Origin: Alistipes sp.
Lineage (GTDB): Bacteria; Bacillota; Clostridia; Oscillospirales; Ruminococcaceae
Direction: 5' to 3'
DNA: 64,000 nucleotides
Assembly: GCA_023667265.1 (NCBI GenBank)
Contig: JAMPAJ010000001.1
Span: 632,873 to 696,872 of the forward strand
Numbering within the stretch: position 1 is the first letter of the stretch; each line of letters begins with the position of its first letter. Positions 1 to 64,000 of this stretch are shown here, in pieces. A model generated the notes under the pieces. The model saw only the letters and a program-made list of their open reading frames with translations. It did not search any database and was not told the DNA's origin. Both the position numbers and the translations under genes were made by a program.

Positions 1-66
1 TGTAAACCATGGCTGGCTTGTCATGGATTTATACGACCAATTTTATTATAGTAGGAGGAATAAAAA

Positions 67-936
67 ATGAACATGGCTGCCGGAATCCAGAGGGCTATTG
101 ATTACATTGAAGAGCATATCGCCGACGAGCTCGATTACCGCGAGATCGCAGGGCAGGCAATATGCTCGCCGTACTACTTTCAGAAAATATTCGGCATACT
201 TTGCGGCATTACAGTAGGCGAATATATTCGCAGCAGACGGCTTACGCTTGCCGGAAATGAGCTTACAAATCCAGATACGAGGGTTATTGATACTGCGCTG
301 AAATACGGCTACGAATCCCCGGAAAGCTTCACCAGGGCTTTTACAAAATTTCACGGGATCACGCCCTCGGAACTCAGACGAACAGGCGGCAAGCTCAGGG
401 CATTTTCCCGATTCAGGATCAAGATAATATTGAAAGGCGGTAATTCTATGGATTACAAAATCATTTCAAAGGAATCGTTCACGGTTCTTGAACGTATCGA
501 ACAGCACACTGTCGCAGGCGAGCAGAACAAAAATACCATTCCCGATTTCTGGGACAGAGCGAAAAGGGACGGAACTATCAGCACACTTCTGAAATACGCC
601 TCGGACAGCAGCTTGCTCCTTGGTATCTGTTACGGCAGCGGACACAGCGACTGCGAGTATTTCGATTATGGCATCGCTGTTCAGTGTGCGCCTGATACGA
701 CAGCACCGGAAGGCTTTCGGATAAACACGATCCCTGCCAGACGCTGGGTCATATCCGAATGTACCGGGGCTATGCCTGACGCGATACAGCTTCTGTGGCA
801 CGAGCTCTGCACGGAATTTTTCCCTGCGTCAGACCTCAACCCTACATATGAAATGGATATAGAAGCATATCCCGACGGCGACATGACAGCCTCCGACTAC
901 AAAAGTCAGATATGGATCCCGATTTCGGATAAGTAG
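67..936 (+). CDS. AraC-family transcriptional regulator with effector-binding domain
   Basis: The protein (289 aa) starts with an AraC-type double helix-turn-helix (about residues 8-105, including the typical YYFQKIFG and GYESPESFTRAF segments). It ends with a GyrI-like/SOUL-type effector-binding domain (about 125-289, beginning at MDYKIISKESF). This N-terminal-HTH layout is common in regulators that respond to small hydrophobic ligands or drugs; the ligand here is unknown. ATG at 67 follows a strong AGGAGGA at 53-59. It stands alone and ends at a bidirectional terminator shared with the convergent aspartate kinase gene. The family is certain, the regulated genes are not. Confidence 0.9.
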   Translation: MNMAAGIQRAIDYIEEHIADELDYREIAGQAICSPYYFQKIFGILCGITVGEYIRSRRLTLAGNELTNPDTRVIDTALKYGYESPESFTRAFTKFHGITPSELRRTGGKLRAFSRFRIKIILKGGNSMDYKIISKESFTVLERIEQHTVAGEQNKNTIPDFWDRAKRDGTISTLLKYASDSSLLLGICYGSGHSDCEYFDYGIAVQCAPDTTAPEGFRINTIPARRWVISECTGAMPDAIQLLWHELCTEFFPASDLNPTYEMDIEAYPDGDMTASDYKSQIWIPISDK

Positions 937-942
937 TACAAC

Positions 943-978
943 ACAAAAAGCCCACAGTGATTTCTGTGGGCTTTTTGT
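943..978. terminator. Bidirectional rho-independent terminator
   Basis: A near-perfect stem (ACAAAAAGCCCACAG paired with CTGTGGGCTTTTTGT) has an A tract on its left and a T tract on its right. It lies between the convergent AraC regulator and aspartate kinase genes and can serve both. Confidence 0.9.
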
Positions 979-991
979 ATTTATTATCAGA

Positions 992-2329
992 TCACGCCTT
1001 CTCGGAATTGATAAACATATCGTAAATCCGTCTGATAGCCTCGGGCAGATCGCTTTCGTTGACGCCGATGATAACGTTCAGCTCGCTGGAACCCTGGTCG
1101 ATGAGTCTTACATTGATACGAGCGTGTGCCATAGCCGCAAATACCCGTGCGACCGTACCTCTTGTGTTCTTCATTCTGCGTCCTACAACGGCAAGTATAG
1201 CGATACCGTCCTCTATCTCCAGATGATCGGGCTCAACCTCGCGTCTCAGCTCAGCCAGAACCTTTTCGCGGACAGGCTCAAGCTTATCGCTGTCAACGGT
1301 AATGCTCATGGTGTCGATTCCCGAGGGCATATGTTCAAATGAAATTCCGTTGTTATATAGAACGCTCATAACCTTCATTCCGAAACCGATCTCGTTATTC
1401 ATCATAGCCTTTTCGATATTGATGGTGCTGAATCCCTTTTTGCCGGCAATACCGGTGATAGTGTGACCAAGGCTTTCGCAGCTGAAATCGTAGTCGTTAG
1501 ACACGATCATAGTGCCCTTGTCCCCGGGCTTGTTTGTATTGCGGATATTGATAGGTATACCGGCGGAACGCACAGGGAAAATAGCGTCCTCGTGAAGAAC
1601 TGACGCGCCCATGTATGCAAGCTCGCGAAGCTCACGGTAGGTAATAACGTCGATCGCCTCCGGATTTTCAACTATTCTCGGGTCGGCAACCAGGAATCCG
1701 GAAACATCCGTCCAGTTCTCATAAATTTCGGCGTTTACGGCAGCGGCGATAATAGAGCCTGTAACATCAGAGCCTCCGCGGGAGAAGGTCTTGATGATGC
1801 CCTCAGTGGTTTTGCCGTAGAAGCCGGGAATAACAGCGTTTTCCAGTCCCTTCATACGGCTGCGGACAGCCTTTACCGTGTCGTCCAGAAGAAGCTTGCC
1901 CTTGTTGTCGAAAACGATAACGTCGGCAGCGTCCACAAAATTGAAGCCCAGGTATGCAGCGAGTATCCTGCCGTTCAGGTACTCTCCGCGGCTTGCAGCA
2001 TAGTCTCTTGCCGGACGTTTTTTCAGCTCGGCAGTGATAGTATCGAACTCCTCATCAAGGCTCAGGTTCATGCCCAGATCGGTGATAATACCGTTATAGC
2101 GGTCTTTAATAAGCTGAAACTGCTCGGTAAAATCCACACCGCTGCCGGCAAGCTCGCAGCAGCTGTAGAGCATATCGGTCACTTTTATATCCTCAGAAAA
2201 TCTCTTTCCGGGAGCTGAGGGAACAACATATCTTCTTTTATCGTCGGACTTTATAATATCGGCGACCTTTCTGAACTGATTTGCGTCAGCAAGTGAACTT
2301 CCACCGAACTTAACTACTTTATTGGCCAT
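992..2329 (-). CDS. lysC: Aspartate kinase
   Basis: This enzyme phosphorylates L-aspartate, the first step to lysine, threonine, methionine and diaminopimelate. The 445-aa protein opens with the family signature VVKFGGSSLA. It carries the SRGGSDVTGS substrate/ATP loop (about residue 190) and TDVSGFLVADPR, and ends with tandem ACT domains (about 305-440), the usual site of feedback inhibition. ATG is preceded by a GAAGG-type ribosome binding site. The lysA gene for the last lysine step lies 33 kb away. A sigma-A promoter sits about 40 bp upstream of the start, leaving no room for a lysine riboswitch. Which end product inhibits it cannot be read from the sequence. Confidence 0.95.
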   Translation of the reverse strand: MANKVVKFGGSSLADANQFRKVADIIKSDDKRRYVVPSAPGKRFSEDIKVTDMLYSCCELAGSGVDFTEQFQLIKDRYNGIITDLGMNLSLDEEFDTITAELKKRPARDYAASRGEYLNGRILAAYLGFNFVDAADVIVFDNKGKLLLDDTVKAVRSRMKGLENAVIPGFYGKTTEGIIKTFSRGGSDVTGSIIAAAVNAEIYENWTDVSGFLVADPRIVENPEAIDVITYRELRELAYMGASVLHEDAIFPVRSAGIPINIRNTNKPGDKGTMIVSNDYDFSCESLGHTITGIAGKKGFSTINIEKAMMNNEIGFGMKVMSVLYNNGISFEHMPSGIDTMSITVDSDKLEPVREKVLAELRREVEPDHLEIEDGIAILAVVGRRMKNTRGTVARVFAAMAHARINVRLIDQGSSELNVIIGVNESDLPEAIRRIYDMFINSEKA

Positions 2330-2374
2330 TGTAAAAACCTACCTTCGTATATTGTTATAAATGTATCAATATAT

Positions 2375-2403
2375 ATTATATCCCTATTTCCGGAAAAAAT
2401 CAA
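2375..2403 (-). promoter_or_regulatory. Sigma-A promoter of lysC
   Basis: On the minus strand TTGATT, a 17-bp spacer and TATAAT lie about 45 bp before the lysC start codon. Confidence 0.7.
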
Positions 2404-2460
2404 TTGACAGAACAGCAGAAAAAAGCAGTCTTACGGCTGTTTTTTTGGCGAATACGCTTG

Positions 2461-2603
2461 TACGGCGGCGAGTCGCCGCTGGCAATTCACGGCGGGGAGC
2501 CCCCGCTGGCGATTCACGTGACCGCGAGTAACTCGCTGATATTTTGTACGAACGCAATCGTCTCCGCGAGCGATATTAAATTGGGAAAAATTTTCCACGA
2601 CAG
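2461..2603 (+). repeat. Interspersed repeat family 1, copy a
   Basis: This GC-rich block is made of small hairpins: GCGGCGAGTCGCCGC, a GCGGGG/CCCCGC stem, and GCGAGTAACTCGC. It contains two tandem versions of the CGCTGGC(A/G)ATTCACG unit and is followed by an AT-rich stretch that runs straight into the GH42 promoter. Related copies occur at 4724-4798, 14285-14435, 40195-40325 and, inverted, 57640-57760. The interval between lysC and the GH42 gene (2330-2681) holds only this repeat and two promoters. Confidence 0.8.
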
Positions 2604-2632
2604 TTGCAATTTTGCTGATAATATGTTATTAT
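2604..2632 (+). promoter_or_regulatory. Promoter of the GH42 gene, TTGCAA type
   Basis: TTGCAA, a 17-bp spacer and TATTAT with an extended -10 (TG one base before the hexamer). The sequence around it, TTGCAATTTTGCTGATAATA, is nearly the same as at five other promoters next to family 1 or 2 repeats. Confidence 0.75.
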
Positions 2633-2681
2633 GTAGACAGCAGATGATCTGGTCTGCAAAAACCAGAAACGAGGTGCTCAT

Positions 2682-4769
2682 ATGAAACAGCTTACTCCGA
2701 AATTTCCGCATATTCTCCATGGCGGAGACTACAATCCCGAGCAATGGCTTATGTACCCGGACGTCCTTGAGCAGGACATCGCACTTATGAAGCAGGCGAA
2801 TATCAACGCCGTCAGCCTGGGCATTTTTGCATGGGCTGCACTTGAACCGGAAAAGGATAAATTCGATTTTGAATGGCTGGACAATATAATAAACAGACTC
2901 TACGAGAACGGCATTTACGTCGTCCTCGCCACGCCGTCGGGAGCGCGTCCGCAGTGGCTTGCTCAGGAATATCCGGAGGTGCTCCGGGTCAACGCACAAG
3001 GGCAGCGTATGCTGTACGGTCATCGCCATAACCATTGCTATACCTCTCCGGCATACCGCCAGCGCGTGCGTATCATCGACACGAAGCTTGCCGAACGCTA
3101 CGGAGCTCACCCTGCCGTTATTCTCTGGCATATTTCAAACGAATTTGGCGGAGAATGTCATTGTCCCCTTTGCCAGCAGGAATTTCGCGGCTGGCTCAGA
3201 AATAAATATAAGACCCTTGACGCTCTGAATCACGCCTGGTGGTCGAATTTCTGGTCGCACACCTATACAAGCTGGGAGCAGCTTCATAGTCCAAGCTGGA
3301 TCGGAGAAACTGCGATACACGGTCTTGATCTGGACTGGAGACGCTTTGTAACAGACAGGACTATCGACTTTATGTGCTGCGAAATAGACGCTGTAAAGGC
3401 GGCTGCACCGGATATTCCCGTTACCACGAATATGATGGGTATGTACGCCTACGAGCTGAATTACTATAAATTTGCGGAAAAGCTGGACGTTATCTCCTGG
3501 GACTGCTACCCCGACTGGCACAGTACGGAAACTGACAACGCCCACACCTCCCGGAACGAGTCGCTGTCCCACGACATGATGCGTTCGCTAAAGGGACAGC
3601 CTTTTCTTATGATGGAATGTACGCCATCCACCACAAACTGGCGGAAGTACAGCAAGCTCAAAAAGCCTGGTATGCACGAGCTTTCAGTCATGAACGCCGT
3701 TGCTCACGGTGCGGATTCGGGAATGTACTTCCAGATAAGACAGAGCAGGGGCAGCTGCGAAAAATTCCATTCAGCGGTCATTTCCCATACCGGAACAGCT
3801 GATACACGCACATTCCGGGAGGTATCACAGACCGGAGCCGATCTGGAACGTCTGTCTGAAACAGTGTACGGCGGTGAAACTCCGGCAAAGGCTGCGATAA
3901 TCTTCGATACGGAGAACAAATGGGCGCTTGACCGCTGTCAGGGTCCAAGAAACGCCGGGCTGGACTATTTCGGGATAATACAGAAATGCTACGATTATTT
4001 CTGGAAAAACGGAGTGGCCGTGGATATTATCGACAGTTCCTATGAGCTCGGCAGCTATAAGCTGGTAATTGCGCCTATGCTCTATATGTTCCGGGACGGC
4101 ATACAGGACAAGCTCCGCGATTTCACCAGGAACGGCGGAATACTCTTCACCACCTGCTTCACCGGAATCGTCAATGAGACTGATCTTTGCCTGCTTGGAG
4201 AGGCGACGGAGGAAAAGCTTTCCGATGTCATGGGCTTCTGGACGGAGGAGACCGACTGTCTTTGCGACGGAGAATACAATGGAATGAGCTTCTGCGGCAG
4301 GGAATACAGATTGTCGGAGCTTTGCGAAATTATCCGCCCTACGACCTGCGAGGTACTGAGCGTCTATACGAAGGATTTCTACAAGGGTCGACCTGCGCTT
4401 ACAAAAAACAAATTCGGGGACGGCGCTGCGTATCACCTCTGCGCCGGCGCTGACGAGGATTTTCTCTACAGCTTTATCGGCAGACTGTGCAGTAAAGCCG
4501 GACTTGAAAGCGCATTGGGAACTGATATCCCCGACGGCGTAAGCGTGACATACAGGGTATGTCAGGGTGAAAAGCTCGTATTTGTGCAGAATTATCACGG
4601 CGACGACGCTTTTGTTCCGCTCAACGGCGTATACACAGACGTGCTTTCCAGCGCAGAATACAGCGGAAAGCTGATCATAAAAGGCTATTCATTTGCAATA
4701 CTGCGGCGGGGAGTTCCTACTGACAATTTCACGACGGGAGCCCCCGCCGGCAAGTTCGCGCTGAGATAA
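2682..4769 (+). CDS. Beta-galactosidase, glycoside hydrolase family 42
   Basis: This 695-aa protein hydrolyses terminal beta-D-galactosides. It begins HGGDYNPEQW, typical of GH42. The acid/base Glu154 is in WHISNEFGG and the nucleophile Glu312 in FLMMECTPS. The zinc-cluster cysteines are kept (Cys119, Cys159, Cys161, Cys164). The (beta/alpha)8 barrel is followed by the trimerisation and beta domains. There is no signal peptide, so it is cytoplasmic and acts on imported oligosaccharides. ATG follows GAGGTG. The last 20 or so residues (after about 676) are encoded by a family 1 repeat unit and look like a non-native tail. Substrate beyond beta-galactoside is not predictable. Confidence 0.93.
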   Translation: MKQLTPKFPHILHGGDYNPEQWLMYPDVLEQDIALMKQANINAVSLGIFAWAALEPEKDKFDFEWLDNIINRLYENGIYVVLATPSGARPQWLAQEYPEVLRVNAQGQRMLYGHRHNHCYTSPAYRQRVRIIDTKLAERYGAHPAVILWHISNEFGGECHCPLCQQEFRGWLRNKYKTLDALNHAWWSNFWSHTYTSWEQLHSPSWIGETAIHGLDLDWRRFVTDRTIDFMCCEIDAVKAAAPDIPVTTNMMGMYAYELNYYKFAEKLDVISWDCYPDWHSTETDNAHTSRNESLSHDMMRSLKGQPFLMMECTPSTTNWRKYSKLKKPGMHELSVMNAVAHGADSGMYFQIRQSRGSCEKFHSAVISHTGTADTRTFREVSQTGADLERLSETVYGGETPAKAAIIFDTENKWALDRCQGPRNAGLDYFGIIQKCYDYFWKNGVAVDIIDSSYELGSYKLVIAPMLYMFRDGIQDKLRDFTRNGGILFTTCFTGIVNETDLCLLGEATEEKLSDVMGFWTEETDCLCDGEYNGMSFCGREYRLSELCEIIRPTTCEVLSVYTKDFYKGRPALTKNKFGDGAAYHLCAGADEDFLYSFIGRLCSKAGLESALGTDIPDGVSVTYRVCQGEKLVFVQNYHGDDAFVPLNGVYTDVLSSAEYSGKLIIKGYSFAILRRGVPTDNFTTGAPAGKFALR

Positions 4770-4798
4770 ATTTAAATTGAAATTTATTTCAGCGCGGG
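4724..4798 (+). repeat. Interspersed repeat family 1, copy b
   Basis: A shorter copy (hairpin GGGAGCCCCCGCCGGCAAG followed by TTCGCGCTGAGA). It overlaps the 3' end of the GH42 gene, so the repeat supplies that protein's C-terminus and stop codon, and it leads directly into the next TTGCAA promoter. Confidence 0.7.
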
Positions 4799-4827
4799 TT
4801 GCAATTTTCCTGTTAATATGCTATAAT
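4799..4827 (+). promoter_or_regulatory. Promoter of the hybrid kinase/binding-protein pair, TTGCAA type
   Basis: TTGCAA, 17 bp and a consensus TATAAT with extended -10 TGC. It lies 38 bp before the kinase start. Confidence 0.8.
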
Positions 4828-4864
4828 AAACTAAGAATTTACTATACTGCGAAAGGAGGCTGTT

Positions 4865-6970
4865 ATGCTTCCAAGGAAAAAAATAATGCGCGCTGTCATT
4901 GCTGCTGTAATAATGCTGCTGGTGGCGGGTGGAATCACAATATATATACACAGCCTCCAGGCAGCCACTACCGCGAATATCACCTCACTTGTACGGGAAA
5001 TGGCTGAACATAATATGAACAGCATAGAAAGCGAAGTAACGGCACGTTTCGATCAGCTCGGCTATATTATGGACAGGCTCTCGTACTCAAAGCCGGAAAC
5101 TATAACCGATCTTTGCATGAAGCTGAACGAGGAAAGCGCGTCAAGATATTTTGATAAGCTCTATCTTATCGACGAAACCGGACGCTCCTACTCCTCCGCC
5201 ATGCTCATAGATGATGCGGAGCAGAAATATGTGGATATGATACTTGCCGGAGAGGATCGTTTTGTTGTCCGTCAGGACGAGACAGCCATGCTCCAGTCTA
5301 CCAGCGAATCCATTGTGTACGGCGTACAGACTCAGCCCTTTGCCGTAGAGGGGATCAGATTCGTCGGCATAGTCGGGCGCGTCAACATACGGTATCTGGA
5401 AAATCATCTGAAGGTGAGCAGCTTCGACGGAAGAGGAAGCACGTTTGTTATCACTCAGGACGGCAACTATATCCTGAACGAAAAGCGTTCGGCAGGCATC
5501 GGAAAAACAGATAATCTGTTTGCAGAGCTGGAACAGACCATGAGCAGACAGGAATATGAGGCTATCCGGAAAAAAATAGAGACTCAGACGGACTTCGTTT
5601 CCAAATTTTTCTGCCAGACTCACCAGACCGTCGAGGTCGCCTGCTTTATTCCCATGGAGCACTACAACTGGACTATAGTCATGCGCGTGAGCGAAGAGGT
5701 CTTCAACGAACAGACTGCACAATTCGTGCATATGTCCATGACCATGCTTATCGTTGTAGCCGCTCTTATGGTGATACTTACCATCATTCTGTACAAGATG
5801 CGTATGCGCGAGGCAAGCGCCCGGCTTGAAGCCAGATCGAAAAGCGAGTTTCTCTCGAATATGTCACACGAGATACGCACTCCCCTGAACGGCATTATCG
5901 GACTTAACGAGCTTATGATAAGAAATCTCGGCGACTCCGAAAAAATGAAGGATTACCTCGACAAATCCTTCTCTGCAGCAAACTATCTGCTGTCTCTTAT
6001 CAATGATATACTGGACTACTCAAAAATTCAGTCCGGAAAGGTGGAGATCATAAGCGAGCCATTCTCCATCGAGGATATGACAACCTCTATCGAGAATATA
6101 ATACGCAGCAGATTCAATGAAAAGAATATAACATTTACAATTGATAAAAAGCTCCTCTGTCCCTTTGTTGTCGGCGATGTGATGCGTATTCAGCAGATAT
6201 TGATGAATATTCTCGGAAATGCCGTGAAATTTACTGACAGAGACGGAACTGTCGTATTTGAAATTGTGCAGACCCGGCTGGATAACGGCAGAGTCAGGAC
6301 GAAATATTCCGTAGCGGACAACGGCTGCGGCATAAGCCCGGAGTTCCAGAAGCGTATTTTTGAATCCTTCAGCCAGGAACGCGGCAGAAACGACGAATCC
6401 GTAAAGGGAACGGGTCTCGGAATGTCCATAAGCTCTACGCTCTGCAAGCTGATGAACAGCGAGCTTACCGTAAAAAGCCGCCTTGACGAGGGCAGCATCT
6501 TCAGCTTCGAGCTTGAAACTCCCATAGCAGATGCCGCGGCTGTAAGCAGACCTGCTGAAAAGAAAGCTTCACTTGCCGAAAAGCGCGCTCTCAGGATACT
6601 CATTGCGGAGGATAACGAGCTGAACGCGGAGATCCTGACGGAGCTGCTGACGGCTGCCGGACATACTGCCGACTGCGCTTCCAACGGCGGAGAGGTCGTG
6701 GATATGTTCAATAATTCAGAACCCGGATACTACGACCTTATCCTTATGGACGTGCAGATGCCAGTCCGCAGCGGCATGGAGGCTTCAAAAATCATCAGAA
6801 GCGCAGACAGATCCGACGCAAAAAGCATATGTATTATCGCCTGCACGGCAAACGCCTTTCTGGAGGACGAAAAAATGGCTCTCGAAAGCGGCATGGACGG
6901 CTTTATCACAAAGCCGATCGACGTGGGCAAGCTAATGGATAAAATATCAGAAATAGGGACAGGTGAATGA
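4865..6970 (+). CDS. Hybrid sensor histidine kinase with extracytoplasmic sensor and receiver
   Basis: The 701-aa membrane protein has a first membrane segment (about 8-28), an extracytoplasmic Cache/PDC-like sensor of about 260 residues, a second membrane segment (about 291-312), a HisKA domain with phospho-acceptor His335 in SNMSHEIRTPLNG, a HATPase domain (GTGLGMSISS), and a C-terminal receiver with its Asp in LILMDVQMP. A good AAGGAGG sets the ATG. It is followed without a gap by a binding-lipoprotein gene, which suggests the lipoprotein may bring the ligand to the kinase. No separate DNA-binding response regulator lies beside it, so the output partner is unknown. Confidence 0.88.
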   Translation: MLPRKKIMRAVIAAVIMLLVAGGITIYIHSLQAATTANITSLVREMAEHNMNSIESEVTARFDQLGYIMDRLSYSKPETITDLCMKLNEESASRYFDKLYLIDETGRSYSSAMLIDDAEQKYVDMILAGEDRFVVRQDETAMLQSTSESIVYGVQTQPFAVEGIRFVGIVGRVNIRYLENHLKVSSFDGRGSTFVITQDGNYILNEKRSAGIGKTDNLFAELEQTMSRQEYEAIRKKIETQTDFVSKFFCQTHQTVEVACFIPMEHYNWTIVMRVSEEVFNEQTAQFVHMSMTMLIVVAALMVILTIILYKMRMREASARLEARSKSEFLSNMSHEIRTPLNGIIGLNELMIRNLGDSEKMKDYLDKSFSAANYLLSLINDILDYSKIQSGKVEIISEPFSIEDMTTSIENIIRSRFNEKNITFTIDKKLLCPFVVGDVMRIQQILMNILGNAVKFTDRDGTVVFEIVQTRLDNGRVRTKYSVADNGCGISPEFQKRIFESFSQERGRNDESVKGTGLGMSISSTLCKLMNSELTVKSRLDEGSIFSFELETPIADAAAVSRPAEKKASLAEKRALRILIAEDNELNAEILTELLTAAGHTADCASNGGEVVDMFNNSEPGYYDLILMDVQMPVRSGMEASKIIRSADRSDAKSICIIACTANAFLEDEKMALESGMDGFITKPIDVGKLMDKISEIGTGE

Positions 6971-6971
6971 A

Positions 6972-8291
6972 ATGAAGTTCAAGATCATAACACTGGCATT
7001 GTGCGCCGCCATGACAGCGGCAGTTCTTCCGGGATGCGGAGAGAAACCGGCTGAAAAGGAAAAAGTCACGCTGAATATAAAGCTGCCTCCGCTTACTGTG
7101 GCAAGCCACGATTCGGATATAGTCGATGCGTATTATATGCTGGAAAACGCGGCAAACGACTTTGCAGAGCAGTATGAGGACGCTGACGTGACCGTAAACA
7201 TTGTAAAGTTCGAGTACGTTGACGAAAACGAATTCATAACCGATTCGTTCGGTACGGAGGACGCTGCCGACCTGCTGTTCGAGGGATACTTCAATATGTC
7301 CGGCTACGTTCACACGGGCAATGTTGTCGCCCTTGACGATATTATTTCAGAGGAGCTTCGCAGCGACATTTACGATTCCTGCTGGAGCATGAGCCAGGTG
7401 AACGGAGTTACATACATGCTTCCCTACTACAGCCTCCAGAACACTCTCAGCTTCAACAAGGATATGTTCAGACAGTACGGTCTTGAAGAATATATCGGCG
7501 AGCCGGAAACGATACAGAGCTGGACTCCCGATGAATGGGAAGTTATCCTGGACACTCTTGCAGAGGAGCTTCCGGAGCTTTCCTATCCGATGATGATGTA
7601 TGCGAAAAACGAACAGGGCGACACTCATATAATGGCATTTTTGCACGCTTTCGGATGCAGTCTCTTTACAGAGGACGGACATTTCGCGGTCAATACACCG
7701 GAGGGCATCAAGGCTCTTCAATGGCTCAAAGACGGCTACGACAAGGGATATTTCCCGGACGGCTGCGAGAATATGGAGATAGTAGACTGCAACGACCTTT
7801 TCACACATAATCAGCTGGCTATCCATATCGCGAACAACGCCTCTGTTTTTGATTCCTCTGTCGATGTGGGCTATGTAAATTTCCCGACTCTGGACGGCAA
7901 CGGCTGCAACACATCATTCCTCACCGGATTTATGGTTTTCGATAACGGGAATGAAGCCAAGGTAAAGGCTGCGAAGGAATTTTTGAAATATTTTTACAGC
8001 CAGGAGAAATACATGGATTTTGCCGAGGACGCTATCCCTGCGTCAAAATCGGTAAGCGAGCGTGACAAGGAGTACCTGTTCATGGCTGACGAATACGCAA
8101 GAAATTCCCAGTATACCGTGGATATAACTCATAATAATCCGAACTGGAGAGGCGTCCGCGCCACATTCTATACGCACATTTACGACCTGCTTTCAGGAAA
8201 TAAAACGCCGGAGGAGGTCGCTGCGGATATCGACACATTCTGCAATGCCGCAATCGACGAGGGCTGGGCGGAAAGTAAGCTGAATGACTAA
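6972..8291 (+). CDS. Extracellular solute-binding lipoprotein (ABC family 1, sugar type)
   Basis: The lipoprotein signal has the lipobox LPGC with acylated Cys22, followed by a family 1 periplasmic-type binding fold (about 439 aa). Segments such as PYYSLQNTLSFNKDMFRQYG are typical of clostridial carbohydrate-binding proteins. I chose ATG 6972, 8 bp after AGG, over an upstream GTG at 6963. The gene starts 1 bp after the kinase stop, so the two are co-translated. No permease or ATPase gene accompanies it, so it may work as a sensory partner for the kinase rather than only in uptake. The ligand is unknown. Confidence 0.87.
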   Translation: MKFKIITLALCAAMTAAVLPGCGEKPAEKEKVTLNIKLPPLTVASHDSDIVDAYYMLENAANDFAEQYEDADVTVNIVKFEYVDENEFITDSFGTEDAADLLFEGYFNMSGYVHTGNVVALDDIISEELRSDIYDSCWSMSQVNGVTYMLPYYSLQNTLSFNKDMFRQYGLEEYIGEPETIQSWTPDEWEVILDTLAEELPELSYPMMMYAKNEQGDTHIMAFLHAFGCSLFTEDGHFAVNTPEGIKALQWLKDGYDKGYFPDGCENMEIVDCNDLFTHNQLAIHIANNASVFDSSVDVGYVNFPTLDGNGCNTSFLTGFMVFDNGNEAKVKAAKEFLKYFYSQEKYMDFAEDAIPASKSVSERDKEYLFMADEYARNSQYTVDITHNNPNWRGVRATFYTHIYDLLSGNKTPEEVAADIDTFCNAAIDEGWAESKLND

Positions 8292-8335
8292 AAACCGGGT
8301 CTCTTATTTAACGAAAATTTGAATTCAGGACACAG

Positions 8336-8370
8336 AAAAATCTCCCCTTGTGAAAGGGGAGAAATTTTTA
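8336..8370. terminator. Rho-independent terminator
   Basis: The stem TCTCCCCTT/AAGGGGAGA with a GTGA loop is flanked by A and T runs. It ends the kinase/binding-protein operon. Confidence 0.85.
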
Positions 8371-8395
8371 TAACCGAAAAAATAAAACCAGAAGT

Positions 8396-8592
8396 TTATA
8401 AAGGAACGCCCTCTCTTGCAGGGCGTTCCCTCTTTTCAAACAGTCCACTGGACTGTTTGAAAATTCACCATTTGCGGAGCGCCTAAAGGCATCATCGACC
8501 TGCGGTCGATATGGAGCGCTGCTCCATACCTCGCCAAAGGCGCCGCCTCTGGACTCTGCCAAAGGAGCATTGCCCCTTTGGAATCCCGATAT
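8396..8592 (+). repeat. Interspersed repeat family 2, copy 1 (full length)
   Basis: This block of about 195 bp consists of successive hairpins: GGAACGCCCT/AGGGCGTTCC, AAACAGTCCACTGGACTGTTT, ATCGACCTGCGGTCGAT, ATGGAGCGCTGCTCCAT, and CCAAAGGAGCATTGCCCCTTTGG. It matches 17685-17880 almost throughout and lies between two convergent 3' ends. It fills the interval between the binding-protein gene and the permease gene; I see no coding sequence in it. Confidence 0.85.
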
Positions 8593-8599
8593 TAAATTA

Positions 8600-9769
8600 T
8601 CACGCCTTGCCGCCCTGTCTGCCATGCTTTGCACGGGATATTACCAGAACCAGCGCGAAAAGCGCTGCGGCAAAAAGGAGCTGTATTCCGAAGCAGATAA
8701 GCAGATTTTTTGCGTCCGACGAAGCCTTCGGTGCTGTAATGATCTCGCTTGCACGAACGTACCAGTACGCCGGGAGAAAACGCGATACAGTCAGTATGCC
8801 GTCTCCGAGCAGGCTCAGTGGAACAAATGCGCCGCACAGGAAGCTCATTCCCAGCGAAATCGATATGCCGATGACATTTATAACATTCTCCGCAGGCTTA
8901 AGGGATGTAACAAGAAGCGCGATACCTGCTGAAACAAGGGCAAAAACGAAGCTGTTCACAAGATGCAGACACTCTCTTGATGTAAAAGCGAATCCGTTCA
9001 CGGCGAAGAGAATAAAATTGACCAAAGCCCACAGCCCTGCCGTATAAACCGCACAGCCAAGGAAAATTTGCAGAGTCTGGGACGTTGCGCTAAGACAGGA
9101 GCTTTCCATTCGCTTCCTCACCTCTTCGCCCTTGAGAACAAGAAGTATCGGACAAAGCACATCCACCAGAACTGCAACGAGAACAAATGTCAGCGACTTG
9201 TACATGATATTGATACGCGTCTTTCCGCCGGTGAGAGTCTCCTCGCTTCCGCCGTTCTCTATCTTCACATTTACCTTTGCCGAAGCCAGTTCTGCGCCCT
9301 TTTCCAGCGCAGAGGTCATGTCATCCCCGCTTGCAGTACAGCCGCGGACTGCGGAAACATACTCGTTAAGCGTGCTCTCGAAGAATGAGGCATAAAAGGT
9401 GTTTGGGTCTTTGTAATTCTCGAAAAGCCCCGATGTTTCGCCCTTTGCCAGCTTTTCGCCATAGCCCTCTTTAATGATAAGCACATACTGCACCTTCTGG
9501 TAAAATAGCTTATCGAGGATAACCTCCTCGTCGTTTTCTACCTCAGTCAGTGTGTGGGTCGAGGCGATAAAATCCGTCAGCGCACGGCTTGCCTCAGAAT
9601 TATCCTCGTCGATCACCGCTGCCGTTATCTTTGTACTTACGAAGCTTTCGCTGCTGTTATCGGATGTTCCGCCGTTGAGCAGACCTACCGCGACCATTAT
9701 CATCACGAACAATACGGCTACTCCAAGCTTGCTCTTCGCTATCTTCATAAACACATTAAAGACTTGCAT
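8600..9769 (-). CDS. ABC-2 type exporter permease
   Basis: This 389-aa permease has one N-terminal membrane segment (about 13-31), a large extracytoplasmic loop (about 35-190) and about five C-terminal segments, the layout of ABC-2/YhgE-like drug and lipid exporters. The distinctive CGAFVPLSLLG segment lies in the C-terminal part. It overlaps the preceding permease gene by 14 bp and is the last of three genes (ATPase, permease, permease). The two permeases would form a heterodimer with the ATPase. The arrangement next to a kinase/LuxR-type regulator resembles linearmycin-type resistance systems (LnrJK-LnrLMN), but the substrate is unknown. Confidence 0.85.
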   Translation of the reverse strand: MQVFNVFMKIAKSKLGVAVLFVMIMVAVGLLNGGTSDNSSESFVSTKITAAVIDEDNSEASRALTDFIASTHTLTEVENDEEVILDKLFYQKVQYVLIIKEGYGEKLAKGETSGLFENYKDPNTFYASFFESTLNEYVSAVRGCTASGDDMTSALEKGAELASAKVNVKIENGGSEETLTGGKTRINIMYKSLTFVLVAVLVDVLCPILLVLKGEEVRKRMESSCLSATSQTLQIFLGCAVYTAGLWALVNFILFAVNGFAFTSRECLHLVNSFVFALVSAGIALLVTSLKPAENVINVIGISISLGMSFLCGAFVPLSLLGDGILTVSRFLPAYWYVRASEIITAPKASSDAKNLLICFGIQLLFAAALFALVLVISRAKHGRQGGKA

Positions 9770-10889
9770 ATTTCTTTCTCCTTATCATTAAAAATCCGCC
9801 AACAGTGAAAAGTACGATTATAACGAGCAGCGTCACTATTTTTTCAATATATTTGTCATAGTCCCGGTACAGGTTCAGGCAGTAGAAGGAATCTGATATG
9901 ACCGCTGCCGGATTGATCTTGTTGATTATCGGCGCGTGCTCCGCGATCACAGGCTTTATATCGCCTACCATAAGACCGCTGAGCGCGCAGCATATCATGG
10001 AAACGCTCATAGACAAGCCTGTTTTTGCACCTAAGCTCATAGTGCCTATGGAGCCTACGAAGAAGCCCATTGAAACGCCTGCGCAGCCGCCTAAAATTCC
10101 CGAAAGGTAGACAAGGGGCAGCCTTGAACCAAAATCAACTCCGAGAACGAAGGCAACATAGCTCGCTGCAATTATCACGCAGACCGTCTGCTCGATAAAG
10201 CTTCCCAGCAGACCGGCGGTTATCTTTGTCAGCTTGTTTACCGGGCTGACGTTGTTTCTTGCTCCAGACGCCGAGAGATTCGCCTGATTTTCTATTGCGA
10301 TATGAAGTCCGGTCATCGAACCGAACATTCCGACCATTGCTATGAGATTGTAGAAATACTGAATATACACATCGGTATTTCCGTCAGTCAGTGGTATAGC
10401 GCTGTTCATATCCTCGCTGATGTTCATAGCTTCGATCGCGGCTGTAATATTCATAGGATTTTTTTTCACAGCCTCTTTTATAACGGATTCGCGGGTCGTA
10501 TACTGGCGGACAAAGCTTTCGATGATAGACTGCTCAACCCCCGCTGTATCGGCAACTCCCATTGAAAGTCCGTCCTCGTCAACATAGATTATACCCGAGA
10601 CCTCGCCGTTTTCCAGCATTTCTCCAGCCTGCGACCCATCTGTATAGACAGCCTTGAACAGCGATTCGTCAGTACCTGAAACAGTCGTCATTACCCCATC
10701 GAAAATTTCATTTTCCACATTTTCGACAACGGCGACCGGAATTGCGGAAACCGTCTCGCTGCTGTAGATATTTCCGAATGCGATCTTGAAAAATGTACCC
10801 AGAACAATGGGGAAGATCATAAGCCAGATTATAAGCTCCTTATTCCGCAATCCGACCTTCAGCTCATATTTTAAACTGTGAAGAAACAT
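9756..10889 (-). CDS. ABC-2 type exporter permease
   Basis: This 377-aa permease has the same plan as its partner: membrane segment at about 20-40, a long outer loop, then about five segments at the C-terminus ending in a short basic tail (MIRRKKYASL). ATG follows GGAG. It starts 13 bp after the ATPase gene and overlaps the next permease gene, so the three are one transcription unit. Confidence 0.85.
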   Translation of the reverse strand: MFLHSLKYELKVGLRNKELIIWLMIFPIVLGTFFKIAFGNIYSSETVSAIPVAVVENVENEIFDGVMTTVSGTDESLFKAVYTDGSQAGEMLENGEVSGIIYVDEDGLSMGVADTAGVEQSIIESFVRQYTTRESVIKEAVKKNPMNITAAIEAMNISEDMNSAIPLTDGNTDVYIQYFYNLIAMVGMFGSMTGLHIAIENQANLSASGARNNVSPVNKLTKITAGLLGSFIEQTVCVIIAASYVAFVLGVDFGSRLPLVYLSGILGGCAGVSMGFFVGSIGTMSLGAKTGLSMSVSMICCALSGLMVGDIKPVIAEHAPIINKINPAAVISDSFYCLNLYRDYDKYIEKIVTLLVIIVLFTVGGFLMIRRKKYASL

Positions 10890-10902
10890 ATTCTATCTCC
10901 TA

Positions 10903-11850
10903 TTAATCCTTATCTCGTAATTCTTTTCCGGTAATTTCCAGGAAAACGTCGTTCAGCGTAGGCAGCTCTGAATAAACTCTGCCGAAATTCAGGTTATCGT
11001 CCTGCAAGGCTCCGAGTATACGCACAAGATTGTGCTTTCCGCCGGAGCATTTTATCTCCAGCCTGTTCTCGTGACAGCCTGCCTCGTAAACATGAGGCAG
11101 CGAACGCAGCTTATTGATAGTCGCCTCCGGAACATCGGAGATCTCGATCTCCACAGTCTCCGTGTTCTTTATCATCTTTTTCAGCTGTTCCTTTGTGCCC
11201 TCGGCGATTTTCCTGCCCTTGTCCATAATTACTATCCTGGAGCACAGCTGCTCGACCTCTTCCATGTAATGGGAAGTGTAAATGATAGTCGCTCCGTCCT
11301 GATTCAGCTTCTGTATGCCCTCGAGGATATTGTTTCTGGACTGCGGATCAACGGCGACTGTCGGCTCGTCGAAGATTATAAGCTTCGGCTTATGTGCAAT
11401 TCCGCAGGCGATGTTGAGACGTCTAAGCAGACCGCCGGACAGCTTTTTCGGGAAGAATTTTTCAAATTCCTCAAGCCCGACAAATTTTACAGCGTCGTCA
11501 ACATACTGTTTCCGCTGCGCCTTATCTTTTATGTACAGACCGCAGAAGTAGTCGATATTCTCCCGGACGGTCAGCTCATTGAAAACTGCTACATTCTGCA
11601 AAACAACGCCGATATTCCGCTTTATATCATAGCTTACCGGCGTCATTTCCTTGCCGAACACCTCGATCTCGCCCTTGTCGAAGTCGAGCAGTGAGAGCAG
11701 ACAGCTTATAGTAGTTGTCTTGCCCGAGCCGTTAGGACCGAGCAATCCGAAGATCTCGCCCTCTCTTATGTCCAGGCAGAGGTGATCTACAGCGATGAGA
11801 TCCTTGTATCGTTTAACCAGATTTTCTATTTTTACAACAGTTTCAGCCAT
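10903..11850 (-). CDS. ABC exporter ATP-binding protein
   Basis: The 315-aa ATPase has Walker A GPNGSGKTTT, signature motif LSGGLLRRL (a variant of LSGGQ), Walker B KLIIFDEPTV and the switch histidine in TIIYTSHYMEE. The C-terminal about 80 residues form the extension common to DrrA/CcmA-type export ATPases. It is first in a three-gene operon and divergent from the histidine kinase gene. The pairing with a two-component system suggests induction by an envelope-active compound. Confidence 0.92.
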   Translation of the reverse strand: MAETVVKIENLVKRYKDLIAVDHLCLDIREGEIFGLLGPNGSGKTTTISCLLSLLDFDKGEIEVFGKEMTPVSYDIKRNIGVVLQNVAVFNELTVRENIDYFCGLYIKDKAQRKQYVDDAVKFVGLEEFEKFFPKKLSGGLLRRLNIACGIAHKPKLIIFDEPTVAVDPQSRNNILEGIQKLNQDGATIIYTSHYMEEVEQLCSRIVIMDKGRKIAEGTKEQLKKMIKNTETVEIEISDVPEATINKLRSLPHVYEAGCHENRLEIKCSGGKHNLVRILGALQDDNLNFGRVYSELPTLNDVFLEITGKELRDKD

Positions 11851-11878
11851 TTTTTTGCTCCTTTCAGATTATGTTATA

Positions 11879-11907
11879 ATTATATCAGATTCAGAAGCAA
11901 AAGTTAA
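11879..11907 (-). promoter_or_regulatory. Possible promoter of the ABC exporter operon
   Basis: A consensus TATAAT lies 17 bp downstream of a weak TTAACT on the minus strand, about 29 bp before the ATPase start. The poor -35 would fit an activator-dependent promoter. Confidence 0.45.
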
Positions 11908-11984
11908 GTGAACAGCGTCATGAGTTTTATATGACAAATGTCATATATCTATTTCTGGTTTCATATATCAGCTGTGGAAGTATT

Positions 11985-12058
11985 AAGGGAACGCCTGAAG
12001 GCATCATCGACCTGCGGTCGATTTGGGACAGAGTCCCTTTTGAAACCCAATGTCGCGC
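11985..12058 (+). repeat. Interspersed repeat family 2, partial copy
   Basis: Holds the ATCGACCTGCGGTCGAT hairpin, TTGGGACAGAGTCCC and the TTTTGAAACCCAATG tail, without the first two hairpins. It is joined directly to a TTGCAA promoter region, as family 1 copies are. Confidence 0.75.
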
Positions 12059-12096
12059 TATAATTGTTATTGATTTGAAAATTGTTCACGCGGCTG

Positions 12097-12125
12097 TTGC
12101 AATTTTCCTTGATATATGATAAAAT
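12097..12125 (+). promoter_or_regulatory. Promoter of the kinase/regulator/thioesterase operon, TTGCAA type
   Basis: TTGCAA, a 17-bp spacer and TAAAAT. The upstream GAAAATTGTTCACGCG stretch is shared with the promoters at 4799 and 40420. Confidence 0.7.
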
Positions 12126-12154
12126 ATAAGTACAGATATTTCGGAGATGATAAA

Positions 12155-13222
12155 ATGAACAAAATTATAGACAAACTGCTTCTCTTGATTTTGTGCATCG
12201 CCGCTTCCTCTTTTCTCACAAGCACGATGTCTGTCATCGTGCCTCTTGTCGTCCTGATTTTCTCCTGCCTTTTGCAGTCCTCGGCAAACAGCCGCTTAAA
12301 CGCCGCTCTCACCTGGCTTTACTGCCTTGGCTGCCTGCTGATACCGATGCTCTGCTGCGGCTGCGGAATGATTTTCTACGACATCGCCGGCAGCCGGAAA
12401 TTCTACCGCGCCGCTCCTATTGCCCTGAGCCTTGCGATCAATATCAGCTCCTTTTCCGCGGTACAATGGGGAATTATGGCTTTCGCTCTCCTTCTTGCCT
12501 TTATTTTGCAGGTACGTACCGACAGCCTCTCCCAGACGGAAACCAAGCTTATCCGGCTTCGTGACAGCTCGGCGGAGACGGAGATCCTGCTGACGCAAAA
12601 AAATAAGCAGATCATGGAGCATCAGGACAGCGAGATCTATATGGCTGCCCTGAAAGAGCGAAACCGCATTGCGCGCGAGATACACGACAACGTCGGACAT
12701 CTGCTCACCCGGTCGATATTGCAGGTGGGCGCTCTCACCGTCATATGCGGCGATGATACGCTGAAAGAGGCGTTGGGCAGCCTTAACGAGACGCTGAACA
12801 CGGCAATGACAAATATCCGCCAGAGCGTTCATGACCTCCACGACGAATCCGTTGACCTGAAGCTTTCGCTCACAGACTGCCTTAAAGCTCTTGAAAACAG
12901 CTTTACGGTGACCGCCGACCTGGACGTACCGGAAACAGTGCCGAGAACCGTGAAGATCTGCATTATCGGGGTTGTAAAAGAGGCGGTTTCAAATATAATC
13001 AAGCACTCCAACGGCAGCCATGTGTGGGTCAGCGTCCGGGAGCATCCGGCGTTTTATCAGGCTGTTGTAAAGGACAACGGAAGCTGCACGGAAGCTGTTA
13101 AGGAAAACGGCATCGGGCTTATAAATATGCGCGACAGAGCCGCGGCGGTTGGCGGAATCGCAACATTTTCCGCAGAGAAAAGCGGCTTTAAGGTCTTTTT
13201 ATCTATTCCAAAGGAGGCATAA
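12155..13222 (+). CDS. NarL-type sensor histidine kinase (HisKA_3)
   Basis: The kinase (355 aa) has four or so N-terminal membrane segments (about 1-125), a coiled linker, a HisKA_3 dimerisation domain with the phospho-acceptor His in RIAREIHDNVGH, and a HATPase domain (DNGSCTEAVKENGIGLINMRD is spread over the G box). There is no large sensor domain, as in intramembrane-sensing kinases. I chose ATG 12155, 8 bp after GGAG. It pairs with the response regulator starting 3 bp downstream and is divergent from an ABC-2 exporter that it probably controls. Confidence 0.88.
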   Translation: MNKIIDKLLLLILCIAASSFLTSTMSVIVPLVVLIFSCLLQSSANSRLNAALTWLYCLGCLLIPMLCCGCGMIFYDIAGSRKFYRAAPIALSLAINISSFSAVQWGIMAFALLLAFILQVRTDSLSQTETKLIRLRDSSAETEILLTQKNKQIMEHQDSEIYMAALKERNRIAREIHDNVGHLLTRSILQVGALTVICGDDTLKEALGSLNETLNTAMTNIRQSVHDLHDESVDLKLSLTDCLKALENSFTVTADLDVPETVPRTVKICIIGVVKEAVSNIIKHSNGSHVWVSVREHPAFYQAVVKDNGSCTEAVKENGIGLINMRDRAAAVGGIATFSAEKSGFKVFLSIPKEA

Positions 13223-13225
13223 GCT

Positions 13226-13852
13226 TTGATAAAAACAGTTGTGGTTGACGACGACAAGCTTGTCAGCCTTTCTCTGAAAACAATACTTGAAAGCGGCGGT
13301 GAGATCTCAGTCGCTGAAATAGGCTCAAGCGGCAGCGAGGCGATAGATCTTTATGAAAAGCACGCTCCGGACGTTATGCTCATGGACATACGCATGAACG
13401 GGATGACGGGAATTGAAGCCGGTGAAAAAATACTGTCTGCCCATCCTGACGCGAGAATACTCTACCTCACCACCTTTTCAGACGACGAATATATTGTAAA
13501 AGCGCTGAATATGGGTGCTAAAGGCTATATTCTCAAACAGGATTTCGAGGGTATAGCTCCGGCGGTCTCCGCAGTAATGAGGGGACAGCGCGTGTTCGGA
13601 GACGAGATAATGACAAGACTCCCGGAGCTTATGCAGAAAAAAGCGGAATTTGACTTCGCTGCTCACGACATTTCGGAAAAGGAGCAGGAGATCATGGTGC
13701 TCGTTGCCCGTGGACTTAGCAACAAAGAGATTGCCGCACAGCTTTTCCTCAGCGAGGGTACGGTGCGGAACTATATCAGCGGCATACTCGACAAGCTGTC
13801 GCTCCGGGACAGAACGCAGCTTGCTGTCTTTTACTATACAAAATGCAAATAG
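13226..13852 (+). CDS. NarL/LuxR-type response regulator
   Basis: The 208-aa protein has an N-terminal receiver (acidic pocket VVDDDK, phospho-acceptor Asp in VMLMDIRMNG, Lys in YILKQD) and a C-terminal LuxR-type helix-turn-helix (GLSNKEIAAQLFLSEGTVRN). It starts with TTG, set by AAGGAGGC 8 bp upstream, right after the kinase stop. It is the cognate partner of the preceding kinase; the exporter operon next door is the obvious target, by context. Confidence 0.92.
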   Translation: MIKTVVVDDDKLVSLSLKTILESGGEISVAEIGSSGSEAIDLYEKHAPDVMLMDIRMNGMTGIEAGEKILSAHPDARILYLTTFSDDEYIVKALNMGAKGYILKQDFEGIAPAVSAVMRGQRVFGDEIMTRLPELMQKKAEFDFAAHDISEKEQEIMVLVARGLSNKEIAAQLFLSEGTVRNYISGILDKLSLRDRTQLAVFYYTKCK

Positions 13853-13864
13853 GAGATACATAAA

Positions 13865-14302
13865 ATGTTTGAACCATACAAAAGAAGAGTTTATTATTAC
13901 GAAACGGATAAAATGAGCATAATGCACCACTCAAACTACATAAGGATATTTGAGGAGACCAGAGTTGATTTTCTCCGGAAGGCAGGTATGCCCTTTGAGG
14001 ACATTGAAGCCAGGGGAATACTTATGCCGGTTCTCTCGGTGGAGTGCAGCTACAGGCGTCCGCTGCGGTTTGACGAGCCATTCGCGGTATATTTGTATAT
14101 TACGAAATTCAACGGCGTGCTGCTTCACGTCAACTACAGGGTGGTCAACAGCGAGACCGGCGTGCTTTGTGCCGAGGGCAGCTCCTCGCACTGTTTCACC
14201 GATGAAAACTTGAAACCTATCCGCACAAAAAACGCATATCCCGACATCTATAAGGTTTTCGATGACTATAGAAAAGAATGCGCTGATGATTCACGGCAGT
14301 AA
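13865..14302 (+). CDS. Acyl-CoA thioesterase, YbgC/4-hydroxybenzoyl-CoA thioesterase family
   Basis: This single hot-dog domain protein (145 aa) has the family's opening pattern YYETDKMSIMHHSNYIR, in which the Asp and the His-His-Asn stretch form the active site. It likely hydrolyses acyl-CoA thioesters in the cytoplasm; chain preference is unknown. It follows the response regulator by 12 bp with a GGAGAT site, so it is the third gene of that operon. The final codons and stop lie inside a family 1 repeat, so the last few residues may be repeat-derived. Confidence 0.85.
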   Translation: MFEPYKRRVYYYETDKMSIMHHSNYIRIFEETRVDFLRKAGMPFEDIEARGILMPVLSVECSYRRPLRFDEPFAVYLYITKFNGVLLHVNYRVVNSETGVLCAEGSSSHCFTDENLKPIRTKNAYPDIYKVFDDYRKECADDSRQ

Positions 14303-14435
14303 GCCCCCCGCTGGCAATTCACGGCGGGGAGCCCCCGCTGGCAATTCACGTGACCGCGAGTAGAACTCGCTGATCTATCAGTTGACAAGATTATTTCCGC
14401 GAGCAATATAATTGATAAAAATTCACACACAATTG
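14285..14435 (+). repeat. Interspersed repeat family 1, copy c
   Basis: Two tandem CCCGCTGGCAATTCACG units with a GCGGGG/CCCCGC hairpin, then CGTGACCGCGAGTAGAACTCG. It is collinear with copy a and again leads into a TTGCAA promoter. It overlaps the end of the thioesterase gene. Confidence 0.8.
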
Positions 14436-14464
14436 TTGCAATTTACGGTAAAATGTGGTATAAT
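14436..14464 (+). promoter_or_regulatory. Promoter of the dtxR-murL-murD2 operon, TTGCAA type
   Basis: TTGCAA, 17 bp and TATAAT with an extended -10 (TGG). Confidence 0.8.
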
Positions 14465-14513
14465 AATTATGATTAAACCGTGCCGGAGGTTCGCACAGCA
14501 AAGGAGCATATAA

Positions 14514-14891
14514 ATGGCTATTACAGAAGCGGTAGAAAACTACCTTGAAACAATATTGATCCTATCCAAAGCGCAGCCCGATGTCCACGCCATCGACATC
14601 TGCTCGTATCTTGGCTACTCACGCCCCACTGTCTCCATTATACTGAAAAAAATGCGTGACGAGGGACTTGTAGAGGTCAGCAGCGAAAACCATATCACAC
14701 TGACGCAGACCGGAAGAGATGTGGCTGAGCGCATTTACGACCGCCACAACACCCTTTCCGCGTTCTTTATTCTCCTCGGAGTTCACAAGGATCAGGCTCT
14801 TGAGGACGCCTGCAAGGTGGAGCATGACCTGTCCGACGAGACATACAGCCTTCTGAAGCAGCACTATCAGCAGCTTCTCGGCGAAAAATAA
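14514..14891 (+). CDS. DtxR/MntR-family metal-dependent regulator
   Basis: The 125-aa protein has a winged helix (about 5-65, AIDICSYLGYSRPTVSIILKK is the recognition region in part) and a helical dimerisation/metal-binding domain with EHDLSDETYSLL (about 103-115), as in MntR and TroR. There is no C-terminal SH3-like domain, so it is of the short type. Likely ligands are Mn(II), Fe(II) or Zn(II). It leads the operon with murL and murD2 (9 bp to murL), an unusual pairing of metal sensing with cell-wall precursor synthesis; the link may be only positional. Confidence 0.85.
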   Translation: MAITEAVENYLETILILSKAQPDVHAIDICSYLGYSRPTVSIILKKMRDEGLVEVSSENHITLTQTGRDVAERIYDRHNTLSAFFILLGVHKDQALEDACKVEHDLSDETYSLLKQHYQQLLGEK

Positions 14892-14900
14892 GGAGGCAGC

Positions 14901-16283
14901 ATGGAGAAATACGACAGCCTCCGGAGGGAAGCACCTGTATTTGTTTATAGATCCTACAAAATAACCGAGACCCCGGACACCGTGGAGATCGACTATGTCT
15001 TTGATTTTCCCGGCAGGGCTGAGTTCCACCCCGGCTGGTCTTTCCCGAAGCCGGAAGTATTTTCCGCGGAAAATGACCGTGTTCTGGAGCGTCTTGCCTT
15101 TTCGCTCGGCATGGCGGAGGCGGTAAGCTACTGGAAGGCTTTCTGCTCGCCTGTTTTTCGGGTCGAGTGCGGCGAGCTTTCCGCAGATCAGGTCGAGTGG
15201 TGGAAAAAGCTCTATTTCCTGGGACTCGGAGAATTTTTCTATGTCAACGGCATTTCCGCAGACAGGAACGGATTTGTTGACATTCAGTGCAGCGGAAAAT
15301 TCAACTGCACAGGCGAACCAGGGCTGCCGGAGCTGAACGGCTGCCTTGTGCCCATCGGCGGAGGCAAGGACTCGGCGCTGACGCTGGAGACGCTGACACG
15401 TGCCGGAATGAAATGCCGATGCTACGCCATAAATAAGCGTAATTCCATTTCGGAGACCGTTCGCACAGCCGGACTTCCCAAATCTGTTCTGCTGACGGCA
15501 AAACGTCGCTTCGACCGCTCGCTTATCGAACTGAACAAGCAGGGCTGCCTTAACGGTCACACTCCTTTCAGCTCCGTAGTCGCGTTTTCAGCAGAGGTAA
15601 CGGCGTATATGAATCGGCTGAAATACATTGTCCTCTCCAATGAGGACAGCGCCAACGAGAGCACCGTCGCAGGTCAGGAGGTCAACCACCAGTACTCCAA
15701 AAGCTTTGAGTTTGAGCGTGATTTCCACGAATACGAGGAAAAATATCTCGCCGACGGGATATATTATTTCAGCTTTCTCCGTCCGCTGGCGGAATTTCAG
15801 ATCGCGAAAATGTTCGTCAGCCATAAAAAATATCTGCCGATCTTCCGCAGCTGCAACCTCGGAAGCAAGGTCTCTCCGGACATATGGTGCGGAGAATGCC
15901 CGAAATGTCTGTTTATCTGCCTTATCCTCTCCCCTTTCCTTGGCAGGAGCGAGCTTGCAGAGATTTTCGGCAAGGATCTGCTGAATGACGAAAATATGCA
16001 GGAATATTTTACCGAGCTTATCGGAAAATCGGAGCATAAGCCCTTTGAGTGCGTAGGAAGTATTGCCGAGGTGCAGCTTGCAGTCTCGCTTGCCATTGAG
16101 CGCATGAAAAAAGATGGCGAAGAGCTTCCGCTGCTGTTTAAGATCTACGAAAAATCAGGACTTTACCAGCCGGAGACAATATCCCAGCGGAATGAAGCCG
16201 TATGCAGGAACTACAGCGGCAGCAATCTTCTTCCGCCGGAATTTGCGGCTATTCTGAAAAAAGAAATGGAGCGGCTTTTGTGA
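14901..16283 (+). CDS. murL: UDP-MurNAc-L-Ala-L-Glu epimerase, MurL-like
   Basis: The protein (460 aa) has a PIGGGKDS ATP-pyrophosphatase loop at 151-158 and a CGECPKCLFIC cluster at 330-340. Known MurL epimerises the terminal L-Glu of UDP-MurNAc-L-Ala-L-Glu with ATP cleaved to AMP and PPi, which fits an N-type ATP-pyrophosphatase fold. The following gene is a MurD-like ligase overlapping by 4 bp, the arrangement known for MurL/MurD2. ATG follows AAGGAGG closely (4 bp). The family call rests on motifs plus this pairing; without the neighbour I would only say ATP-pyrophosphatase-like protein of unknown role. It provides D-Glu in the wall without glutamate racemase. Confidence 0.78.
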   Translation: MEKYDSLRREAPVFVYRSYKITETPDTVEIDYVFDFPGRAEFHPGWSFPKPEVFSAENDRVLERLAFSLGMAEAVSYWKAFCSPVFRVECGELSADQVEWWKKLYFLGLGEFFYVNGISADRNGFVDIQCSGKFNCTGEPGLPELNGCLVPIGGGKDSALTLETLTRAGMKCRCYAINKRNSISETVRTAGLPKSVLLTAKRRFDRSLIELNKQGCLNGHTPFSSVVAFSAEVTAYMNRLKYIVLSNEDSANESTVAGQEVNHQYSKSFEFERDFHEYEEKYLADGIYYFSFLRPLAEFQIAKMFVSHKKYLPIFRSCNLGSKVSPDIWCGECPKCLFICLILSPFLGRSELAEIFGKDLLNDENMQEYFTELIGKSEHKPFECVGSIAEVQLAVSLAIERMKKDGEELPLLFKIYEKSGLYQPETISQRNEAVCRNYSGSNLLPPEFAAILKKEMERLL

Positions 16284-17620
16284 GCAATACAAATAAATTT
16301 ACCGAATACATTAAATCATATACCGAAAACAAGTCCGTCTGCATACTGGGATTCGGGCGCGAGGGCAAGGCGACCTATGAAATACTGGCGAAATACTGCT
16401 CTCCTGCAAAAATTTCAGTTGCCGACCTGAATACGATCGACAGAGCGGCAAGCGGTCTGCCGGAAAGCGTTGAGCTTATTTGCGGCGAGGGCTATCAGAA
16501 ATGCCTGGACAGCTTCGACATGGTTTTCAAAAGCCCCGGGATCGTTATGGAAAAGCAGCCCAAGGAGCTGAAGTGCCTGATAACCTCCGAAACACAGGTT
16601 TTTTTCGAGGTGTACCGTGAGCAGATAATCGGCATCACCGGAACAAAGGGAAAAAGCACCGTCACCTCTCTCATATATCACATTCTGAAGGAGAGCGGTC
16701 AGGACTGCCGTATCGCCGGAAATATAGGTATCCCGGTGTTCAGCATTGCGGAAGGTATGACGGAAAATACTCTTGTGGTGTGCGAGCTTTCCTGCCACCA
16801 GCTGGAATATATGACTGTTTCTCCCACCTGCGCCGTTTTTCTCAATCTTTTCGAGGAGCACCTCGACCATTACGGCACTATGGAACGGTATCACAAGGCG
16901 AAGAAGAATATCTTCACCCATCAGCAGGACGGCGACTGCCTGCTTATTGCAAGCGAGATCGCACCGCGGCTGTCCAACGCCTATGTTCACACCATTTCCG
17001 CCTCCGATCCCAAGGCTGATATTTACGTAAGCGGCGGCATCGTGGACAATAACAATAACGGCGACACCTATATCATCCCGACGGAAAAAATCAGACTTCT
17101 GGGCGTTCACAATCACTACAATATCGCTGCGGCGCGTTTTATTACAGCGCCATTTGTGAGCCGGAAGCAGTTCGAGACAGCCCTGTGCTCCTTTGATCCG
17201 CTTGCTCACAGACTGGAGTTTGTCGGAAAAATCAAGGGACTGCGGTGGTATGACGATTCTATTTCAACAGCCTGCGCCACGGCGATCGAGGCGGTCAAGA
17301 GCGTTCCGGACTGTGGAACTATCCTGGTCGGTGGAATGGACAGGGGAATAGATTATGCGCCTCTGGTGGAATTTCTGGAGCAGTCGGACGTGAATGTCAT
17401 CTGCATGGAGACCTCCGGAAAGCGGATATACGGTATGTTCAAGCCGTCGGAACGGATATGCTTCGCGGAGCATCTTGAGGATGCTGTGAAGCTGGCAGCG
17501 GAGATAACGCCTGCCGGAAAAAGCGTGGTAATGTCTCCGGCATCGGCAAGCTATGGTATATTCAAGAATTTTGAAGAGCGCGGAGATGTGTTTAAGGAGC
17601 TGGTGAAAAAACTAAAATAA
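16280..17620 (+). CDS. murD2: UDP-N-acetylmuramoyl-L-alanine-glutamate ligase, MurD2-like
   Basis: The Mur ligase (446 aa) has an N-terminal UDP-binding domain (CILGFGREGKATYE), a central ATPase domain with GITGTKGKSTVTSL, a nucleotide-site stretch LFEEHLDHYGTMERY, and a C-terminal domain with LRWYDDSISTACATA and SPASASYGIFKNFEERG. GTG 16280 overlaps the murL stop (GTGA) and has GGAG 8 bp upstream. MurD2 enzymes add L-Glu, not D-Glu, to UDP-MurNAc-L-Ala, leaving inversion to MurL. The sequence alone does not prove L-Glu use; tight coupling to murL is the main support. A strong terminator follows. Confidence 0.82.
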   Translation: MSNTNKFTEYIKSYTENKSVCILGFGREGKATYEILAKYCSPAKISVADLNTIDRAASGLPESVELICGEGYQKCLDSFDMVFKSPGIVMEKQPKELKCLITSETQVFFEVYREQIIGITGTKGKSTVTSLIYHILKESGQDCRIAGNIGIPVFSIAEGMTENTLVVCELSCHQLEYMTVSPTCAVFLNLFEEHLDHYGTMERYHKAKKNIFTHQQDGDCLLIASEIAPRLSNAYVHTISASDPKADIYVSGGIVDNNNNGDTYIIPTEKIRLLGVHNHYNIAAARFITAPFVSRKQFETALCSFDPLAHRLEFVGKIKGLRWYDDSISTACATAIEAVKSVPDCGTILVGGMDRGIDYAPLVEFLEQSDVNVICMETSGKRIYGMFKPSERICFAEHLEDAVKLAAEITPAGKSVVMSPASASYGIFKNFEERGDVFKELVKKLK

Positions 17621-17623
17621 TGA

Positions 17624-17658
17624 TAAAAGAGGTAGGGAAATTTCCCTACCTCTTTTTA
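17624..17658 (+). terminator. Rho-independent terminator of the murL-murD2 operon
   Basis: The long perfect stem AAAAGAGGTAGGGAAA/TTTCCCTACCTCTTTT is followed by a T tract, immediately after the murD2 stop. Confidence 0.92.
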
Positions 17659-17684
17659 AGCAAAAAATTTGCACGGGGAATTTA

Positions 17685-17880
17685 TAAGGGAACGCCCTCT
17701 CTTGCAGGGCGTTCCCTCTTTTCAAACAGTCCACCGGACTGTTTGAAAATTCACCCTTTGCGGAGCGCCTAAAGGCTGCATCGACCTGCGGTCGATTTGG
17801 GACGCTGTCCCAAACCCTGCCAGAGGCGCCGCCTCTGGACACTGCAAAAGGGACAACTGTCCCTTTTGAAACCCGGTTTT
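17685..17880 (+). repeat. Interspersed repeat family 2, copy 3 (full length)
   Basis: Collinear with 8396-8592. Differences in stems are compensated: ATGGAGCGCTGCTCCAT there is TTGGGACGCTGTCCCAA here, and the PuPy pairs of the last hairpin change together. It lies between convergent 3' ends. Confidence 0.85.
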
Positions 17881-17900
17881 ATGGCTGCTCCAATTTTTTT

Positions 17901-19142
17901 CTATTTAAATATAATAAGCAGCACCTGCGAAACTATTACCACCGAGATCAACGCTGCCGGATATGTCGCAGCATACGCTGTCGCTACATCCTCCGTGCCT
18001 GCGGAGCTGATAAGCGTGCCAAGCGCAGGTGTCGAGGTCATTCCGCCTGTTATCGAACCAAGATTGTTCAGCAGATTCAGCTTCAACACGTACTTTGCGA
18101 AGAAAAAGCCGATAACCATCGGGAAAATCGTCATAATAACACCGTAGAGGAAGTAAACAGGCTTGAAATACTCCACAAACCTTGCTCCTCCGGCTACGCC
18201 TGCACCAATAAGGAACAGCATAAGTCCGAATTCGCGGAATACCTTCAGCGTGCTGTCCTTTGGCATGATGCTCACTGAGCCTATGCGTCCGAAATGTCCG
18301 AAGATCAGCGCTGTAAACAGGCAGCCGCCCGTTGTTGTCAGTGAGAAATTGCCGAATTTTATCGAGCCGACGAAAATTCCGATAACCGCTGCAAGAGCAA
18401 ATGGCATGAAGCCGAAATCGTCCATGTGAACAAGCTTTCCCTTATACTCTTTTTTGCTGCCCTTTGAGTCTGCCGCAACGAGAAGCTGACGCTCCTTGTT
18501 CATGTCAGCTTTCAGGAACTTCGGCATAAGCTGAACAAAAAGTACAACTCCGATAACGCCGAAAAGATATGCGATACCGTAGCCAACAGTTACGAGATCC
18601 TCCAGCATTGCGCCGTTTGCCCTGTCTGCAACAGTCGCCTTTGCTGCGGAGAATGCAGGGGTGCTCGTGAGAGCTCCGGAGAGAAGTCCCACAAGGATCG
18701 AAGCCATATCCTCAGTAGAATCATCTGAAAATGCCTTGTTGATGAAAATACATCCGCCGCAGGCAACACCTGCCGACACGATGACCACAAGGGCGATGAG
18801 CACATAGCTCTTGAAATTCTTTTTGAAATTGGCAAAGAAATTCGGGCCTGCAATAAAGCCTACGGAGGAGACAAATAGTATCAATCCTATATTTTCCACG
18901 ACCTTCAAGGCACTTTTTATGAAGCTTTTTCCCTCGACCATAAGCTGCGCGCCCATGTCGCTGTAGAAAAAGCAGCCGTAAAGCAGAGCGATGATGAAAA
19001 CTCCGGCAGTTCCGAGAGAAATTCCTTTAATGTTGATCCTTCCCAGAAGATAGCCTACCGCGGCAATGGCGAAAATAGAGAACATAAAAAATGTTATTTC
19101 TTTAATGGAAATGGAAAAATCACCAATGGTAATAATATCCAT
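17901..19142 (-). CDS. Aspartate:alanine-exchanger-family carrier
   Basis: A 413-aa polytopic membrane protein with about ten to eleven helices in two homologous halves, each with the family motif (GALTSTPAFSA in the first, GGMTSTPALGT in the second). This fits the AAE family (2.A.81), which exchanges aspartate/alanine or, in relatives, succinate. The central TrkA-C domains of many members are absent; there is only a short hydrophilic loop (about 230-245). It lies downstream of frdA on the same strand, so a dicarboxylate exchange role (for example aspartate or fumarate in, succinate out) is plausible but inferred from context. Confidence 0.8.
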   Translation of the reverse strand: MDIITIGDFSISIKEITFFMFSIFAIAAVGYLLGRINIKGISLGTAGVFIIALLYGCFFYSDMGAQLMVEGKSFIKSALKVVENIGLILFVSSVGFIAGPNFFANFKKNFKSYVLIALVVIVSAGVACGGCIFINKAFSDDSTEDMASILVGLLSGALTSTPAFSAAKATVADRANGAMLEDLVTVGYGIAYLFGVIGVVLFVQLMPKFLKADMNKERQLLVAADSKGSKKEYKGKLVHMDDFGFMPFALAAVIGIFVGSIKFGNFSLTTTGGCLFTALIFGHFGRIGSVSIMPKDSTLKVFREFGLMLFLIGAGVAGGARFVEYFKPVYFLYGVIMTIFPMVIGFFFAKYVLKLNLLNNLGSITGGMTSTPALGTLISSAGTEDVATAYAATYPAALISVVIVSQVLLIIFK

Positions 19143-19202
19143 AATTCAGATTACCTCTTTTCATTTTTTGACTTTTTTCACAAAATCATTTTGACGCAAA
19201 TG

Positions 19203-19225
19203 GACGGCAGAGCTGGTCTGCCGTC
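19203..19225 (-). terminator. Possible terminator after frdA
   Basis: A perfect 9-bp stem, GACGGCAGA/TCTGCCGTC with a 5-base loop, lies downstream of frdA. The T tract on the minus strand is weak, so some readthrough into the carrier gene is likely. Confidence 0.4.
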
Positions 19226-19233
19226 AAATTATT

Positions 19234-19389
19234 AGACCTCCTCGGAAACTAACGTGTGCTGGATGCCGTAAGATTTTAGTGATAGGCAAGGATTACGACG
19301 AAGGCGGGCTGTCGCCCTCCAAGGAGGAAGACGACGCATATCGCTAAAAGATTATGGCAGACAGTGCGCGGTAGTTTCTGAGGAGATCT
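19234..19389. repeat. 156-bp fold-back element (MITE-like)
   Basis: The ends are imperfect inverted repeats of about 50 bp: AGACCTCCTCGGAAACTA at the left and, reading in from the right, AGATCTCCTCAGAAACTA. Inside is a CCTCC/GGAGG centre. ATT flanks both ends. It has no coding capacity and sits between frdA and the carrier gene. Confidence 0.7.
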
Positions 19390-19397
19390 ATTATGCG

Positions 19398-21002
19398 TTA
19401 TTTATCTTTTCTTGCGTAGTGAGGAAGAAGCATAGGTGAAACAGTCTCCCCTGCAGCTCCAGCCTCGTTAAGCTCGGCATTGAAGCTGTCGATGTGAGCA
19501 AGGGTCAGCTTCTCCGGAACTGCGGTATCCTTAGCCTTTGCAGCCGCATTCTTTCCTGCGTCTCTGCCGAATACGATAACATCAAGCAGCGAATTGCCCA
19601 TGAGTCGGTTTCTGCCGTGGATTCCGCCTGCGACCTCTCCTGCTGCGTAGAGATTTTCAACATCTGTTGAGCAGTCCACGCTGATATTCAGTCCGCCATT
19701 CTGATAGTGCAGAGTGGGATAAACCAGGATAGGCTCTTTTCTGATGTCAATGCCGTACTTGCCGAACATACGCATCATGGCAGGGATCCTCTTTTCGATA
19801 GTGCCCTCGCCGTGAATAAGCTCGATCATGGGCGTGTCAAGCCATACAGCCTTGCCGAGAGAGGTCTCAACGCCCTTGCCGCGCTCCTTGCACTCACGGA
19901 TTATTGAAGCTGCCGTAACGTCGCGGGTCTCCAGAGGATTCATAAATACCTCGCCGTCGATGTTGACCAGCTTTGCACCGAGAGAACGAACCTTCTCCGT
20001 AACAAGCGCGCCGAAGATCTGCTCGGGATAGCCTGTTCCGGTGGGATGATACTGGAGTGTGTCGGCATAGAGAAGTCTTGCGCCCACACGATAGCCCAGA
20101 ATAAGACCGTCGGCTGTTGCTCCGTAGTGGTTGGAGGTGGGGAAGCCCTGATAGTGGAGTCTGCCTGCGCCGCCGGTGGCGATAATAACCGTCTTTGCAC
20201 GCGCAACGAGCAGCTCCTTTGTCTCCATGTTCATGAGCACTGCTCCGGCAGCCCTTCCGTTCTCGTCCAGAATTATCTCAACTGCCGCCGTAAAATCAAT
20301 TACGGGAATACCTCTGTTGAGGACCTCGTCCCGGAGAGTACGCATTATCTCAGCTCCGGAATAGTCCTTTGCCGCGTGCATTCTCTTGCGCGACGTACCG
20401 CCGCCGTGAGTTGTGACCATTGTTCCGTCGGCTTCCTTGTCGAACTCAACTCCAAGCCTGTTCAGCCAGAGTATAGCCTCGGGAGCTTTTGTTACGAGAT
20501 TTTTTACAAGCTCCGGCTTTGCAGCAAAATGTCCGCCGCCGAAAGCGTCTATATAGTGGATAGCCGGGGAATCGTTGGGCTTATCTGCCGCCTGGATACC
20601 GCCCTCAGCCATCATTGTATTTGCGTCGCCGATACGGAGCTTTGTGACGATCATAGCCTTTACTCCGGCTTCGTCAGCCTCTATAGCTGCCGAAGCTCCT
20701 GCTCCGCCGCCGCCGATGATGAGAACATCCGTTTCATAGTCGGGGCTTGACAGGTCGACGTCAGCCGCGCTGATACGGCTTTTGCCCTGAAGCAACGCCG
20801 CAAGCTGGGTGGGGACCTTTTCTCCCTTGTTCACTCCGGCAGAAAGAACCGTAAACTCGTCCTGCTTATAGTCCGGGTGGAACTGTGCAAGAAGCGCGTC
20901 CTTCTCGTCAGCCGTCATTCTTCTCGGTTCAAGCTTTGCATTCGCCTCGCGCTTCTCGGCAACGACCTTTGCAAGCTCGTTCAGCTTTTCAATTTTGTAC
21001 AT
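19398..21002 (-). CDS. frdA: Fumarate reductase flavoprotein subunit, soluble type
   Basis: The 534-aa flavoprotein starts at ATG 21002, 7 bp after AAGGAGG. It has about 90 N-terminal residues before the FAD-binding loop GGGGAGAS (97-104), the substrate/FAD elements HGGGTSRKRMHA and LQYHPTG, and the C-terminal GGIHGRNRLMGNSLLD. The usual covalent-FAD histidine in SHT is replaced: here the stretch reads ANT (127-129), so FAD should be non-covalent, as in thiol:fumarate reductases and L-aspartate oxidases. No membrane anchor gene is present. It is the last gene of the hdr-flx-frd run, so reduction of fumarate to succinate is the likely direction. Confidence 0.85.
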   Translation of the reverse strand: MYKIEKLNELAKVVAEKREANAKLEPRRMTADEKDALLAQFHPDYKQDEFTVLSAGVNKGEKVPTQLAALLQGKSRISAADVDLSSPDYETDVLIIGGGGAGASAAIEADEAGVKAMIVTKLRIGDANTMMAEGGIQAADKPNDSPAIHYIDAFGGGHFAAKPELVKNLVTKAPEAILWLNRLGVEFDKEADGTMVTTHGGGTSRKRMHAAKDYSGAEIMRTLRDEVLNRGIPVIDFTAAVEIILDENGRAAGAVLMNMETKELLVARAKTVIIATGGAGRLHYQGFPTSNHYGATADGLILGYRVGARLLYADTLQYHPTGTGYPEQIFGALVTEKVRSLGAKLVNIDGEVFMNPLETRDVTAASIIRECKERGKGVETSLGKAVWLDTPMIELIHGEGTIEKRIPAMMRMFGKYGIDIRKEPILVYPTLHYQNGGLNISVDCSTDVENLYAAGEVAGGIHGRNRLMGNSLLDVIVFGRDAGKNAAAKAKDTAVPEKLTLAHIDSFNAELNEAGAAGETVSPMLLPHYARKDK

Positions 21003-21015
21003 ATCCGCAGCCTCC

Positions 21016-21690
21016 TTACTTCTCGATTTCCCGGGTATTATAAAGCTCCTTGATCTCCTCGATCGGCTTCTGCATAAGACCCTCGATAAGCTCTTCAAAT
21101 GTGCCGTCGTTTATCTCTTTTACTCTGTCCTCGAGATGGCCGCACTCCGGAGCAAGATACTTGCCGTTGAGACGACGCGCAAGCATAGCTACCTGGGGAT
21201 GCGAGATTCCGGCAGGACAGCGTGAGGAGCAGACTCCGCACATTACGCAGTCGAAGCTGAGCTCTGCGCACTTTTCATACTCTCCGCGCTGAGCATATGC
21301 AATGTACTGCATAACGTTAAGCTCCTGAGTACAAGCCTTTGTGCAGGCGTTACAGCCGATGCAGGCGTAAATTTCCGGATAAAGCTGCATCATTATCTGC
21401 TCTGTAGGCTTTATCTCCTCGATATTATATATCTGCTTTACAAGCGGGAAGAAGGGCAGAGTTGCAACATACATTCCCTCCTGCACCTCAGTCTGGCAGG
21501 CAAGACAGGCGTTAAGCTGCTGCTGACCCTTGATCCTGTAGATAGTAGCGCAAGCGCCGCAGAAGCCGTTTCTGCATCCGCAGCCTCTTACAAGCTCATA
21601 TCCGGCATATTCCATAGCCGTCATTATCGTAAGACCTGCCGGCACTTCATATTTCTTGCCGAACAGATACACATTTACCATATTATCCAT
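21016..21690 (-). CDS. frdB: Fumarate reductase iron-sulfur subunit, TfrB/FrdB-like
   Basis: The 224-aa protein has an N-terminal plant-type [2Fe-2S] domain (CGCRNGFCGAC at 37-47, CLAC at 62-65). A HdrC-like helical domain follows with two Cys-rich clusters (CIGCNACTKAC and CVMCGVCSSRCP), both spaced for [4Fe-4S], rather than the [4Fe-4S] plus [3Fe-4S] of membrane FrdB. It would carry electrons to FrdA, 13 bp downstream. The lack of a quinone-site anchor and its place after HdrABC/Flx suggest a cytoplasmic electron donor. Confidence 0.85.
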   Translation of the reverse strand: MDNMVNVYLFGKKYEVPAGLTIMTAMEYAGYELVRGCGCRNGFCGACATIYRIKGQQQLNACLACQTEVQEGMYVATLPFFPLVKQIYNIEEIKPTEQIMMQLYPEIYACIGCNACTKACTQELNVMQYIAYAQRGEYEKCAELSFDCVMCGVCSSRCPAGISHPQVAMLARRLNGKYLAPECGHLEDRVKEINDGTFEELIEGLMQKPIEEIKELYNTREIEK

Positions 21691-21705
21691 GATATTCTCC
21701 TTTTA

Positions 21706-22533
21706 TCAATACTCGTCGGGCAGCTCGTCAAGCTGGTCAAAACGGAAAACGGGACCGTCCTTGCACACATACTTGTGACCGATATTGCATCTTCCGCATT
21801 TGCCCACGCCGCACTTCATACGCAGCTCCATTGTGGTGTAGACCTGAGTTTCGGTAAAGCCAAGCTCCTTTAAGCCTGCAAGCGTAAACTTTATCATGAT
21901 AGGAGGTCCGCAGACGAGAACCGTCTTGTTAGTCGAAGGGTTAAGCTCCTTGACGTAGTTCGGAACGAAGCCAACGTGTCCGTCCCAGCCCTCCTGGGGA
22001 TTGTCGATAGTGAGGTTGACCTGGATATTCGGGTCGGCAGACCACTCGTCGATGATCTCCTGATAGTCCACAAGGTCGTCCTTTGAGCGCGAGCCGTAGA
22101 CGATCTGAACGTCGCCGTAGTTTGCACGGTTGTCACGAACATAGTTGATAACTGAGCGAAGGGGCGCAAGACCGATTCCTCCGGCAACAAAAAGAAGATC
22201 CTTGCCTTTAAGCTCGGTCTCTACGGGGAAGTAATTGCCGTATGGGCCTCTTATTGTTATCTGCTGTCCCACGTCCATAGCGTGAAGCCATGACGTAAGG
22301 CAGCCGCATTTCTTGATGCTGAATTCCATGTATTCCTTGTTTGTAGGCGACGATGTAATGGAAAACATACCCTCGCCTACCCCGGGAATGGAAAGCATTG
22401 CGCACTGTCCGGGCATATGCTCGAAAACCTTGCCGCCCTCCAGTGCGTTTACACGGAAGGTCTTTACGTCGGGAGTGTCCTGGCGTATATCGGTAACAAC
22501 GCCTATCAGCGGAATTAAAGTATCGTTATTCAT
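21706..22533 (-). CDS. flxA: FAD/NAD(P)H-binding oxidoreductase subunit, FlxA-like
   Basis: This 275-aa ferredoxin-reductase-fold protein has an FAD-binding barrel (MFSITSSPT), a NAD(P)-binding domain (LLFVAGGIGLAPLRS and VLVCGPPIMIK), and a C-terminal [2Fe-2S] motif (MKCGVGKCGRCNIG). It resembles AsrB, hydrogenase gamma and FlxA, the NADH entry subunit of the Flx-Hdr complex. Its ATG touches the flxB stop, with GGAGGT inside flxB. In context it should take electrons from NADH and pass them to the flxB/C clusters. NADH versus NADPH is not resolved by sequence. Confidence 0.85.
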   Translation of the reverse strand: MNNDTLIPLIGVVTDIRQDTPDVKTFRVNALEGGKVFEHMPGQCAMLSIPGVGEGMFSITSSPTNKEYMEFSIKKCGCLTSWLHAMDVGQQITIRGPYGNYFPVETELKGKDLLFVAGGIGLAPLRSVINYVRDNRANYGDVQIVYGSRSKDDLVDYQEIIDEWSADPNIQVNLTIDNPQEGWDGHVGFVPNYVKELNPSTNKTVLVCGPPIMIKFTLAGLKELGFTETQVYTTMELRMKCGVGKCGRCNIGHKYVCKDGPVFRFDQLDELPDEY

Positions 22534-23553
22534 TTACTTGACCTCCAGTGCTTTCATTACCTTGACAATGTTCATAGATATAGGGCACTTTGCAAGACAG
22601 CGTCCGCAGCCTACGCAGCCGAACTCGCCGTTGTTGTTCGCAGGAAAATACACGAGCTTGTGCATGAATCTCTGGCGGAAACGTTCAAGCTGTGACGTTC
22701 TGGGGTTGCCGTGTGCCATTTTCGTGAAGTCCGAGTACATACAGGAATCCCAGCAGCGGAAACGCTTTATGCCGTGTCCCGTGTCGAAATCCCGGATGTC
22801 GTAGCACTGGCAGGTAGGGCAGACGAACGTGCAGGTGCCGCAGCCGATGCAGGCTTCGGAAAGCTCCGCCCATTTCTCGGAATTAAAGTGCTCGTTAAGC
22901 TTATCTCCGCCGAAGGAATCGGTAGAAAGGTTTGCAAGAGGAAGCTTCTTCATGACGCTTCTCGCCTGCTCCTGAACCTGGGCAAGCTTGGCGGCGTCGC
23001 CCTCTTCCAGGAGACCTTCGATAGATCTCACAAATGCCGCACCCTTTTCCGTGCGGTCAAGGAAGAAATAATTCTCACCGTCGGAAAATACCGAAACATC
23101 GCCCTCCGGAACTGTCGGGTCGATGCCAAAGGCCGTACAGAAGCAGGTCTCCGCAGGCTTTGTGCAAGCCATGGTTACGATAGTTCCGTGATCGCGGCGG
23201 TTTTTATAGAAGCTGTCCACAGGGTCGCTTAGGAAAACCTTATCCAGGATGCCGAAGCTTCTCGCGTCGCAGGCACGGACGCCGAAAACGACGAAATCCT
23301 CGTTTTCCTCGCGGATATCCTTTACCTCGATGCTCTTGCCCTCGACCTTAAATTCAGCAATATTCTCCGTCTGTGGAAAGAAAAAGTCCTTTGCGGAGCG
23401 AACCGTGTTCAGCGCATTGCTCATAGTCATGCCGCTTTCGTATTTTTTATACTCAGCCGCATTCGGCTCACGGTCAATGGGGATATAGAGAGTCTGCTTC
23501 TCCGCGATAGCATCGAACAGCTCATTAAGCCTTGAAGCCGCAATTTTCAGCAT
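22534..23553 (-). CDS. flxB: 4Fe-4S dicluster electron-transfer subunit, FlxB-like
   Basis: The 339-aa protein resembles AsrA/hydrogenase beta subunits: a long N-terminal domain (VFGVRACDARSFGILD, a hallmark) and C-terminal clusters CIGCGTCTFVCPTCQCYD and CVGCGRCLAKCP. Its start overlaps the flxC stop by one base (TAATG). It would bridge the flavin subunit FlxA and the Hdr module. Confidence 0.83.
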   Translation of the reverse strand: MLKIAASRLNELFDAIAEKQTLYIPIDREPNAAEYKKYESGMTMSNALNTVRSAKDFFFPQTENIAEFKVEGKSIEVKDIREENEDFVVFGVRACDARSFGILDKVFLSDPVDSFYKNRRDHGTIVTMACTKPAETCFCTAFGIDPTVPEGDVSVFSDGENYFFLDRTEKGAAFVRSIEGLLEEGDAAKLAQVQEQARSVMKKLPLANLSTDSFGGDKLNEHFNSEKWAELSEACIGCGTCTFVCPTCQCYDIRDFDTGHGIKRFRCWDSCMYSDFTKMAHGNPRTSQLERFRQRFMHKLVYFPANNNGEFGCVGCGRCLAKCPISMNIVKVMKALEVK

Positions 23554-24524
23554 TACTCAGCACCCCTTTCATGTACGATCGAAGGCTCGCAGTCCTCCGT
23601 GTTATAGTCGTTCAGCGGCGCTCTGGACGTTGTGTCTGCGCCAGCCTGATATTCGCCGTAGAGGCTGTTTATGTCCTTGATGAACTTTCTGTTCAGCAGG
23701 TGGAGCGGAATATTCTGGGGACATACTCTTGAGCATTCTCCGCAGTCGGTGCATCTTCCGGCAACATGGAACGCCCGGATTATATGGAACATATTCTCCT
23801 CGAAGCTGTCCGCAGCCGCCTTCTGGCTCACTCCGGAGCTGGGATTGTCGAAAACGCAGCTCTCGCAGGTGCAGGCAGGACAAACGTTCCGGCAGGCGTT
23901 GCAGCGAATACACTTTGAAAGCTCGCCTCTCCAGAAGTCATAACGCTCCTGTGCCGTCATGTTCTCCAGCTTTTCCACCATATCGAAGCGGTTGGAGTCC
24001 AGCACGTCGCCCTCTTCGCCCATAAGCTCGTCATAGGCAACGTGCTTCTTGCTCTTGCAGCTCTCGCACTTGCCGCTTATCGCCTCGTAGAAGGGCATGG
24101 TCTCCGTGCCGTAGATAGTCTCTATTTTCAGGGTATAATTCTCGTTCCTGACGGAAAGAATACCGGTTATGCCCTTTGCCCTGATCTTCTCGACGTCGAT
24201 CTTCGGACCGCCGGGGATTCCGATAACATAGACATTTTCCCGGATGATCCTGTGCTCCTTTACAAGCTGATTGAAGCTGTATGTATCGCAGGGCTTCAGA
24301 AAAGCGAGTATTCTGCCCTCTTTCCGGGATTCCTTTACCAGATACTTTGAAACGTTCGCCTGGGTCAGGTCGTCGCAGACAAAGTCCTGCTCAAGTTCCT
24401 CTGCTGTATTGAAAACAGCAGGCGTAATATCATAAGCAAATTCGCCCCTTTTCCAGCCCATGACGCGATCGACCGTGCCGTCAGCCAGAAGCTCCTTTGC
24501 GCGCTTTATTATTGCTTCCTGCAT
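23553..24524 (-). CDS. flxC: 4Fe-4S dicluster electron-transfer subunit, FlxC-like
   Basis: The 323-aa protein is a second AsrA/FdhB-like subunit with FLKPCDTYSFNQLV near the N-terminus, a KCESCKSKK cysteine pair, and two ferredoxin clusters (CIRCNACRNVCPACTCESC and CTDCGECSRVCP). It overlaps flxD by 16 bp and flxB by 1 bp. The duplicated flxB/flxC arrangement matches Flx clusters of sulfate reducers and other anaerobes. Confidence 0.8.
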   Translation of the reverse strand: MQEAIIKRAKELLADGTVDRVMGWKRGEFAYDITPAVFNTAEELEQDFVCDDLTQANVSKYLVKESRKEGRILAFLKPCDTYSFNQLVKEHRIIRENVYVIGIPGGPKIDVEKIRAKGITGILSVRNENYTLKIETIYGTETMPFYEAISGKCESCKSKKHVAYDELMGEEGDVLDSNRFDMVEKLENMTAQERYDFWRGELSKCIRCNACRNVCPACTCESCVFDNPSSGVSQKAAADSFEENMFHIIRAFHVAGRCTDCGECSRVCPQNIPLHLLNRKFIKDINSLYGEYQAGADTTSRAPLNDYNTEDCEPSIVHERGAE

Positions 24525-24949
24525 CTCAGGTCCTCCAATCTTCTGTTGGGTCCAAGCTTCTTTACTTCGTCAACAAAGCTGTTCATAACAGCGGCGAACT
24601 TTGCGCCCTCCGCTGCGGAGACCCATTCAAGACGTGTTCTGTTTCGCTCGATACCTAGGAAATCAAGCATACTGTAGAGAAGCGTTATCCTTCTTCTTGT
24701 GAAGTAGTTGCCCGATGTGTAGTGGCAGTCGCCAGGGTGGCAGCCGCAGATGATAACGCCGTCCGCACCCTTCTGGAAAGCGCGGAGAATGAACATGGGA
24801 TTTACTCTGCATGAGCAGGGAACTCTGATTATCTTTACATTTGCCGGGTAATTAAGTCTGTTAGTACCCGACAGGTCAGCGCCCGCATAGGAGCACCAGT
24901 TACAGCAGAATGCAACGATAACAGGCTGAAAATCATTATTTACTTGCAT
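24509..24949 (-). CDS. flxD: MvhD/FlxD-like iron-sulfur adaptor subunit
   Basis: The 146-aa protein has the MvhD hallmarks: AFCCNWCSYAGAD near the N-terminus, VPCSCRVNP and ICGCHPGDCHY. MvhD-type subunits hold a [2Fe-2S] cluster and dock the electron donor onto HdrA. It overlaps hdrA by 10 bp and flxC by 16 bp. It marks this as a true Flx-Hdr complex rather than an isolated reductase. Confidence 0.88.
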   Translation of the reverse strand: MQVNNDFQPVIVAFCCNWCSYAGADLSGTNRLNYPANVKIIRVPCSCRVNPMFILRAFQKGADGVIICGCHPGDCHYTSGNYFTRRRITLLYSMLDFLGIERNRTRLEWVSAAEGAKFAAVMNSFVDEVKKLGPNRRLEDLRCRKQ

Positions 24950-26931
24950 ATTGCGTCTACCTCCGCCATGATCTGACTATTTGAGAAGCCGTTCAGGTCC
25001 ATAGCTCCCGAAGGACAAGCTACCGTACAAGCGCCGCAGCCCTGGCATACGGCAGGATTAACGCTTGCAACACGGCGTATCGCCGTAGTTCTGTCGGGCA
25101 TCCTGAACTCCTTATCCTGATATGTGATAGCGCCGTAGGGGCAAACCTTTTCGCAGGACGAGCAGCCGTTGCACATAAGCTCATCGGAATGAGCAACGCA
25201 TGGGTTGCAGGTGATGCTGTTCTTTACCAGCAGACCGATAGCCTTTGCCGCAGCAGCGCTTGCCTGAGCAACAGTTTCGGGAATGTCCTTGGGTCCCTGA
25301 CAGGCGCCTGAGAGGAAAATTCCTGCGGTTGCCGACTCTACGGGACGAAGCTTCGGATGAGCCTCGGTAAAGAAATCGTTGGTGTCCATCTGTGTGGTCA
25401 GCATAGTCGCAAGAGGACGAGCCGTCTTATCCGGCTCGATAGCCGTTGCGAGAACCACCATATCGGCATTTATATGAAGCTGCTCGTTGGAGAGCAGGTC
25501 GGAAGCCTGAACGTCGATCTTACCGTCCGACTTCGGAGTTACCTTTCCGACCATTCCCTTGATGTAGTGAACATCATACTGCTCAACGGCACGGCGGTAG
25601 AATTCGTCGAAATTCTTTCCCGGGGTACGCACATCAATGTAGAATACGTACACCTCTGTATCGGGATATTTCTCACGGATAAGCATAGCGTGCTTTGCAG
25701 TATACATACAGCATATCTTCGAGCAGTAGGGCTTACCCTTTTCGTCGTCGCATCTCGAGCCTACGCACTGAACAAAAACGATAGTGTGGGGATGAGTTTT
25801 GTCCGAGGGACGGAGAAGCGTGCCGCCGTTAGGACCTGCGGCATTCATAAGACGCTCCAGCTCCAGAGACGTTACAACATCCGGACAGAGGCTGTAGGCG
25901 AACTCGTTGTACTTGTTGGGCTTTATGGGATTGAATCCGGTAGCTACAACGATCGCGCCGTATTTCTGCTCAACGAATCTGTCCGTCTGCTTATAGTCGA
26001 TAGCTCCCACAGAGCAGACCTTTGAACAGATGCCGCATTTGCCATTTTTCAGCATCATGCAGTAATTCGGGTCGATAGTTGCGACCTTCGGAACAGCCTG
26101 TGCAAAGGGAATATATACTGCTGTGCGGTTGTCGAGACCCATATTGAACTCGTTGGGAACTTTTTTCATGGGGCATTTTTCCGTACAAAGTCCGCAGCCG
26201 GTACACTTTGTCTCGTCAACATAGCGAGCCTTTTTCTTGATAGTTACAGTGAAATTGCCCACGAAGCCCTTGACGTCGCTTACCTCGCTGAACGAGTGGA
26301 TAGTGATGTGTTCGTTCTGGGCAGCCTCGACCATTTTCGGGGTAAGGATGCAGGCAGCGCAATCCAGCGTCGGGAACGTCTTGTCTATCTGCGCCATTTT
26401 TCCGCCGATAGTAGGCTCTTTTTCAACAATATCAACATCAAAGCCTGCTTCCGCGATATCCAGAGCAGTCTGGATTCCGGCGATTCCTCCGCCGATAACA
26501 AGGGCTCTCTTTACGACAGGGCTTTCTCCGGCGGTAAGCGGCGCGTTGAGGTGAACCTTTGCAATGGCGGCTTTTCCGAGAATTACCGCCTTATCCGTAG
26601 CCGAAGCAATGTCCTTGTGGATCCAGGAGCACTGCTCGCGGATATTGGCGATCTCCACCAGATAAGGGTTAAGTCCGACGGATGCGGCTGCCTTTCTGAA
26701 TGTGTTTTCGTGCATACGCGGTGAGCAGGAGCAGACAACAACTCCTGTGAGCTTATGCTCTCTGATCGCGTTTTTCACAAGATCCTGTCCCGATTCGGAG
26801 CACATATACTGGTAATCCTGGGAGATAACGACTCCCGGCTCATGAGAAAGAGCCTCGGCAACAGCCTTTACGTCTACCGTAGCCGCGATATTTGTTCCGC
26901 AGTGGCAGACAAAAACACCTATTCTCTGCAT
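24940..26931 (-). CDS. hdrA: Heterodisulfide reductase subunit A, flavin bifurcation subunit
   Basis: The 663-aa protein has an N-terminal domain (FVCHCGTNIA, CSCSPRMHENTFR), a thioredoxin-reductase-like FAD domain (ALVIGGGIAGIQTALDIA), an inserted ferredoxin (CTGCGLCTEKCP plus CGICSKVC), the FVQCVGSRC and YCSKICCMYTAKHA stretches typical of HdrA, and two C-terminal [4Fe-4S] sites (CNGCSSCEKVCP, CQGCGACTVACP). HdrA FAD is where electron bifurcation happens in characterised complexes. There are no methanogen-type cofactors expected in this organism, so the high-potential acceptor must be something other than CoM-S-S-CoB; fumarate via FrdAB is the candidate. Confidence 0.92.
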   Translation of the reverse strand: MQRIGVFVCHCGTNIAATVDVKAVAEALSHEPGVVISQDYQYMCSESGQDLVKNAIREHKLTGVVVCSCSPRMHENTFRKAAASVGLNPYLVEIANIREQCSWIHKDIASATDKAVILGKAAIAKVHLNAPLTAGESPVVKRALVIGGGIAGIQTALDIAEAGFDVDIVEKEPTIGGKMAQIDKTFPTLDCAACILTPKMVEAAQNEHITIHSFSEVSDVKGFVGNFTVTIKKKARYVDETKCTGCGLCTEKCPMKKVPNEFNMGLDNRTAVYIPFAQAVPKVATIDPNYCMMLKNGKCGICSKVCSVGAIDYKQTDRFVEQKYGAIVVATGFNPIKPNKYNEFAYSLCPDVVTSLELERLMNAAGPNGGTLLRPSDKTHPHTIVFVQCVGSRCDDEKGKPYCSKICCMYTAKHAMLIREKYPDTEVYVFYIDVRTPGKNFDEFYRRAVEQYDVHYIKGMVGKVTPKSDGKIDVQASDLLSNEQLHINADMVVLATAIEPDKTARPLATMLTTQMDTNDFFTEAHPKLRPVESATAGIFLSGACQGPKDIPETVAQASAAAAKAIGLLVKNSITCNPCVAHSDELMCNGCSSCEKVCPYGAITYQDKEFRMPDRTTAIRRVASVNPAVCQGCGACTVACPSGAMDLNGFSNSQIMAEVDAICK

Positions 26932-26943
26932 ATTGTCTCCTCC

Positions 26944-27327
26944 TTACTTCGTATATTTTCTGAACGCCGTAACGATAGCCTGCTGCGGCAGATCCTCGTC
27001 CAGCATATCGGGTATCTGGTCGGGTGTCAGGTGATTTCCGCCCTGCTTACGTACAGCTGCAAGACGTACAGCCTCTACCACCTTTGCCGGCTCGACGCCT
27101 CTGGGGCATCGCTCAACGCAGGCAAAGCAGGTCAGGCACTTGTACAGCGAATCAGAGCTGAGCAGCGGCTCGATATTTCCCTTTTCCACCATGTAGACAA
27201 ACTGGTGAGGATGATATTCCATCTCGTCGTAGGAAGGGCAGGTCGCGGAGCATTTTCCGCAGCGCATACACTTCCTGACGTTTACGCCGCTCGTTATATT
27301 TATCCATTCTTTATCGAATTTATTCAT
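26944..27327 (-). CDS. hdrC: Heterodisulfide reductase subunit C
   Basis: The 127-aa subunit has two [4Fe-4S] motifs (CMRCGKCSATCPSY and CLTCFACVERCPRG) on the short helical HdrC scaffold. It overlaps hdrB by 8 bp and starts the electron path from HdrA towards HdrB. Length is short compared with many HdrC but complete. Confidence 0.9.
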   Translation of the reverse strand: MNKFDKEWINITSGVNVRKCMRCGKCSATCPSYDEMEYHPHQFVYMVEKGNIEPLLSSDSLYKCLTCFACVERCPRGVEPAKVVEAVRLAAVRKQGGNHLTPDQIPDMLDEDLPQQAIVTAFRKYTK

Positions 27328-28114
27328 TGCTTTCCTCCTTCAGACCCAGAGCCTCCGCAAGAAGCTCTGTGAAGTAGTAAACAGGCATATCGCTGCCGGA
27401 ATTTTTCTTCAGGTTATACAGGCAGAGCGGACAGGCTGTAATTATCATTTCTGCGCCCATGTCCTTTGCGGAAGCCATGACAGCTCCGCTTCTCTTTGCC
27501 GCCTGAGCCTTATCCTCCATTGCGATATAGCCGCCGCAGCATTCGTTCCGCTGTGCGTATACCACGGGAGTTCCGCCGACAGCCTTGATGAAATCCTCCA
27601 TTATCGTTGGATTTTCCGGATCGTCCATAGCAAGCGCCTTTGAGGGGCGGAGAAGCAGGCAGCCGTAATATGCGGCGATCTTCTTTCCCTTGAGCGGATT
27701 CGTAACCTTAGCCGCAAGGTTGTTGAAGCCCACAACGTCCCGGAGCAGCTCCAGATAGTGGAGCACCCTTGTCTCGCCCTGATAAGCCTCTTCAAGTCCG
27801 AGGTACTGCTTTACCTTGTTCGCCATAGCCTCATTCCGGGAAATATCGTAATTTGTCTGCTTTATAACATTGTGGCAGGCGGAGCAGACGGTAACAAGTC
27901 CCTCCGAATCCTTAGCCGCCATAAGAGTTCTCACGGCGGAGAGCTTTGAGCCGACCTCGTTTGCCGCCGTGGAATACGCGCCTCCACAGCACTGCCAGTT
28001 TTCCGGCTCCACAAGCGAAATGCCCAGAGCCTCCGCAGAGGATCTTGCATATACGTCAAGGTCCTTCGCCTTAGTCCGCAGCGTGCAGCCGGGATAATAT
28101 GTAAAAGTCTGCAT
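27320..28114 (-). CDS. hdrB: Heterodisulfide reductase subunit B
   Basis: The 264-aa subunit keeps both CCG domains in full: Cys10, Cys42-Cys43, Cys77, Cys80 and Cys152, Cys192-Cys193, Cys228, Cys231. In characterised HdrB each set binds a non-cubane [4Fe-4S] cluster used for disulfide reduction. With no CoM/CoB in bacteria, its disulfide substrate is unknown, or it relays to FrdAB, as suggested by methanogen TfrB, which fuses FrdB-like and HdrB-like parts. It starts 54 bp after fumarase, behind an AT-rich hairpin. Confidence 0.9.
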   Translation of the reverse strand: MQTFTYYPGCTLRTKAKDLDVYARSSAEALGISLVEPENWQCCGGAYSTAANEVGSKLSAVRTLMAAKDSEGLVTVCSACHNVIKQTNYDISRNEAMANKVKQYLGLEEAYQGETRVLHYLELLRDVVGFNNLAAKVTNPLKGKKIAAYYGCLLLRPSKALAMDDPENPTIMEDFIKAVGGTPVVYAQRNECCGGYIAMEDKAQAAKRSGAVMASAKDMGAEMIITACPLCLYNLKKNSGSDMPVYYFTELLAEALGLKEESNE

Positions 28115-28140
28115 AAAATCAACCTTTCTGTTATGGCAAT

Positions 28141-28162
28141 CTCTAAAAAGAGGTTTTTAGAG
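28141..28162 (-). promoter_or_regulatory. Intercistronic hairpin between fumC and hdrB
   Basis: A perfect 9-bp AT-rich stem, CTCTAAAAA/TTTTTAGAG with a short loop. There is no following T tract, so it may be a processing or mRNA-stability element that sets different levels for fumarase and the hdr genes. Confidence 0.4.
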
Positions 28163-28168
28163 GCTGCC

Positions 28169-29545
28169 TTATGCCATTTCCTCGGGGTGGAATACCTCGT
28201 CGAATTTTTCAGCCGTAAGGAAGCCCAGCTCAACGCAGGCGTCCTTCAGGGAAATATTGTCCTTGAACGCTTTCTTGGCGGTCTTTGCGGCATTCTCGTA
28301 GCCGATATAGGGATTGAGGGCAGTAACGAGCATGAGAGAATTGTAGAGATTGTGGTGCATTTTTTCTCTGTTCGCCTTGATGCCTACAGCGCAGTTGTTG
28401 TTGAACGCCATGATCGACTCCGAGAGAAGTCTTGCGGACTGGAGGAAATTATAGGCGCAGACGGGCATGAAAACATTCAGCTCGAAGTTGCCCTGTGAAG
28501 CCGCCATTCCCACAGCCACATCGTTGCCCATGACCTGTACGGCAACCATAGTCACCTGCTCGCACTGCGTAGGATTGACCTTTCCGGGCATGATAGACGA
28601 GCCGGGCTCGTTCTCTGGAATAAAGATTTCTCCGAGACCGTCTCTCGGACCGGAAGCAAGCCAGCGCACATCGTTCGCTATCTTCATCATGTCAGCCGCA
28701 AGAGCTTTAAGCGCGCCGTGAGCAAAGACGATCTCGTCCTTTGAGGTCAGTGCGTGGAATTTATTTTCGGCAGTTCTGAAATCCTTGCCTGTAAGTTCGC
28801 TTACAGCCTCAGCAGCCTTTTCGGCAAAGCCCTTGGGAGCGTTAAGACCTGTTCCGACGGCAGTTCCGCCCAGAGCAAGCTCTTTAAGCTCTGCACAAGC
28901 GGCAGCTACCATCTTCTTATCCTTTTCAAGAGAGCTTCTCCAGCCGCTTATCTCCTGAGAAAACTTTATGGGAGTAGCGTCCTGGAGATGAGTACGTCCG
29001 CTCTTTACGATGCCCTCGTTCTCCTTTTCGAGACGTCTGAATGTGGCGATAAGAGTATCAACAGCCGGGATAACCTTATCCTCGATGGCGATAACGGCGG
29101 CAATGTGCATAGCTGTGGGGAAGGTGTCGTTCGATGACTGGCTCATGTTAATATCGTCGTTGGGGTGAAGCAGCTTAGAGCCTGCTATCTCATTTCCTCT
29201 GTTGGCGATGACCTCGTTTGCATTCATGTTCGACTGCGTACCGCTGCCCGTCTGCCATACGACAAGCGGGAAATGGTCGTTAAGACTTCCGCTTATCACC
29301 TCGTCGCAGGCGGCGGAAATTGCAGCCAGCTTTTCATCGGTCATTTTCTCCGGCTTTAACTGATGATTCGCGAGAGCCGCAGCTTTTTTCAGTATACCGA
29401 AGGCGTGGGTTATCTCCCTGGGCATAGTCTCGATGCCTACGCCGATAGGGAAGTTTTCGTGACTGCGCTCAGTCTGGGCAGCCCAGTACTTGTCGGCAGG
29501 CACTTTTACCTCGCCCATAGAGTCATGTTCAATACGATATTCCAT
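28169..29545 (-). CDS. fumC: Fumarate hydratase class II
   Basis: The 458-aa protein belongs to the fumarase/aspartase superfamily, with the signature GSSIMPGKVNPTQCEQ, the TGSGTQSNMN substrate loop and SGRTHLQDATPI. It interconverts malate and fumarate without an Fe-S cluster. It lies between rex and the hdr-flx-frd genes on one strand, feeding fumarate to the reductase. AAGGTGGT precedes the ATG. Aspartase was considered, but the loops and context favour fumarase. Confidence 0.93.
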   Translation of the reverse strand: MEYRIEHDSMGEVKVPADKYWAAQTERSHENFPIGVGIETMPREITHAFGILKKAAALANHQLKPEKMTDEKLAAISAACDEVISGSLNDHFPLVVWQTGSGTQSNMNANEVIANRGNEIAGSKLLHPNDDINMSQSSNDTFPTAMHIAAVIAIEDKVIPAVDTLIATFRRLEKENEGIVKSGRTHLQDATPIKFSQEISGWRSSLEKDKKMVAAACAELKELALGGTAVGTGLNAPKGFAEKAAEAVSELTGKDFRTAENKFHALTSKDEIVFAHGALKALAADMMKIANDVRWLASGPRDGLGEIFIPENEPGSSIMPGKVNPTQCEQVTMVAVQVMGNDVAVGMAASQGNFELNVFMPVCAYNFLQSARLLSESIMAFNNNCAVGIKANREKMHHNLYNSLMLVTALNPYIGYENAAKTAKKAFKDNISLKDACVELGFLTAEKFDEVFHPEEMA

Positions 29546-29566
29546 TTTACACTACCACCTTATCTG

Positions 29567-30220
29567 TTATTCTTCATTTCCGGAATTATCCGATGCGGAT
29601 CTTAACCGGTATGAGAGAGTCGCAAGGCTGTCGCCGAGATGAACGTTTTCCACCGCAACATCCTTGTGATTTATTTTCAAATCGTAGTGGGTAAAGTTCC
29701 AGAAGGCCCTTATACCCATATCTATAAGCCTGTCGGTCTCCCTTGCAGCCGCCTCCTTCGGGATGCAGAGAATCGCTCCGACTGGATGATTTTCCCGGCA
29801 AAAATCTTCAAGGCTGCTTGTATCTGAAATTTTCAGATCGCCTATTTTTTCTCCCACCATTTCCGGGCTGGAGTCGAAAATTCCTATAAGCGCAAAGCCC
29901 TTGCTTTCAAAGTCAATATGTGCCGCAATAGCTCTCCCCAAATTTCCGGCACCAAGCAAAATCATGGGTGTAGCCTTGTCAAGCCCCAGTATTCTGCCGA
30001 TCTCGGCTCTGAGTCCGTTGACGTTATAGCCGTAGCCCTGTTGTCCGAAGCCTCCGAAGCAGTTGAAATCCTGGCGTATCTGCGAGGCGGTAAGCCCCAT
30101 TTTCTCTGCCAGCTCCCGGGAGGAGATGCGGACGTATCCGTTCGCCTGGAGTTCGCCCAGAAAGCGATAATATCTGGGAAGTCTCCTGATAACGGAATTT
30201 GATATTGTATTTTTAGACAT
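29567..30220 (-). CDS. rex: Redox-sensing transcriptional repressor Rex
   Basis: The 217-aa protein has an N-terminal winged helix (SNSVIRRLPRYYRFL; ASQIRQDFNCFG) and a Rossmann NAD(H)-binding domain (MILLGAGNLGRAI) ending in the domain-swapped helix. Rex senses NADH/NAD+ and represses fermentation and reductive genes when NAD+ dominates. I chose ATG 30220, preceded by GGAAAGGA, rather than a TTG 15 bp upstream. Rex heads the fumarase-Hdr-Flx-Frd run (21 bp to fumC), so it probably controls it and itself. I could not find a clear TTGTTAA-type operator upstream. Confidence 0.95.
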   Translation of the reverse strand: MSKNTISNSVIRRLPRYYRFLGELQANGYVRISSRELAEKMGLTASQIRQDFNCFGGFGQQGYGYNVNGLRAEIGRILGLDKATPMILLGAGNLGRAIAAHIDFESKGFALIGIFDSSPEMVGEKIGDLKISDTSSLEDFCRENHPVGAILCIPKEAAARETDRLIDMGIRAFWNFTHYDLKINHKDVAVENVHLGDSLATLSYRLRSASDNSGNEE

Positions 30221-30242
30221 TTCTATCCTTTCCAATTATACC

Positions 30243-30365
30243 AATCCTCTTAATTCCGATAGACAAGGGCTATCGAAATTTAGCCGCCGTAGGCGGCGTA
30301 GCCGATTGTAGCCTGCGCAGCAGGCATTCCCCTAAAAGCCGATGTCTATCGGATTTCAGGGGATT
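30243..30365. repeat. 123-bp fold-back element
   Basis: Ends form inverted repeats with 20 of 23 matches (AATCCTCTTAATTCCGATAG at the left against AATCCCCTGAAATCCGATAG read in from the right). Two inner hairpins are present (GCCGCCGTAGGCGGC and GCCTGCGCAGCAGGC). It separates rex from the icd terminator and would lie in or near the rex 5' leader. Confidence 0.65.
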
Positions 30366-30384
30366 AGTATTACACACAGAGACT

Positions 30385-30410
30385 GTATGGGCAAACAAAG
30401 CTGCCCATAC
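30385..30410 (-). terminator. Terminator after icd
   Basis: The stem GTATGGGCA/TGCCCATAC, 29 bp past the icd stop, separates it from the rex operon. The T tract is poor, so confidence is moderate. Confidence 0.55.
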
Positions 30411-30438
30411 GTCACTGAATAAAACTGCCTGGCAGTTC

Positions 30439-31650
30439 TTACATCATTTTGTCAAGATTCTTCTTGATCTCCTCAAGGAAAGTCTTTGAATCTACCTTTC
30501 TCTTGTTTTCAAGCTTCGAGATGAGGTAGAGGTCGCCGGTCATTACGCCGTTTTCGATAGTTTCGATAGTAGCCTTTTCCAGCTTGTCTGCAAATTCGCA
30601 GAGCTCGGGAGTTGCGTCAAGCTCGCCTCTCTTGCGGAGCGCGCCGCTCCATGCGAAAATAGTTGCAACAGAGTTTGTGGATGTCTCCTCGCCCTTGAGA
30701 TACTTGTAGTAATGACGCTGAACCGTACCGTGAGCAGCCTCATACTCGTAAATGCCGTCGGGCGAAACGAGAACGGAGGTCATCATGGCGAGCGAGCCGT
30801 AAGCCGTAGATACCATATCGGACATAACATCGCCGTCATAGTTCTTGCAGGCCCAGATATAACCGCCGTTCGAGCGGATAACACGCGCTACAGCGTCATC
30901 GATAAGTGTGTAGAAATACTCTATGCCGGCAGCCTCGTATCTCTCCTTGTACTCGTTGTCATAGATCTCCTGGAAAATATCCTTGAAGCGGTGGTCATAC
31001 TTCTTGGAGATAGTATCCTTTGTTGCGAACCACACGTCCTGCTTCAGGTCGAGACCATAGTTAAGGCAGGCTCTTGCGAAGCCGGCGATGGAGTCGTCCA
31101 GATTGTGAAGTCCCTGGATGATTCCGTCGGACTTTGCAAAGTCGTGGATAAGCTCACGTGTCTCCGTGCCGTCGGGATTTGTGACCACAAGCTCAGCCTT
31201 GCAGCCCTTTTCAACGCGCATTTCGGTGTTCTTGTAAACATCGCCGTAAGCGTGACGGGCAATTGTGATAGGCTTTGTCCAGGTCGGGATATACGGCTCG
31301 ATACCCTTTACGATAATGGGAGTTCTGAAAACAGTACCGTCCAGAGCAGCTCTGATAGTACCGTTGGGAGACTTCCACATCTGTGTAAGGTTATACTCCG
31401 GCATTCTTGCCGCATTAGGAGTTATCGTAGCGCACTTTACCGCAACGCCGTACTTCTTTGTAGCCTCGGCGGAGTCGATAGTTACCTGATCCTTTGTCTT
31501 TTCACGATATTCGAGTCCAAGGTCGTAGTATTCGGTATTCAGCTCAACATAGGGAGTGAGAAGAATATCCTTTATCCACTTCCAAAGGATACGTGTCATC
31601 TCGTCGCCGTCCATCTCGACGAGGGGTGTTTTCATTGTTATTTTTGCCAT
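30439..31650 (-). CDS. icd: NADP-dependent isocitrate dehydrogenase, eukaryote-like type
   Basis: The 403-aa enzyme converts isocitrate to 2-oxoglutarate. It starts [20 protein letters not shown] at ATG 31650 behind GGAGGT. It has KCATITPN, the [16 protein letters not shown] phosphorylation-loop region, [19 protein letters not shown] and [12 protein letters not shown], all typical of the approximately 400-aa dimeric type seen in mitochondria and many anaerobes. Together with aconitase upstream it makes the oxidative branch for glutamate synthesis. Cofactor is inferred from the family. Confidence 0.93.
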
Positions 31651-31726
31651 TGGTTTATACCTCCGAAAAATTACTATCTGCTTTTCTCCCCGAAGCAGCA
31701 CATCCGGAAAGATGTGCAATGCTGGC

Positions 31727-31945
31727 TCAGATAAGCGGTATTATCATCACGATGATAATGATGCCGAAGAAGATCATTCCGCCGATGTCGGTGATTTTCT
31801 GGAACAGACTCCATTTTCCGCCCTTTATGTGCCTGTATGTGTTGATACACCAGAACACGAACATGAGAAAGACGAAAAATATCATCAGCTCCGCCGTACC
31901 CTCCGCCCGGGAGGATGCGTTTATTGTAGTTGTAGTTTCATTCAT
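31727..31945 (-). CDS. Small membrane protein of unknown function
   Basis: The 72-aa protein has two hydrophobic segments (about 21-34 and 52-71) joined by a basic loop ([11 protein letters not shown]). Its ATG lies directly after the TraX gene stop, and 76 bp separate it from icd. I do not recognise the family. Its position within the aconitase-TraX-icd run and clean hydrophobic pattern support it as real. Confidence 0.6.
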
Positions 31946-32665
31946 TCAAATCAATATATTTAAAAGTCCAAGCCCGAGAAGATGCGCCGGATAAAAAATA
32001 TAAAATACCCATTTTGTGCATTTTCCTCCGCCCTTTTCGCCGTTGTAGCACAGCAGAAGAGCCGCTGGAAGATAAATGCCCAGACCTATGGCGCTCATTT
32101 TTGCAAGCTCCCGATTTTCCGCAAGCATCTCCAGGAACGGAATAAGCTTGAAAACGGCTGCCGCGATGCAGAATCCGGCGATCTGGGTCTTCCGGCTTTC
32201 CCGTGCAAGCTCGAATACACAGCAGTATACCACAGCTTCCGCGCCCCAGTCGCAGTACCCGGCTGCCCAGGCAATGAGGAGCAGGAGCGGCAGCTTCAGA
32301 CCTGTCTGTATCCTGTCATAATTTATAACATGGACTGCCAGCAGGCACAGAAAAAGCGTGGCTATCATGCTGCCCTGGCGAAAGACGAAGAGGCTTTCCT
32401 CGCTTTTCAGGTTGTAGGCGAACTGCGATATAACGGCAAAAACAGCCAATCTGCCGAAATATTTTCTGAGATCCCGGGTGTAGTGATAGCCCTCGGTTAT
32501 GAAAAAACACATGACCGGAGCGGTTATCCTGCCGATAAATCTCAGCACGATGTACCAGAGGGTATCCGAGGGAACAAACAGGCTCGCGGCGTGGTCGATA
32601 AACATTGCCGCAATGGCGATATATTTCAGCTCTGCACCTGTAAATCCCTTGCCGATACCTTTCAT
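31946..32665 (-). CDS. TraX-family membrane protein
   Basis: The 239-aa protein has about seven membrane helices and begins GFTGAELKYIAIAAMFIDHAA, with RITAPVMCFFITEGYHYTRD, the signature of the TraX family. TraX acetylates F-pilin in E. coli; chromosomal clostridial members are unstudied and may acylate other surface molecules. It is sandwiched between aconitase (1 bp gap) and a small membrane protein, an odd place in a TCA operon. Confidence 0.82.
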   Translation of the reverse strand: MKGIGKGFTGAELKYIAIAAMFIDHAASLFVPSDTLWYIVLRFIGRITAPVMCFFITEGYHYTRDLRKYFGRLAVFAVISQFAYNLKSEESLFVFRQGSMIATLFLCLLAVHVINYDRIQTGLKLPLLLLIAWAAGYCDWGAEAVVYCCVFELARESRKTQIAGFCIAAAVFKLIPFLEMLAENRELAKMSAIGLGIYLPAALLLCYNGEKGGGKCTKWVFYIFYPAHLLGLGLLNILI

Positions 32666-32666
32666 C

Positions 32667-34604
32667 TTACTTCATAGACTCTCTTGTGTAATCGAGAAGT
32701 CCTCCTGCAAGAATTATATCCTTTGTACGTCCGGAGAGCTCGCAGAGAACGGGGATCTCGGCTCCGTTTGTCTTGTTAATAACAGTGAGCTCGGTCTTGC
32801 CCTCGGCGATGTCCTTTCTTACGTCTGCAAGAAGGAGCTGGTCGCCCTCGTTTATCTTGTCGTAATCAGCCTCGTTTACAAAAGTAAGGGGCAGGATTCC
32901 GGCATTTATAAGGTTAGCTCTGTGAATACGCGCGAATGACTTTACGAGAACAGCCTTCACGCCCAGATAGAGCGGTGCGAGAGCCGCGTGCTCACGTGAA
33001 GAGCCCTGACCGTAGTTTGAACCGCCGACAATAATGCTCTTTCCAAGTCTCTCGGCGCGCTTGGGGAAGCTTTCGTCGCAGACTGCGAAGCAGAACTGTG
33101 AGATCTTCGGAACATTTGAACGGAGAGGCAGTATCTTTGCTCCGGCAGGCATAATGTGGTCTGTCGTGATGTTGTCGCCGACCTTAAGGGAAACAGGAGC
33201 GTCGATAGTCTCCAGCAGAGGAGCTGTCTCAGGATAGGGCTTGATGTTTGGTCCGCGGAGTATCTCAACGCTGTCCATCTCCTCAACAGGAGCGGGCGGA
33301 ACGACCATATTGTCGTTTATCGTGAACTCCTCTGGCAGCTTGAATTCCGGCATATCGCCAATCTCTCTCGGGTCGGTCAGCACGCCTGTAACAGCGGAAA
33401 TAGCTGCCATTTCGGGAGATACAAGGTAGATCTGACCGTCCTTTGTTCCGGAGCGTCCCTCGAAGTTTCTGTTGAAGGTTCTAAGGGAAATACCCTTGGA
33501 ATTAGGCGACTGTCCCATACCGATGCATGGACCGCAGGCGCTTTCGAGAATACGTGCTCCGGCGTCGATAAGAGTAGCAAGAGCTCCGTTTTCAGCCATC
33601 ATATTGAGAACCTGCTTAGAACCGGGAGCGATCGCAAGAGAAACGTCCGGATGAACAGTCTTGCCCTTGAGGATATGTGCTACCTTGAGCATATCGAGAA
33701 GTGAAGAGTTTGTACATGAGCCGATGCAGACCTGGTCGATCTTCAGGCTGCCGATCTCCTCAACGCTCTTTACGTTGTCGGGAGAATGAGGGCAGGCTGC
33801 CAGCGGAACAAGCTCGCTGAGGTTGATCTCCAGCACCTCGTCATACTCGGCGTCCTCATCGGCGGCAAGAGGAACCCACACGTCCTCGCGGCACTGAGCC
33901 TTCAGGAACTGCTTAGTGATCTCGTCCGACGGGAATATAGAGGTTGTAGCGCCAAGCTCAGCGCCCATATTTGTGATAGTTGCACGCTCGGGAACGGAGA
34001 GAGTCTTTACGCCCTCGCCGACGTACTCGATTACCTTTCCTACGCCGCCCTTAACGGACATACGTCTCAGCACCTCGAGGATAACGTCCTTTGCTGCTAC
34101 CCAGGGGCGAAGCTTTCCTGTAAGCTCGACCTTTACGACCTTGGGGCAGGTTATGTAATATGCGCCGCCGCCCATAGCAACAGCAACGTCAAGTCCGCCT
34201 GCGCCAATGGCGATCATTCCGATACCGCCGCCTGTAGGAGTATGGCTGTCGGAACCGATAAGAGTTTTTCCGGGAACGCCGAATCTTTCGAGGTGTACCT
34301 GGTGGCAGATACCGTTGCCGGGGCGTGAGAAATAGATGCCGTGCTTTTTTGCAGCCGAGCCGATGAAGCGGTGGTCATCTGCATTTTCAAAGCCGCTCTG
34401 GAGGGTATTGTGGTCGATATAAGCGACGGAACGCTCCGTCTTTACTCTGGGAACGCCCATAGCCTCAAACTCCAGATAAGCCATAGTACCTGTAGCGTCC
34501 TGGGTAAGAGTCTGATCGATCCTGATCCCGATTTCCTGACCCTTGACGTATTCGCCGTCAACGAGGTGAGCCTTCAGGATCTTTTCTGTAAGTGTTAAAC
34601 CCAT
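32667..34604 (-). CDS. acnA: Aconitate hydratase
   Basis: The 645-aa aconitase has the [4Fe-4S] ligands in GSCTNSS and ESACGPCIGMGQ, the substrate loop SDSHTPTGGGIGM, and a C-terminal swivel domain with GGSNYGQGSSREHAAL. Its length fits the monomeric bacterial/mitochondrial-like type found in clostridia. I chose ATG 34604, about 10 bp after AAAGGA. It is the first gene of a run with TraX, a small membrane protein and icd. No citrate synthase gene lies in this window. Confidence 0.94.
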   Translation of the reverse strand: MGLTLTEKILKAHLVDGEYVKGQEIGIRIDQTLTQDATGTMAYLEFEAMGVPRVKTERSVAYIDHNTLQSGFENADDHRFIGSAAKKHGIYFSRPGNGICHQVHLERFGVPGKTLIGSDSHTPTGGGIGMIAIGAGGLDVAVAMGGGAYYITCPKVVKVELTGKLRPWVAAKDVILEVLRRMSVKGGVGKVIEYVGEGVKTLSVPERATITNMGAELGATTSIFPSDEITKQFLKAQCREDVWVPLAADEDAEYDEVLEINLSELVPLAACPHSPDNVKSVEEIGSLKIDQVCIGSCTNSSLLDMLKVAHILKGKTVHPDVSLAIAPGSKQVLNMMAENGALATLIDAGARILESACGPCIGMGQSPNSKGISLRTFNRNFEGRSGTKDGQIYLVSPEMAAISAVTGVLTDPREIGDMPEFKLPEEFTINDNMVVPPAPVEEMDSVEILRGPNIKPYPETAPLLETIDAPVSLKVGDNITTDHIMPAGAKILPLRSNVPKISQFCFAVCDESFPKRAERLGKSIIVGGSNYGQGSSREHAALAPLYLGVKAVLVKSFARIHRANLINAGILPLTFVNEADYDKINEGDQLLLADVRKDIAEGKTELTVINKTNGAEIPVLCELSGRTKDIILAGGLLDYTRESMK

Positions 34605-34695
34605 TATAATCATTCCTTTCGGTTTACCGACCCGGCGGACACAGCAGACGGGCACGGTTCTGTCGAGCATGGTCTTAAAGATGCTCTATACATAT

Positions 34696-34724
34696 ATTTT
34701 ACTACATTTCGACGACTTTGTCAA
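34696..34724 (-). promoter_or_regulatory. Sigma-A promoter of the acnA-icd run
   Basis: On the minus strand, a consensus TTGACA, 17 bp and TAAAAT lie about 90 bp before the aconitase start. Confidence 0.8.
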
Positions 34725-34767
34725 TAAATAAACAATGTCAAAATTATCATTAGGCGGTTTAGTTGTT

Positions 34768-34801
34768 AGCACAATAAAACAGCTCCGGATATCCGGAGCT
34801 G
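34768..34801 (-). terminator. Terminator after the interrupted lipoprotein gene
   Basis: The palindrome CAGCTCCGGATATCCGGAGCTG is followed on the minus strand by TTTTATT. Confidence 0.8.
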
Positions 34802-34830
34802 CCGATAGCTGTTTTTTTGAAAATATTATG

Positions 34831-35583
34831 TCATGCTGTGGGATAGACCGTCGTTGAAAGACTGTCCGCTGAAACGACATTGTAGCCCTTGTCAACTTCC
34901 TCGAAGGTAAGATCGCCCTTATATGCCACATTTCCTGTCAGATTGACAACTGTGTTGTCCTCAGAAATCGCGAAAATGTTGTAACAACTGCCGACCTCGA
35001 ACAGAGCAGCCTTGCCTTTTTCTAAAACCTTATTAAGCTCTTTGGCATAGGACTGCGAGCTGGTTCATATAGGCATTCCCACCGCTTCGTCTACCTTGCT
35101 GGTCATCGAAATAATGCCGAGGCACTGATTTTCGTGAACGATGGGAAATTCCCAGCCGTCTGTACCGTCGATATACTCGCTGCCGTTGAAATACGCGCTT
35201 TTTAACGGAGAGATCGCCACAGCGTCGTCAAATGTACCGTTTGAAAGCTGCAACGGATTATCCGGATCGCGGAAATCTTCAAAGTACATCTCGAACCACT
35301 CTGAATCTGTGATATCAGTGTAGGGAATATCACGTTTCTCGCTGAACCGCTGAGCTATATATTCCTCTGAAACTACTTCGTCGTAGTCTGTCTGTAAGCC
35401 GTCTCCAATCATATAATCGTCAAACGATTCAGGATTTTCTGGCTCGATACCGGTTAATCTGAGTTCTGTTAAGTTAGGATCGTTAGTATCGACGTCTATC
35501 AGATATTCCGGTTCCTCCTTTCCACAGGAAACAAGTGAAAGGACAGCAGTAGCCGCAAGGATCGCAGATAAAATCTTTTTCAT
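34831..35583 (-). pseudogene. Lipoprotein gene interrupted by an in-frame TGA
   Basis: The reading frame begins with a lipoprotein signal (MKKILSAILAATAVLSLVSC, lipobox LVSC) and runs 172 codons to a TGA at 35065-35067. Without any shift it then continues 77 codons (TSSQSYAKELNKVLEKGKAA and onward, ending STTVYPTA) to a TGA at 34831. The second part has coding character and reaches just to a terminator, so the gene was originally about 250 codons. Either a nonsense mutation, recoding or a sequence error explains it. A truncated 172-aa acidic lipoprotein would still be made. I do not recognise the family. Confidence 0.75.
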
Positions 35584-35663
35584 AATAATTTCTCCTTACA
35601 AAGTGGTATTCCCACAAAGTACACTTTGACACATAAATTTCAGAACACTTCTGCTCTAATTCA

Positions 35664-35692
35664 ATTATATCATAATAAATATACCATGTCAA
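35664..35692 (-). promoter_or_regulatory. Sigma-A promoter of the interrupted lipoprotein gene
   Basis: TTGACA, 17 bp and TATAAT on the minus strand: a perfect consensus promoter for a broken gene. Confidence 0.8.
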
Positions 35693-35761
35693 GGAAAATT
35701 ATATAGAAAAAATCGCTAAAATCCCGTAGATTCAACACTCAAAAGCCGTTATATCGTACAA

Positions 35762-37063
35762 TCACACATCATTTCTGATAATATCATCCAGCGTCTCGCG
35801 CTTAACGGCAATTCTCGACTCGCCGTTCTTCACGAAAACGACTGCCGGCTTCTGGAGTCTGTTGTAGTTTGAGGACATGGAGTAGTTGTAAGCTCCGGTC
35901 GCACATACCGCAATAATATCTCCCGATTCTGCGTGCTGGAGCGGCATATTCTCGCCGATAAGGTCGCCGCTTTCGCAGCATTTTCCGGCGATCGTAACTC
36001 TCTCCGTCCGCTCCTCGTTCGCCTTGTTGGCAACGAGAGCCTCGTATTCGCTCTTGTACAGGATATATCTCGGGCTGTCCGCCATACTTCCGTCTATGGA
36101 AACATACGTCCTTATGCCCGGTATCTCTTTTCTTGCACCTACGGTGTACAGCGTGATTCCGGCTGGCGCAGCGATCGAACGTCCCGGCTCTATGTAAATG
36201 AACGGACGTGTGATGTCAAGCCGCTGACACTCCGAAGTTACGACAGCTGCAACGCGCTCCATAAACACCTCGAAGGGCTGAGGGTCGTGGCTGTTCAGAT
36301 ACTTGATACCGAAGCCGCCGCCCAGGTTCAAGCCCTTTATCTCATATCCCAGCTCAGTCTTTATCTTCGCGATAAGCTCCAGCATAACCTTAGCAGCTTC
36401 TTCAAAAGGTTCGATGTCGAAGATCTGCGAACCGATATGACAGTGGAGACCGTACAGCTCCACATTTTCGCAGGCTATAGCCTCCTTTACAGCCTCGTAT
36501 GCCTCCCCCGTCTCCAGTGCAAAGCCGAATTTGCTGTCTATCTGTCCGGTTTTTACAAAGTCGTGCGTATGAGCGTCGATGCCGGGCTTTATTCTGAACA
36601 TGATATGCGGCTTTTTACCCTGCTCTGCGGCGATTTTCTCCAGTCTGTGCAGCTCGCTGATATTGTCCACGATGATATGTCCTACTCCTGCCTCTACGGC
36701 GTAGCTCAGCTCCTCGTCAGTCTTGTTGTTGCCGTGGAAGCCGATCTTCGTCACGTCAAAGCCAGCCTTTACAGCCGTGTACAGCTCGCCGATGGAAACA
36801 GCGTCGAGACCAAGTCCCTCGCTGCCGACTATACGGCACATTTCCATACAGGACAGCGCCTTGCTTGCATAGTGGACTCTGCCCTTGTCGCCGTAGAATT
36901 TTCTGATGCTGTCGTTGAAGCGGCGGCAGCTTTTCCGCACAAGCTCCTCGTCCATAACATACAGCGGCGTACCGTAGGTCTTGGCCAGCTCGACAGCGTC
37001 AACTCCGCCGATAGTCAGATTGCCGTTCTCGTTTACTCCTAAATTTTCAGATACAAATTCCAT
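35762..37063 (-). CDS. lysA: Diaminopimelate decarboxylase
   Basis: This PLP enzyme (433 aa) makes L-lysine from meso-diaminopimelate. It has the PLP lysine region VHYASKALSC, the HIGSQIF and LNLGGGFGIKY motifs, YIEPGRSIAAPAG and GKCCESGDLIGENMPL. ATG 37063 has AAAGG 8-9 bp upstream; an earlier ATG would overlap this site. It follows engB by 13 bp and so belongs to the lon-engB-lysA unit. Confidence 0.93.
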   Translation of the reverse strand: MEFVSENLGVNENGNLTIGGVDAVELAKTYGTPLYVMDEELVRKSCRRFNDSIRKFYGDKGRVHYASKALSCMEMCRIVGSEGLGLDAVSIGELYTAVKAGFDVTKIGFHGNNKTDEELSYAVEAGVGHIIVDNISELHRLEKIAAEQGKKPHIMFRIKPGIDAHTHDFVKTGQIDSKFGFALETGEAYEAVKEAIACENVELYGLHCHIGSQIFDIEPFEEAAKVMLELIAKIKTELGYEIKGLNLGGGFGIKYLNSHDPQPFEVFMERVAAVVTSECQRLDITRPFIYIEPGRSIAAPAGITLYTVGARKEIPGIRTYVSIDGSMADSPRYILYKSEYEALVANKANEERTERVTIAGKCCESGDLIGENMPLQHAESGDIIAVCATGAYNYSMSSNYNRLQKPAVVFVKNGESRIAVKRETLDDIIRNDV

Positions 37064-37076
37064 TTTTAACATCCTT

Positions 37077-37664
37077 TCAGTCAGTTACGTCTTCGACGAT
37101 CTCGCGAAGCTCCTCAACGCCCTCTCCCGTCATAGAGGAAAAGGGTATAACGTGCATATCCTCAAAGCACGGTATTTCGGTCTTGAACGCCTCCATACGC
37201 CGCTCGCGCTCGGTCTTTTTCAGCTTGTCAGCCTTTGTAAGCACAAGCACAAAGGGCATTTCCGTGTCTATAAGATAGTCTATCATTTTCAGGTCGTCCC
37301 TGGTTGGCGCATGGCGCATATCCACAAGCATGAATACAAGCCGCACGTCCCGTCCGGAGCTGAGATAGCCGTCTATTAGCCCCGACCACCGCTCCTTTTC
37401 GGACTTAGATACCTTTGCGTAGCCGTAGCCCGGCAGGTCAACGAAGAAAATATCCTCCAGGCTGTAGAAATTGATAGTTGCCGTTTTTCCCGGCACAGAG
37501 CTTACCCTTGCCAGGTTTTTTCTATTGAAAAGTTTATTTATCAGCGTGGATTTTCCAACGTTCGAGTGCCCTGCAAAGGCTATCTCCGTCCCGACGTTTT
37601 CAGGTATCTGGGAAAAAACGCCGTATGACGCGTAAAAATCCGCCTTGTTATAATTAAGCTTCAT
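37077..37664 (-). CDS. engB: Ribosome biogenesis GTP-binding protein EngB/YsxC
   Basis: The 195-aa P-loop GTPase has G1 GHSNVGKST, G2 region VSSVPGKTATINF, G3 DLPGYGYAKV and G4 LTKADKL. It assists 50S subunit assembly. I chose ATG 37664 (MKLNYNKADF), which overlaps the lon 3' end by 11 bp; lon-engB adjacency is classic in Firmicutes. Confidence 0.95.
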   Translation of the reverse strand: MKLNYNKADFYASYGVFSQIPENVGTEIAFAGHSNVGKSTLINKLFNRKNLARVSSVPGKTATINFYSLEDIFFVDLPGYGYAKVSKSEKERWSGLIDGYLSSGRDVRLVFMLVDMRHAPTRDDLKMIDYLIDTEMPFVLVLTKADKLKKTERERRMEAFKTEIPCFEDMHVIPFSSMTGEGVEELREIVEDVTD

Positions 37665-40080
37665 CAGCCGCCGCCTTTCTCCTTCTGCCGCGTCTCTTCT
37701 TTGTCTCCGGAGCATTTTCCCGAACAAGAGCCGCCGAAAGCACGTCCTCTATATTTCTGGCAAAAACGAACTTCACGTCATTTTTCACCGTATCGTCGAT
37801 CTCTTCAAGGTCAGCTCTGTTCTCCGACGGAATGATGACTGTCTTTATTCCTGCTCTGTAGGCAGCCATGGATTTTTCACGCAGTCCGCCTATAGGAAGG
37901 ACTCTTCCCAGCAGAGTCACTTCGCCTGTCATAGCCACATCTCCCCGAACCTTGCGTCCGGAAAGCGCGGACACGAGCGCCGTAGTCATAGTTACGCCTG
38001 CCGACGGGCCGTCCTTTGGAACAGCGCCCTCCGGAGCGTGAATGTGTATATCCTTGTTCTTGTGGAAATCCGGGTCGATGCCGTACTTGTCCGCAAGACT
38101 TCTGACGCAGCTCACGGCTATCTTGGCGCTTTCCTTCATAACGTCGCCGAGAGAACCGGTTATCTCGGTCTTTCCGGTACCGTTAAGGATAAGAGTCTCC
38201 ATTGGCATGATAACTCCGCCCACAGCCGTCCATGCAAGACCGTTTACAACGCCTACGCCGTCGCATTTTCCGGCAGCTTCCGGAAGATACTTTCTCGGGC
38301 CAAGCCAGCTCTGAAGCTCCGAAGCCTTGATTGTCACACGCTTTATTTCGCCGTCGGCAAGCCTGCGCGCCGCTTTTCTGCAAAGGGACGCGATACGCCG
38401 CTCCAGACCGCGGACGCCTGCTTCACGGGTATAGCCGTCGATAAGCTCGTTCAGCGTCTTATCCTGGAATTTCAGCTGCGTGCCCTTGATACCGTGCTCG
38501 CGCAGCTGCTTAGGCACAAGGTGATCCTTTGCAATATGAAACTTTTCCTCCGCCGTATAGCTTGGCAGCTCGATTATCTCCATTCTGTCCAGAAGCGGCT
38601 CGGGAATGTTTCCGATATTGTTTGCCGTCGTGATGAACACCGCCTTGCTCAGATCGAAGGGTATCTCCAGGAAGTGGTCGCGGAACGAAGAATTCTGCTC
38701 ACTGTCAAGCACCTCCAGCATTGCCGAGGACGGGTCGCCCTTTATGTCGCTGCAAAGCTTGTCTATCTCGTCGAGGAGGATAAGCGGATCTGACGTTCCT
38801 GCCTGATTTACAGCCGAAATTATACGTCCGGGCATTGAACCCACATAGGTTTTTCTGTGACCTCGTATATCAGCCTCGTCCCGCACTCCGCCCAGTGAGA
38901 CGCGGACGTACTCCCTGCCCATCGCTTCGGCTATGGATCTTGCTATAGAGGTTTTTCCGATGCCGGGAGGGCCGGCGAGACAGATTATCTGTCCCTTCAC
39001 ATCCGGATTCAGCGTGTGTACAGCTAAAAATTCAAGAATACGCTCCTTCACTCTTTTCAGACCGTAGTGGTCGCGATCCAGTATCGTCTGCGCCGTATCG
39101 AGCGACACCTCTGTTCCGGTATACCTGCCCCAGGGCAGCTCCAGCACGGTGTCAAGATAATTCTTCACAACAGCAGCCTCCGGAGACATCGGTGAAAGCC
39201 TCTGCATTCTTTCCGCTTCTTTAAGCAGCTTTTCACGGCTCTTTTCATCGACTTTAAGTTCCAGTATCCTGTTTATATATTCAGCGTTTTCCTCAAATTC
39301 ATCGCTTTCGCCAAGCTGCTCCTGTATTGCGTGGAGCTGCTCCCGGAGGAAGTATTCCCTCTGTCCCTTATCAATACTGTTCTGAGCCTGCTCATTGACA
39401 ATGCCCGCTATCTCCAGTATCTCCGCTTCCTCGGAAAGGCTGGCGATGAGCTTGAACAGCTTTCCGACTACCGTAGGCTCTTCAAGCATACTCTGCTTTC
39501 TCTGGTAGCTCAGATCGCAGCTTGAGGCAGCCTCCTCGAAAAGTCTGCAAGGGTCGTCCTCAGCCTGAACAGACATCACCAGTTCCCTGGGCATATTCGG
39601 GAAATACGAAGCATAGTTTCCGAAAGCGCTCTTGAGAGAACGCACGACAGCCTCGACCTCCTCGTCCCTGCACTTCATCTTTCTGTAATTCGGCATACGT
39701 CTTATCTTAGCTGTGAGACATTCGCCGTCGTCCATAAGCTTTACCAGCTCAGCCTTGCGGATACCCTCGACAATGACCTTGAGACGGTCGCCCCTTACTC
39801 TGAGAACCTGCTTTATTTCGGCTATAACGCCTATTTTGTAAAGGTCGTCCTCGGCAGGGTCATTGTTCTTGTGGTCGCGCTGGGTAACAAGAAAGAGCTT
39901 CTTACTGCCGCTCAGCGATTTCTCGATGGAAGCGACAGATTTCTTTCTTGCAGCGTCGAAATGCAGCACCATATTCGGAAATGCGACGACGCCTTTCATT
40001 GCCACCGCATAAAATATTCTGCTGTCTTCTGTGATCTCATTATTTTCTGCGGTATCGCTGTTTCTCATTTTCTCTTCCAT
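37654..40080 (-). CDS. lon: ATP-dependent protease Lon (LonA)
   Basis: The 808-aa protein has an N-terminal LON substrate domain (FYAVAMKGVVAFPNM), a coiled region, an AAA+ module with Walker A GPPGIGKTSIARS, Walker B PLILLDEIDKL, and the C-terminal serine-lysine protease with the catalytic Ser in PKDGPSAGVTMTTAL. It ends in a basic tail (KKRRGRRRKAA). ATG 40080 follows AGGAGG. It heads lon-engB-lysA and degrades damaged or regulatory proteins in the cytoplasm. Confidence 0.96.
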   Translation of the reverse strand: MEEKMRNSDTAENNEITEDSRIFYAVAMKGVVAFPNMVLHFDAARKKSVASIEKSLSGSKKLFLVTQRDHKNNDPAEDDLYKIGVIAEIKQVLRVRGDRLKVIVEGIRKAELVKLMDDGECLTAKIRRMPNYRKMKCRDEEVEAVVRSLKSAFGNYASYFPNMPRELVMSVQAEDDPCRLFEEAASSCDLSYQRKQSMLEEPTVVGKLFKLIASLSEEAEILEIAGIVNEQAQNSIDKGQREYFLREQLHAIQEQLGESDEFEENAEYINRILELKVDEKSREKLLKEAERMQRLSPMSPEAAVVKNYLDTVLELPWGRYTGTEVSLDTAQTILDRDHYGLKRVKERILEFLAVHTLNPDVKGQIICLAGPPGIGKTSIARSIAEAMGREYVRVSLGGVRDEADIRGHRKTYVGSMPGRIISAVNQAGTSDPLILLDEIDKLCSDIKGDPSSAMLEVLDSEQNSSFRDHFLEIPFDLSKAVFITTANNIGNIPEPLLDRMEIIELPSYTAEEKFHIAKDHLVPKQLREHGIKGTQLKFQDKTLNELIDGYTREAGVRGLERRIASLCRKAARRLADGEIKRVTIKASELQSWLGPRKYLPEAAGKCDGVGVVNGLAWTAVGGVIMPMETLILNGTGKTEITGSLGDVMKESAKIAVSCVRSLADKYGIDPDFHKNKDIHIHAPEGAVPKDGPSAGVTMTTALVSALSGRKVRGDVAMTGEVTLLGRVLPIGGLREKSMAAYRAGIKTVIIPSENRADLEEIDDTVKNDVKFVFARNIEDVLSAALVRENAPETKKRRGRRRKAAADEA

Positions 40081-40136
40081 ATTGATTATCCTCCTTTTCC
40101 GAGCCTCTTCACACATGATTACTTTTTAACTCTCTT

Positions 40137-40165
40137 ATTATACTATATCTGCAAAAAAATTGCAA
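40137..40165 (-). promoter_or_regulatory. Promoter of lon, TTGCAA type
   Basis: On the minus strand TTGCAA, 17 bp and TATAAT. It shares the unusual -35 with the repeat-linked promoters but is not inside a repeat. No CtsR or CIRCE site was noticed. Confidence 0.7.
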
Positions 40166-40194
40166 GTGGTATTTGCTGTTTTTTTCGATTTTGG

Positions 40195-40419
40195 CGCATT
40201 GCCTCCGCCGGCAAGCTCGCGGTGGGGCAGCCCCCACGGGCAATTCACGTGACCACGATAGCTCGCTGATTTATTTTGCGGACGTAAATATACCGCGATC
40301 GATATTTATCGCTCTATAAAATAACTTGCAATTTTCCTGTTTATGTGCTATAAGTGGGGAGTCCCCGCTGACAAGCTCGCACTCAGAGTAATTGTAATTG
40401 AAAATTTTTCACGCGTATG
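40195..40419 (+). repeat. Interspersed repeat family 1, copy d with partial duplication
   Basis: A full unit (GCGGTGGGGCAGCCCCCACGG hairpin region, CACGTGACC, GATAGCTCGCTGAT) leads into one TTGCAA promoter at 40326. A second shorter unit (GGGGAGTCCCCGCTGACAAG) then leads into a second at 40420. This shows the repeat and promoter moving as one module. The 404-bp interval between lon and the FHA gene holds these and the lon promoter. Confidence 0.75.
40326..40354 (+). promoter_or_regulatory. Upstream TTGCAA-type promoter of the FHA-rodA-PBP operon
   Basis: TTGCAA, 17 bp and TATAAG. The spacer is identical to that of the second promoter 94 bp downstream; the -10 is one base worse, perhaps a decayed duplicate. 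Confidence 0.6.
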
Positions 40420-40448
40420 TTGCAATTTTCCTGTTTATGTGCTATAAT
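40420..40448 (+). promoter_or_regulatory. Proximal TTGCAA-type promoter of the FHA-rodA-PBP operon
   Basis: TTGCAA, 17 bp and consensus TATAAT with extended -10 TGC, 36 bp before the FHA start codon. Confidence 0.8.
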
Positions 40449-40484
40449 ACTGGTATAATTATTCTACCAAGGAGGTACTGCTAT

Positions 40485-40901
40485 ATGGATAATACAAATC
40501 TCCTGCTGTGCGCGGCTTCTGCGGCAGCTCTCGATATATGCGCTCTTGTGCTTCTGCTCACGTCCTACAGTGAGAAAAAAACCGGCAGAAAAAGCTGGAA
40601 AAAGATCTCGTCGGATATGGAGCTCGCCTCTCAGAGCAGAGTTTACGACCTGGAATGTGACGAAATTCTTATCGGCAGACACGCCTCTGCCGACATAAGG
40701 CTTCAGGATATGTCAGTGTCACGCTATCACGCCATGCTCAATGTCGCCGACGGCAAATGGACTATAACCGACATCGGCTCAAAATCCGGGGTCTACGTCA
40801 ACGGCGTTCTTGTAACGCGCCTTCTCCTCCGCGAGAACGACATTATCACCCTTGGAAAATGCCGGCTGATCTTCAGAAAAAGGAGGGCTTCCCGTGACTA
40901 A
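40485..40901 (+). CDS. Membrane-anchored FHA-domain protein
   Basis: The 138-aa protein has an N-terminal membrane anchor (about 4-24) and a C-terminal forkhead-associated domain (about 50-132: LIGRHASADIRL, VSRYHAMLN, SKSGVYVNG). FHA domains bind phosphothreonine, so a Ser/Thr kinase should control it. ATG follows AAGGAGG. It overlaps rodA, and the FHA-RodA-PBP order mirrors actinobacterial and clostridial wall-synthesis operons. It may recruit or regulate the RodA-PBP pair at the membrane. Confidence 0.88.
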   Translation: MDNTNLLLCAASAAALDICALVLLLTSYSEKKTGRKSWKKISSDMELASQSRVYDLECDEILIGRHASADIRLQDMSVSRYHAMLNVADGKWTITDIGSKSGVYVNGVLVTRLLLRENDIITLGKCRLIFRKRRASRD

Positions 40902-42195
40902 TCCTGTTTCATACGTATTTTCCTGCATCTTTGTACTGCTTGCTCACGGCGCAATGATGATAAACGTTTTCGCCAACGGAAACTACGCCGACGTCAACGA
41001 CGTTTTCATCCTCGGAGCGGCAGTCCTCGGGCTCGACGCGGTCTATTTCATCGCAATGCCCTTTTTCCGCCAGCGTACATACGCTATTGATTTCATGCTC
41101 CTGCTCATCATAAATATGAGCGTGATCTTCCAGTCCTGCTTCGGAGAGATACACTTCAATTTCAAGCATTTCATCACCGGTATCGCAGCCCTTGTGTCCT
41201 GCCGCATAGGGTATGTGCTATGCCGGAATCACCGCTGGATTGAGAACAAGCGGAAATTCATATGGGCTGGCATCGGCATACTTATGGTGGTGATCCTGCT
41301 CTTCACCGGAAGCCGCAGTATGTGGATAGATCTGGGCTTTATGACGATACAGCCATCAGAATTCATAAAACCCCTGCTGGTGCTCGCCTGCGCCTGCTCC
41401 ATTTCAGAGCAGCAGAATAAACGCCGGCTGATGGGCTTCAACGTTGTCTATGAAAATCTTATACTCTTCGGCATCGTTGCAGCGGTCATTTTGTTCCAGT
41501 GGTGGTGCCGCGACCTCGGAAGCATCCCCACGTTTGCGGCGATATACTTTGCCGGCTTTATGCTGCGTATATGCTATCCGAAGGCAAAATTCTCGAAGAA
41601 AACTCTTATCATCACCGGAATTGCGGTAGGTGCGGCGGCTGTAGCTGCTGTTTTCCTCGCTCCGGAGTATGTCAAGGCGCGTCTGTTTGCGGATATCTGG
41701 AACGATACCACCGGCAGCGGCTGGCAGCAGTCTCAGGCTCTCATCGGCATTGCGGAGGGCGGCTGGTTCGGAAAGGGTCCGGGAGAGGGCTGGCTCTGCA
41801 ATATCCCCGCCTATGACTGCGACATTGTTTTCTCCTCGATCTGCGAGGAATGGGGACTTCTCTACGCCATAATGACAGTGCTTATGCTGCTTGTTATGGT
41901 CGCAATGCCCCTGGTCAATCCGCCCCGTTCCTACTTCCACGGAACTATGTGCGCAGGAATATGCGCGGCATTTACGGTGCAGATGGCGCTGAATATATTC
42001 GGTTCATGCAACCTTATTCCCTTTACAGGCGTTACCCTGCCCTTTATCTCCTCCGGCGGAAGCTCCATGATGACAAGCGGCTTCATGATAGGTATGCTTG
42101 TGGCGGCACAGTCTCCGGTGTTCAAGCCGATCAGGACTAAGCCGAAGAAAAAGCCGGATACGCGTGAAAAGGCTGCAAGGAGGTGGGCAAGATGA
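40894..42195 (+). CDS. SEDS peptidoglycan glycosyltransferase, RodA/FtsW family
   Basis: This polytopic 433-aa protein has at least ten membrane segments and the SEDS marks: DLGFMTIQPSEFIKP, WWCRDLGSIPT, GSGWQQSQALIGIAEGG and LPFISSGGSSMM. It polymerises lipid II glycan strands outside the membrane with its partner class B PBP, encoded next. It starts with GTG after AAGGAGG, overlapping the FHA gene by 8 bp. Elongation (RodA), division (FtsW) or sporulation (SpoVE) roles are not separable from sequence alone. Confidence 0.9.
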   Translation: MTNPVSYVFSCIFVLLAHGAMMINVFANGNYADVNDVFILGAAVLGLDAVYFIAMPFFRQRTYAIDFMLLLIINMSVIFQSCFGEIHFNFKHFITGIAALVSCRIGYVLCRNHRWIENKRKFIWAGIGILMVVILLFTGSRSMWIDLGFMTIQPSEFIKPLLVLACACSISEQQNKRRLMGFNVVYENLILFGIVAAVILFQWWCRDLGSIPTFAAIYFAGFMLRICYPKAKFSKKTLIITGIAVGAAAVAAVFLAPEYVKARLFADIWNDTTGSGWQQSQALIGIAEGGWFGKGPGEGWLCNIPAYDCDIVFSSICEEWGLLYAIMTVLMLLVMVAMPLVNPPRSYFHGTMCAGICAAFTVQMALNIFGSCNLIPFTGVTLPFISSGGSSMMTSGFMIGMLVAAQSPVFKPIRTKPKKKPDTREKAARRWAR

Positions 42196-43559
42196 AAAGC
42201 ATAAAGAGATGCCAGTTTCTCATTACCGTTTTCCTGCTGATATTCATTGCCGGAATGGCGGTGCTTGTGTTCAGGATCGTCCGAGAATCGCCGTTTTATA
42301 TGACATATTCCGACAATTACCAGCTCGGCATGGTCTACGACAGGAGCGGAGACGTACTCTTCGACGGCACAGGCACAGGAGAGTATGAGAAAGACCACTT
42401 TATCGACGTCGGCAACTTCATCGGCGACGATAAGGGGCAAATGGCGAACACCCTTGTTGCGCGGAATATCGACAAGCTCAACAATTACAGCTTCTCCGCC
42501 GGACTTGTGAAGCAGGGCGGAAAGGCGGCTATCTACACTACTCTCGACCACGAGGCGAACCGCGCCGCATACAACGCGTTCATGGACGCAAAGGGCTGTG
42601 CAGTTGCCTACAACTACAAAACCGGAGAGCTGCTCGTCTGCACAAGCCTGCCCAGCCTTGACCCTACGGAGGGCTATGAAAATATCGAAAACATGGAGTC
42701 GGGCACGCTTATCTCAAAGGCTTTGTACGGAACTGTTCCCGGCTCGACCCAGAAAGTCCAGACGGTCATCACGGCAATGGAGATAATGGGACCCGAGGAG
42801 CTTTTTGCAAAGCGGTACAGCTGTTCCGGCGTGTACACCAACGGCTCGGGAAAAAATATCGACTGCCACAACCAGTGGGGACACGGCGAGCAGGACATCC
42901 AGCAGGCTGTGGAAAACAGCTGCAATCCGTTTTTTGCGCAGCTTGTTGAGGATCCGGATATGCCTCTCAGCAGCGTGAAAAACGTGTACCGGAAGCTGGG
43001 ATATGCGGTAAACGGCGACGAAGCGGAGTATTTCCTCATAGACGGGATAATCTGCGAAAAGGCGTCAACAACTCTTGAAAAATCCACGGATTTTGCGACC
43101 CAATGGGGATGTATCGGACAGGGAGATACCCTTGTAAGCCCGATGCAGCTTATGATGTGGCAGAGCGCAATTGCAAACGAAAGCGGTATCATGACCATGC
43201 CTCACGTTATCAGCAAGGTGACGGACGTTTATGGAGACGATGCCGAGGTCATGGGCACGGAGTACAGCGACCGGCTTTTCAGCAAAAACACGGCGCAGTC
43301 GGTAAAGCAGATACTGCTTACTAACGGCGCAAACCATTACAGCTCGTCGATACCTGGCTATAAGCTCGCTATAAAGAGCGGTACGGCACAGGTCAAGGAT
43401 GGCGCAGAGGAAAACGCGCTGCTTACCGGATTTGTCGACGAGGCGGATTTTCCGGTGGCGTTCTGCGTGGTTATGGAGAATAAGTACAGCACGCCTGCCG
43501 TTGCGGAGAATATTGTTGCGGCGATGCTTAATGCGATAAGAGAAAATTTTTACGAGTAA
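42192..43559 (+). CDS. Class B penicillin-binding protein (transpeptidase)
   Basis: The 455-aa protein has an N-terminal membrane anchor (about 9-30), a short pedestal (YMTYSDNYQLGMVYDRSG) and a transpeptidase domain with SxxK in GSTQKVQ, SxN in SCN, and KSGTAQV. This resembles PbpA of actinobacteria and short clostridial PBPs; it cross-links peptidoglycan outside the membrane. ATG 42192 overlaps the rodA stop (ATGA) with AAGGAGG upstream. Pairing with the preceding SEDS protein is strongly implied. Confidence 0.9.
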   Translation: MKSIKRCQFLITVFLLIFIAGMAVLVFRIVRESPFYMTYSDNYQLGMVYDRSGDVLFDGTGTGEYEKDHFIDVGNFIGDDKGQMANTLVARNIDKLNNYSFSAGLVKQGGKAAIYTTLDHEANRAAYNAFMDAKGCAVAYNYKTGELLVCTSLPSLDPTEGYENIENMESGTLISKALYGTVPGSTQKVQTVITAMEIMGPEELFAKRYSCSGVYTNGSGKNIDCHNQWGHGEQDIQQAVENSCNPFFAQLVEDPDMPLSSVKNVYRKLGYAVNGDEAEYFLIDGIICEKASTTLEKSTDFATQWGCIGQGDTLVSPMQLMMWQSAIANESGIMTMPHVISKVTDVYGDDAEVMGTEYSDRLFSKNTAQSVKQILLTNGANHYSSSIPGYKLAIKSGTAQVKDGAEENALLTGFVDEADFPVAFCVVMENKYSTPAVAENIVAAMLNAIRENFYE

Positions 43560-43573
43560 AATATTATATGTCT

Positions 43574-43815
43574 CTTAGGCAGGGTTTGGGACGGAGTTCC
43601 AATCGGCGAAGCCGAAGCATTGGGTTTCAAAAGGGACAATGTCCCTTTTGCAGGGTCCAGGGGCAGCGCCCATGGCAGGGCATGGGACAGAGTCCCATAT
43701 CGACTGGAGGTCGATGTTTACTTTAGGCGCCCTGCAAGGGGTGAATTCAAAAACAGTCCAGTGGACTGTTTTTGAAGAGGGGACGCTCTGCAAGAGAGAG
43801 CGTCCCCTGAAATTT
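43574..43815 (-). repeat. Interspersed repeat family 2, copy 4 (inverted, longest)
   Basis: Reads on the minus strand in the same module order as 8396-8592: GACGCTCTC/GAGAGCGTC hairpin, AAACAGTCCACTGGACTGTTT, ATCGACC..GGTCGAT, ATGGGACTCTGTCCCAT and AAAGGGACATTGTCCCTTT. An additional GGGACGGAGTTCC part extends it. Fills most of the gap between the PBP gene and hpf; no coding sequence seen. Confidence 0.8.
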
Positions 43816-43904
43816 TCACAGCAAACTCACAGCCCTTCAATCGTGAAATTCAACAAATTCGCATATGAAAAATATACACAATATATAAAATTCGCAAAAT
43901 CCTC

Positions 43905-43933
43905 TTGTAATATTGAAAATAATATGTTATAAT
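43905..43933 (+). promoter_or_regulatory. Promoter of hpf
   Basis: TTGTAA, 17 bp and TATAAT with an extended -10 (TGT), about 65 bp before the hpf start. Confidence 0.7.
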
Positions 43934-43998
43934 ATAAACATGAAATTTTCATTTCATATTATCTTCCATAAGGAAGTCTAAAGGAGGACGATTCGTCT

Positions 43999-44526
43999 AT
44001 GAAAACAACCATTACAGCTAAGAAAATGCAGGTTCCACAGAATTTTGCCGAATATGCGGAGAATAAGCTTGAAGCTAAACTCGGTAAGTTTTTCGGCGAT
44101 GAAGCTGATGCGAAGATCGTAATGTCCGAGGTGAAGAACCAGATCGTTCTGGAGCTTACCGTTAAATATAACAGCATTATTTACCGCTCCGAGCGTAAGG
44201 CAGCGGATAAAAACGATGCCCTCGACGAGGCTGTCGACAAAATTATCCGCCAGATCCGCAAGAATAAGACCAGAGTTGAGAAAAAGCTGAAGGATACCGC
44301 CTTCAAGGAGTCCTTCGCCGAGCCTGTCGAGGACGTTTCCGGCTATGAGGTCATCAAGGAAAAGAGGTTCAAGCTCCGTCCAATGGATGTTGAGGAAGCT
44401 ATCCTCCAGATGAATCTTCTGAGCCACGAGTTCTTCATGTTCCTTAACGCAAAGTCCGGCGACGTTAATGTTGTCTATAAGCGTGCCGACGGAAATTATG
44501 CCGTGCTCCAGCCTGATATGGACTGA
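43999..44526 (+). CDS. hpf: Ribosome hibernation promoting factor, long form
   Basis: The 175-aa protein has an N-terminal HPF/RaiA domain (about 1-95) and the C-terminal dimerisation domain (about 118-173: RFKLRPMDVEEAILQMNLL, SHEFFMFLNA) found in long HPF of Firmicutes. It binds the 30S subunit and pairs 70S ribosomes into 100S dimers in slow growth. AAGGAGG precedes the ATG. It is monocistronic with a terminator. Confidence 0.95.
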   Translation: MKTTITAKKMQVPQNFAEYAENKLEAKLGKFFGDEADAKIVMSEVKNQIVLELTVKYNSIIYRSERKAADKNDALDEAVDKIIRQIRKNKTRVEKKLKDTAFKESFAEPVEDVSGYEVIKEKRFKLRPMDVEEAILQMNLLSHEFFMFLNAKSGDVNVVYKRADGNYAVLQPDMD

Positions 44527-44568
44527 ATGGCATCCTTTATGACGGATGCTATCTGAATCAAGAGCAAG

Positions 44569-44605
44569 AATATGCGGAGATATTTCGTCTCCGCATATTT
44601 TAATT
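44569..44605 (+). terminator. Terminator of hpf
   Basis: Stem ATATGCGGAGA/TCTCCGCATAT followed by TTTAATTTAAT. Confidence 0.85.
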
Positions 44606-44632
44606 TAATATCCAATTCAAGGAGAAATAATA

Positions 44633-45301
44633 ATGGACAAAAATAAAAAAACGATCATTGAAAAGAGAATTTTTAAAACAGGCGAAAATCTGAAAAAGAA
44701 TAACATGGAGTTTTACTATGCTCCTGCCGCCGCTGATGTAAAGGCTATTCTCTCCGGTCTGCTGAAACCGGGCGATGTCATCTCCCACGGCGGCTCGGTG
44801 TCAATGGCTGAGTGCGGTATTCGTGAGCTCATCCAGTCGCCGGAGTATCAGTACCTCGACCGTTCTGCCGTTCCTGCGGAGGAGGTGGAAGAGCTGTACA
44901 GAAGATCCTTCTTCGCCGACGTGTATATCTCCAGCTCCAACGCCATAACCGAGGACGGCGTGCTCTACAATGTGGACGGAAACAGCAACCGCATCGCCGC
45001 CATTGCCTATGGCCCGAAGTCGGTGATAATAATTGCCGGATATAATAAGATCGTCCGGGATCTTGAAGAGGCTGAGATACGCGTGAAGAACACGGCTGCT
45101 CCACCGAACTGCGTCCGTCTCGACTGCAAAACGCCCTGTGCCGAGACCGGAGAATGTATCTCCCTGAGAAACAGCGGCAGGCAGATCTCCGACGGCTGCC
45201 GCGGCGACGGTCGTATCTGCTGCAACTACCTGATCTCCGCCCAGCAGCGGCATAAGGGTCGTATCAAGGTCATTATCGTAGGCGAGGAGCTGGGATTCTG
45301 A
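44633..45301 (+). CDS. LUD-domain protein (LutC/YkgG family)
   Basis: The 222-aa protein has the LUD fold with VISHGGSVSMAECG, SSNAITEDGVLYNVDGNSNR and the C-terminal cysteine cluster CKTPCAETGEC. LutB/LutC relatives take part in lactate oxidation, but stand-alone members of this length are widespread in clostridia with no known role. It is 4 bp from the dockerin-LRR gene, though no functional link is evident. Confidence 0.85.
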   Translation: MDKNKKTIIEKRIFKTGENLKKNNMEFYYAPAAADVKAILSGLLKPGDVISHGGSVSMAECGIRELIQSPEYQYLDRSAVPAEEVEELYRRSFFADVYISSSNAITEDGVLYNVDGNSNRIAAIAYGPKSVIIIAGYNKIVRDLEEAEIRVKNTAAPPNCVRLDCKTPCAETGECISLRNSGRQISDGCRGDGRICCNYLISAQQRHKGRIKVIIVGEELGF

Positions 45302-45305
45302 TAAT

Positions 45306-46859
45306 ATGAAAAAGGTTTTTGCATTATTAGCCGTTATTGCCGTAATATGCGGTTCAGCGCCTGCCTATGCGATTCCGGCAAACGCTGTCGAGGCGGCAAC
45401 TATGAATGAATACTACCAGCAGGAGGAAGAGCAGTTTCCCGACCCCGACGCGGGATATTCGGAGGTAACGGAGGATGATCTGGTCTTTCGTTTGTACGAC
45501 GATTACGCAGTCCTTGCGGAGTGCAAGGACACCGATGTGACAGAGGTCGCAATTCCAGGCGAGATACAGGGGCTGCCCGTTGTCGGCATTACAGGTGAAC
45601 CCTTTTATTACTGCGGAGGACTTACTACTATCATCCTGCCTGATTCCCTGCAATATTTCGACTGGTTCGACATGACCTCCACTACATCCGGAAACAGCGA
45701 AGATGCTTTGCCCTTGATCTCAAAGGTCATTGTATCGGAAACAAATCCATATTTTACCCTGTCGGAGGGTATTCTTTACAGCAAGGATATGAGCACAGTG
45801 ATCGGATGTCCGCCGGCTATGGATATGAGCGAGCTGAAGATCCCGGCTCAGGCAGAGAGCATCGGCGACTACGCATTTTACGCCTGCTATAAGCTTGAAA
45901 AGGCAGTCATCCCCTCGACCGTAAAGCACATAAACAACGGCGCATTCCTCGCCTGTATCAACCTTAAAACAGTTGAAATTCCCGAAAGCATAACCTCTCT
46001 GTCCGGCTATATGTTCTTTTTATGCCACTCTCTTTCCGAGGTCGTTTTCCATGGCGATATCGAGAAGATCGGATTCGACGCTTTCAATGAATGTACGGCG
46101 CTGACGAACTTTACTATTCCCGATACCGTGACATATATCGGAGCAGACGCCTTTGAGGATTCCGGCTGCCTCGAAAACAGAAACGGCGTTCACTACGTCG
46201 GAGATTGGGTCGTGGGAAGCGACACAGATATCAAAGAAGCCGTAATTCCAGAGGGCACGGTGGGAATCGCCGAAATGTCGTTCTTCATGAGAGATCAGCT
46301 TGAATTGCTGGACATTCCGGAGTCCGTAAAGTATATCGGAGATCTGCTGTTCCCGACCCTGAGCGGAAGCCGGACATTGGCTGAGATACACTACAGAAGT
46401 CACACCCTCGGCGAAAAAGCGCTTACCTCAGTAAGATCTGCCGCTGATTTTTACATTTATGACCCCGAATGCGAAATATACGACAGCGAAAAGACCATTC
46501 CTGCTACCTACAGGGTAACGATTACGGACGATGCGCAGACGAAAAGCGTCGTTATACACGGATATGAAAATTCCACAGCACAGGCATATGCCGAAAAATA
46601 TGGCAGGGAATTTGAAGCTATCGGGGATAATACGCTTATCGGCGACGTAAACAAGGACGGCGTGTTCGATGTGGCTGATTTAGTCCTCGTCCAGAAATGG
46701 CTTCTCGGAGACGGCGGTACAGAGCTTGCCGACTGGAAGGCTGCCGATTTTTGCGCGGACGATAAGCTTGACGCCTTCGATCTGTGTCTGATGAGGCAGG
46801 AGCTTGTGGTATCTGAGGAGGATACACGGGACGACGTACTTGGAGTTGATGTGAAATGA
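45306..46859 (+). CDS. Secreted BspA-type leucine-rich-repeat protein with dockerin
   Basis: The 517-aa protein has a signal peptide (about 1-22), then BspA/TpLRR repeats (about 70-400; FYYCGGLTTIILPDSL, FYACYKLEKAVIPSTVKHI, FNECTALTNFTIPDTV). A C-terminal type I dockerin spans about 443-500, with GDVNKDGVFDVADLVLVQ and a second segment CADDKLDAFDLCLMRQ. The dockerin implies binding to a cohesin on a cellulosome scaffold; the LRR may bind substrate, host or other proteins. It is encoded within an operon with a LUD protein and a membrane protein. Confidence 0.87.
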   Translation: MKKVFALLAVIAVICGSAPAYAIPANAVEAATMNEYYQQEEEQFPDPDAGYSEVTEDDLVFRLYDDYAVLAECKDTDVTEVAIPGEIQGLPVVGITGEPFYYCGGLTTIILPDSLQYFDWFDMTSTTSGNSEDALPLISKVIVSETNPYFTLSEGILYSKDMSTVIGCPPAMDMSELKIPAQAESIGDYAFYACYKLEKAVIPSTVKHINNGAFLACINLKTVEIPESITSLSGYMFFLCHSLSEVVFHGDIEKIGFDAFNECTALTNFTIPDTVTYIGADAFEDSGCLENRNGVHYVGDWVVGSDTDIKEAVIPEGTVGIAEMSFFMRDQLELLDIPESVKYIGDLLFPTLSGSRTLAEIHYRSHTLGEKALTSVRSAADFYIYDPECEIYDSEKTIPATYRVTITDDAQTKSVVIHGYENSTAQAYAEKYGREFEAIGDNTLIGDVNKDGVFDVADLVLVQKWLLGDGGTELADWKAADFCADDKLDAFDLCLMRQELVVSEEDTRDDVLGVDVK

Positions 46860-47659
46860 ACGTTTTCAGCGCTTACCAGGTTTTCAGCTTTTTCGTGATA
46901 TATTCGTTTTTCGGTTGGTGTCTCGAGGTGGTCTATCAGGCTGTTGAACACGGAAAGTTCATAAACCGCGGCTTTCTCAATGGGCCATACTGCCCTATCT
47001 ACGGCTTCGGAGCGGTGATAGTCGTCTCGGCTCTGCTGCCCATAAGCGATAATATCCTGGTGCTGTACGTCGGCTCAGTCGTCCTCACCTCCGCTCTGGA
47101 ACTGGTGACAGGCTTTGTGCTCGAAAAAATTTTTAATCAGCACTGGTGGGACTACTCCGACGAAAAATTCAACATCGGCGGGTATATATGTTTAAAATTC
47201 TCGCTTCTCTGGGGTGTCGCCTGCCTTATCGTTGTCAGGATTATACATCCCATTATCTACAGGTTTGTAGACTGGATCCCCCATACTCTGGGCGTAATTC
47301 TGCTTTCCGTTATTTACATCGGATTCGTCAGCGACTTCATGATAACGGTTTCGGCGATACTTAAAATCAGGAAGAAAATACGTATTCTGGAGAACATTTC
47401 AGCTGAAATGCGTAAAATCTCCGACAAAACCGGGGAAAAGCTTTTCAGCGGAGTCGAAACTATCCGCAGTAAGAGCGAGGAATGGAACGAGAAAAATGCC
47501 CAGCTGAAAAAACGGCTGGAGGAACTTGCCGCAAAGTACAAGAAGCTTTCTGAGGAAAAGGGCTTCAACGGCAGACGTCTGGAGCATTCGTTCAGAAAGC
47601 TAAGGCTATTTGGTGATAAAAATCCCGAAAAAACGAATAAAAGCGATGATGAAAGCTGA
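46856..47659 (+). CDS. CmpB-family putative ABC-transporter type IV membrane protein
   Basis: The 267-aa protein has about five membrane helices (IYSFFGWCLEVVYQAVEHGK and RGFLNGPYCPIYGFGA are the family hallmarks, PF06541). A highly charged coiled-coil tail follows (about 180-245). The function of this widespread Firmicute family is unknown. It overlaps the dockerin-LRR gene by 4 bp (ATGA). Confidence 0.82.
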   Translation: MNVFSAYQVFSFFVIYSFFGWCLEVVYQAVEHGKFINRGFLNGPYCPIYGFGAVIVVSALLPISDNILVLYVGSVVLTSALELVTGFVLEKIFNQHWWDYSDEKFNIGGYICLKFSLLWGVACLIVVRIIHPIIYRFVDWIPHTLGVILLSVIYIGFVSDFMITVSAILKIRKKIRILENISAEMRKISDKTGEKLFSGVETIRSKSEEWNEKNAQLKKRLEELAAKYKKLSEEKGFNGRRLEHSFRKLRLFGDKNPEKTNKSDDES

Positions 47660-47721
47660 TTTAGATATACAATATGTTAGCAGAGTATAACATATGGATA
47701 TTATTCTTTTGTTAAAATCAC

Positions 47722-47750
47722 TTGATTAAAAATAAGAAATGTTGTATAAT
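47722..47750 (+). promoter_or_regulatory. Promoter of the scaffold/GGGtGRT operon
   Basis: TTGATT, 17 bp and TATAAT. A palindrome ATATGTTA, 8 bp, TAACATAT lies just upstream (47672-47695) and could be an operator. Confidence 0.75.
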
Positions 47751-47805
47751 ATTATTGTATGTGGGGCGGCTTGTCTGCTCTAATATTTGAAAGGAGTATC
47801 AAATC

Positions 47806-48498
47806 ATGATTTATTCTCACGAAGTTGAAACAATGTGCCCTATCGCTCAGGGCGTTGCTCACGGTGCAGCTCCGATCCCGGAAGAGGCAAAGTGGGTCAA
47901 GGCTAAGGAGATCAAGGACATTTCCGGCTTTACACACGGCATCGGCTGGTGCGCTCCTCAGCAGGGTACCTGTAAGCTCACCCTCAATGTTAAGGAGGGC
48001 ATTATCCAGGAGGCTCTCGTTGAGACTATCGGCTGCTCCGGTATGACTCATTCCGCTGCTATGGCTTCTGAAATTCTTCCCGGCAGAACAATTCTCGAGG
48101 CTCTCAATACAGACCTTGTCTGCGACGCTATCAATACAGCTATGAGAGAGCTTTTCCTCCAGATCGTTTACGGTCGTTCACAGTCTGCTTTCTCCGAGGG
48201 CGGTCTCGTTATCGGCGCAGGTCTCGAGGACCTCGGTAAGGGTCTCCGTTCACAGGTTGGTACTATGTACGGTACTCTCGCAAAGGGTCCCCGCTATCTG
48301 GAAATGACAGACGGCTACGTTACAGGTCTCGCTCTCGACGAGGACAACCAGATCATTGGCTATAAGTTCGTTAACTTCGGCAAGATGATGGACTTCATCA
48401 AGGCTGGCGACGACGCTAACACAGCTTTTGAGAAGGCTCAGGGACAGTACGGCAGAGTTGCTGACGCCGTTAAGATCGTTGATCCCAGAAAAGAATAA
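47806..48498 (+). CDS. NifU-like iron-sulfur cluster scaffold protein
   Basis: The 230-aa protein has a NifU/IscU N-terminal-like fold with conserved Cys11, Cys49, Cys56, Cys77 (ETIGCSGMTHSAAMASE) and Cys106. It is longer than IscU and forms an obligate pair with the next gene in many anaerobes. AAGGAG precedes ATG. Codon use is far more biased than in neighbours (GCT, GGT, CTC, ATC, GTT, AAG dominate), a mark of very high expression. What its cluster is delivered to is not known; the partner is the likely target. Confidence 0.8.
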   Translation: MIYSHEVETMCPIAQGVAHGAAPIPEEAKWVKAKEIKDISGFTHGIGWCAPQQGTCKLTLNVKEGIIQEALVETIGCSGMTHSAAMASEILPGRTILEALNTDLVCDAINTAMRELFLQIVYGRSQSAFSEGGLVIGAGLEDLGKGLRSQVGTMYGTLAKGPRYLEMTDGYVTGLALDEDNQIIGYKFVNFGKMMDFIKAGDDANTAFEKAQGQYGRVADAVKIVDPRKE

Positions 48499-48512
48499 GG
48501 AGGACACTTAAA

Positions 48513-49511
48513 ATGGCTTTATTTGAATCATATGAGAGACGTGAAAAGCAGATCCTTGACGTTATCAAGGCTTACGGCATCAACTCTATCGAAGAGTGCG
48601 CTGATGTCTGCAAGGAAAAGGGTCTGGACATCTACAAGCTCGTTGAGGGTATTCAGCCTATCTGCTTCGAGAACGCTAAGTGGGCTTACACAGTAGGCTG
48701 CGCTATCGCTATCAAGAAGGGCTGCACAAGAGCTGCTGACGCTGCTGCCGCTATCGGAGAGGGTCTCCAGGCATTCTGCATCCCCGGTTCTGTTGCCGAT
48801 CAGAGAAAGGTTGGTCTCGGTCACGGTAACCTCGGAAAGATGCTCCTCGAGGAGGAAACAGAGTGCTTCGCATTCCTGGCTGGTCACGAGTCCTTCGCTG
48901 CTGCTGAGGGCGCTATCGGTATCGCTGAAAAGGCTAACAAGGTTCGTCAGAAGCCCCTCCGCGTTATCCTGAACGGTCTCGGAAAGGACGCTGCTCAGAT
49001 CATCGCTCGTATCAACGGCTTCACATATGTTGAGACAGAGATGGATTACCATACAGGCGAGGTCAAGGAAGTATTCCGCAAGGCTTACTCCGAGGGTCTC
49101 CGCGCAAAGGTAAACTGCTACGGCGCAAACGACGTAACAGAGGGCGTTGCTATCATGTGGAAGGAAAACGTTGACGTTTCTATCACAGGTAACTCCACAA
49201 ACCCCACTCGTTTCCAGCACCCCGTTGCAGGAACATATAAGAAGGAGCGCACAGACGCTGGCAAGGCTTACTTCTCAGTAGCTTCCGGCGGCGGTACAGG
49301 ACGTACTCTCCACCCCGACAACATGGCTGCAGGTCCTGCTTCCTACGGTATGACTGATACTATGGGACGTATGCACTCAGACGCTCAGTTCGCTGGTTCC
49401 TCTTCAGTTCCCGCTCACGTTGAGATGATGGGTCTCATCGGTATGGGTAACAACCCGATGGTTGGCGCAACTGTTGCTTGTGCTGTTGCTGTTGAAGAGG
49501 CTATGAAGTAA
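48513..49511 (+). CDS. GGGtGRT protein, function unknown
   Basis: The 332-aa cytoplasmic protein carries the family-defining GGGTGRT at 259-265. There are several cysteines (Cys29, Cys33, Cys51, Cys63, Cys71, Cys89) and a helical N-terminus. No catalytic fold is recognised. It starts 14 bp after the scaffold gene behind AAGGAGG and ends at a strong terminator. Codon bias is as extreme as in the scaffold gene, so both are probably among the most abundant proteins of the cell. The pairing suggests an Fe-S enzyme or storage protein. Confidence 0.82.
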   Translation: MALFESYERREKQILDVIKAYGINSIEECADVCKEKGLDIYKLVEGIQPICFENAKWAYTVGCAIAIKKGCTRAADAAAAIGEGLQAFCIPGSVADQRKVGLGHGNLGKMLLEEETECFAFLAGHESFAAAEGAIGIAEKANKVRQKPLRVILNGLGKDAAQIIARINGFTYVETEMDYHTGEVKEVFRKAYSEGLRAKVNCYGANDVTEGVAIMWKENVDVSITGNSTNPTRFQHPVAGTYKKERTDAGKAYFSVASGGGTGRTLHPDNMAAGPASYGMTDTMGRMHSDAQFAGSSSVPAHVEMMGLIGMGNNPMVGATVACAVAVEEAMK

Positions 49512-49526
49512 TATCTATATAACAGA

Positions 49527-49562
49527 TAATCCCCTGGATCACGTGTTCGGGGGATTTTTTTG
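49527..49562 (+). terminator. Terminator of the scaffold/GGGtGRT operon
   Basis: Stem AATCCCC/GGGGGATT followed by a run of T. Confidence 0.9.
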
Positions 49563-49589
49563 CGTCCGAAATTCCGGCACAACAGGGCA

Positions 49590-49619
49590 CAAAAAAGCTG
49601 CTGCAAAAACGCAGCAGCC
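49590..49619 (-). terminator. Terminator of the small lipoprotein gene
   Basis: On the minus strand, GCTGCTGC, loop and GCAGCAGC are followed by a T tract. Confidence 0.85.
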
Positions 49620-49632
49620 TCTCACCATGCTC

Positions 49633-49809
49633 TTAGCCCAAAAGGTCTTCAAGTGCCTCGGCAGTTTCATAAATTGCGTAGTGAACTTCGCAATATCCTT
49701 TCTTGTAAACCTCTTCGTCGCAGCCGTCCTCTTTACAAGTTCCGCAGCCAACGAGAGCAGTCATCATTACGGCACCCAGTGCCAGTACAGCAAAAATCTT
49801 TTTTTTCAT
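49633..49809 (-). CDS. Small cysteine-rich lipoprotein
   Basis: The 58-aa precursor has a lipoprotein signal (KKKIFAVLALGAVMM, lipobox LVGC at about 19-22). The mature part is only about 37 residues with CKEDGC and YCEVHY, a Cys4/His-like spacing that could bind a metal. ATG 49809 follows GGAGGT by 8 bp. I know no function; its own terminator supports it as a gene. Confidence 0.65.
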   Translation of the reverse strand: MKKKIFAVLALGAVMMTALVGCGTCKEDGCDEEVYKKGYCEVHYAIYETAEALEDLLG

Positions 49810-49964
49810 TTCAATAAACCTCCGAAAAAAATTGAGAGCAAGTCTCATTTCATTACCTTATTATCATATCATATAAAATGTCGAATGTCAAGAGATTTTT
49901 TAAAAACAAATCAGAAAATCTGCCCAAAATCAACAGCGAAAACTTGTGCACAATTACCTAGAAA

Positions 49965-50005
49965 TGGCAAAAAAGACTGCCGCAATATTAATGCAGCAGT
50001 CTTTT
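49965..50005 (-). terminator. Terminator of the GH9 gene
   Basis: Minus-strand stem AAAAGACTGC/GCAGTCTTTT with a following T run. Confidence 0.88.
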
Positions 50006-50009
50006 GTTT

Positions 50010-52775
50010 TCATTTATAATTGTCCAGATCATTGAATCTTATGGGGAAATCAGTCTTTCCGATAAGCTTTGCATCGTACATCTGGATAGCCAGAGAGTCC
50101 ATAGCTGTAATGCCGCCGCCGTTATCAACAACATCGGCATTTTTCAAGCCCTTAGCCGAGATCTTGTACTTATCGGAGTTTCCGATATACTGGAGTATCA
50201 GCGTAGCATCGGCGATATCCACGACTCCGTCGCAGTTCGCATCGCCCCAGAGAATATCGTCAGCCGGAGCTGTAACGTCAGCCTTAGTTCCGTCCGGCTC
50301 AACGCCCCAGACAAGCTTTCCGTCAGCATAAAGGGTGATCTTCTCCGTGATAGCAGCGGCATCGTTGTCGTCCTCGAAGCTTACGAGATCGCCGTAGCTG
50401 TAGTCGTTTGTAGAATCCCAGACAGTGTCATAGGTCTCCTCGTTCATCTTGTTCAGCAGACCGAACTGGTACACACGGCTGCCGTAGAAATCGCAGTTCT
50501 GCCACGAAATTTCCACGTAATATGTGCCGTTGTCGTCGTATTTTACAGGGTCGGAGATAAACGCCTGGTTCTTGCCGTCAGTGAAGCTCTTCTCCTGATC
50601 GTAGTCAACGCGGGTGTAGATGTAGCTTATATCCTCGCCCTTTTCAAGCTGCTCTCCGATATTGAAATAATATCTTGCTTTAAGGTCGCTCTCAAATTTC
50701 GGAGGATTTACAGTTCTGTTGTGAACCACAATTTTTATCTGGATGCCCTGGTCGTTTTCCTGGGATTTACCGCCGGAGATGTAAAGTCCGGTGGGAAGCG
50801 GATCTCCGTTCTCGTCGACCTGGTCATAGCCGATAGCATTTTCGGACATATCAAAATCAGGAATAACATAGTTTTTATCGGCAAGCTCCTTGCCCTCCGC
50901 GCCGTAATAGTGGTAAAGACCTGCAAGATCGCCGCATATGGCAGCGTTATAGTCGTCCGTTACCTCGTTGTAGATGTAATCCTTGGTGATATCCGAGTGG
51001 AAATCGTCCAAGTCAGGACCGCCTACAAGCGCGCCCCAGAGAGTGTGTACCTGAGTTACAGGATCCTCCATGCTCTGTGTCGCGGAGCAGTGTGAAGAAC
51101 GGTGGTGCGGCTGAGACGCAAAATTGCTCTCATATCCCACGATATAGGCATATCCCATGGGGTTGTCTCCCAGGATATATTCCATCTGATCTCTCGCCCA
51201 TTCGGCAAAGATCATGTCGCCGGTCTCCTTGGTGTAGACCATAGCCTGCAATCCGGCAGCCGTATTGTAACGTGCGCTTCCGTAGCCTGCAACAACAGCA
51301 TAGCCCTCGGGAGACTTTGCGATAAAGTTTCCGTCGTTTTCCGGCAGATCAGGGATAGTTGCAGGGTCGATGATCTGATCCCAGATAAGGTCGTCCATGC
51401 CGAAATACTTGTGAGTTGTGGTGGGAACGTAGTAATTTGCGGTTTTCGCAGTTTCCTCGTCAACGCCCGACCAGAATTCCAGATTCCAGCGGAAAATGTA
51501 CCAGTCACGGGCTGTATTCGTAACAGGAGCAAGCTTTGCGAAAACTCCGCCCCAGACTGTGTCCCAGCAGTGTACCCAGATGTTCTGCCAGCAGTTTCCG
51601 GTGTCTGTCATGATACGCTTCATATAGCCCACATACGGATGTGCGCCCTTGTCGTTTGTGATCGTCTCGTCGACAGCCACGATATCGTCGATGTAGTCAT
51701 AATTTTCTGTGCAGTAGTACAGCCATACAGCCGCCCACGCCAGCTCGTCATAGTCATAGCTCGAGGTGTAGAAGCCGCCGTCATAGCCAAGGCTCGTAGC
51801 CGTGGGAGTTGTGCCTATCTCCCATTCCTCGGTATGGGTCTCAACGGCAAAATCGTAGAGAGCAACGGCGTATTTCAGGCATTTCTCCGCATAGTCCGGG
51901 TCGCTGTCCTTGAAGTTGAGGTAGTTGACCGCCAGAGATGCCGAAGCTCCGGCGCACTGATCCGAGGCAGGCATTTCGCGTGTGGCGAAGTAAGCAGGAC
52001 GCTTGACCCCGCATGAAGAGGAAGCGACGTAAGTGCCGTCGACCTGGAGCTCCGGGGGACACCAGTAGTTATGGTCGTTGTTGCCCTCGCCCACCTGATA
52101 GCAGTAAGCGACAACATTTCCGTCGTCATCCATGAAAGTGGCTTTCATGAAATAGTCGTTTATCCAGCGCAGCTCGTCCTCAACGTGCTTGTCGAGACCG
52201 AGTGCTTTATAATCCTCCGGGAACTCATAATATCCCCAGCCGAGAGTCGAAGCGGAATAGCTGCCCGGCAGACCAAATTTAACGTGGTCTCCGGCATCAT
52301 GCCAGCCGCCGGTAAGGTCGAGAACTCCGTCGCCGTCGGGGTCGAGGTATTTGCGGTTTTCCTCGATAAATTCCGGGGTCATGTTCACGCCCTCGTAGAG
52401 ACCCTCCTCGGCGCTTGCGCCGCCGTCTCCCTCGCCCTCATAAGAGCCGAGACCGTTATCCTTGCCGTCGTCCTCGCCGCCGTCGCCCTTATTCACCGTG
52501 GGCATGGGGTTCATGGTTTTCAGCGGAATTTCGGCGTCCTTGACATGGCAGTTTCCCCGCCAGGAGTAATATCCGTCGTCGGCGACCTCATCGCCGCACT
52601 TATTGGCGTCGTAGAAGCAAAGACCAAGCTGCAGAGCTTCCGCGAAATTCTGACAATTGTTGGGCTGCTCCGGAGTGATAACAGCGGCATTTGCTGTCAC
52701 CGCAGTTCCGGAAAGCAGCATAGCGGCGGCTGAGATAAGAGCTGCCGACCTTTTCAAAAGGCTGCTTTTCTTCAT
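50010..52775 (-). CDS. Cellulosomal endoglucanase, GH9 with CBM3-like module and dockerin
   Basis: The 921-aa secreted enzyme has a signal peptide (1-30, cleavage after TANA) and a GH9 (alpha/alpha)6 domain with catalytic Asp in GGWHDAGDHVKFG (160-163 DAGD), HHRSSHCSA and the acid Glu in EVTDDYNAAICGD. A CBM3c-type beta module (about 640-800) and a type I dockerin (about 842-905, GDANCDGVVDIADATLIL) follow. It cleaves beta-1,4-glucan, docked on a scaffoldin. An acidic Gly-rich insertion of about 70 residues (about 85-150) splits the usual WRG-to-GGW stretch. It is preceded by yerC with only 44 bp between. Confidence 0.94.
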   Translation of the reverse strand: MKKSSLLKRSAALISAAAMLLSGTAVTANAAVITPEQPNNCQNFAEALQLGLCFYDANKCGDEVADDGYYSWRGNCHVKDAEIPLKTMNPMPTVNKGDGGEDDGKDNGLGSYEGEGDGGASAEEGLYEGVNMTPEFIEENRKYLDPDGDGVLDLTGGWHDAGDHVKFGLPGSYSASTLGWGYYEFPEDYKALGLDKHVEDELRWINDYFMKATFMDDDGNVVAYCYQVGEGNNDHNYWCPPELQVDGTYVASSSCGVKRPAYFATREMPASDQCAGASASLAVNYLNFKDSDPDYAEKCLKYAVALYDFAVETHTEEWEIGTTPTATSLGYDGGFYTSSYDYDELAWAAVWLYYCTENYDYIDDIVAVDETITNDKGAHPYVGYMKRIMTDTGNCWQNIWVHCWDTVWGGVFAKLAPVTNTARDWYIFRWNLEFWSGVDEETAKTANYYVPTTTHKYFGMDDLIWDQIIDPATIPDLPENDGNFIAKSPEGYAVVAGYGSARYNTAAGLQAMVYTKETGDMIFAEWARDQMEYILGDNPMGYAYIVGYESNFASQPHHRSSHCSATQSMEDPVTQVHTLWGALVGGPDLDDFHSDITKDYIYNEVTDDYNAAICGDLAGLYHYYGAEGKELADKNYVIPDFDMSENAIGYDQVDENGDPLPTGLYISGGKSQENDQGIQIKIVVHNRTVNPPKFESDLKARYYFNIGEQLEKGEDISYIYTRVDYDQEKSFTDGKNQAFISDPVKYDDNGTYYVEISWQNCDFYGSRVYQFGLLNKMNEETYDTVWDSTNDYSYGDLVSFEDDNDAAAITEKITLYADGKLVWGVEPDGTKADVTAPADDILWGDANCDGVVDIADATLILQYIGNSDKYKISAKGLKNADVVDNGGGITAMDSLAIQMYDAKLIGKTDFPIRFNDLDNYK

Positions 52776-52819
52776 ATGGATTTCCTTTCGTTAATAATAT
52801 TATCAAACGGCATTGTTCA

Positions 52820-53119
52820 TCACAAAACGCCCTTCTTTTTAAGTCTGTCAAAAACAATGCTGTAGCCGTCGCTGCCGTCCTGGAGCGAGCGGTTAACTCT
52901 GCTTATTGTAGCCGTACTTGCACCGGTTTCTGAAACGATGCTGTTGTAGACGCGGTGCTCGTCAAGAAGCCGGGCAACGTGAAAACGCTGAGCAAAGGAT
53001 TTCAGCTCGATGGTGGTGCAGAGATCAACAAAAAATTTATAGCAGTCGTCAACTGATTCCAGTGTAAGGATAGCCTCGAAGAGCTTATCCATATTCTCTG
53101 ATTTGATTTTATTGTTCAA
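52820..53119 (-). CDS. yerC: TrpR-like protein YerC/YecD
   Basis: The 99-aa helical DNA-binding protein matches the YerC/YecD family (CTTIELKSFAQRFHVARLL; SETGASTATISRVNRSL is the helix-turn-helix). It has no known tryptophan role in Firmicutes. It starts with TTG behind GGAGAG. With 44 bp and no terminator before the GH9 gene, they are probably co-transcribed. Confidence 0.88.
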   Translation of the reverse strand: MNNKIKSENMDKLFEAILTLESVDDCYKFFVDLCTTIELKSFAQRFHVARLLDEHRVYNSIVSETGASTATISRVNRSLQDGSDGYSIVFDRLKKKGVL

Positions 53120-53200
53120 ACTGATCTCTCCATTCTGCCGTACAAACAGCTTATTTTTCAGGTAAAATCAGATCTTAGTCCGACACTTCACCTACAGTAT

Positions 53201-53229
53201 ATCATACCACAAAATAAACAATTTGTAAA
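53201..53229 (-). promoter_or_regulatory. Promoter of yerC-GH9
   Basis: On the minus strand TTTACA, 17 bp and TATGAT. Confidence 0.65.
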
Positions 53230-53346
53230 TAGCAATTATTAAAAAAATGTAAATTTGTGAAATATATCCAATGTCCTGCGCCCTGGTATGGTGCTTTTGA
53301 CAATTGGATATTATCATTAAATAATTCTCAGACTTGTCCTAAACTC

Positions 53347-53372
53347 AAAAAGAGAGCCGAAGCTCTCTTTTC
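53347..53372 (-). terminator. Terminator of rnpB
   Basis: AAAGAGAGC, CGAA-type loop and GCTCTCTTT directly at the rnpB 3' end, with a T run on the minus strand. Confidence 0.9.
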
Positions 53373-53373
53373 A

Positions 53374-53721
53374 TGACCAGACCGATAAGCCGGGTTCTGT
53401 CGTGTGCGGCAATTTATCTACGCTTACCGTCGCCGATAAGCTCAAGCCGTCATTACCCTGTATCCCCCGAGCAGGAGTTAAGACACAAAGTACCAATAGA
53501 CGTTGCATCGGGTAGGGTTTACATAGCTATGCAGTCTCCTGCACACTGGTGAGCTCTTACCTCGCCTTTCCACCTTGACCGCGCCGTTTCCGGCATGGCT
53601 GAATATCTCTGTTGCACTTGCCCTAAGGTCGCCCTCGGCTGCCGTTAGCAGCTACCTTGCTCTGTGATGCCCGGACTTTCCTCATAAACTTAACGTTTTC
53701 CGCTGCCGCATAGTCTGCTCA
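53374..53721 (-). ncRNA. rnpB: RNase P RNA
   Basis: On the minus strand the conserved GAGGAAAGTCCGGGC block, AAGGTGGAAAGGCGAG-like core and the 3' end AACCCGGCTTATCGGTCTGG are all present. The 5' GAGCAGACT pairs with the 3' GGTCTGGTC (P1). Length is about 348 nt, type A-like. A perfect promoter places the transcription start at about 53721. It processes the 5' ends of pre-tRNA. Confidence 0.96.
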
Positions 53722-53727
53722 TTATTA

Positions 53728-53756
53728 ATTATATCATTTTTCGGGACATTTGTCAA
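53728..53756 (-). promoter_or_regulatory. Promoter of rnpB
   Basis: TTGACA, 17 bp and TATAAT on the minus strand, both hexamers perfect, about 7 bp before the RNA 5' end. Confidence 0.9.
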
Positions 53757-53764
53757 GACCTTTT

Positions 53765-54553
53765 TCAGATCAGCCCGAAATGCTTCAGCGCATTATATAT
53801 CCCGTCGTCGTTTATGGCTGTGGTTACGTAGGAAACGTAGGGATAAATACTCTCTGCGCCGCCCATGGCAATGCTGTTCGGCACTGCTCTGAGCATGGGA
53901 AGATCATTTGCGCTATCGCCTATTGCGTAGGCGTTTTTCAGCGGAATATCCAGCATTTCCAGAATTTTTTCAATCGCCGTGGCTTTGGTGAAGCCCAGAG
54001 GCACGTTTTCATAAAATCCGCCGCCTCTGTCTATAATATCGAAATATCCGCCTATATCCCGTCGGAAACGCTCCATGTCGCAGCCGGGATTCTCCCAGAT
54101 AACGAACTTGTCAAAGCAGAACTCCGGATCGTCAGCACGACGGTCGACAGGTATTCCGTCGTCGACGAAATCGGCTAAAAATCCGTCTAAACCGGAGTTA
54201 TGTACAGCCGTATCATCGAAGAAGTATCCGTCACGGTGCTCATAAACCGGAGTTACACCGCATTCCCGGAGTATCCCGGCGATTTTCCGGCAGAAGCTCT
54301 GTTCAAGACCGTTATAGAGCAGCACCTCATCCTTGTACTCGATATACGTTCCGCAGCCGCATATATAGCCGTCAAATCCCAGCTCCCGAACCTCCCGGCT
54401 CACATTGAAAATAGTCCGCCCTGTATTTATAAACGTAATACAGCCGTTTTCCCGTGCCTGAGCTATCGCTTTCCGTGCGCTGTCCGGGATGCTTCGCCGC
54501 CGATCCTCCGTAACGAGAGTGCCGTCAATGTCGAAAAAAATTGCAGAAGTCAT
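53765..54553 (-). CDS. Cof-type HAD-IIB sugar-phosphate phosphatase
   Basis: The 262-aa protein has HAD motif I FFDIDGTLV, motif II INTGRT, and motifs III/IV TKATAIEKIL and AIGDSANDLPML, with the IIB cap. Cof-like enzymes dephosphorylate sugar phosphates or flavin/PLP-type metabolites in the cytoplasm; the substrate is unknown. It stands alone between the rnpB promoter and a family 2 repeat. Confidence 0.9.
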   Translation of the reverse strand: MTSAIFFDIDGTLVTEDRRRSIPDSARKAIAQARENGCITFINTGRTIFNVSREVRELGFDGYICGCGTYIEYKDEVLLYNGLEQSFCRKIAGILRECGVTPVYEHRDGYFFDDTAVHNSGLDGFLADFVDDGIPVDRRADDPEFCFDKFVIWENPGCDMERFRRDIGGYFDIIDRGGGFYENVPLGFTKATAIEKILEMLDIPLKNAYAIGDSANDLPMLRAVPNSIAMGGAESIYPYVSYVTTAINDDGIYNALKHFGLI

Positions 54554-54594
54554 AGTAATATCAAGTCTCCTCTGTTTTTTGAATACAGACCAAA

Positions 54595-54672
54595 GGTCTA
54601 AGGGAATGCCCTCTCCTGCAGGACTCCGCCTCTGGACTCTGCAAAAGGAACCAGTCCCTTTTGAAACCCGAT
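54595..54672 (+). repeat. Interspersed repeat family 2, partial copy
   Basis: The first hairpin is damaged (GGAATGCCCTCTCCTGCAGG); the middle is deleted; CGCCTCTGGACTCTGCAAAA and the AAGG..CCAGTCC..TT tail remain. Confidence 0.75.
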
Positions 54673-54685
54673 TCAGGCTATACTG

Positions 54686-55765
54686 CTACGTTCTCGCCGG
54701 GAACCAAAGCGAAAACTCCGCGCCCTTATCGACCTCGCCATACGCCTCAACTCTGCCGCCGTGACGATCCATTATCCGCTTTATCAGGGCAAGTCCCACG
54801 CCGCTGCCCTCAAATTCCTCGTCGGAATGAAGCCGCTGGAACACCTGGAAAAGCTTGCCCGAATAGGTCATATCAAAGCCAGAGCCGTTATCCCTGATCT
54901 TTATAACGCTGTAGCCGCTCTCTCTCCTGCCCGTCAGCTCGATGACCGCCTTTTCACGCTTTGAGGTGTACTTTATTGCATTGGAAAGCAGATTTTTCAG
55001 CATAATGCCCACCAGCACCTCGTCCGCGTCGACCAGCGGAAGCTCTCCAAGCTTAAACTCGATATCCCTGCCCTCCGGCTCAAGCTCGTAAAGGTCGTCG
55101 AATATATTCTGTGCGATGCCGGAAATGTCGATATGATGAACATTCGCCTTTACATTGCACATCTTCGAGAACTCGAAAAGACGCTCTATCATAGTCTTTG
55201 TCTGAGTCGCCTTTGAGACTATCATGTCCATTATGGTCGCTATGCCGTCGTCGGCGTCATCGCCAAGCTCCGAACGCAGCATCTCTATAAGCATATTTAT
55301 AATGTTGAACGGCGCTTTCAGATCATGTGAAACGGCTGAGCAGAACTGCGTCAGCTCGTTGTTCATTGCCGTAAGCTGCCGCTGCTGATTGTACACCTGC
55401 AAATGGGTCTTTATCCGGGCGAGGTATTCCTCCTTGATAAACGGCTTTTTTACGTAGTCGCAGCCGCCAAGCTCGAAGCCCTGGACTATCATTTCCGGAC
55501 TTGTCTCAGAGGTCAGAAAGATTATGGGAATATCCCTCGTCCGGTCGTTTGCTTTTATCATGCGGCAGACCTCAAGTCCGTTTATATCCTCCATTTGTAT
55601 ATCCAGAAGTATCAGATCGGGAATACGCTTCTCCAGAAAGCGTATAGCAGCCTTGCCGCTTGACGCCGCAAATACGCGGTAGCCCTCGGCGCGGAGAAGC
55701 GTTCCAGAATAAGCGATATGGTCGGGCATATCGTCGACTACAAGTATTTCAGCATAATTTGTCAT
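54686..55765 (-). CDS. Receiver-histidine kinase hybrid, cytoplasmic
   Basis: The 359-aa protein starts with a receiver (VVDDMPDH, phospho-acceptor Asp in LILLDIQMED, KKPF) followed by HisKA (CSAVSHDLKAPFN, phospho-acceptor His) and HATPase (DNGSGFDM; GSGVGLALIK). It has no membrane segment or sensor domain. I chose ATG 55765 (GAGGA upstream). It is the third gene in a run with an AraC-type response regulator and a receiver-Hpt protein; together they could form a phosphorelay. Confidence 0.87.
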   Translation of the reverse strand: MTNYAEILVVDDMPDHIAYSGTLLRAEGYRVFAASSGKAAIRFLEKRIPDLILLDIQMEDINGLEVCRMIKANDRTRDIPIIFLTSETSPEMIVQGFELGGCDYVKKPFIKEEYLARIKTHLQVYNQQRQLTAMNNELTQFCSAVSHDLKAPFNIINMLIEMLRSELGDDADDGIATIMDMIVSKATQTKTMIERLFEFSKMCNVKANVHHIDISGIAQNIFDDLYELEPEGRDIEFKLGELPLVDADEVLVGIMLKNLLSNAIKYTSKREKAVIELTGRRESGYSVIKIRDNGSGFDMTYSGKLFQVFQRLHSDEEFEGSGVGLALIKRIMDRHGGRVEAYGEVDKGAEFSLWFPART

Positions 55766-55775
55766 ATCCAATTCC

Positions 55776-56543
55776 TCACTTTGTCAGCTCCGCTTTGAAC
55801 TTCGAGGGCGTAACGCCTGTCAGCTCCTTAAACACCTTTGTGAAATAGTCGACAGAGGAATATCCCAGAATATCGCTGATCTCATAGGCTTTATAGTTTC
55901 CCGTGCGCATAAGCTCCTTGGCATATTCGATCTTCACACGCGAGTAGAACTCGTGAAAGGTGACGCAGAAATGCTGCTTGAACAGCTTTCCGAAGTAGTC
56001 CTTGCTGTAGCCGTGAGCCTCGGCAATATCCTCAACGGAAAAAATCTCGCCGTAATTTTTCGAGCAGTACAGCGCGACCTGGCTCACAAATTTATTCGTA
56101 TCTGCGGAGACTTTAAGCTGATTGAGGATCACCTGCACTCCCGGCTCGATCTTACTCTCGGCGTTCATCTCGTCGATGCGCTTCTTAACACGGAGCAGTA
56201 CCTCCTCCATTTTCTTCTGGTCAACGGGTTTCAGCAGGTAGTCGAAAGCCCCTAGGATAAGACCCTGCCGTGCATATTCAAATTCGTCGTAGGAGCTGGC
56301 GAAAATGACCGGAACGGTATTCCCTTTTTCGCTGAGGGTACGGAGCATCTCGATACCGTCCACAAAGGGCATCCTTATATCCGTGAAGATCAGGTCGAAC
56401 TGCTTTTTCTCCAGCAGCTCCAGAGCAGCCTTGCCGTTTGCAGCCTCCGCCGCTATTTTAAATCCGCACTCAGTCCAGGTTTTCATTTTCGAGTAAATAA
56501 AACGGAGAGCCGCATCGTCCTCCACCAAAAGAACCTTATACAT
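55776..56543 (-). CDS. YesN/AraC-type response regulator
   Basis: The 255-aa protein has a receiver (VEDDAALR, Asp in LIFTDIRMP, Lys in YLLKPVD) and a C-terminal AraC double helix-turn-helix (VEDIAEAHGYSKDYFGKLF; ISDILGYSSVDYFTKVFKEL). This type often controls sugar uptake and glycosidase genes in Firmicutes; the GH31 gene downstream of the run's promoter side, 1.6 kb away, is a possible target. It overlaps the receiver-Hpt gene by 8 bp. Confidence 0.9.
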   Translation of the reverse strand: MYKVLLVEDDAALRFIYSKMKTWTECGFKIAAEAANGKAALELLEKKQFDLIFTDIRMPFVDGIEMLRTLSEKGNTVPVIFASSYDEFEYARQGLILGAFDYLLKPVDQKKMEEVLLRVKKRIDEMNAESKIEPGVQVILNQLKVSADTNKFVSQVALYCSKNYGEIFSVEDIAEAHGYSKDYFGKLFKQHFCVTFHEFYSRVKIEYAKELMRTGNYKAYEISDILGYSSVDYFTKVFKELTGVTPSKFKAELTK

Positions 56544-57477
56544 TTTCGTACACCTCCCGGTTACTGATTATTTCCAGAAAATCGTATGCCATAACGGCAT
56601 TTTTCAACTGCTCAAACACAGGAGCAGTCATATTTTTTTCAAAGCAGCAGATATTTTCCGAGAAAAGCTCCGCCGCGTACACGTCGAAATCCTCGCAAAG
56701 GGAAAAGAATTTCTCACGAAGCTCCTGCCAATTCGTCTCCACGCAGAGCTTCTCCGCCTTTTCGCTAAGTCCGGCTCGCTGTCTTGCGACCTCTTCAATG
56801 GTGTCCTGCCATATAGCCGTGAAAATATCGAGGCTTCCGCAGCTGTTCTGCCGGAGCTCGCTGCCCAGAGTACAGGCTATCCTGTAGAGCCTTTTGCAGA
56901 ACATATTTCCGGAAATACCGACGATGTTGTGGAGTATCTCACGTGCGCCGAGGTAGTTTCCGTTCCACACATAGTCACGGAGAGCCGTGCAGTCGTTTCC
57001 GTGGATATTGAGAAATCTGTCAAGAAGCCGCAGCACAGCCCTTTCGTCCTTCATCACGGCAAGAAGCTCGTCATAGGCAAAGAGGGAATCCGAGTCAGCC
57101 TCCTCTTTTTCTCCGGGCATTTCAAGGGTGAGATACCTGCCGAGCAGCTCTTTAAGGTCGCTCATTTGCAGCGGTTTAAGGAGTGCGCCGTTCATGCCGC
57201 TTTTTTTGAACTGCTGATCGTCCGGGTCTATCTTATCGGCAGACAGGGCGATGATCGGCGTAGAGCTGTCCGTTTCCCTGATAAGCTCAGCAGCCTGAAA
57301 GCCGTTCATATCGGGCATCTGGATATCCATAAAAATCATAAAGAACTTTTTTTCCTGTACAAGTCTGACGGCAGCCGAGCCATTATCGGCAGTCACGACG
57401 GTAAGACCGCAGCTCTCCAGCATTAGCCGCTGGATCTCCAGGGTAATTTCGTTGTCATCGACTAATAGAAATTCCAA
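56536..57477 (-). CDS. Receiver-Hpt phosphotransfer protein
   Basis: The 313-aa protein starts with a receiver (LVDDNEIT, Asp in MIFMDIQMP, LLKPLQ) followed by a helical Hpt-like domain (about 165-250) whose candidate phospho-His is in REILHNIVGISGNM, resembling the HxxKGxxxN Hpt pattern. It starts with TTG at 57477, 8 bp after GAGG; a TTG 6 bp upstream is too close to the site. It is first in the three-gene unit, behind a consensus promoter, and likely passes phosphate between the hybrid kinase and the AraC-type regulator. Confidence 0.82.
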   Translation of the reverse strand: MEFLLVDDNEITLEIQRLMLESCGLTVVTADNGSAAVRLVQEKKFFMIFMDIQMPDMNGFQAAELIRETDSSTPIIALSADKIDPDDQQFKKSGMNGALLKPLQMSDLKELLGRYLTLEMPGEKEEADSDSLFAYDELLAVMKDERAVLRLLDRFLNIHGNDCTALRDYVWNGNYLGAREILHNIVGISGNMFCKRLYRIACTLGSELRQNSCGSLDIFTAIWQDTIEEVARQRAGLSEKAEKLCVETNWQELREKFFSLCEDFDVYAAELFSENICCFEKNMTAPVFEQLKNAVMAYDFLEIISNREVYENV

Positions 57478-57509
57478 AACCAAGACCTCATTTCTATTTT
57501 ATTTCTTTT

Positions 57510-57538
57510 ATTATATAATTTTTGCAGGCGTTTGTCAA
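57510..57538 (-). promoter_or_regulatory. Promoter of the phosphorelay operon
   Basis: On the minus strand a perfect TTGACA, 17 bp, TATAAT. Confidence 0.88.
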
Positions 57539-57568
57539 GGCAAAGACAAGATTAAAACAGCAAAAAAA

Positions 57569-57600
57569 ATTGGGCTTCAAAAGGGATGGTTGTCCCTTGT
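57569..57600 (-). repeat. Family 2 repeat fragment (tail module)
   Basis: Matches the closing hairpin and GAAACCCA tail of family 2 in minus orientation (GGGCTTCAAAAGGGATGG on the plus strand). It is fused to a family 1 unit. Confidence 0.6.
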
Positions 57601-57639
57601 ACGTGCGAAATTTCGAGACACACAAGACGGACACGGCGT

Positions 57640-57760
57640 GCCGTGTCCCTACATAATCAAATTTCTTCAATTCGCGAAGAAAACCTCGTCTGATGATATA
57701 TCAGCGACCGTAGGACGCGGCTACGTGAAATTGCCAGCGGGTGCTACCCGCCACGCTGAA
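57640..57760 (-). repeat. Interspersed repeat family 1, copy e (inverted)
   Basis: On the minus strand: GGCGGGTAGCACCCGCTGGC, AATTTCACG, then CGGTCGCTGATATATC, collinear with copies a and c. A palindrome GGACACGGCGTGCCGTGTCC follows at about 57629-57648. It points towards the phosphorelay operon. The 57478-58196 interval holds this, a promoter, a candidate RNA and a family 2 copy. Confidence 0.7.
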
Positions 57761-57955
57761 AGAGGCTGCATAATTGCAGCCTCTTCATGTTATGTTATGT
57801 CGGCAAGGAGAGGTGGAAGCCGACGGCAGATTTCTTCCGGCGGCTAATTTCTCTCTGCCGCCGATATATCAGGTTTTCTATCCGGGAAATGCCTGTCCAT
57901 GACTCTTTGTCGCCTTGACTCTTTTTCATTCACTCATTCAAGGCATTTCCTTTTC
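57757..57955 (-). ncRNA. Candidate structured small RNA
   Basis: Four successive hairpins are predicted on the minus strand: GGAAATGCCT/AGGCATTTCC, CGGCGG/CCGCCG, GTCGGC/GCCGAC and a terminator-like AGAGGCTGCA/TGCAGCCTCT (57761-57784). A TATAAT at 57960-57965 and TGGTATTAT lie just upstream of the 5' end, with no good -35. A 29-codon frame starting GTG lies inside (57844-57933). No known riboswitch or RNA family is recognised. Confidence 0.35.
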
Positions 57956-58047
57956 TGTTATTATAATACCATATCCGCCGCGGTAATTCCACCGTAATTT
58001 TCCGTGATTTTACCATATTATTCCGTGATTCAGCTTTGCTACATCTA

Positions 58048-58192
58048 AGGAGACGCTCTCTCTTGCAGAGCGTCTAAAGGCATCATCGACCTATGGTCGA
58101 TATGGGACTCTGTCCCATACCCTGCCAAAGGCGGTGCCTCTGGACTCTGCAAAAGGGACCAGTCCCTTTTGAAACCCAATTTAATGGGCTCC
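58048..58192 (+). repeat. Interspersed repeat family 2, copy 6
   Basis: Keeps the first hairpin (AGACGCTCT/AGAGCGTCT, changed in both arms relative to copy 1), ATCGACCTATGGTCGAT, ATGGGACTCTGTCCCAT, and the AAAAGGGACCAGTCCCTTTT tail hairpin. The AAACAGTCC module is missing. Ends at the GH31 stop codon. Confidence 0.8.
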
Positions 58193-58196
58193 CCGC

Positions 58197-60512
58197 CTAT
58201 GCTATCTCTATCTCCAGTCCCTGGGTGCTCTCAACCGTAAAGGGCTTATCAGTTCCGGAAACTGTTACGATCAGCTTATCGTGATCTCTCTCGACCCTGA
58301 TATCCGCAGCGATCTCGCCGTCCTTGCTGTAAACTGTAGTCTTTGCAGCCGAACCGTCAGCCATATTGTAAACAACTATCCTCATGTTGTCCGCATAATC
58401 ATATTCAACGCTCTTCTTGAAATCGCCGTAAACCATGATAGAACCGGGCTTTGCATAGAGCGGCAGTCCGAAGTAATCGTATGTTCTGGTGTACCACTTT
58501 CCGCCCTCAAGCTCCTCGCCGGTCTGGATATCCGTCCATACTCCGCAGTCCGGGAGGTAGAAGCTGCACTGTCCGTCCTCGCTGAATACAGGCGCAACGA
58601 GCAGACTGTCGCCAAGCATATACTGTGTATCGACAGTAAGAGCCGCCTTGTCGTAAGCAAAATCCACAACCATGGCGCGCATCATGGGCACGCCGGTCTT
58701 GTGCGTCTCAACAGCGCTGCGGAAGAGGTAGGGCATCATTCTGCCTTTGAGCTTTACGAAATGGCGTGAAACATCGCAGCTTTCCTCGTCAAAGCTCCAG
58801 GGCACGCGGTAGGAGGAGTTGCCGTGATAGCGCGAGTGAGTGGACATAAGTCCGAACGCCGTCCAGCGCTTGTAGAGATCGGGGGAAGCCGTAGCCTCGA
58901 AGCCGGAAATATCGTGTGAGAAGAAGCCGAAGCCTGAGAGACAGAGGGAAAGTCCACCGCGGAGAGTCTCCCACATGGACTCATAATTTGCAAAGCAGTC
59001 GCCGCCCCAGTGTACCGGGAATTTCTGTCCGCCGACAGTTGCAGACCGGGCAAAGAGGCAGGCGTTGTTCATGCCCTTTGCCTCCTGGAGAGCCTCGAAA
59101 ACTGTCTTATTATAAAGGTATGTATAATAGTTGTGCATCTTGTACGGATCGGAGCCGTCGAAGTAGACAACATCGGTAGGGATACGCTCGCCGAAGTCGG
59201 TCTTGATAGCGTCCACACCCAGCTCGGCCAGCTTTTTGATCTGGTTTGCGTACCACTGGCGCGCCTCGGGATTTGTGAAGTCGATAATGGCAAGTCCCGG
59301 CTGCCACAGGTCGCACTGGAAAACAGAGCCGTCCTTATTCTTGATGAAATATCCCTTTTCCATGCATTCGTCGAAAATCGGAGCGCGCTGTCCAACGTAG
59401 GAATTTATCCATACGCAGACCTTCAGGCCCTTTTCTTTAAGTCTGGAAATAAAGCCCTTTGGATCGGGGAACATATCGTTGTCCCACTCGAAGCTGCACC
59501 ACTGGAACTCCTTCATCCAGAAGCAGTCAAAGTGGAAGACCTCCAGAGGGATATCCCTGCGCTCCATTTCGTTGATAAAGGAGGTCACAGTTTCCTCGTC
59601 ATAGCTTGTGGTAAAGGAAGTAGACAGCCACAGTCCGAAAGTATATGCAGGCGGAAGAGCCGGCTTTCCGGTGAGGTCGGTGTATGCTTCAAGGACATTT
59701 GCCACTGTCTCGCCGCCGAAGATGAAATACTCCATGCGCTGTCCCTGTACTGCAAAGGAAACCTTTGAAACGGTCTCGGAGGCGACCTCAAATGTAACGT
59801 TTTCCGGGTGGTTCACGAACACGCCGTAGCCTCTGGAGGAAACGTAGAAAGGGATCGACTTATAGCTCTGCTCGGAGCAGGTGCCGCCGTCGTTGTTCCA
59901 GACCTCCACAGTCTGACCGTTCTTCACGAAGGTCGAAAACTTCTCGCCGAAGCCGTAGATGTACTCGCCCACGCTGATACCCAGCATCTCCCGGATATAC
60001 GTATTATCGCCGTTATCCGACTTTGCAAAGAAGCGGCCGCCCTCCTCTGCTGTCTTTTTATTTCTGGTGAACCAATCCTCCTCCTCGATGAGAGAGGTCG
60101 TGCGCCAGCCCTCCTTTGTGAGAAGTCTGTCGTCGTACCAGTAGGATATCTCGTAGCCGCCGCCCTGGCAGCCGATCTTCACCTTAGTTCTGCCGGAGAT
60201 CAGCTCATAGCCGCCGTTTTCCAGCTTATTTACAACAGGTCTGAAGCCTGGGTCCTCGTAAAGCTCAAATGCGGGAGCTTTTTTCACGGCGCCCTTGAAA
60301 TGCTCGATAGAGACCTTGATGCTGTTTTCAAGGGTAGAGGTGAAGCTGATAGTGAGCATAGGTCCGCCGAGAGTCATTCCGCGGTTGCCTATCCACTGAT
60401 TTGTGGCGTACACAGTCACAGAGGTCTCGTCAGCCTCAACGGTGTACATCTGGGTTGCGTAATTAACGCTGTAGCCCGGCTTATTAAGCCAGAATCCGTC
60501 TGAAATCTTCAT
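58197..60512 (-). CDS. yicI: Alpha-xylosidase, glycoside hydrolase family 31 (YicI-like)
   Basis: The 771-aa enzyme has no signal peptide. The N-terminal beta domain is followed by the barrel with nucleophile Asp439 in AIKTDFGERIP and acid/base Asp505 in VHWGGDCFA; KTDFGERIP is characteristic of alpha-xylosidases rather than alpha-glucosidases. It removes alpha-1,6-xylose from imported xyloglucan oligosaccharides, fitting the cellulosomal glycan-degrading lifestyle. It is monocistronic behind a TTGCAA-type promoter. Alpha-glucosidase side activity is possible. Confidence 0.92.
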   Translation of the reverse strand: MKISDGFWLNKPGYSVNYATQMYTVEADETSVTVYATNQWIGNRGMTLGGPMLTISFTSTLENSIKVSIEHFKGAVKKAPAFELYEDPGFRPVVNKLENGGYELISGRTKVKIGCQGGGYEISYWYDDRLLTKEGWRTTSLIEEEDWFTRNKKTAEEGGRFFAKSDNGDNTYIREMLGISVGEYIYGFGEKFSTFVKNGQTVEVWNNDGGTCSEQSYKSIPFYVSSRGYGVFVNHPENVTFEVASETVSKVSFAVQGQRMEYFIFGGETVANVLEAYTDLTGKPALPPAYTFGLWLSTSFTTSYDEETVTSFINEMERRDIPLEVFHFDCFWMKEFQWCSFEWDNDMFPDPKGFISRLKEKGLKVCVWINSYVGQRAPIFDECMEKGYFIKNKDGSVFQCDLWQPGLAIIDFTNPEARQWYANQIKKLAELGVDAIKTDFGERIPTDVVYFDGSDPYKMHNYYTYLYNKTVFEALQEAKGMNNACLFARSATVGGQKFPVHWGGDCFANYESMWETLRGGLSLCLSGFGFFSHDISGFEATASPDLYKRWTAFGLMSTHSRYHGNSSYRVPWSFDEESCDVSRHFVKLKGRMMPYLFRSAVETHKTGVPMMRAMVVDFAYDKAALTVDTQYMLGDSLLVAPVFSEDGQCSFYLPDCGVWTDIQTGEELEGGKWYTRTYDYFGLPLYAKPGSIMVYGDFKKSVEYDYADNMRIVVYNMADGSAAKTTVYSKDGEIAADIRVERDHDKLIVTVSGTDKPFTVESTQGLEIEIA

Positions 60513-60565
60513 AAATTTTTACTCCTTAAAGCCGCCTGCCTAAAGGCGGAATAGTTTGCAGGATA

Positions 60566-60594
60566 ATTATAACACACAATCGACCAAATTGCAA
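60566..60594 (-). promoter_or_regulatory. Promoter of the GH31 gene, TTGCAA type
   Basis: TTGCAA, 17 bp and TATAAT on the minus strand, outside any repeat. Confidence 0.75.
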
Positions 60595-60648
60595 TAGCCG
60601 TATGGAAAATTTTAATAGTCTTTACAAACAAAATTGTTGATAAAGTCA

Positions 60649-60677
60649 TTGACACATTTAATTATTTATTGTATAAT
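60649..60677 (+). promoter_or_regulatory. Promoter of the aldo/keto reductase operon
   Basis: TTGACA, 17 bp and TATAAT, 34 bp before the start codon; it diverges from the GH31 promoter. Confidence 0.88.
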
Positions 60678-60710
60678 ATAGTCAGTAATCACATTTGGGA
60701 GGTACATAAC

Positions 60711-61844
60711 ATGATCTACAGAAAATTTCAGGACATCAGTCTGTCCGGACTTGGTCTGGGCATGATGCGGCTGCCTGTCATCGACGGTGACGATTCCAGG
60801 ATAGACGAGGCGAAGGCTGCTGAAATGATCGACTGCGCCATGAAAAACGGCATCAACTATTACGACACAGCCTGGGGCTATCACAGCGGAAATTCCGAGT
60901 TCACAGCCGGAAAATTCCTGTCCGGCTATCCCAGGGATAGCTATTATCTCGCCTCTAAATTTCCCGGCTATGACAACTCGAATATGCCGAAGGTTCGGGA
61001 AATTTTTGAGAAGCAGCTTGAAAAATGCCAGACGCCCTATTTCGATTTTTACCTGTTCCATAACGTCTACGAGGGAAACATCGACGACTATCTGAATCCG
61101 GAATTTGGTATTCTCGACTACCTTCTCGAGCAGAAGGCAAACGGCAGGATAAAGCATCTCGGCTTTTCTGCACACGGCGATATTGACGTGATACAGCGGT
61201 TTTTAGACGCTTACGGCGAGCATATGGAATTTTGCCAGCTGCAAATCAACTACATGGACTGGCACTTCCAGAACGCTAAGGAAAAGGTTGAGCTGGTGAG
61301 CAGATACAACATTCCGGTGTGGGTCATGGAGCCTGTCCGGGGAGGCAAGCTTGCCGACGCACCGAAAAAAATGAAGAGCATTATGAAGTCCATGCGTCCG
61401 GATGAGAGTATTCCCGGCTGGGCATTCCGGTTCTTGCAGGCGATACCGGAGGTCACGATGGTGCTTTCCGGTATGTCCGACATGGCGCAGCTTAAAGAGA
61501 ATATCGCCGTATGGAGCGAGGATAAGCCACTTAACGAGGAGGAATTCAAGCGCATCGTTGCCCTTGCGGACGAGGAGACGAAGCTCGGCGGTCTGCCCTG
61601 CACAGCCTGCCACTACTGCACGAGCCATTGTCCGCAGAATTTGCCGATCCCGGAGCTTATCGCCCTGTACAACGAGCATAAGATAACGGGCGGCGGCTTC
61701 CTTGCGCCTATGGCAGTGGGCAGTATGGAGGAGAACAAGCGTCCGGGAAACTGTATCGGCTGCCGGAGCTGCGAGCAGGTATGTCCTCAGCAGATCGAAA
61801 TTTCCGCTATGATGAAGGATTTTTCGGCTATGATTAATATGTAA
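60711..61844 (+). CDS. Aldo/keto reductase with C-terminal 4Fe-4S clusters
   Basis: The 377-aa protein has an AKR barrel (LGLGMMRLP; NYYDTAWGYHSGNSE with the catalytic Tyr; KHLGFSAHG; VPVWVMEPVRGG-type strand) and a C-terminal ferredoxin-like domain with CTACHYCTSHCP and CIGCRSCEQVCPQ. Such fusions are common in strict anaerobes and likely use reduced ferredoxin rather than, or along with, NADPH. ATG 60711 follows GGGAGG. The natural substrate is not known. Confidence 0.9.
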   Translation: MIYRKFQDISLSGLGLGMMRLPVIDGDDSRIDEAKAAEMIDCAMKNGINYYDTAWGYHSGNSEFTAGKFLSGYPRDSYYLASKFPGYDNSNMPKVREIFEKQLEKCQTPYFDFYLFHNVYEGNIDDYLNPEFGILDYLLEQKANGRIKHLGFSAHGDIDVIQRFLDAYGEHMEFCQLQINYMDWHFQNAKEKVELVSRYNIPVWVMEPVRGGKLADAPKKMKSIMKSMRPDESIPGWAFRFLQAIPEVTMVLSGMSDMAQLKENIAVWSEDKPLNEEEFKRIVALADEETKLGGLPCTACHYCTSHCPQNLPIPELIALYNEHKITGGGFLAPMAVGSMEENKRPGNCIGCRSCEQVCPQQIEISAMMKDFSAMINM

Positions 61845-61857
61845 AGGAGTTTTTATT

Positions 61858-62424
61858 ATGTCAGCAATTTCAAAAACAGCGGAAAAGCCGCGTCTTTCCG
61901 TAAAAATTCAGACTCTTGCGGCAGTTCTCGCCGTTATCGGAGCAGTTGCCGTTCCCCAGCTTTTCCACGTTATGGGCGCGGTTTCCGGACTTGGCACGTC
62001 TCTCGGCGAAACGTTCCTGCCCATGCACCTGCCTATCATACTGGTGGGACTTCTTGCTGGGCCCTATGCCGGCGCAGCTTCGGGACTTCTCGGCCCTCTC
62101 GCAAGCTTTGCTCTGACAGGGATGCCGGGACAGGTCATGCTGCCCTTTATGATGATAGAGCTTTGTGCATACGGAGCTTTCGCAGGTCTGCTGAGAAACG
62201 TGAAAATGCCCAATATCGCTAAGGTATTCGCGGCTCAGGTCGGCGGACGCCTTATCCGTGCCGCTGCAATCCTGATCGCCGTTTACGCCCTCGGAAACGA
62301 AAGCGTCAAGGTTGCTGCTATCTGGAGATCTGTAGCAACAGGTATTCCCGGACTCGTTCTCCAGTGGAGTCTGCTTCCGCTTCTGATGTACAGGATCGAA
62401 AATCCGAAAAGGCATGAGAAGTGA
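61858..62424 (+). CDS. ECF-type transporter substrate-binding (S) component
   Basis: The 188-aa membrane protein has five to six helices and the S-component pattern (GTSLGETFLPMHLPIILVGL, LLGPLASFALTGMPG). S components bind a vitamin or metal and are energised by a shared EcfAAT module, which is not in this window. The substrate is not predictable with confidence. It starts 13 bp after the aldo/keto reductase gene. Confidence 0.83.
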   Translation: MSAISKTAEKPRLSVKIQTLAAVLAVIGAVAVPQLFHVMGAVSGLGTSLGETFLPMHLPIILVGLLAGPYAGAASGLLGPLASFALTGMPGQVMLPFMMIELCAYGAFAGLLRNVKMPNIAKVFAAQVGGRLIRAAAILIAVYALGNESVKVAAIWRSVATGIPGLVLQWSLLPLLMYRIENPKRHEK

Positions 62425-62842
62425 TATTGAAAGAGCGGTCTCGCTGCTTGGTTCCTGCGGCTGTACGCTTGCGGCAGTCTGCGGCGATGATGAGCTTACA
62501 AGCTGCGAAAGAGGCGTAAAACCGCTTTTAAGGCTTCTTGACAGCGGAAAAAGCCTTCGGGGATATTCCGCTGCCGACAGGGTCATAGGCAAGGCGGCGG
62601 CATTTCTCTACGTTCTGCTCTCCCCTGCTGAAGTTTACGCCGGAGTCATAAGCAAGCCGGCTCTCGAAACGCTGAAAAGCCACGGGATAAACGTGAGCTA
62701 TGACGTCCTCGCCGACGCTATACGAAATCGCGATAATACGGGCTTTTGCCCCATGGAAACGGCCGTCATCAACGACACCGACCCTGAAGCTGCGCTTGCC
62801 CATATCCGGGAAAAGCTGCGCAGCCTATCGTCTGCAAAATAA
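62414..62842 (+). CDS. DUF1893-family protein
   Basis: The 142-aa protein matches DUF1893: IGKAAAFLYVLLSPAEVYAGVISKPALE and a C-terminal NRDNTGFCPMETAV motif. Related to cytidine-deaminase-like folds; role unknown. It overlaps the ECF gene by 11 bp, and the AKR-ECF-DUF1893 trio recurs in clostridia, which hints at one pathway, perhaps cofactor salvage. Confidence 0.85.
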   Translation: MRSDIERAVSLLGSCGCTLAAVCGDDELTSCERGVKPLLRLLDSGKSLRGYSAADRVIGKAAAFLYVLLSPAEVYAGVISKPALETLKSHGINVSYDVLADAIRNRDNTGFCPMETAVINDTDPEAALAHIREKLRSLSSAK

Positions 62843-62843
62843 A

Positions 62844-62890
62844 GAAAAGGCAGTTCCGCACAGAGATCGTGCAGTACTGCCTTAATTTTT
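62844..62890. terminator. Bidirectional terminator
   Basis: AAGGCAGT and ACTGCCTT pair around an inner GCAC/GTGC stem, with A and T runs on either side, between two convergent genes. Confidence 0.85.
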
Positions 62891-64000
62891 TATCTCCAGA
62901 ACTCAAACAATCTTGCAAACGCCATGTAGTTTGCCTGCCATTCGGTATTGAAAAGCTCGGCAGGCGGATAATAGCTGTAAACCTGGATGAAATTCATCAC
63001 AAGGCTCACGGCTGCAGCAATTATCATTGCCGAATTGGTGTGACGGCACATTTCGTCGCTCGCCTTGCCGTGAATTATATAACAGATGATAAGCGCTCCG
63101 AGAATAAGCTGCCATGCGAAATCCACGCAGTATCTCGTGCCGTAGCCGCTTTCCCATATCGAGAAAATGACCGCAAAGGGGCAGGCAACGCACACAGCAA
63201 AAACTATCAGCGCATATAATTTCCTGTTTTTATTCTCAGTAAGCCTGTACGCCCTTGGGAATCTGAAATACGCCAGTATCGGCAGAGCGCGCCAGAGAAG
63301 TCCGAGAGTCGCTCCGGTTGCCACGAAATAATAGCCCTGGGGAATAAAAGTGTGCGCATAATCCGCGGTAAAAAACGGAAACTGCGGCGTAAATCCTGGC
63401 ATTGCAAGGAGATAGGCAAAAAATCCGATAAACACAAAATGAGTGTGATATTCGGAATTAATAAAGTCGTTTATAGTCAGCGAATACTGGATGCCGAAGT
63501 CAAGGACGCTGCCGAAGCGCGCGTAGTTGTACCACATCTGGATCGAACCGATGAGCACATAGGGAAGCAGCGCGCAAAGCAGATAGGGCAGGTAATATCT
63601 GACCTTCGAGCCTTTCGCATAGCTCTTTTTCAGCTTCATGAAGCCTGCGAACACAAAAATCATCGCTGCAAGGCAGTACACTGCAAGAGTCGGTCTGCAA
63701 AGCACACCCATGCTCAGGAATATTCCCGATATGGCGAGCCTCCACCTGATTATCTTTCCCTCGCCGATAACCCCGGAGCTGATAAGGAAATACGCTCCGC
63801 CGGTAACGCACAGGAAGCCGGAGGTCTGGGCTATCTCGTAGAAATTCGGGTTGTAGAAATTGAAGAAAATGCCTGTCGAAGCCTGCATTATCACCGCTCC
63901 CAGCAAAATGAGCGAGCCGTGTGTGTTCCTGAAGAATTTATTCACGAAGCACAAATACATTTTCGTCAGGAAGAATATTCCCAGTACGCCGAAGAGCCAG
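62890..64000 (-). CDS. Polytopic membrane protein, glycosyltransferase-39-like, 5' end outside window
   Basis: At least nine hydrophobic segments are visible in about 370 residues. The frame is open to the window edge (residues before Met at 63960 read LFGVLGIFFLTK, a membrane helix), so the start lies beyond 64000. The pattern FLSMGVLCRPTLAVYCLAAM and the long hydrophobic spans resemble polyprenyl-phosphate-sugar glycosyltransferases (GT-C, family 39), but the N-terminal catalytic Asp loop is not in view. The call is tentative. Confidence 0.6.
   Translation of the reverse strand, partial: WLFGVLGIFFLTKMYLCFVNKFFRNTHGSLILLGAVIMQASTGIFFNFYNPNFYEIAQTSGFLCVTGGAYFLISSGVIGEGKIIRWRLAISGIFLSMGVLCRPTLAVYCLAAMIFVFAGFMKLKKSYAKGSKVRYYLPYLLCALLPYVLIGSIQMWYNYARFGSVLDFGIQYSLTINDFINSEYHTHFVFIGFFAYLLAMPGFTPQFPFFTADYAHTFIPQGYYFVATGATLGLLWRALPILAYFRFPRAYRLTENKNRKLYALIVFAVCVACPFAVIFSIWESGYGTRYCVDFAWQLILGALIICYIIHGKASDEMCRHTNSAMIIAAAVSLVMNFIQVYSYYPPAELFNTEWQANYMAFARLFEFWR

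Follow-up and report, generated by a model that had tools for sequence, protein, structure and literature searches.

A conserved operon of gut Clostridia with a probable role in quinone-free succinate formation coupled to ferredoxin reduction

In the methanogen fumarate reductase TfrAB, the TfrB subunit joins FrdB-like and HdrB-like parts. The FlxABCD-HdrABC system of Desulfovibrio vulgaris is, going by the title of Ramos et al. 2015, reportedly linked to ethanol metabolism. A bifurcating route to succinate is already in print as a proposal for Pseudoclostridium thermosuccinogenes (PMC7282089), in an account that cites a preprint for the 'succinate operon' (10.20944/preprints201912.0288.v1). 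The passages of that account which concern the operon report that its expression rose ~4-fold under CO2 limitation, with the discussion stating that the change was not significant for all subunits, and that added H2 abolished most succinate, which the authors read as fitting the ferredoxin-coupled proposal; a Na2S redox experiment is called by them the opposite of the H2 one (PMC7282089).

The window analysed here, a stretch of 64,000 nucleotides from a gut Ruminococcus, carries a run of eleven minus-strand genes whose proteins were assigned to families with Pfam and NCBIfam (Table 1). As a reading of this DNA from sequence alone had noted, the genes follow one another with overlaps or gaps of at most 54 bp; the intergenic distances span -16 to +54 bp, being 21 bp for rex-fumC, 54 for fumC-hdrB, -8 for hdrB-hdrC, 12 for hdrC-hdrA, -10 for hdrA-flxD, -16 for flxD-flxC, -1 for flxC-flxB, 0 for flxB-flxA, 15 for flxA-frdB and 13 for frdB-frdA. 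The end given for rex in that reading, 30220, coincides with its likely ATG start. The likely start of frdA is the ATG at 21002, which is preceded by AAGGAGG, and not the TTG at 21098 that begins the mechanical open reading frame. The sequence-only reading also noted that FrdAB comes without membrane anchor genes; neither Pfam nor NCBIfam gave an anchor-type match for any operon protein. Its eleven genes stand as members of the operon, and one that it overlooked belongs with them: a YidE/AspT-type permease that lies downstream of frdA after a gap of 255 bp.

Table 1. Genes of the operon, with positions in the window and the matches behind each assignment.
Feature	Positions	Strand	Basis
rex, redox-sensing repressor	29567..30220	-	Pfam Put_DNA-bind_N, CoA_binding; mechanical ORF to 30235
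fumC, class II fumarase	28169..29545	-	Pfam Lyase_1, FumaraseC_C
hdrB, two CCG domains	27320..28114	-	Pfam CCG, two stretches; aligns to solved HdrB
hdrC, two [4Fe-4S] motifs	26944..27327	-	NCBIfam HdrC, below cut-off
hdrA, subunit with FAD and [4Fe-4S] clusters, candidate site of electron bifurcation	24940..26931	-	match to 5odc_A
flxD, MvhD-like linker subunit	24509..24949	-	Pfam FlpD, 3.6e-55
flxC, iron-sulfur subunit, F420-formate dehydrogenase beta-like	23553..24524	-	Fer4 domains; 9t1s_M and 7bkb_E matches
flxB, iron-sulfur subunit, sulfhydrogenase-beta/AsrA-like	22534..23553	-	Pfam Fer4_22; NCBIfam ShyB/HydB/AsrA below cut-off
flxA, FAD/NAD(P)-binding subunit, [2Fe-2S] site	21706..22533	-	Pfam NAD_binding_1, FAD_binding_6, DHODB_Fe-S_bind
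frdB, [2Fe-2S] domain and RnfC-like pair of [4Fe-4S] motifs	21016..21690	-	domain and motif matches
frdA, fumarate reductase flavoprotein	19398..21002	-	~90-residue N-terminal extension
YidE/AspT-type permease, candidate succinate exporter	17901..19142	-	Pfam Asp-Al_Ex; substrate predicted only

Gene order was compared across 80 named loci of relatives, 61 of which had an upstream frdA flank longer than 7.3 kb and were usable for the count. In sixty of these 61 the arrangement is exactly hdrBCA-flxDCBA-frdBA, all on a single strand; the remaining locus (L158) has the same nine-gene order with an extra hdrA-like gene beyond frdA; the exact core order recurs in 14 of 14 additional class loci with enough flank. 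Because 60 of 61 loci keep it, the nine-gene arrangement is not a product of chance, and the synteny that the earlier reading had singled out as a check is not limited to the source strain. Directly upstream of hdrB lies fumC in 55 of 59 loci, and in 44 of 61 the permease lies no more than 1 kb past the downstream end of frdA. The description 'Rex-headed' holds for the window but for only 18 of 55 loci, all 18 titled Ruminococcus, and Ruminococcus-titled loci without rex at the head exist as well (L094 and L165, for example). In four genomes of another lineage all nine genes recur but are ordered frdBA-hdrBCA-flxDCBA, and in four genomes hdrCB directly precedes frdBA in a stretch without hdrA, with HdrA located elsewhere in the genome; this last arrangement suggests that HdrB is the subunit next to FrdB. 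A survey of 391 class genomes gave 54 FrdA matches and 54 HdrA matches, with 52 genomes common to both, such that HdrA of the operon kind rarely occurs without FrdA (2 of 54). Many genomes of Clostridia contain the operon, a good number of them with titles that name gut or rumen isolates, and Ruminococcus flavefaciens FD-1 has it too (L096).

We propose, at a probability of about 0.68, that this operon encodes a cytoplasmic, quinone-free, NADH-driven and flavin-bifurcating fumarate reductase for succinate fermentation, with the predicted net reaction 2 NADH + fumarate + oxidised ferredoxin (2 e-) -> 2 NAD+ + succinate + reduced ferredoxin. A hydride from NADH would enter at FlxA, and FlxB, FlxC and FlxD would relay the electrons to the FAD of HdrA, which would split them: a low-potential branch would lead to ferredoxin, usable by Rnf for an ion gradient, and a high-potential branch would pass from HdrC through HdrB, FrdB and FrdA to fumarate. 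Fumarase would supply the fumarate, the permease may export succinate, its predicted substrate, and Rex may couple expression to NADH/NAD+ in Ruminococcus. The path from NADH through FlxA and HdrA, to ferredoxin on one side and through HdrBC to FrdAB on the other, had been suggested by the sequence-only reading and is partly supported: linkage, co-occurrence, conserved ligands and FrdA residues, the presence of Rnf and the lack of a menaquinone marker above cut-off favour it, and the occurrence of FrdBA without Hdr outside the class weighs against it.

In the one, 96%-complete genome searched for markers, the HdrA of the operon is the only full-length HdrA, and RnfC is present. No SdhB scored above cut-off in this genome, the match to the menaquinone marker MenD, at 69.5 bits, stayed far below the cut-off of 244.2, and the MqnA and MqnD families had no match. 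A quinol-linked fumarate reductase was considered and rejected, as the operon encodes no anchor, FrdB lacks the [3Fe-4S] site and no menaquinone marker scored above cut-off.

All seven subunits of the FlxABCD-HdrABC type, with their domains, are found in one cluster, and the cluster cysteines of HdrA, HdrB and HdrC are kept. HdrA aligns over nearly its full length to 5odc_A (E 3.3e-208); from C191 onward, 22 cysteines are invariant in 84 of 84 aligned rows, the only rows without C9, C11, C44 and C69 are those truncated by the end of a contig, and C101 is kept in 83 of 84 rows (Val in L114). Eight cysteines of HdrC are likewise invariant (85/85 rows). Against the SdhE model of 8-methylmenaquinol:fumarate reductase (SdhABE), HdrB scores 129.9 bits, below the cut-off of 500.

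The fumarate reductase subunits combine conserved and unusual features. Dicarboxylate-site residues of complex II type FrdAB/SdhAB are present in FrdA; in an alignment to E. coli 1kf6, H319, E336, R360, H432 and R466 are kept in 120 of 120 rows and T335 in 119. The position of the flavin-linking His is Asn128 in the window and Asn in 119 of 120 rows, a single locus (L148) having His. FrdA has no match to a C-terminal SDH domain in Pfam or NCBIfam, and its best NCBIfam model is TfrA, at 346.9 bits and below the cut-off of 718. What had been named 'FrdB' is not a classical SdhB/FrdB: it has an RnfC-like match and two full CxxCxxCxxxC motifs (116/116 aligned rows), the second of which, judged by its motif, would bind a [4Fe-4S] cluster in place of the [3Fe-4S] site. 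The TfrB model of NCBIfam matches FrdB, HdrC and HdrB of the operon.

These subunits bear on a two-step route that we consider unlikely, in which Flx-Hdr would reduce a disulfide (of a small thiol or a protein) and ferredoxin by bifurcation, and FrdAB would separately oxidise the thiol and reduce fumarate, comparable to methanogen Tfr with CoM and CoB. Such a route is possible because HdrB keeps ten CCG cysteines in 88 of 88 aligned rows, both sets being complete, which is what a genuine disulfide reductase would show; the relevant passages of PMC7282089 also mention electrons going to ferredoxin and thiols. Against it, FrdB is a protein of 224 aa with no match to a CCG domain in Pfam, so that FrdAB would have no site for thiol oxidation unless HdrB filled both roles, and hdrCB adjoins frdBA even where hdrA does not.

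Energetics bring in another alternative, a plain NADH:fumarate reductase in which the proteins form one complex and ferredoxin is not reduced. With standard potentials, uncoupled electron transfer from NADH to fumarate is strongly downhill (-60 to -68 kJ/mol), and the bifurcating reaction comes to -18 to -49 kJ/mol. HdrA would not be needed for the uncoupled reaction, and the HdrA encoded here keeps the cysteines aligned with those in solved structures of HdrA from bifurcating complexes; we regard this alternative as quite improbable. That Flx-Hdr and FrdAB are separate enzymes merely co-made for the reductive branch is very improbable, for although family FrdA occurs elsewhere without HdrA and HdrB or next to cytochrome genes, the same nine genes are kept together in two different orders, HdrA of this kind is seldom parted from FrdA, and HdrBC would have no other evident acceptor within the operon.

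Among 23 family loci retrieved from outside the class, 12 lacked any Hdr gene in the stretch retrieved. Of 20 genomes outside the class, 4 (three from a single genus) encode FrdA while HdrA and HdrB are both absent at the search thresholds applied, indicating that FrdBA is not obligatorily bound to Hdr. In other genomes, FrdA of this family lies next to cytochrome genes, and in other Firmicutes FrdBA stands beside other possible donors. We suggest, tentatively and at somewhat less than even odds for the statement as a whole, that FrdBA may form a fumarate reductase family of its own, apart from SdhAB, NadB and TfrAB, in which the FAD is not covalently bound, FrdA bears an N-terminal extension of ~90 residues, and FrdB carries one [2Fe-2S] and two [4Fe-4S] clusters. 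FrdBA would then be a plug-in acceptor whose donor is swapped among Firmicutes (Flx-Hdr, HdrCB, cytochrome c or an FMN iron-sulfur protein, cytochrome b), and in the bifurcating complex of gut Clostridia the non-cubane clusters of HdrB would be a wire to FrdB rather than a disulfide site. The second matches, at ~31-38% identity, are presumably NadB. New here are the FrdA without a flavin-binding His, the second [4Fe-4S] motif of FrdB, and FrdBA beside other possible donors in other Firmicutes.

A Rex operator pattern gave three matches in the window at up to three mismatches, no more than expected by chance, and none near the operon; Rex control was accordingly dropped as a proven feature. Promoter and terminator scans returned about chance counts.

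R. flavefaciens makes succinate from cellulose, according to the pertinent part of PMC7174568, which also reports that its succinate falls beside methanogens; that drop is covered by other explanations too. The limited collection of literature searched yielded no activity test of such a complex and no account of the operon in R. flavefaciens. If the enzyme bifurcates, succinate formation would yield extra reduced ferredoxin and, via Rnf, ion-motive force without quinones, which would alter how energy and hydrogen are budgeted in rumen and gut fermentation. Since the operon occurs in many Clostridia genomes, one assay would be informative for a large group; its broad occurrence among gut bacteria and the unusual make-up of its subunits are grounds for testing an idea already printed for another bacterium.

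Set against known systems, the operon differs from complex II type FrdAB/SdhAB in having no covalent FAD His, no [3Fe-4S] site and, among the operon proteins, no anchor subunits. HdrABC-MvhAGD and HdrABC-Fdh (5odc, 7bkb, 8rvu) have counterparts of HdrA, HdrB and FlxD, and FlxC resembles their FdhB chain; there, however, the donor is H2 or formate and the acceptor CoM-S-S-CoB. Methanogen TfrAB likewise combines FrdB-like and HdrB-like parts, and FrdA scores best against TfrA, but the HdrB part is here a separate protein and not a fused domain. With FlxABCD-HdrABC of D. vulgaris the operon shares the same seven subunit types by name and by their domains, and differs in that FrdBA accompanies them in nearly every class genome with an operon-type HdrA. 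In tubeworm symbionts, tfrAB genes are interspersed with flxABCD-hdrABC and a complex was suggested; the passage on that cluster places it with korABCD and the reverse TCA cycle, whereas the operon has a fumarase and a permease and occurs in fermenters (PMC6315080). The 'succinate operon' of P. thermosuccinogenes, compared by its description, is not said to include rex in the passages on it, but the locus tags described for it, CDQ83_RS03365-RS03315, run consecutively through a fumarase, a Flx-Hdr complex, two genes for fumarate reductase and a putative transporter, with the same proposed coupling to ferredoxin (PMC7282089).

The eleven genes rex, fumC, hdrB, hdrC, hdrA, flxD, flxC, flxB, flxA, frdB and frdA all lie on the minus strand at intergenic distances of -16 to +54 bp, bearing out the sequence-only reading's description of a one-strand run with gaps of at most 54 bp. 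Pfam and NCBIfam assign the expected families to their products, the NCBIfam scores falling mostly below the curated cut-offs, and a ribosome-binding-site-like stretch is seen by eye ahead of the start codon in most of the genes. On this strand, too, a YidE/AspT-type permease gene follows frdA after 255 bp and should be included in the operon. The ~130-bp element between icd and rex, one end of which immediately precedes the rex start, looks like a MITE: its inverted ends are 34 nt long and 82% complementary, and its inner part matches ~10 places in the window genome (own copy counted; 13 pieces). A TATAAT-like box is visible by eye at its rex-side end.

Features in the window and their coordinates
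Feature	Position	Strand	Remark
Eleven-gene operon	19398..30220	-	rex to frdA
frdA start	21002	-	ATG, most likely start
Putative MITE	30238-30370		between icd and rex
Isocitrate dehydrogenase-like gene (icd)	30439-31719	-	upstream of rex; named by sight
RNase P RNA gene	53370-53721	-	class A

A comparison of gene order across genomes, suggested by the sequence-only reading, takes the arrangement beyond one strain. A scan of named genomes gave at least 588 stretches encoding an FrdA relative; the best 80, which were retained, are titled mostly as Ruminococcus, Oscillospiraceae and Clostridia metagenome-assembled genomes, with one Treponema and one Bacteroidaceae, and include R. flavefaciens FD-1. 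In 60 of the 61 loci from these 80 with more than 7.3 kb upstream of frdA, the exact order is hdrB-hdrC-hdrA-flxD-flxC-flxB-flxA-frdB-frdA on one strand, and the 61st (L158) has the same order plus an extra hdrA-like gene beyond frdA. Further class loci with enough flank, picked by us from the near-relative and class matches, keep the nine-gene order in 14 of 14 cases. The epithet 'Rex-headed' is correct for the window but extends to only 18 of 55 loci from the best 80, all titled Ruminococcus; an icd-like gene lies upstream of rex in these 18 as well.

FrdA of the operon's kind matches at >70% identity in 24 of 40 near relatives, two partially at contig ends (21 of 24 genus genomes, own included, and 3 of 16 order genomes), and occurs in 54 of 391 class and 40 of 398 phylum genomes (each set counting the window genome), one phylum match having 40% identity and no N-terminal part. 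At E <= 1e-75 for FrdA and E <= 1e-120 for HdrA, the same 391 class genomes yield 54 matches to each, 52 of them common (exact test ignoring relatedness, p ~1e-59), an overlap that records presence in the same genome, adjacency being counted separately in the loci. FrdA occurs without HdrA in G109 and G398, and HdrA without FrdA in G061 (49% HdrA) and G071 (genome 62% complete).

Outside the class, 39 genomes have matches; 24 regions from 23 genomes were examined, and 23 family loci are counted, with L196 left out. hdrB lies within the stretch in 11 of these, and 12 have no Hdr gene within the examined stretch. The whole Flx-Hdr set adjoins FrdA in four, upstream in L192 and downstream in L184, L191 and L198 (seen in the extended stretch); with L201, a class locus, four genomes show the downstream order. 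Three Firmicutes genomes place HdrABC and very large HdrA-like proteins upstream of frdBA (L181, 1092 aa; L183, 1098 aa, assigned by clustering; L189, 1489 aa, carrying a Fer4_20 domain of the sort seen in GltD-type proteins), and L185, L187, L188 and L190 have hdrC-hdrB immediately before frdB-frdA without hdrA in the stretch, all four genomes carrying HdrA elsewhere. Neighbours that are NapC-type cytochromes together with an FMN-binding iron-sulfur protein (L186), either of these alone (L193 and L199, respectively) or a cytochrome b561-type protein (L194 by domain scan; L195 and L197 by clustering) suggest membrane-linked versions of the same reductase. No recognised donor was seen directly beside frdA in L177-L180, L182 and L200, whose neighbours were scanned in part (none of those of L182). 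In L177 (scanned) and L178 (by clustering), frdBA is accompanied by genes for a class I fumarase and a malic enzyme; in L179 (scanned) and L180 (by clustering), a pyruvate carboxylase gene adjoins it. L200, a second FrdA-like copy in genome G516 with no frdB beside it, may reduce another substrate; it adjoins AtuA and DUF4387 genes.

In a quick tree built from 56 FrdA rows, the nine partner labels (outgroup included) are strongly clustered, needing 11 changes against a possible minimum of 8 and a shuffled mean of 26.2; partner changes are thus real but few. Among 20 FrdA genomes outside the class, HdrA is found somewhere in 16 and HdrB in 15; neither was found in G794, G496 and G714 (one genus) or G493. 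Taken with order and co-occurrence in the class, these loci and genomes without Hdr indicate that linkage of FrdBA to Hdr is strong within the window's class and loose outside.

Across aligned family members, ten CCG cysteines of HdrB (88 of 88 rows), eight of HdrC (85 of 85) and 22 of HdrA from C191 onward (84 of 84) are kept; HdrA C9, C11, C44 and C69 are absent only where a contig end truncates the row, and L114 has Val in place of C101. FrdA keeps the residues aligning with the active site of E. coli fumarate reductase, and Asn128 stands at the position of the flavin-linking histidine of E. coli FrdA (Asn in 119 of 120 rows; His solely in L148, 7996-9597, a close class family member). Some 90 residues precede its FAD motif, which begins at residues 91-96 for 105 of 120 rows; the stretch is longer in 13, probably owing in part to mechanical ORF starts, and two rows are unmatched by the motif pattern. 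A domain scan of FrdA gave no C-terminal SDH domain match. In FrdB, a [2Fe-2S] domain is followed by a pair of complete CxxCxxCxxxC motifs, kept in 116 of 116 rows. Among solved chains, RnfC gives the best alignment to the C-terminal half of FrdB; judged by motif, the second CxxCxxCxxxC takes the place of the [3Fe-4S] site of quinone-linked enzymes. The window genome encodes RnfC (444.6 bits), and the operon HdrA is its only full HdrA. SdhB/FrdB models gave no match above cut-off there, MenD a single match far under cut-off and the MqnA/MqnD family none; with the assembly 96% complete, these absences are likely, not certain.

We favor, at a probability of about 0.68, the reading that the operon products form a bifurcating complex, in which NADH electrons would be split at HdrA, one branch passing to ferredoxin and the other via HdrCB and FrdB to FrdA and fumarate. 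A thiol route replacing direct transfer within such a complex appears unlikely. From standard potentials, the free-energy change of the coupled reaction comes to -18 to -49 kJ/mol across the range considered, which makes it feasible. An uncoupled NADH:fumarate reductase seems more doubtful still. Shared regulation only of Flx-Hdr and FrdAB, set beside their linkage within the class, we hold least probable.

A literature search did not find the operon named for R. flavefaciens, and found no activity test. For tubeworm symbionts, PMC6315080 puts forward a complex that joins flx-hdr to korABCD and tfrAB. The operon gene set is like that of P. thermosuccinogenes, for which PMC7282089, citing a 2019 preprint, names the same set and proposes the same coupling. 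Since this gene set and coupling have already been put forward elsewhere, the present operon adds another case to a kind that is itself in print, and what is new is the anatomical and comparative evidence.
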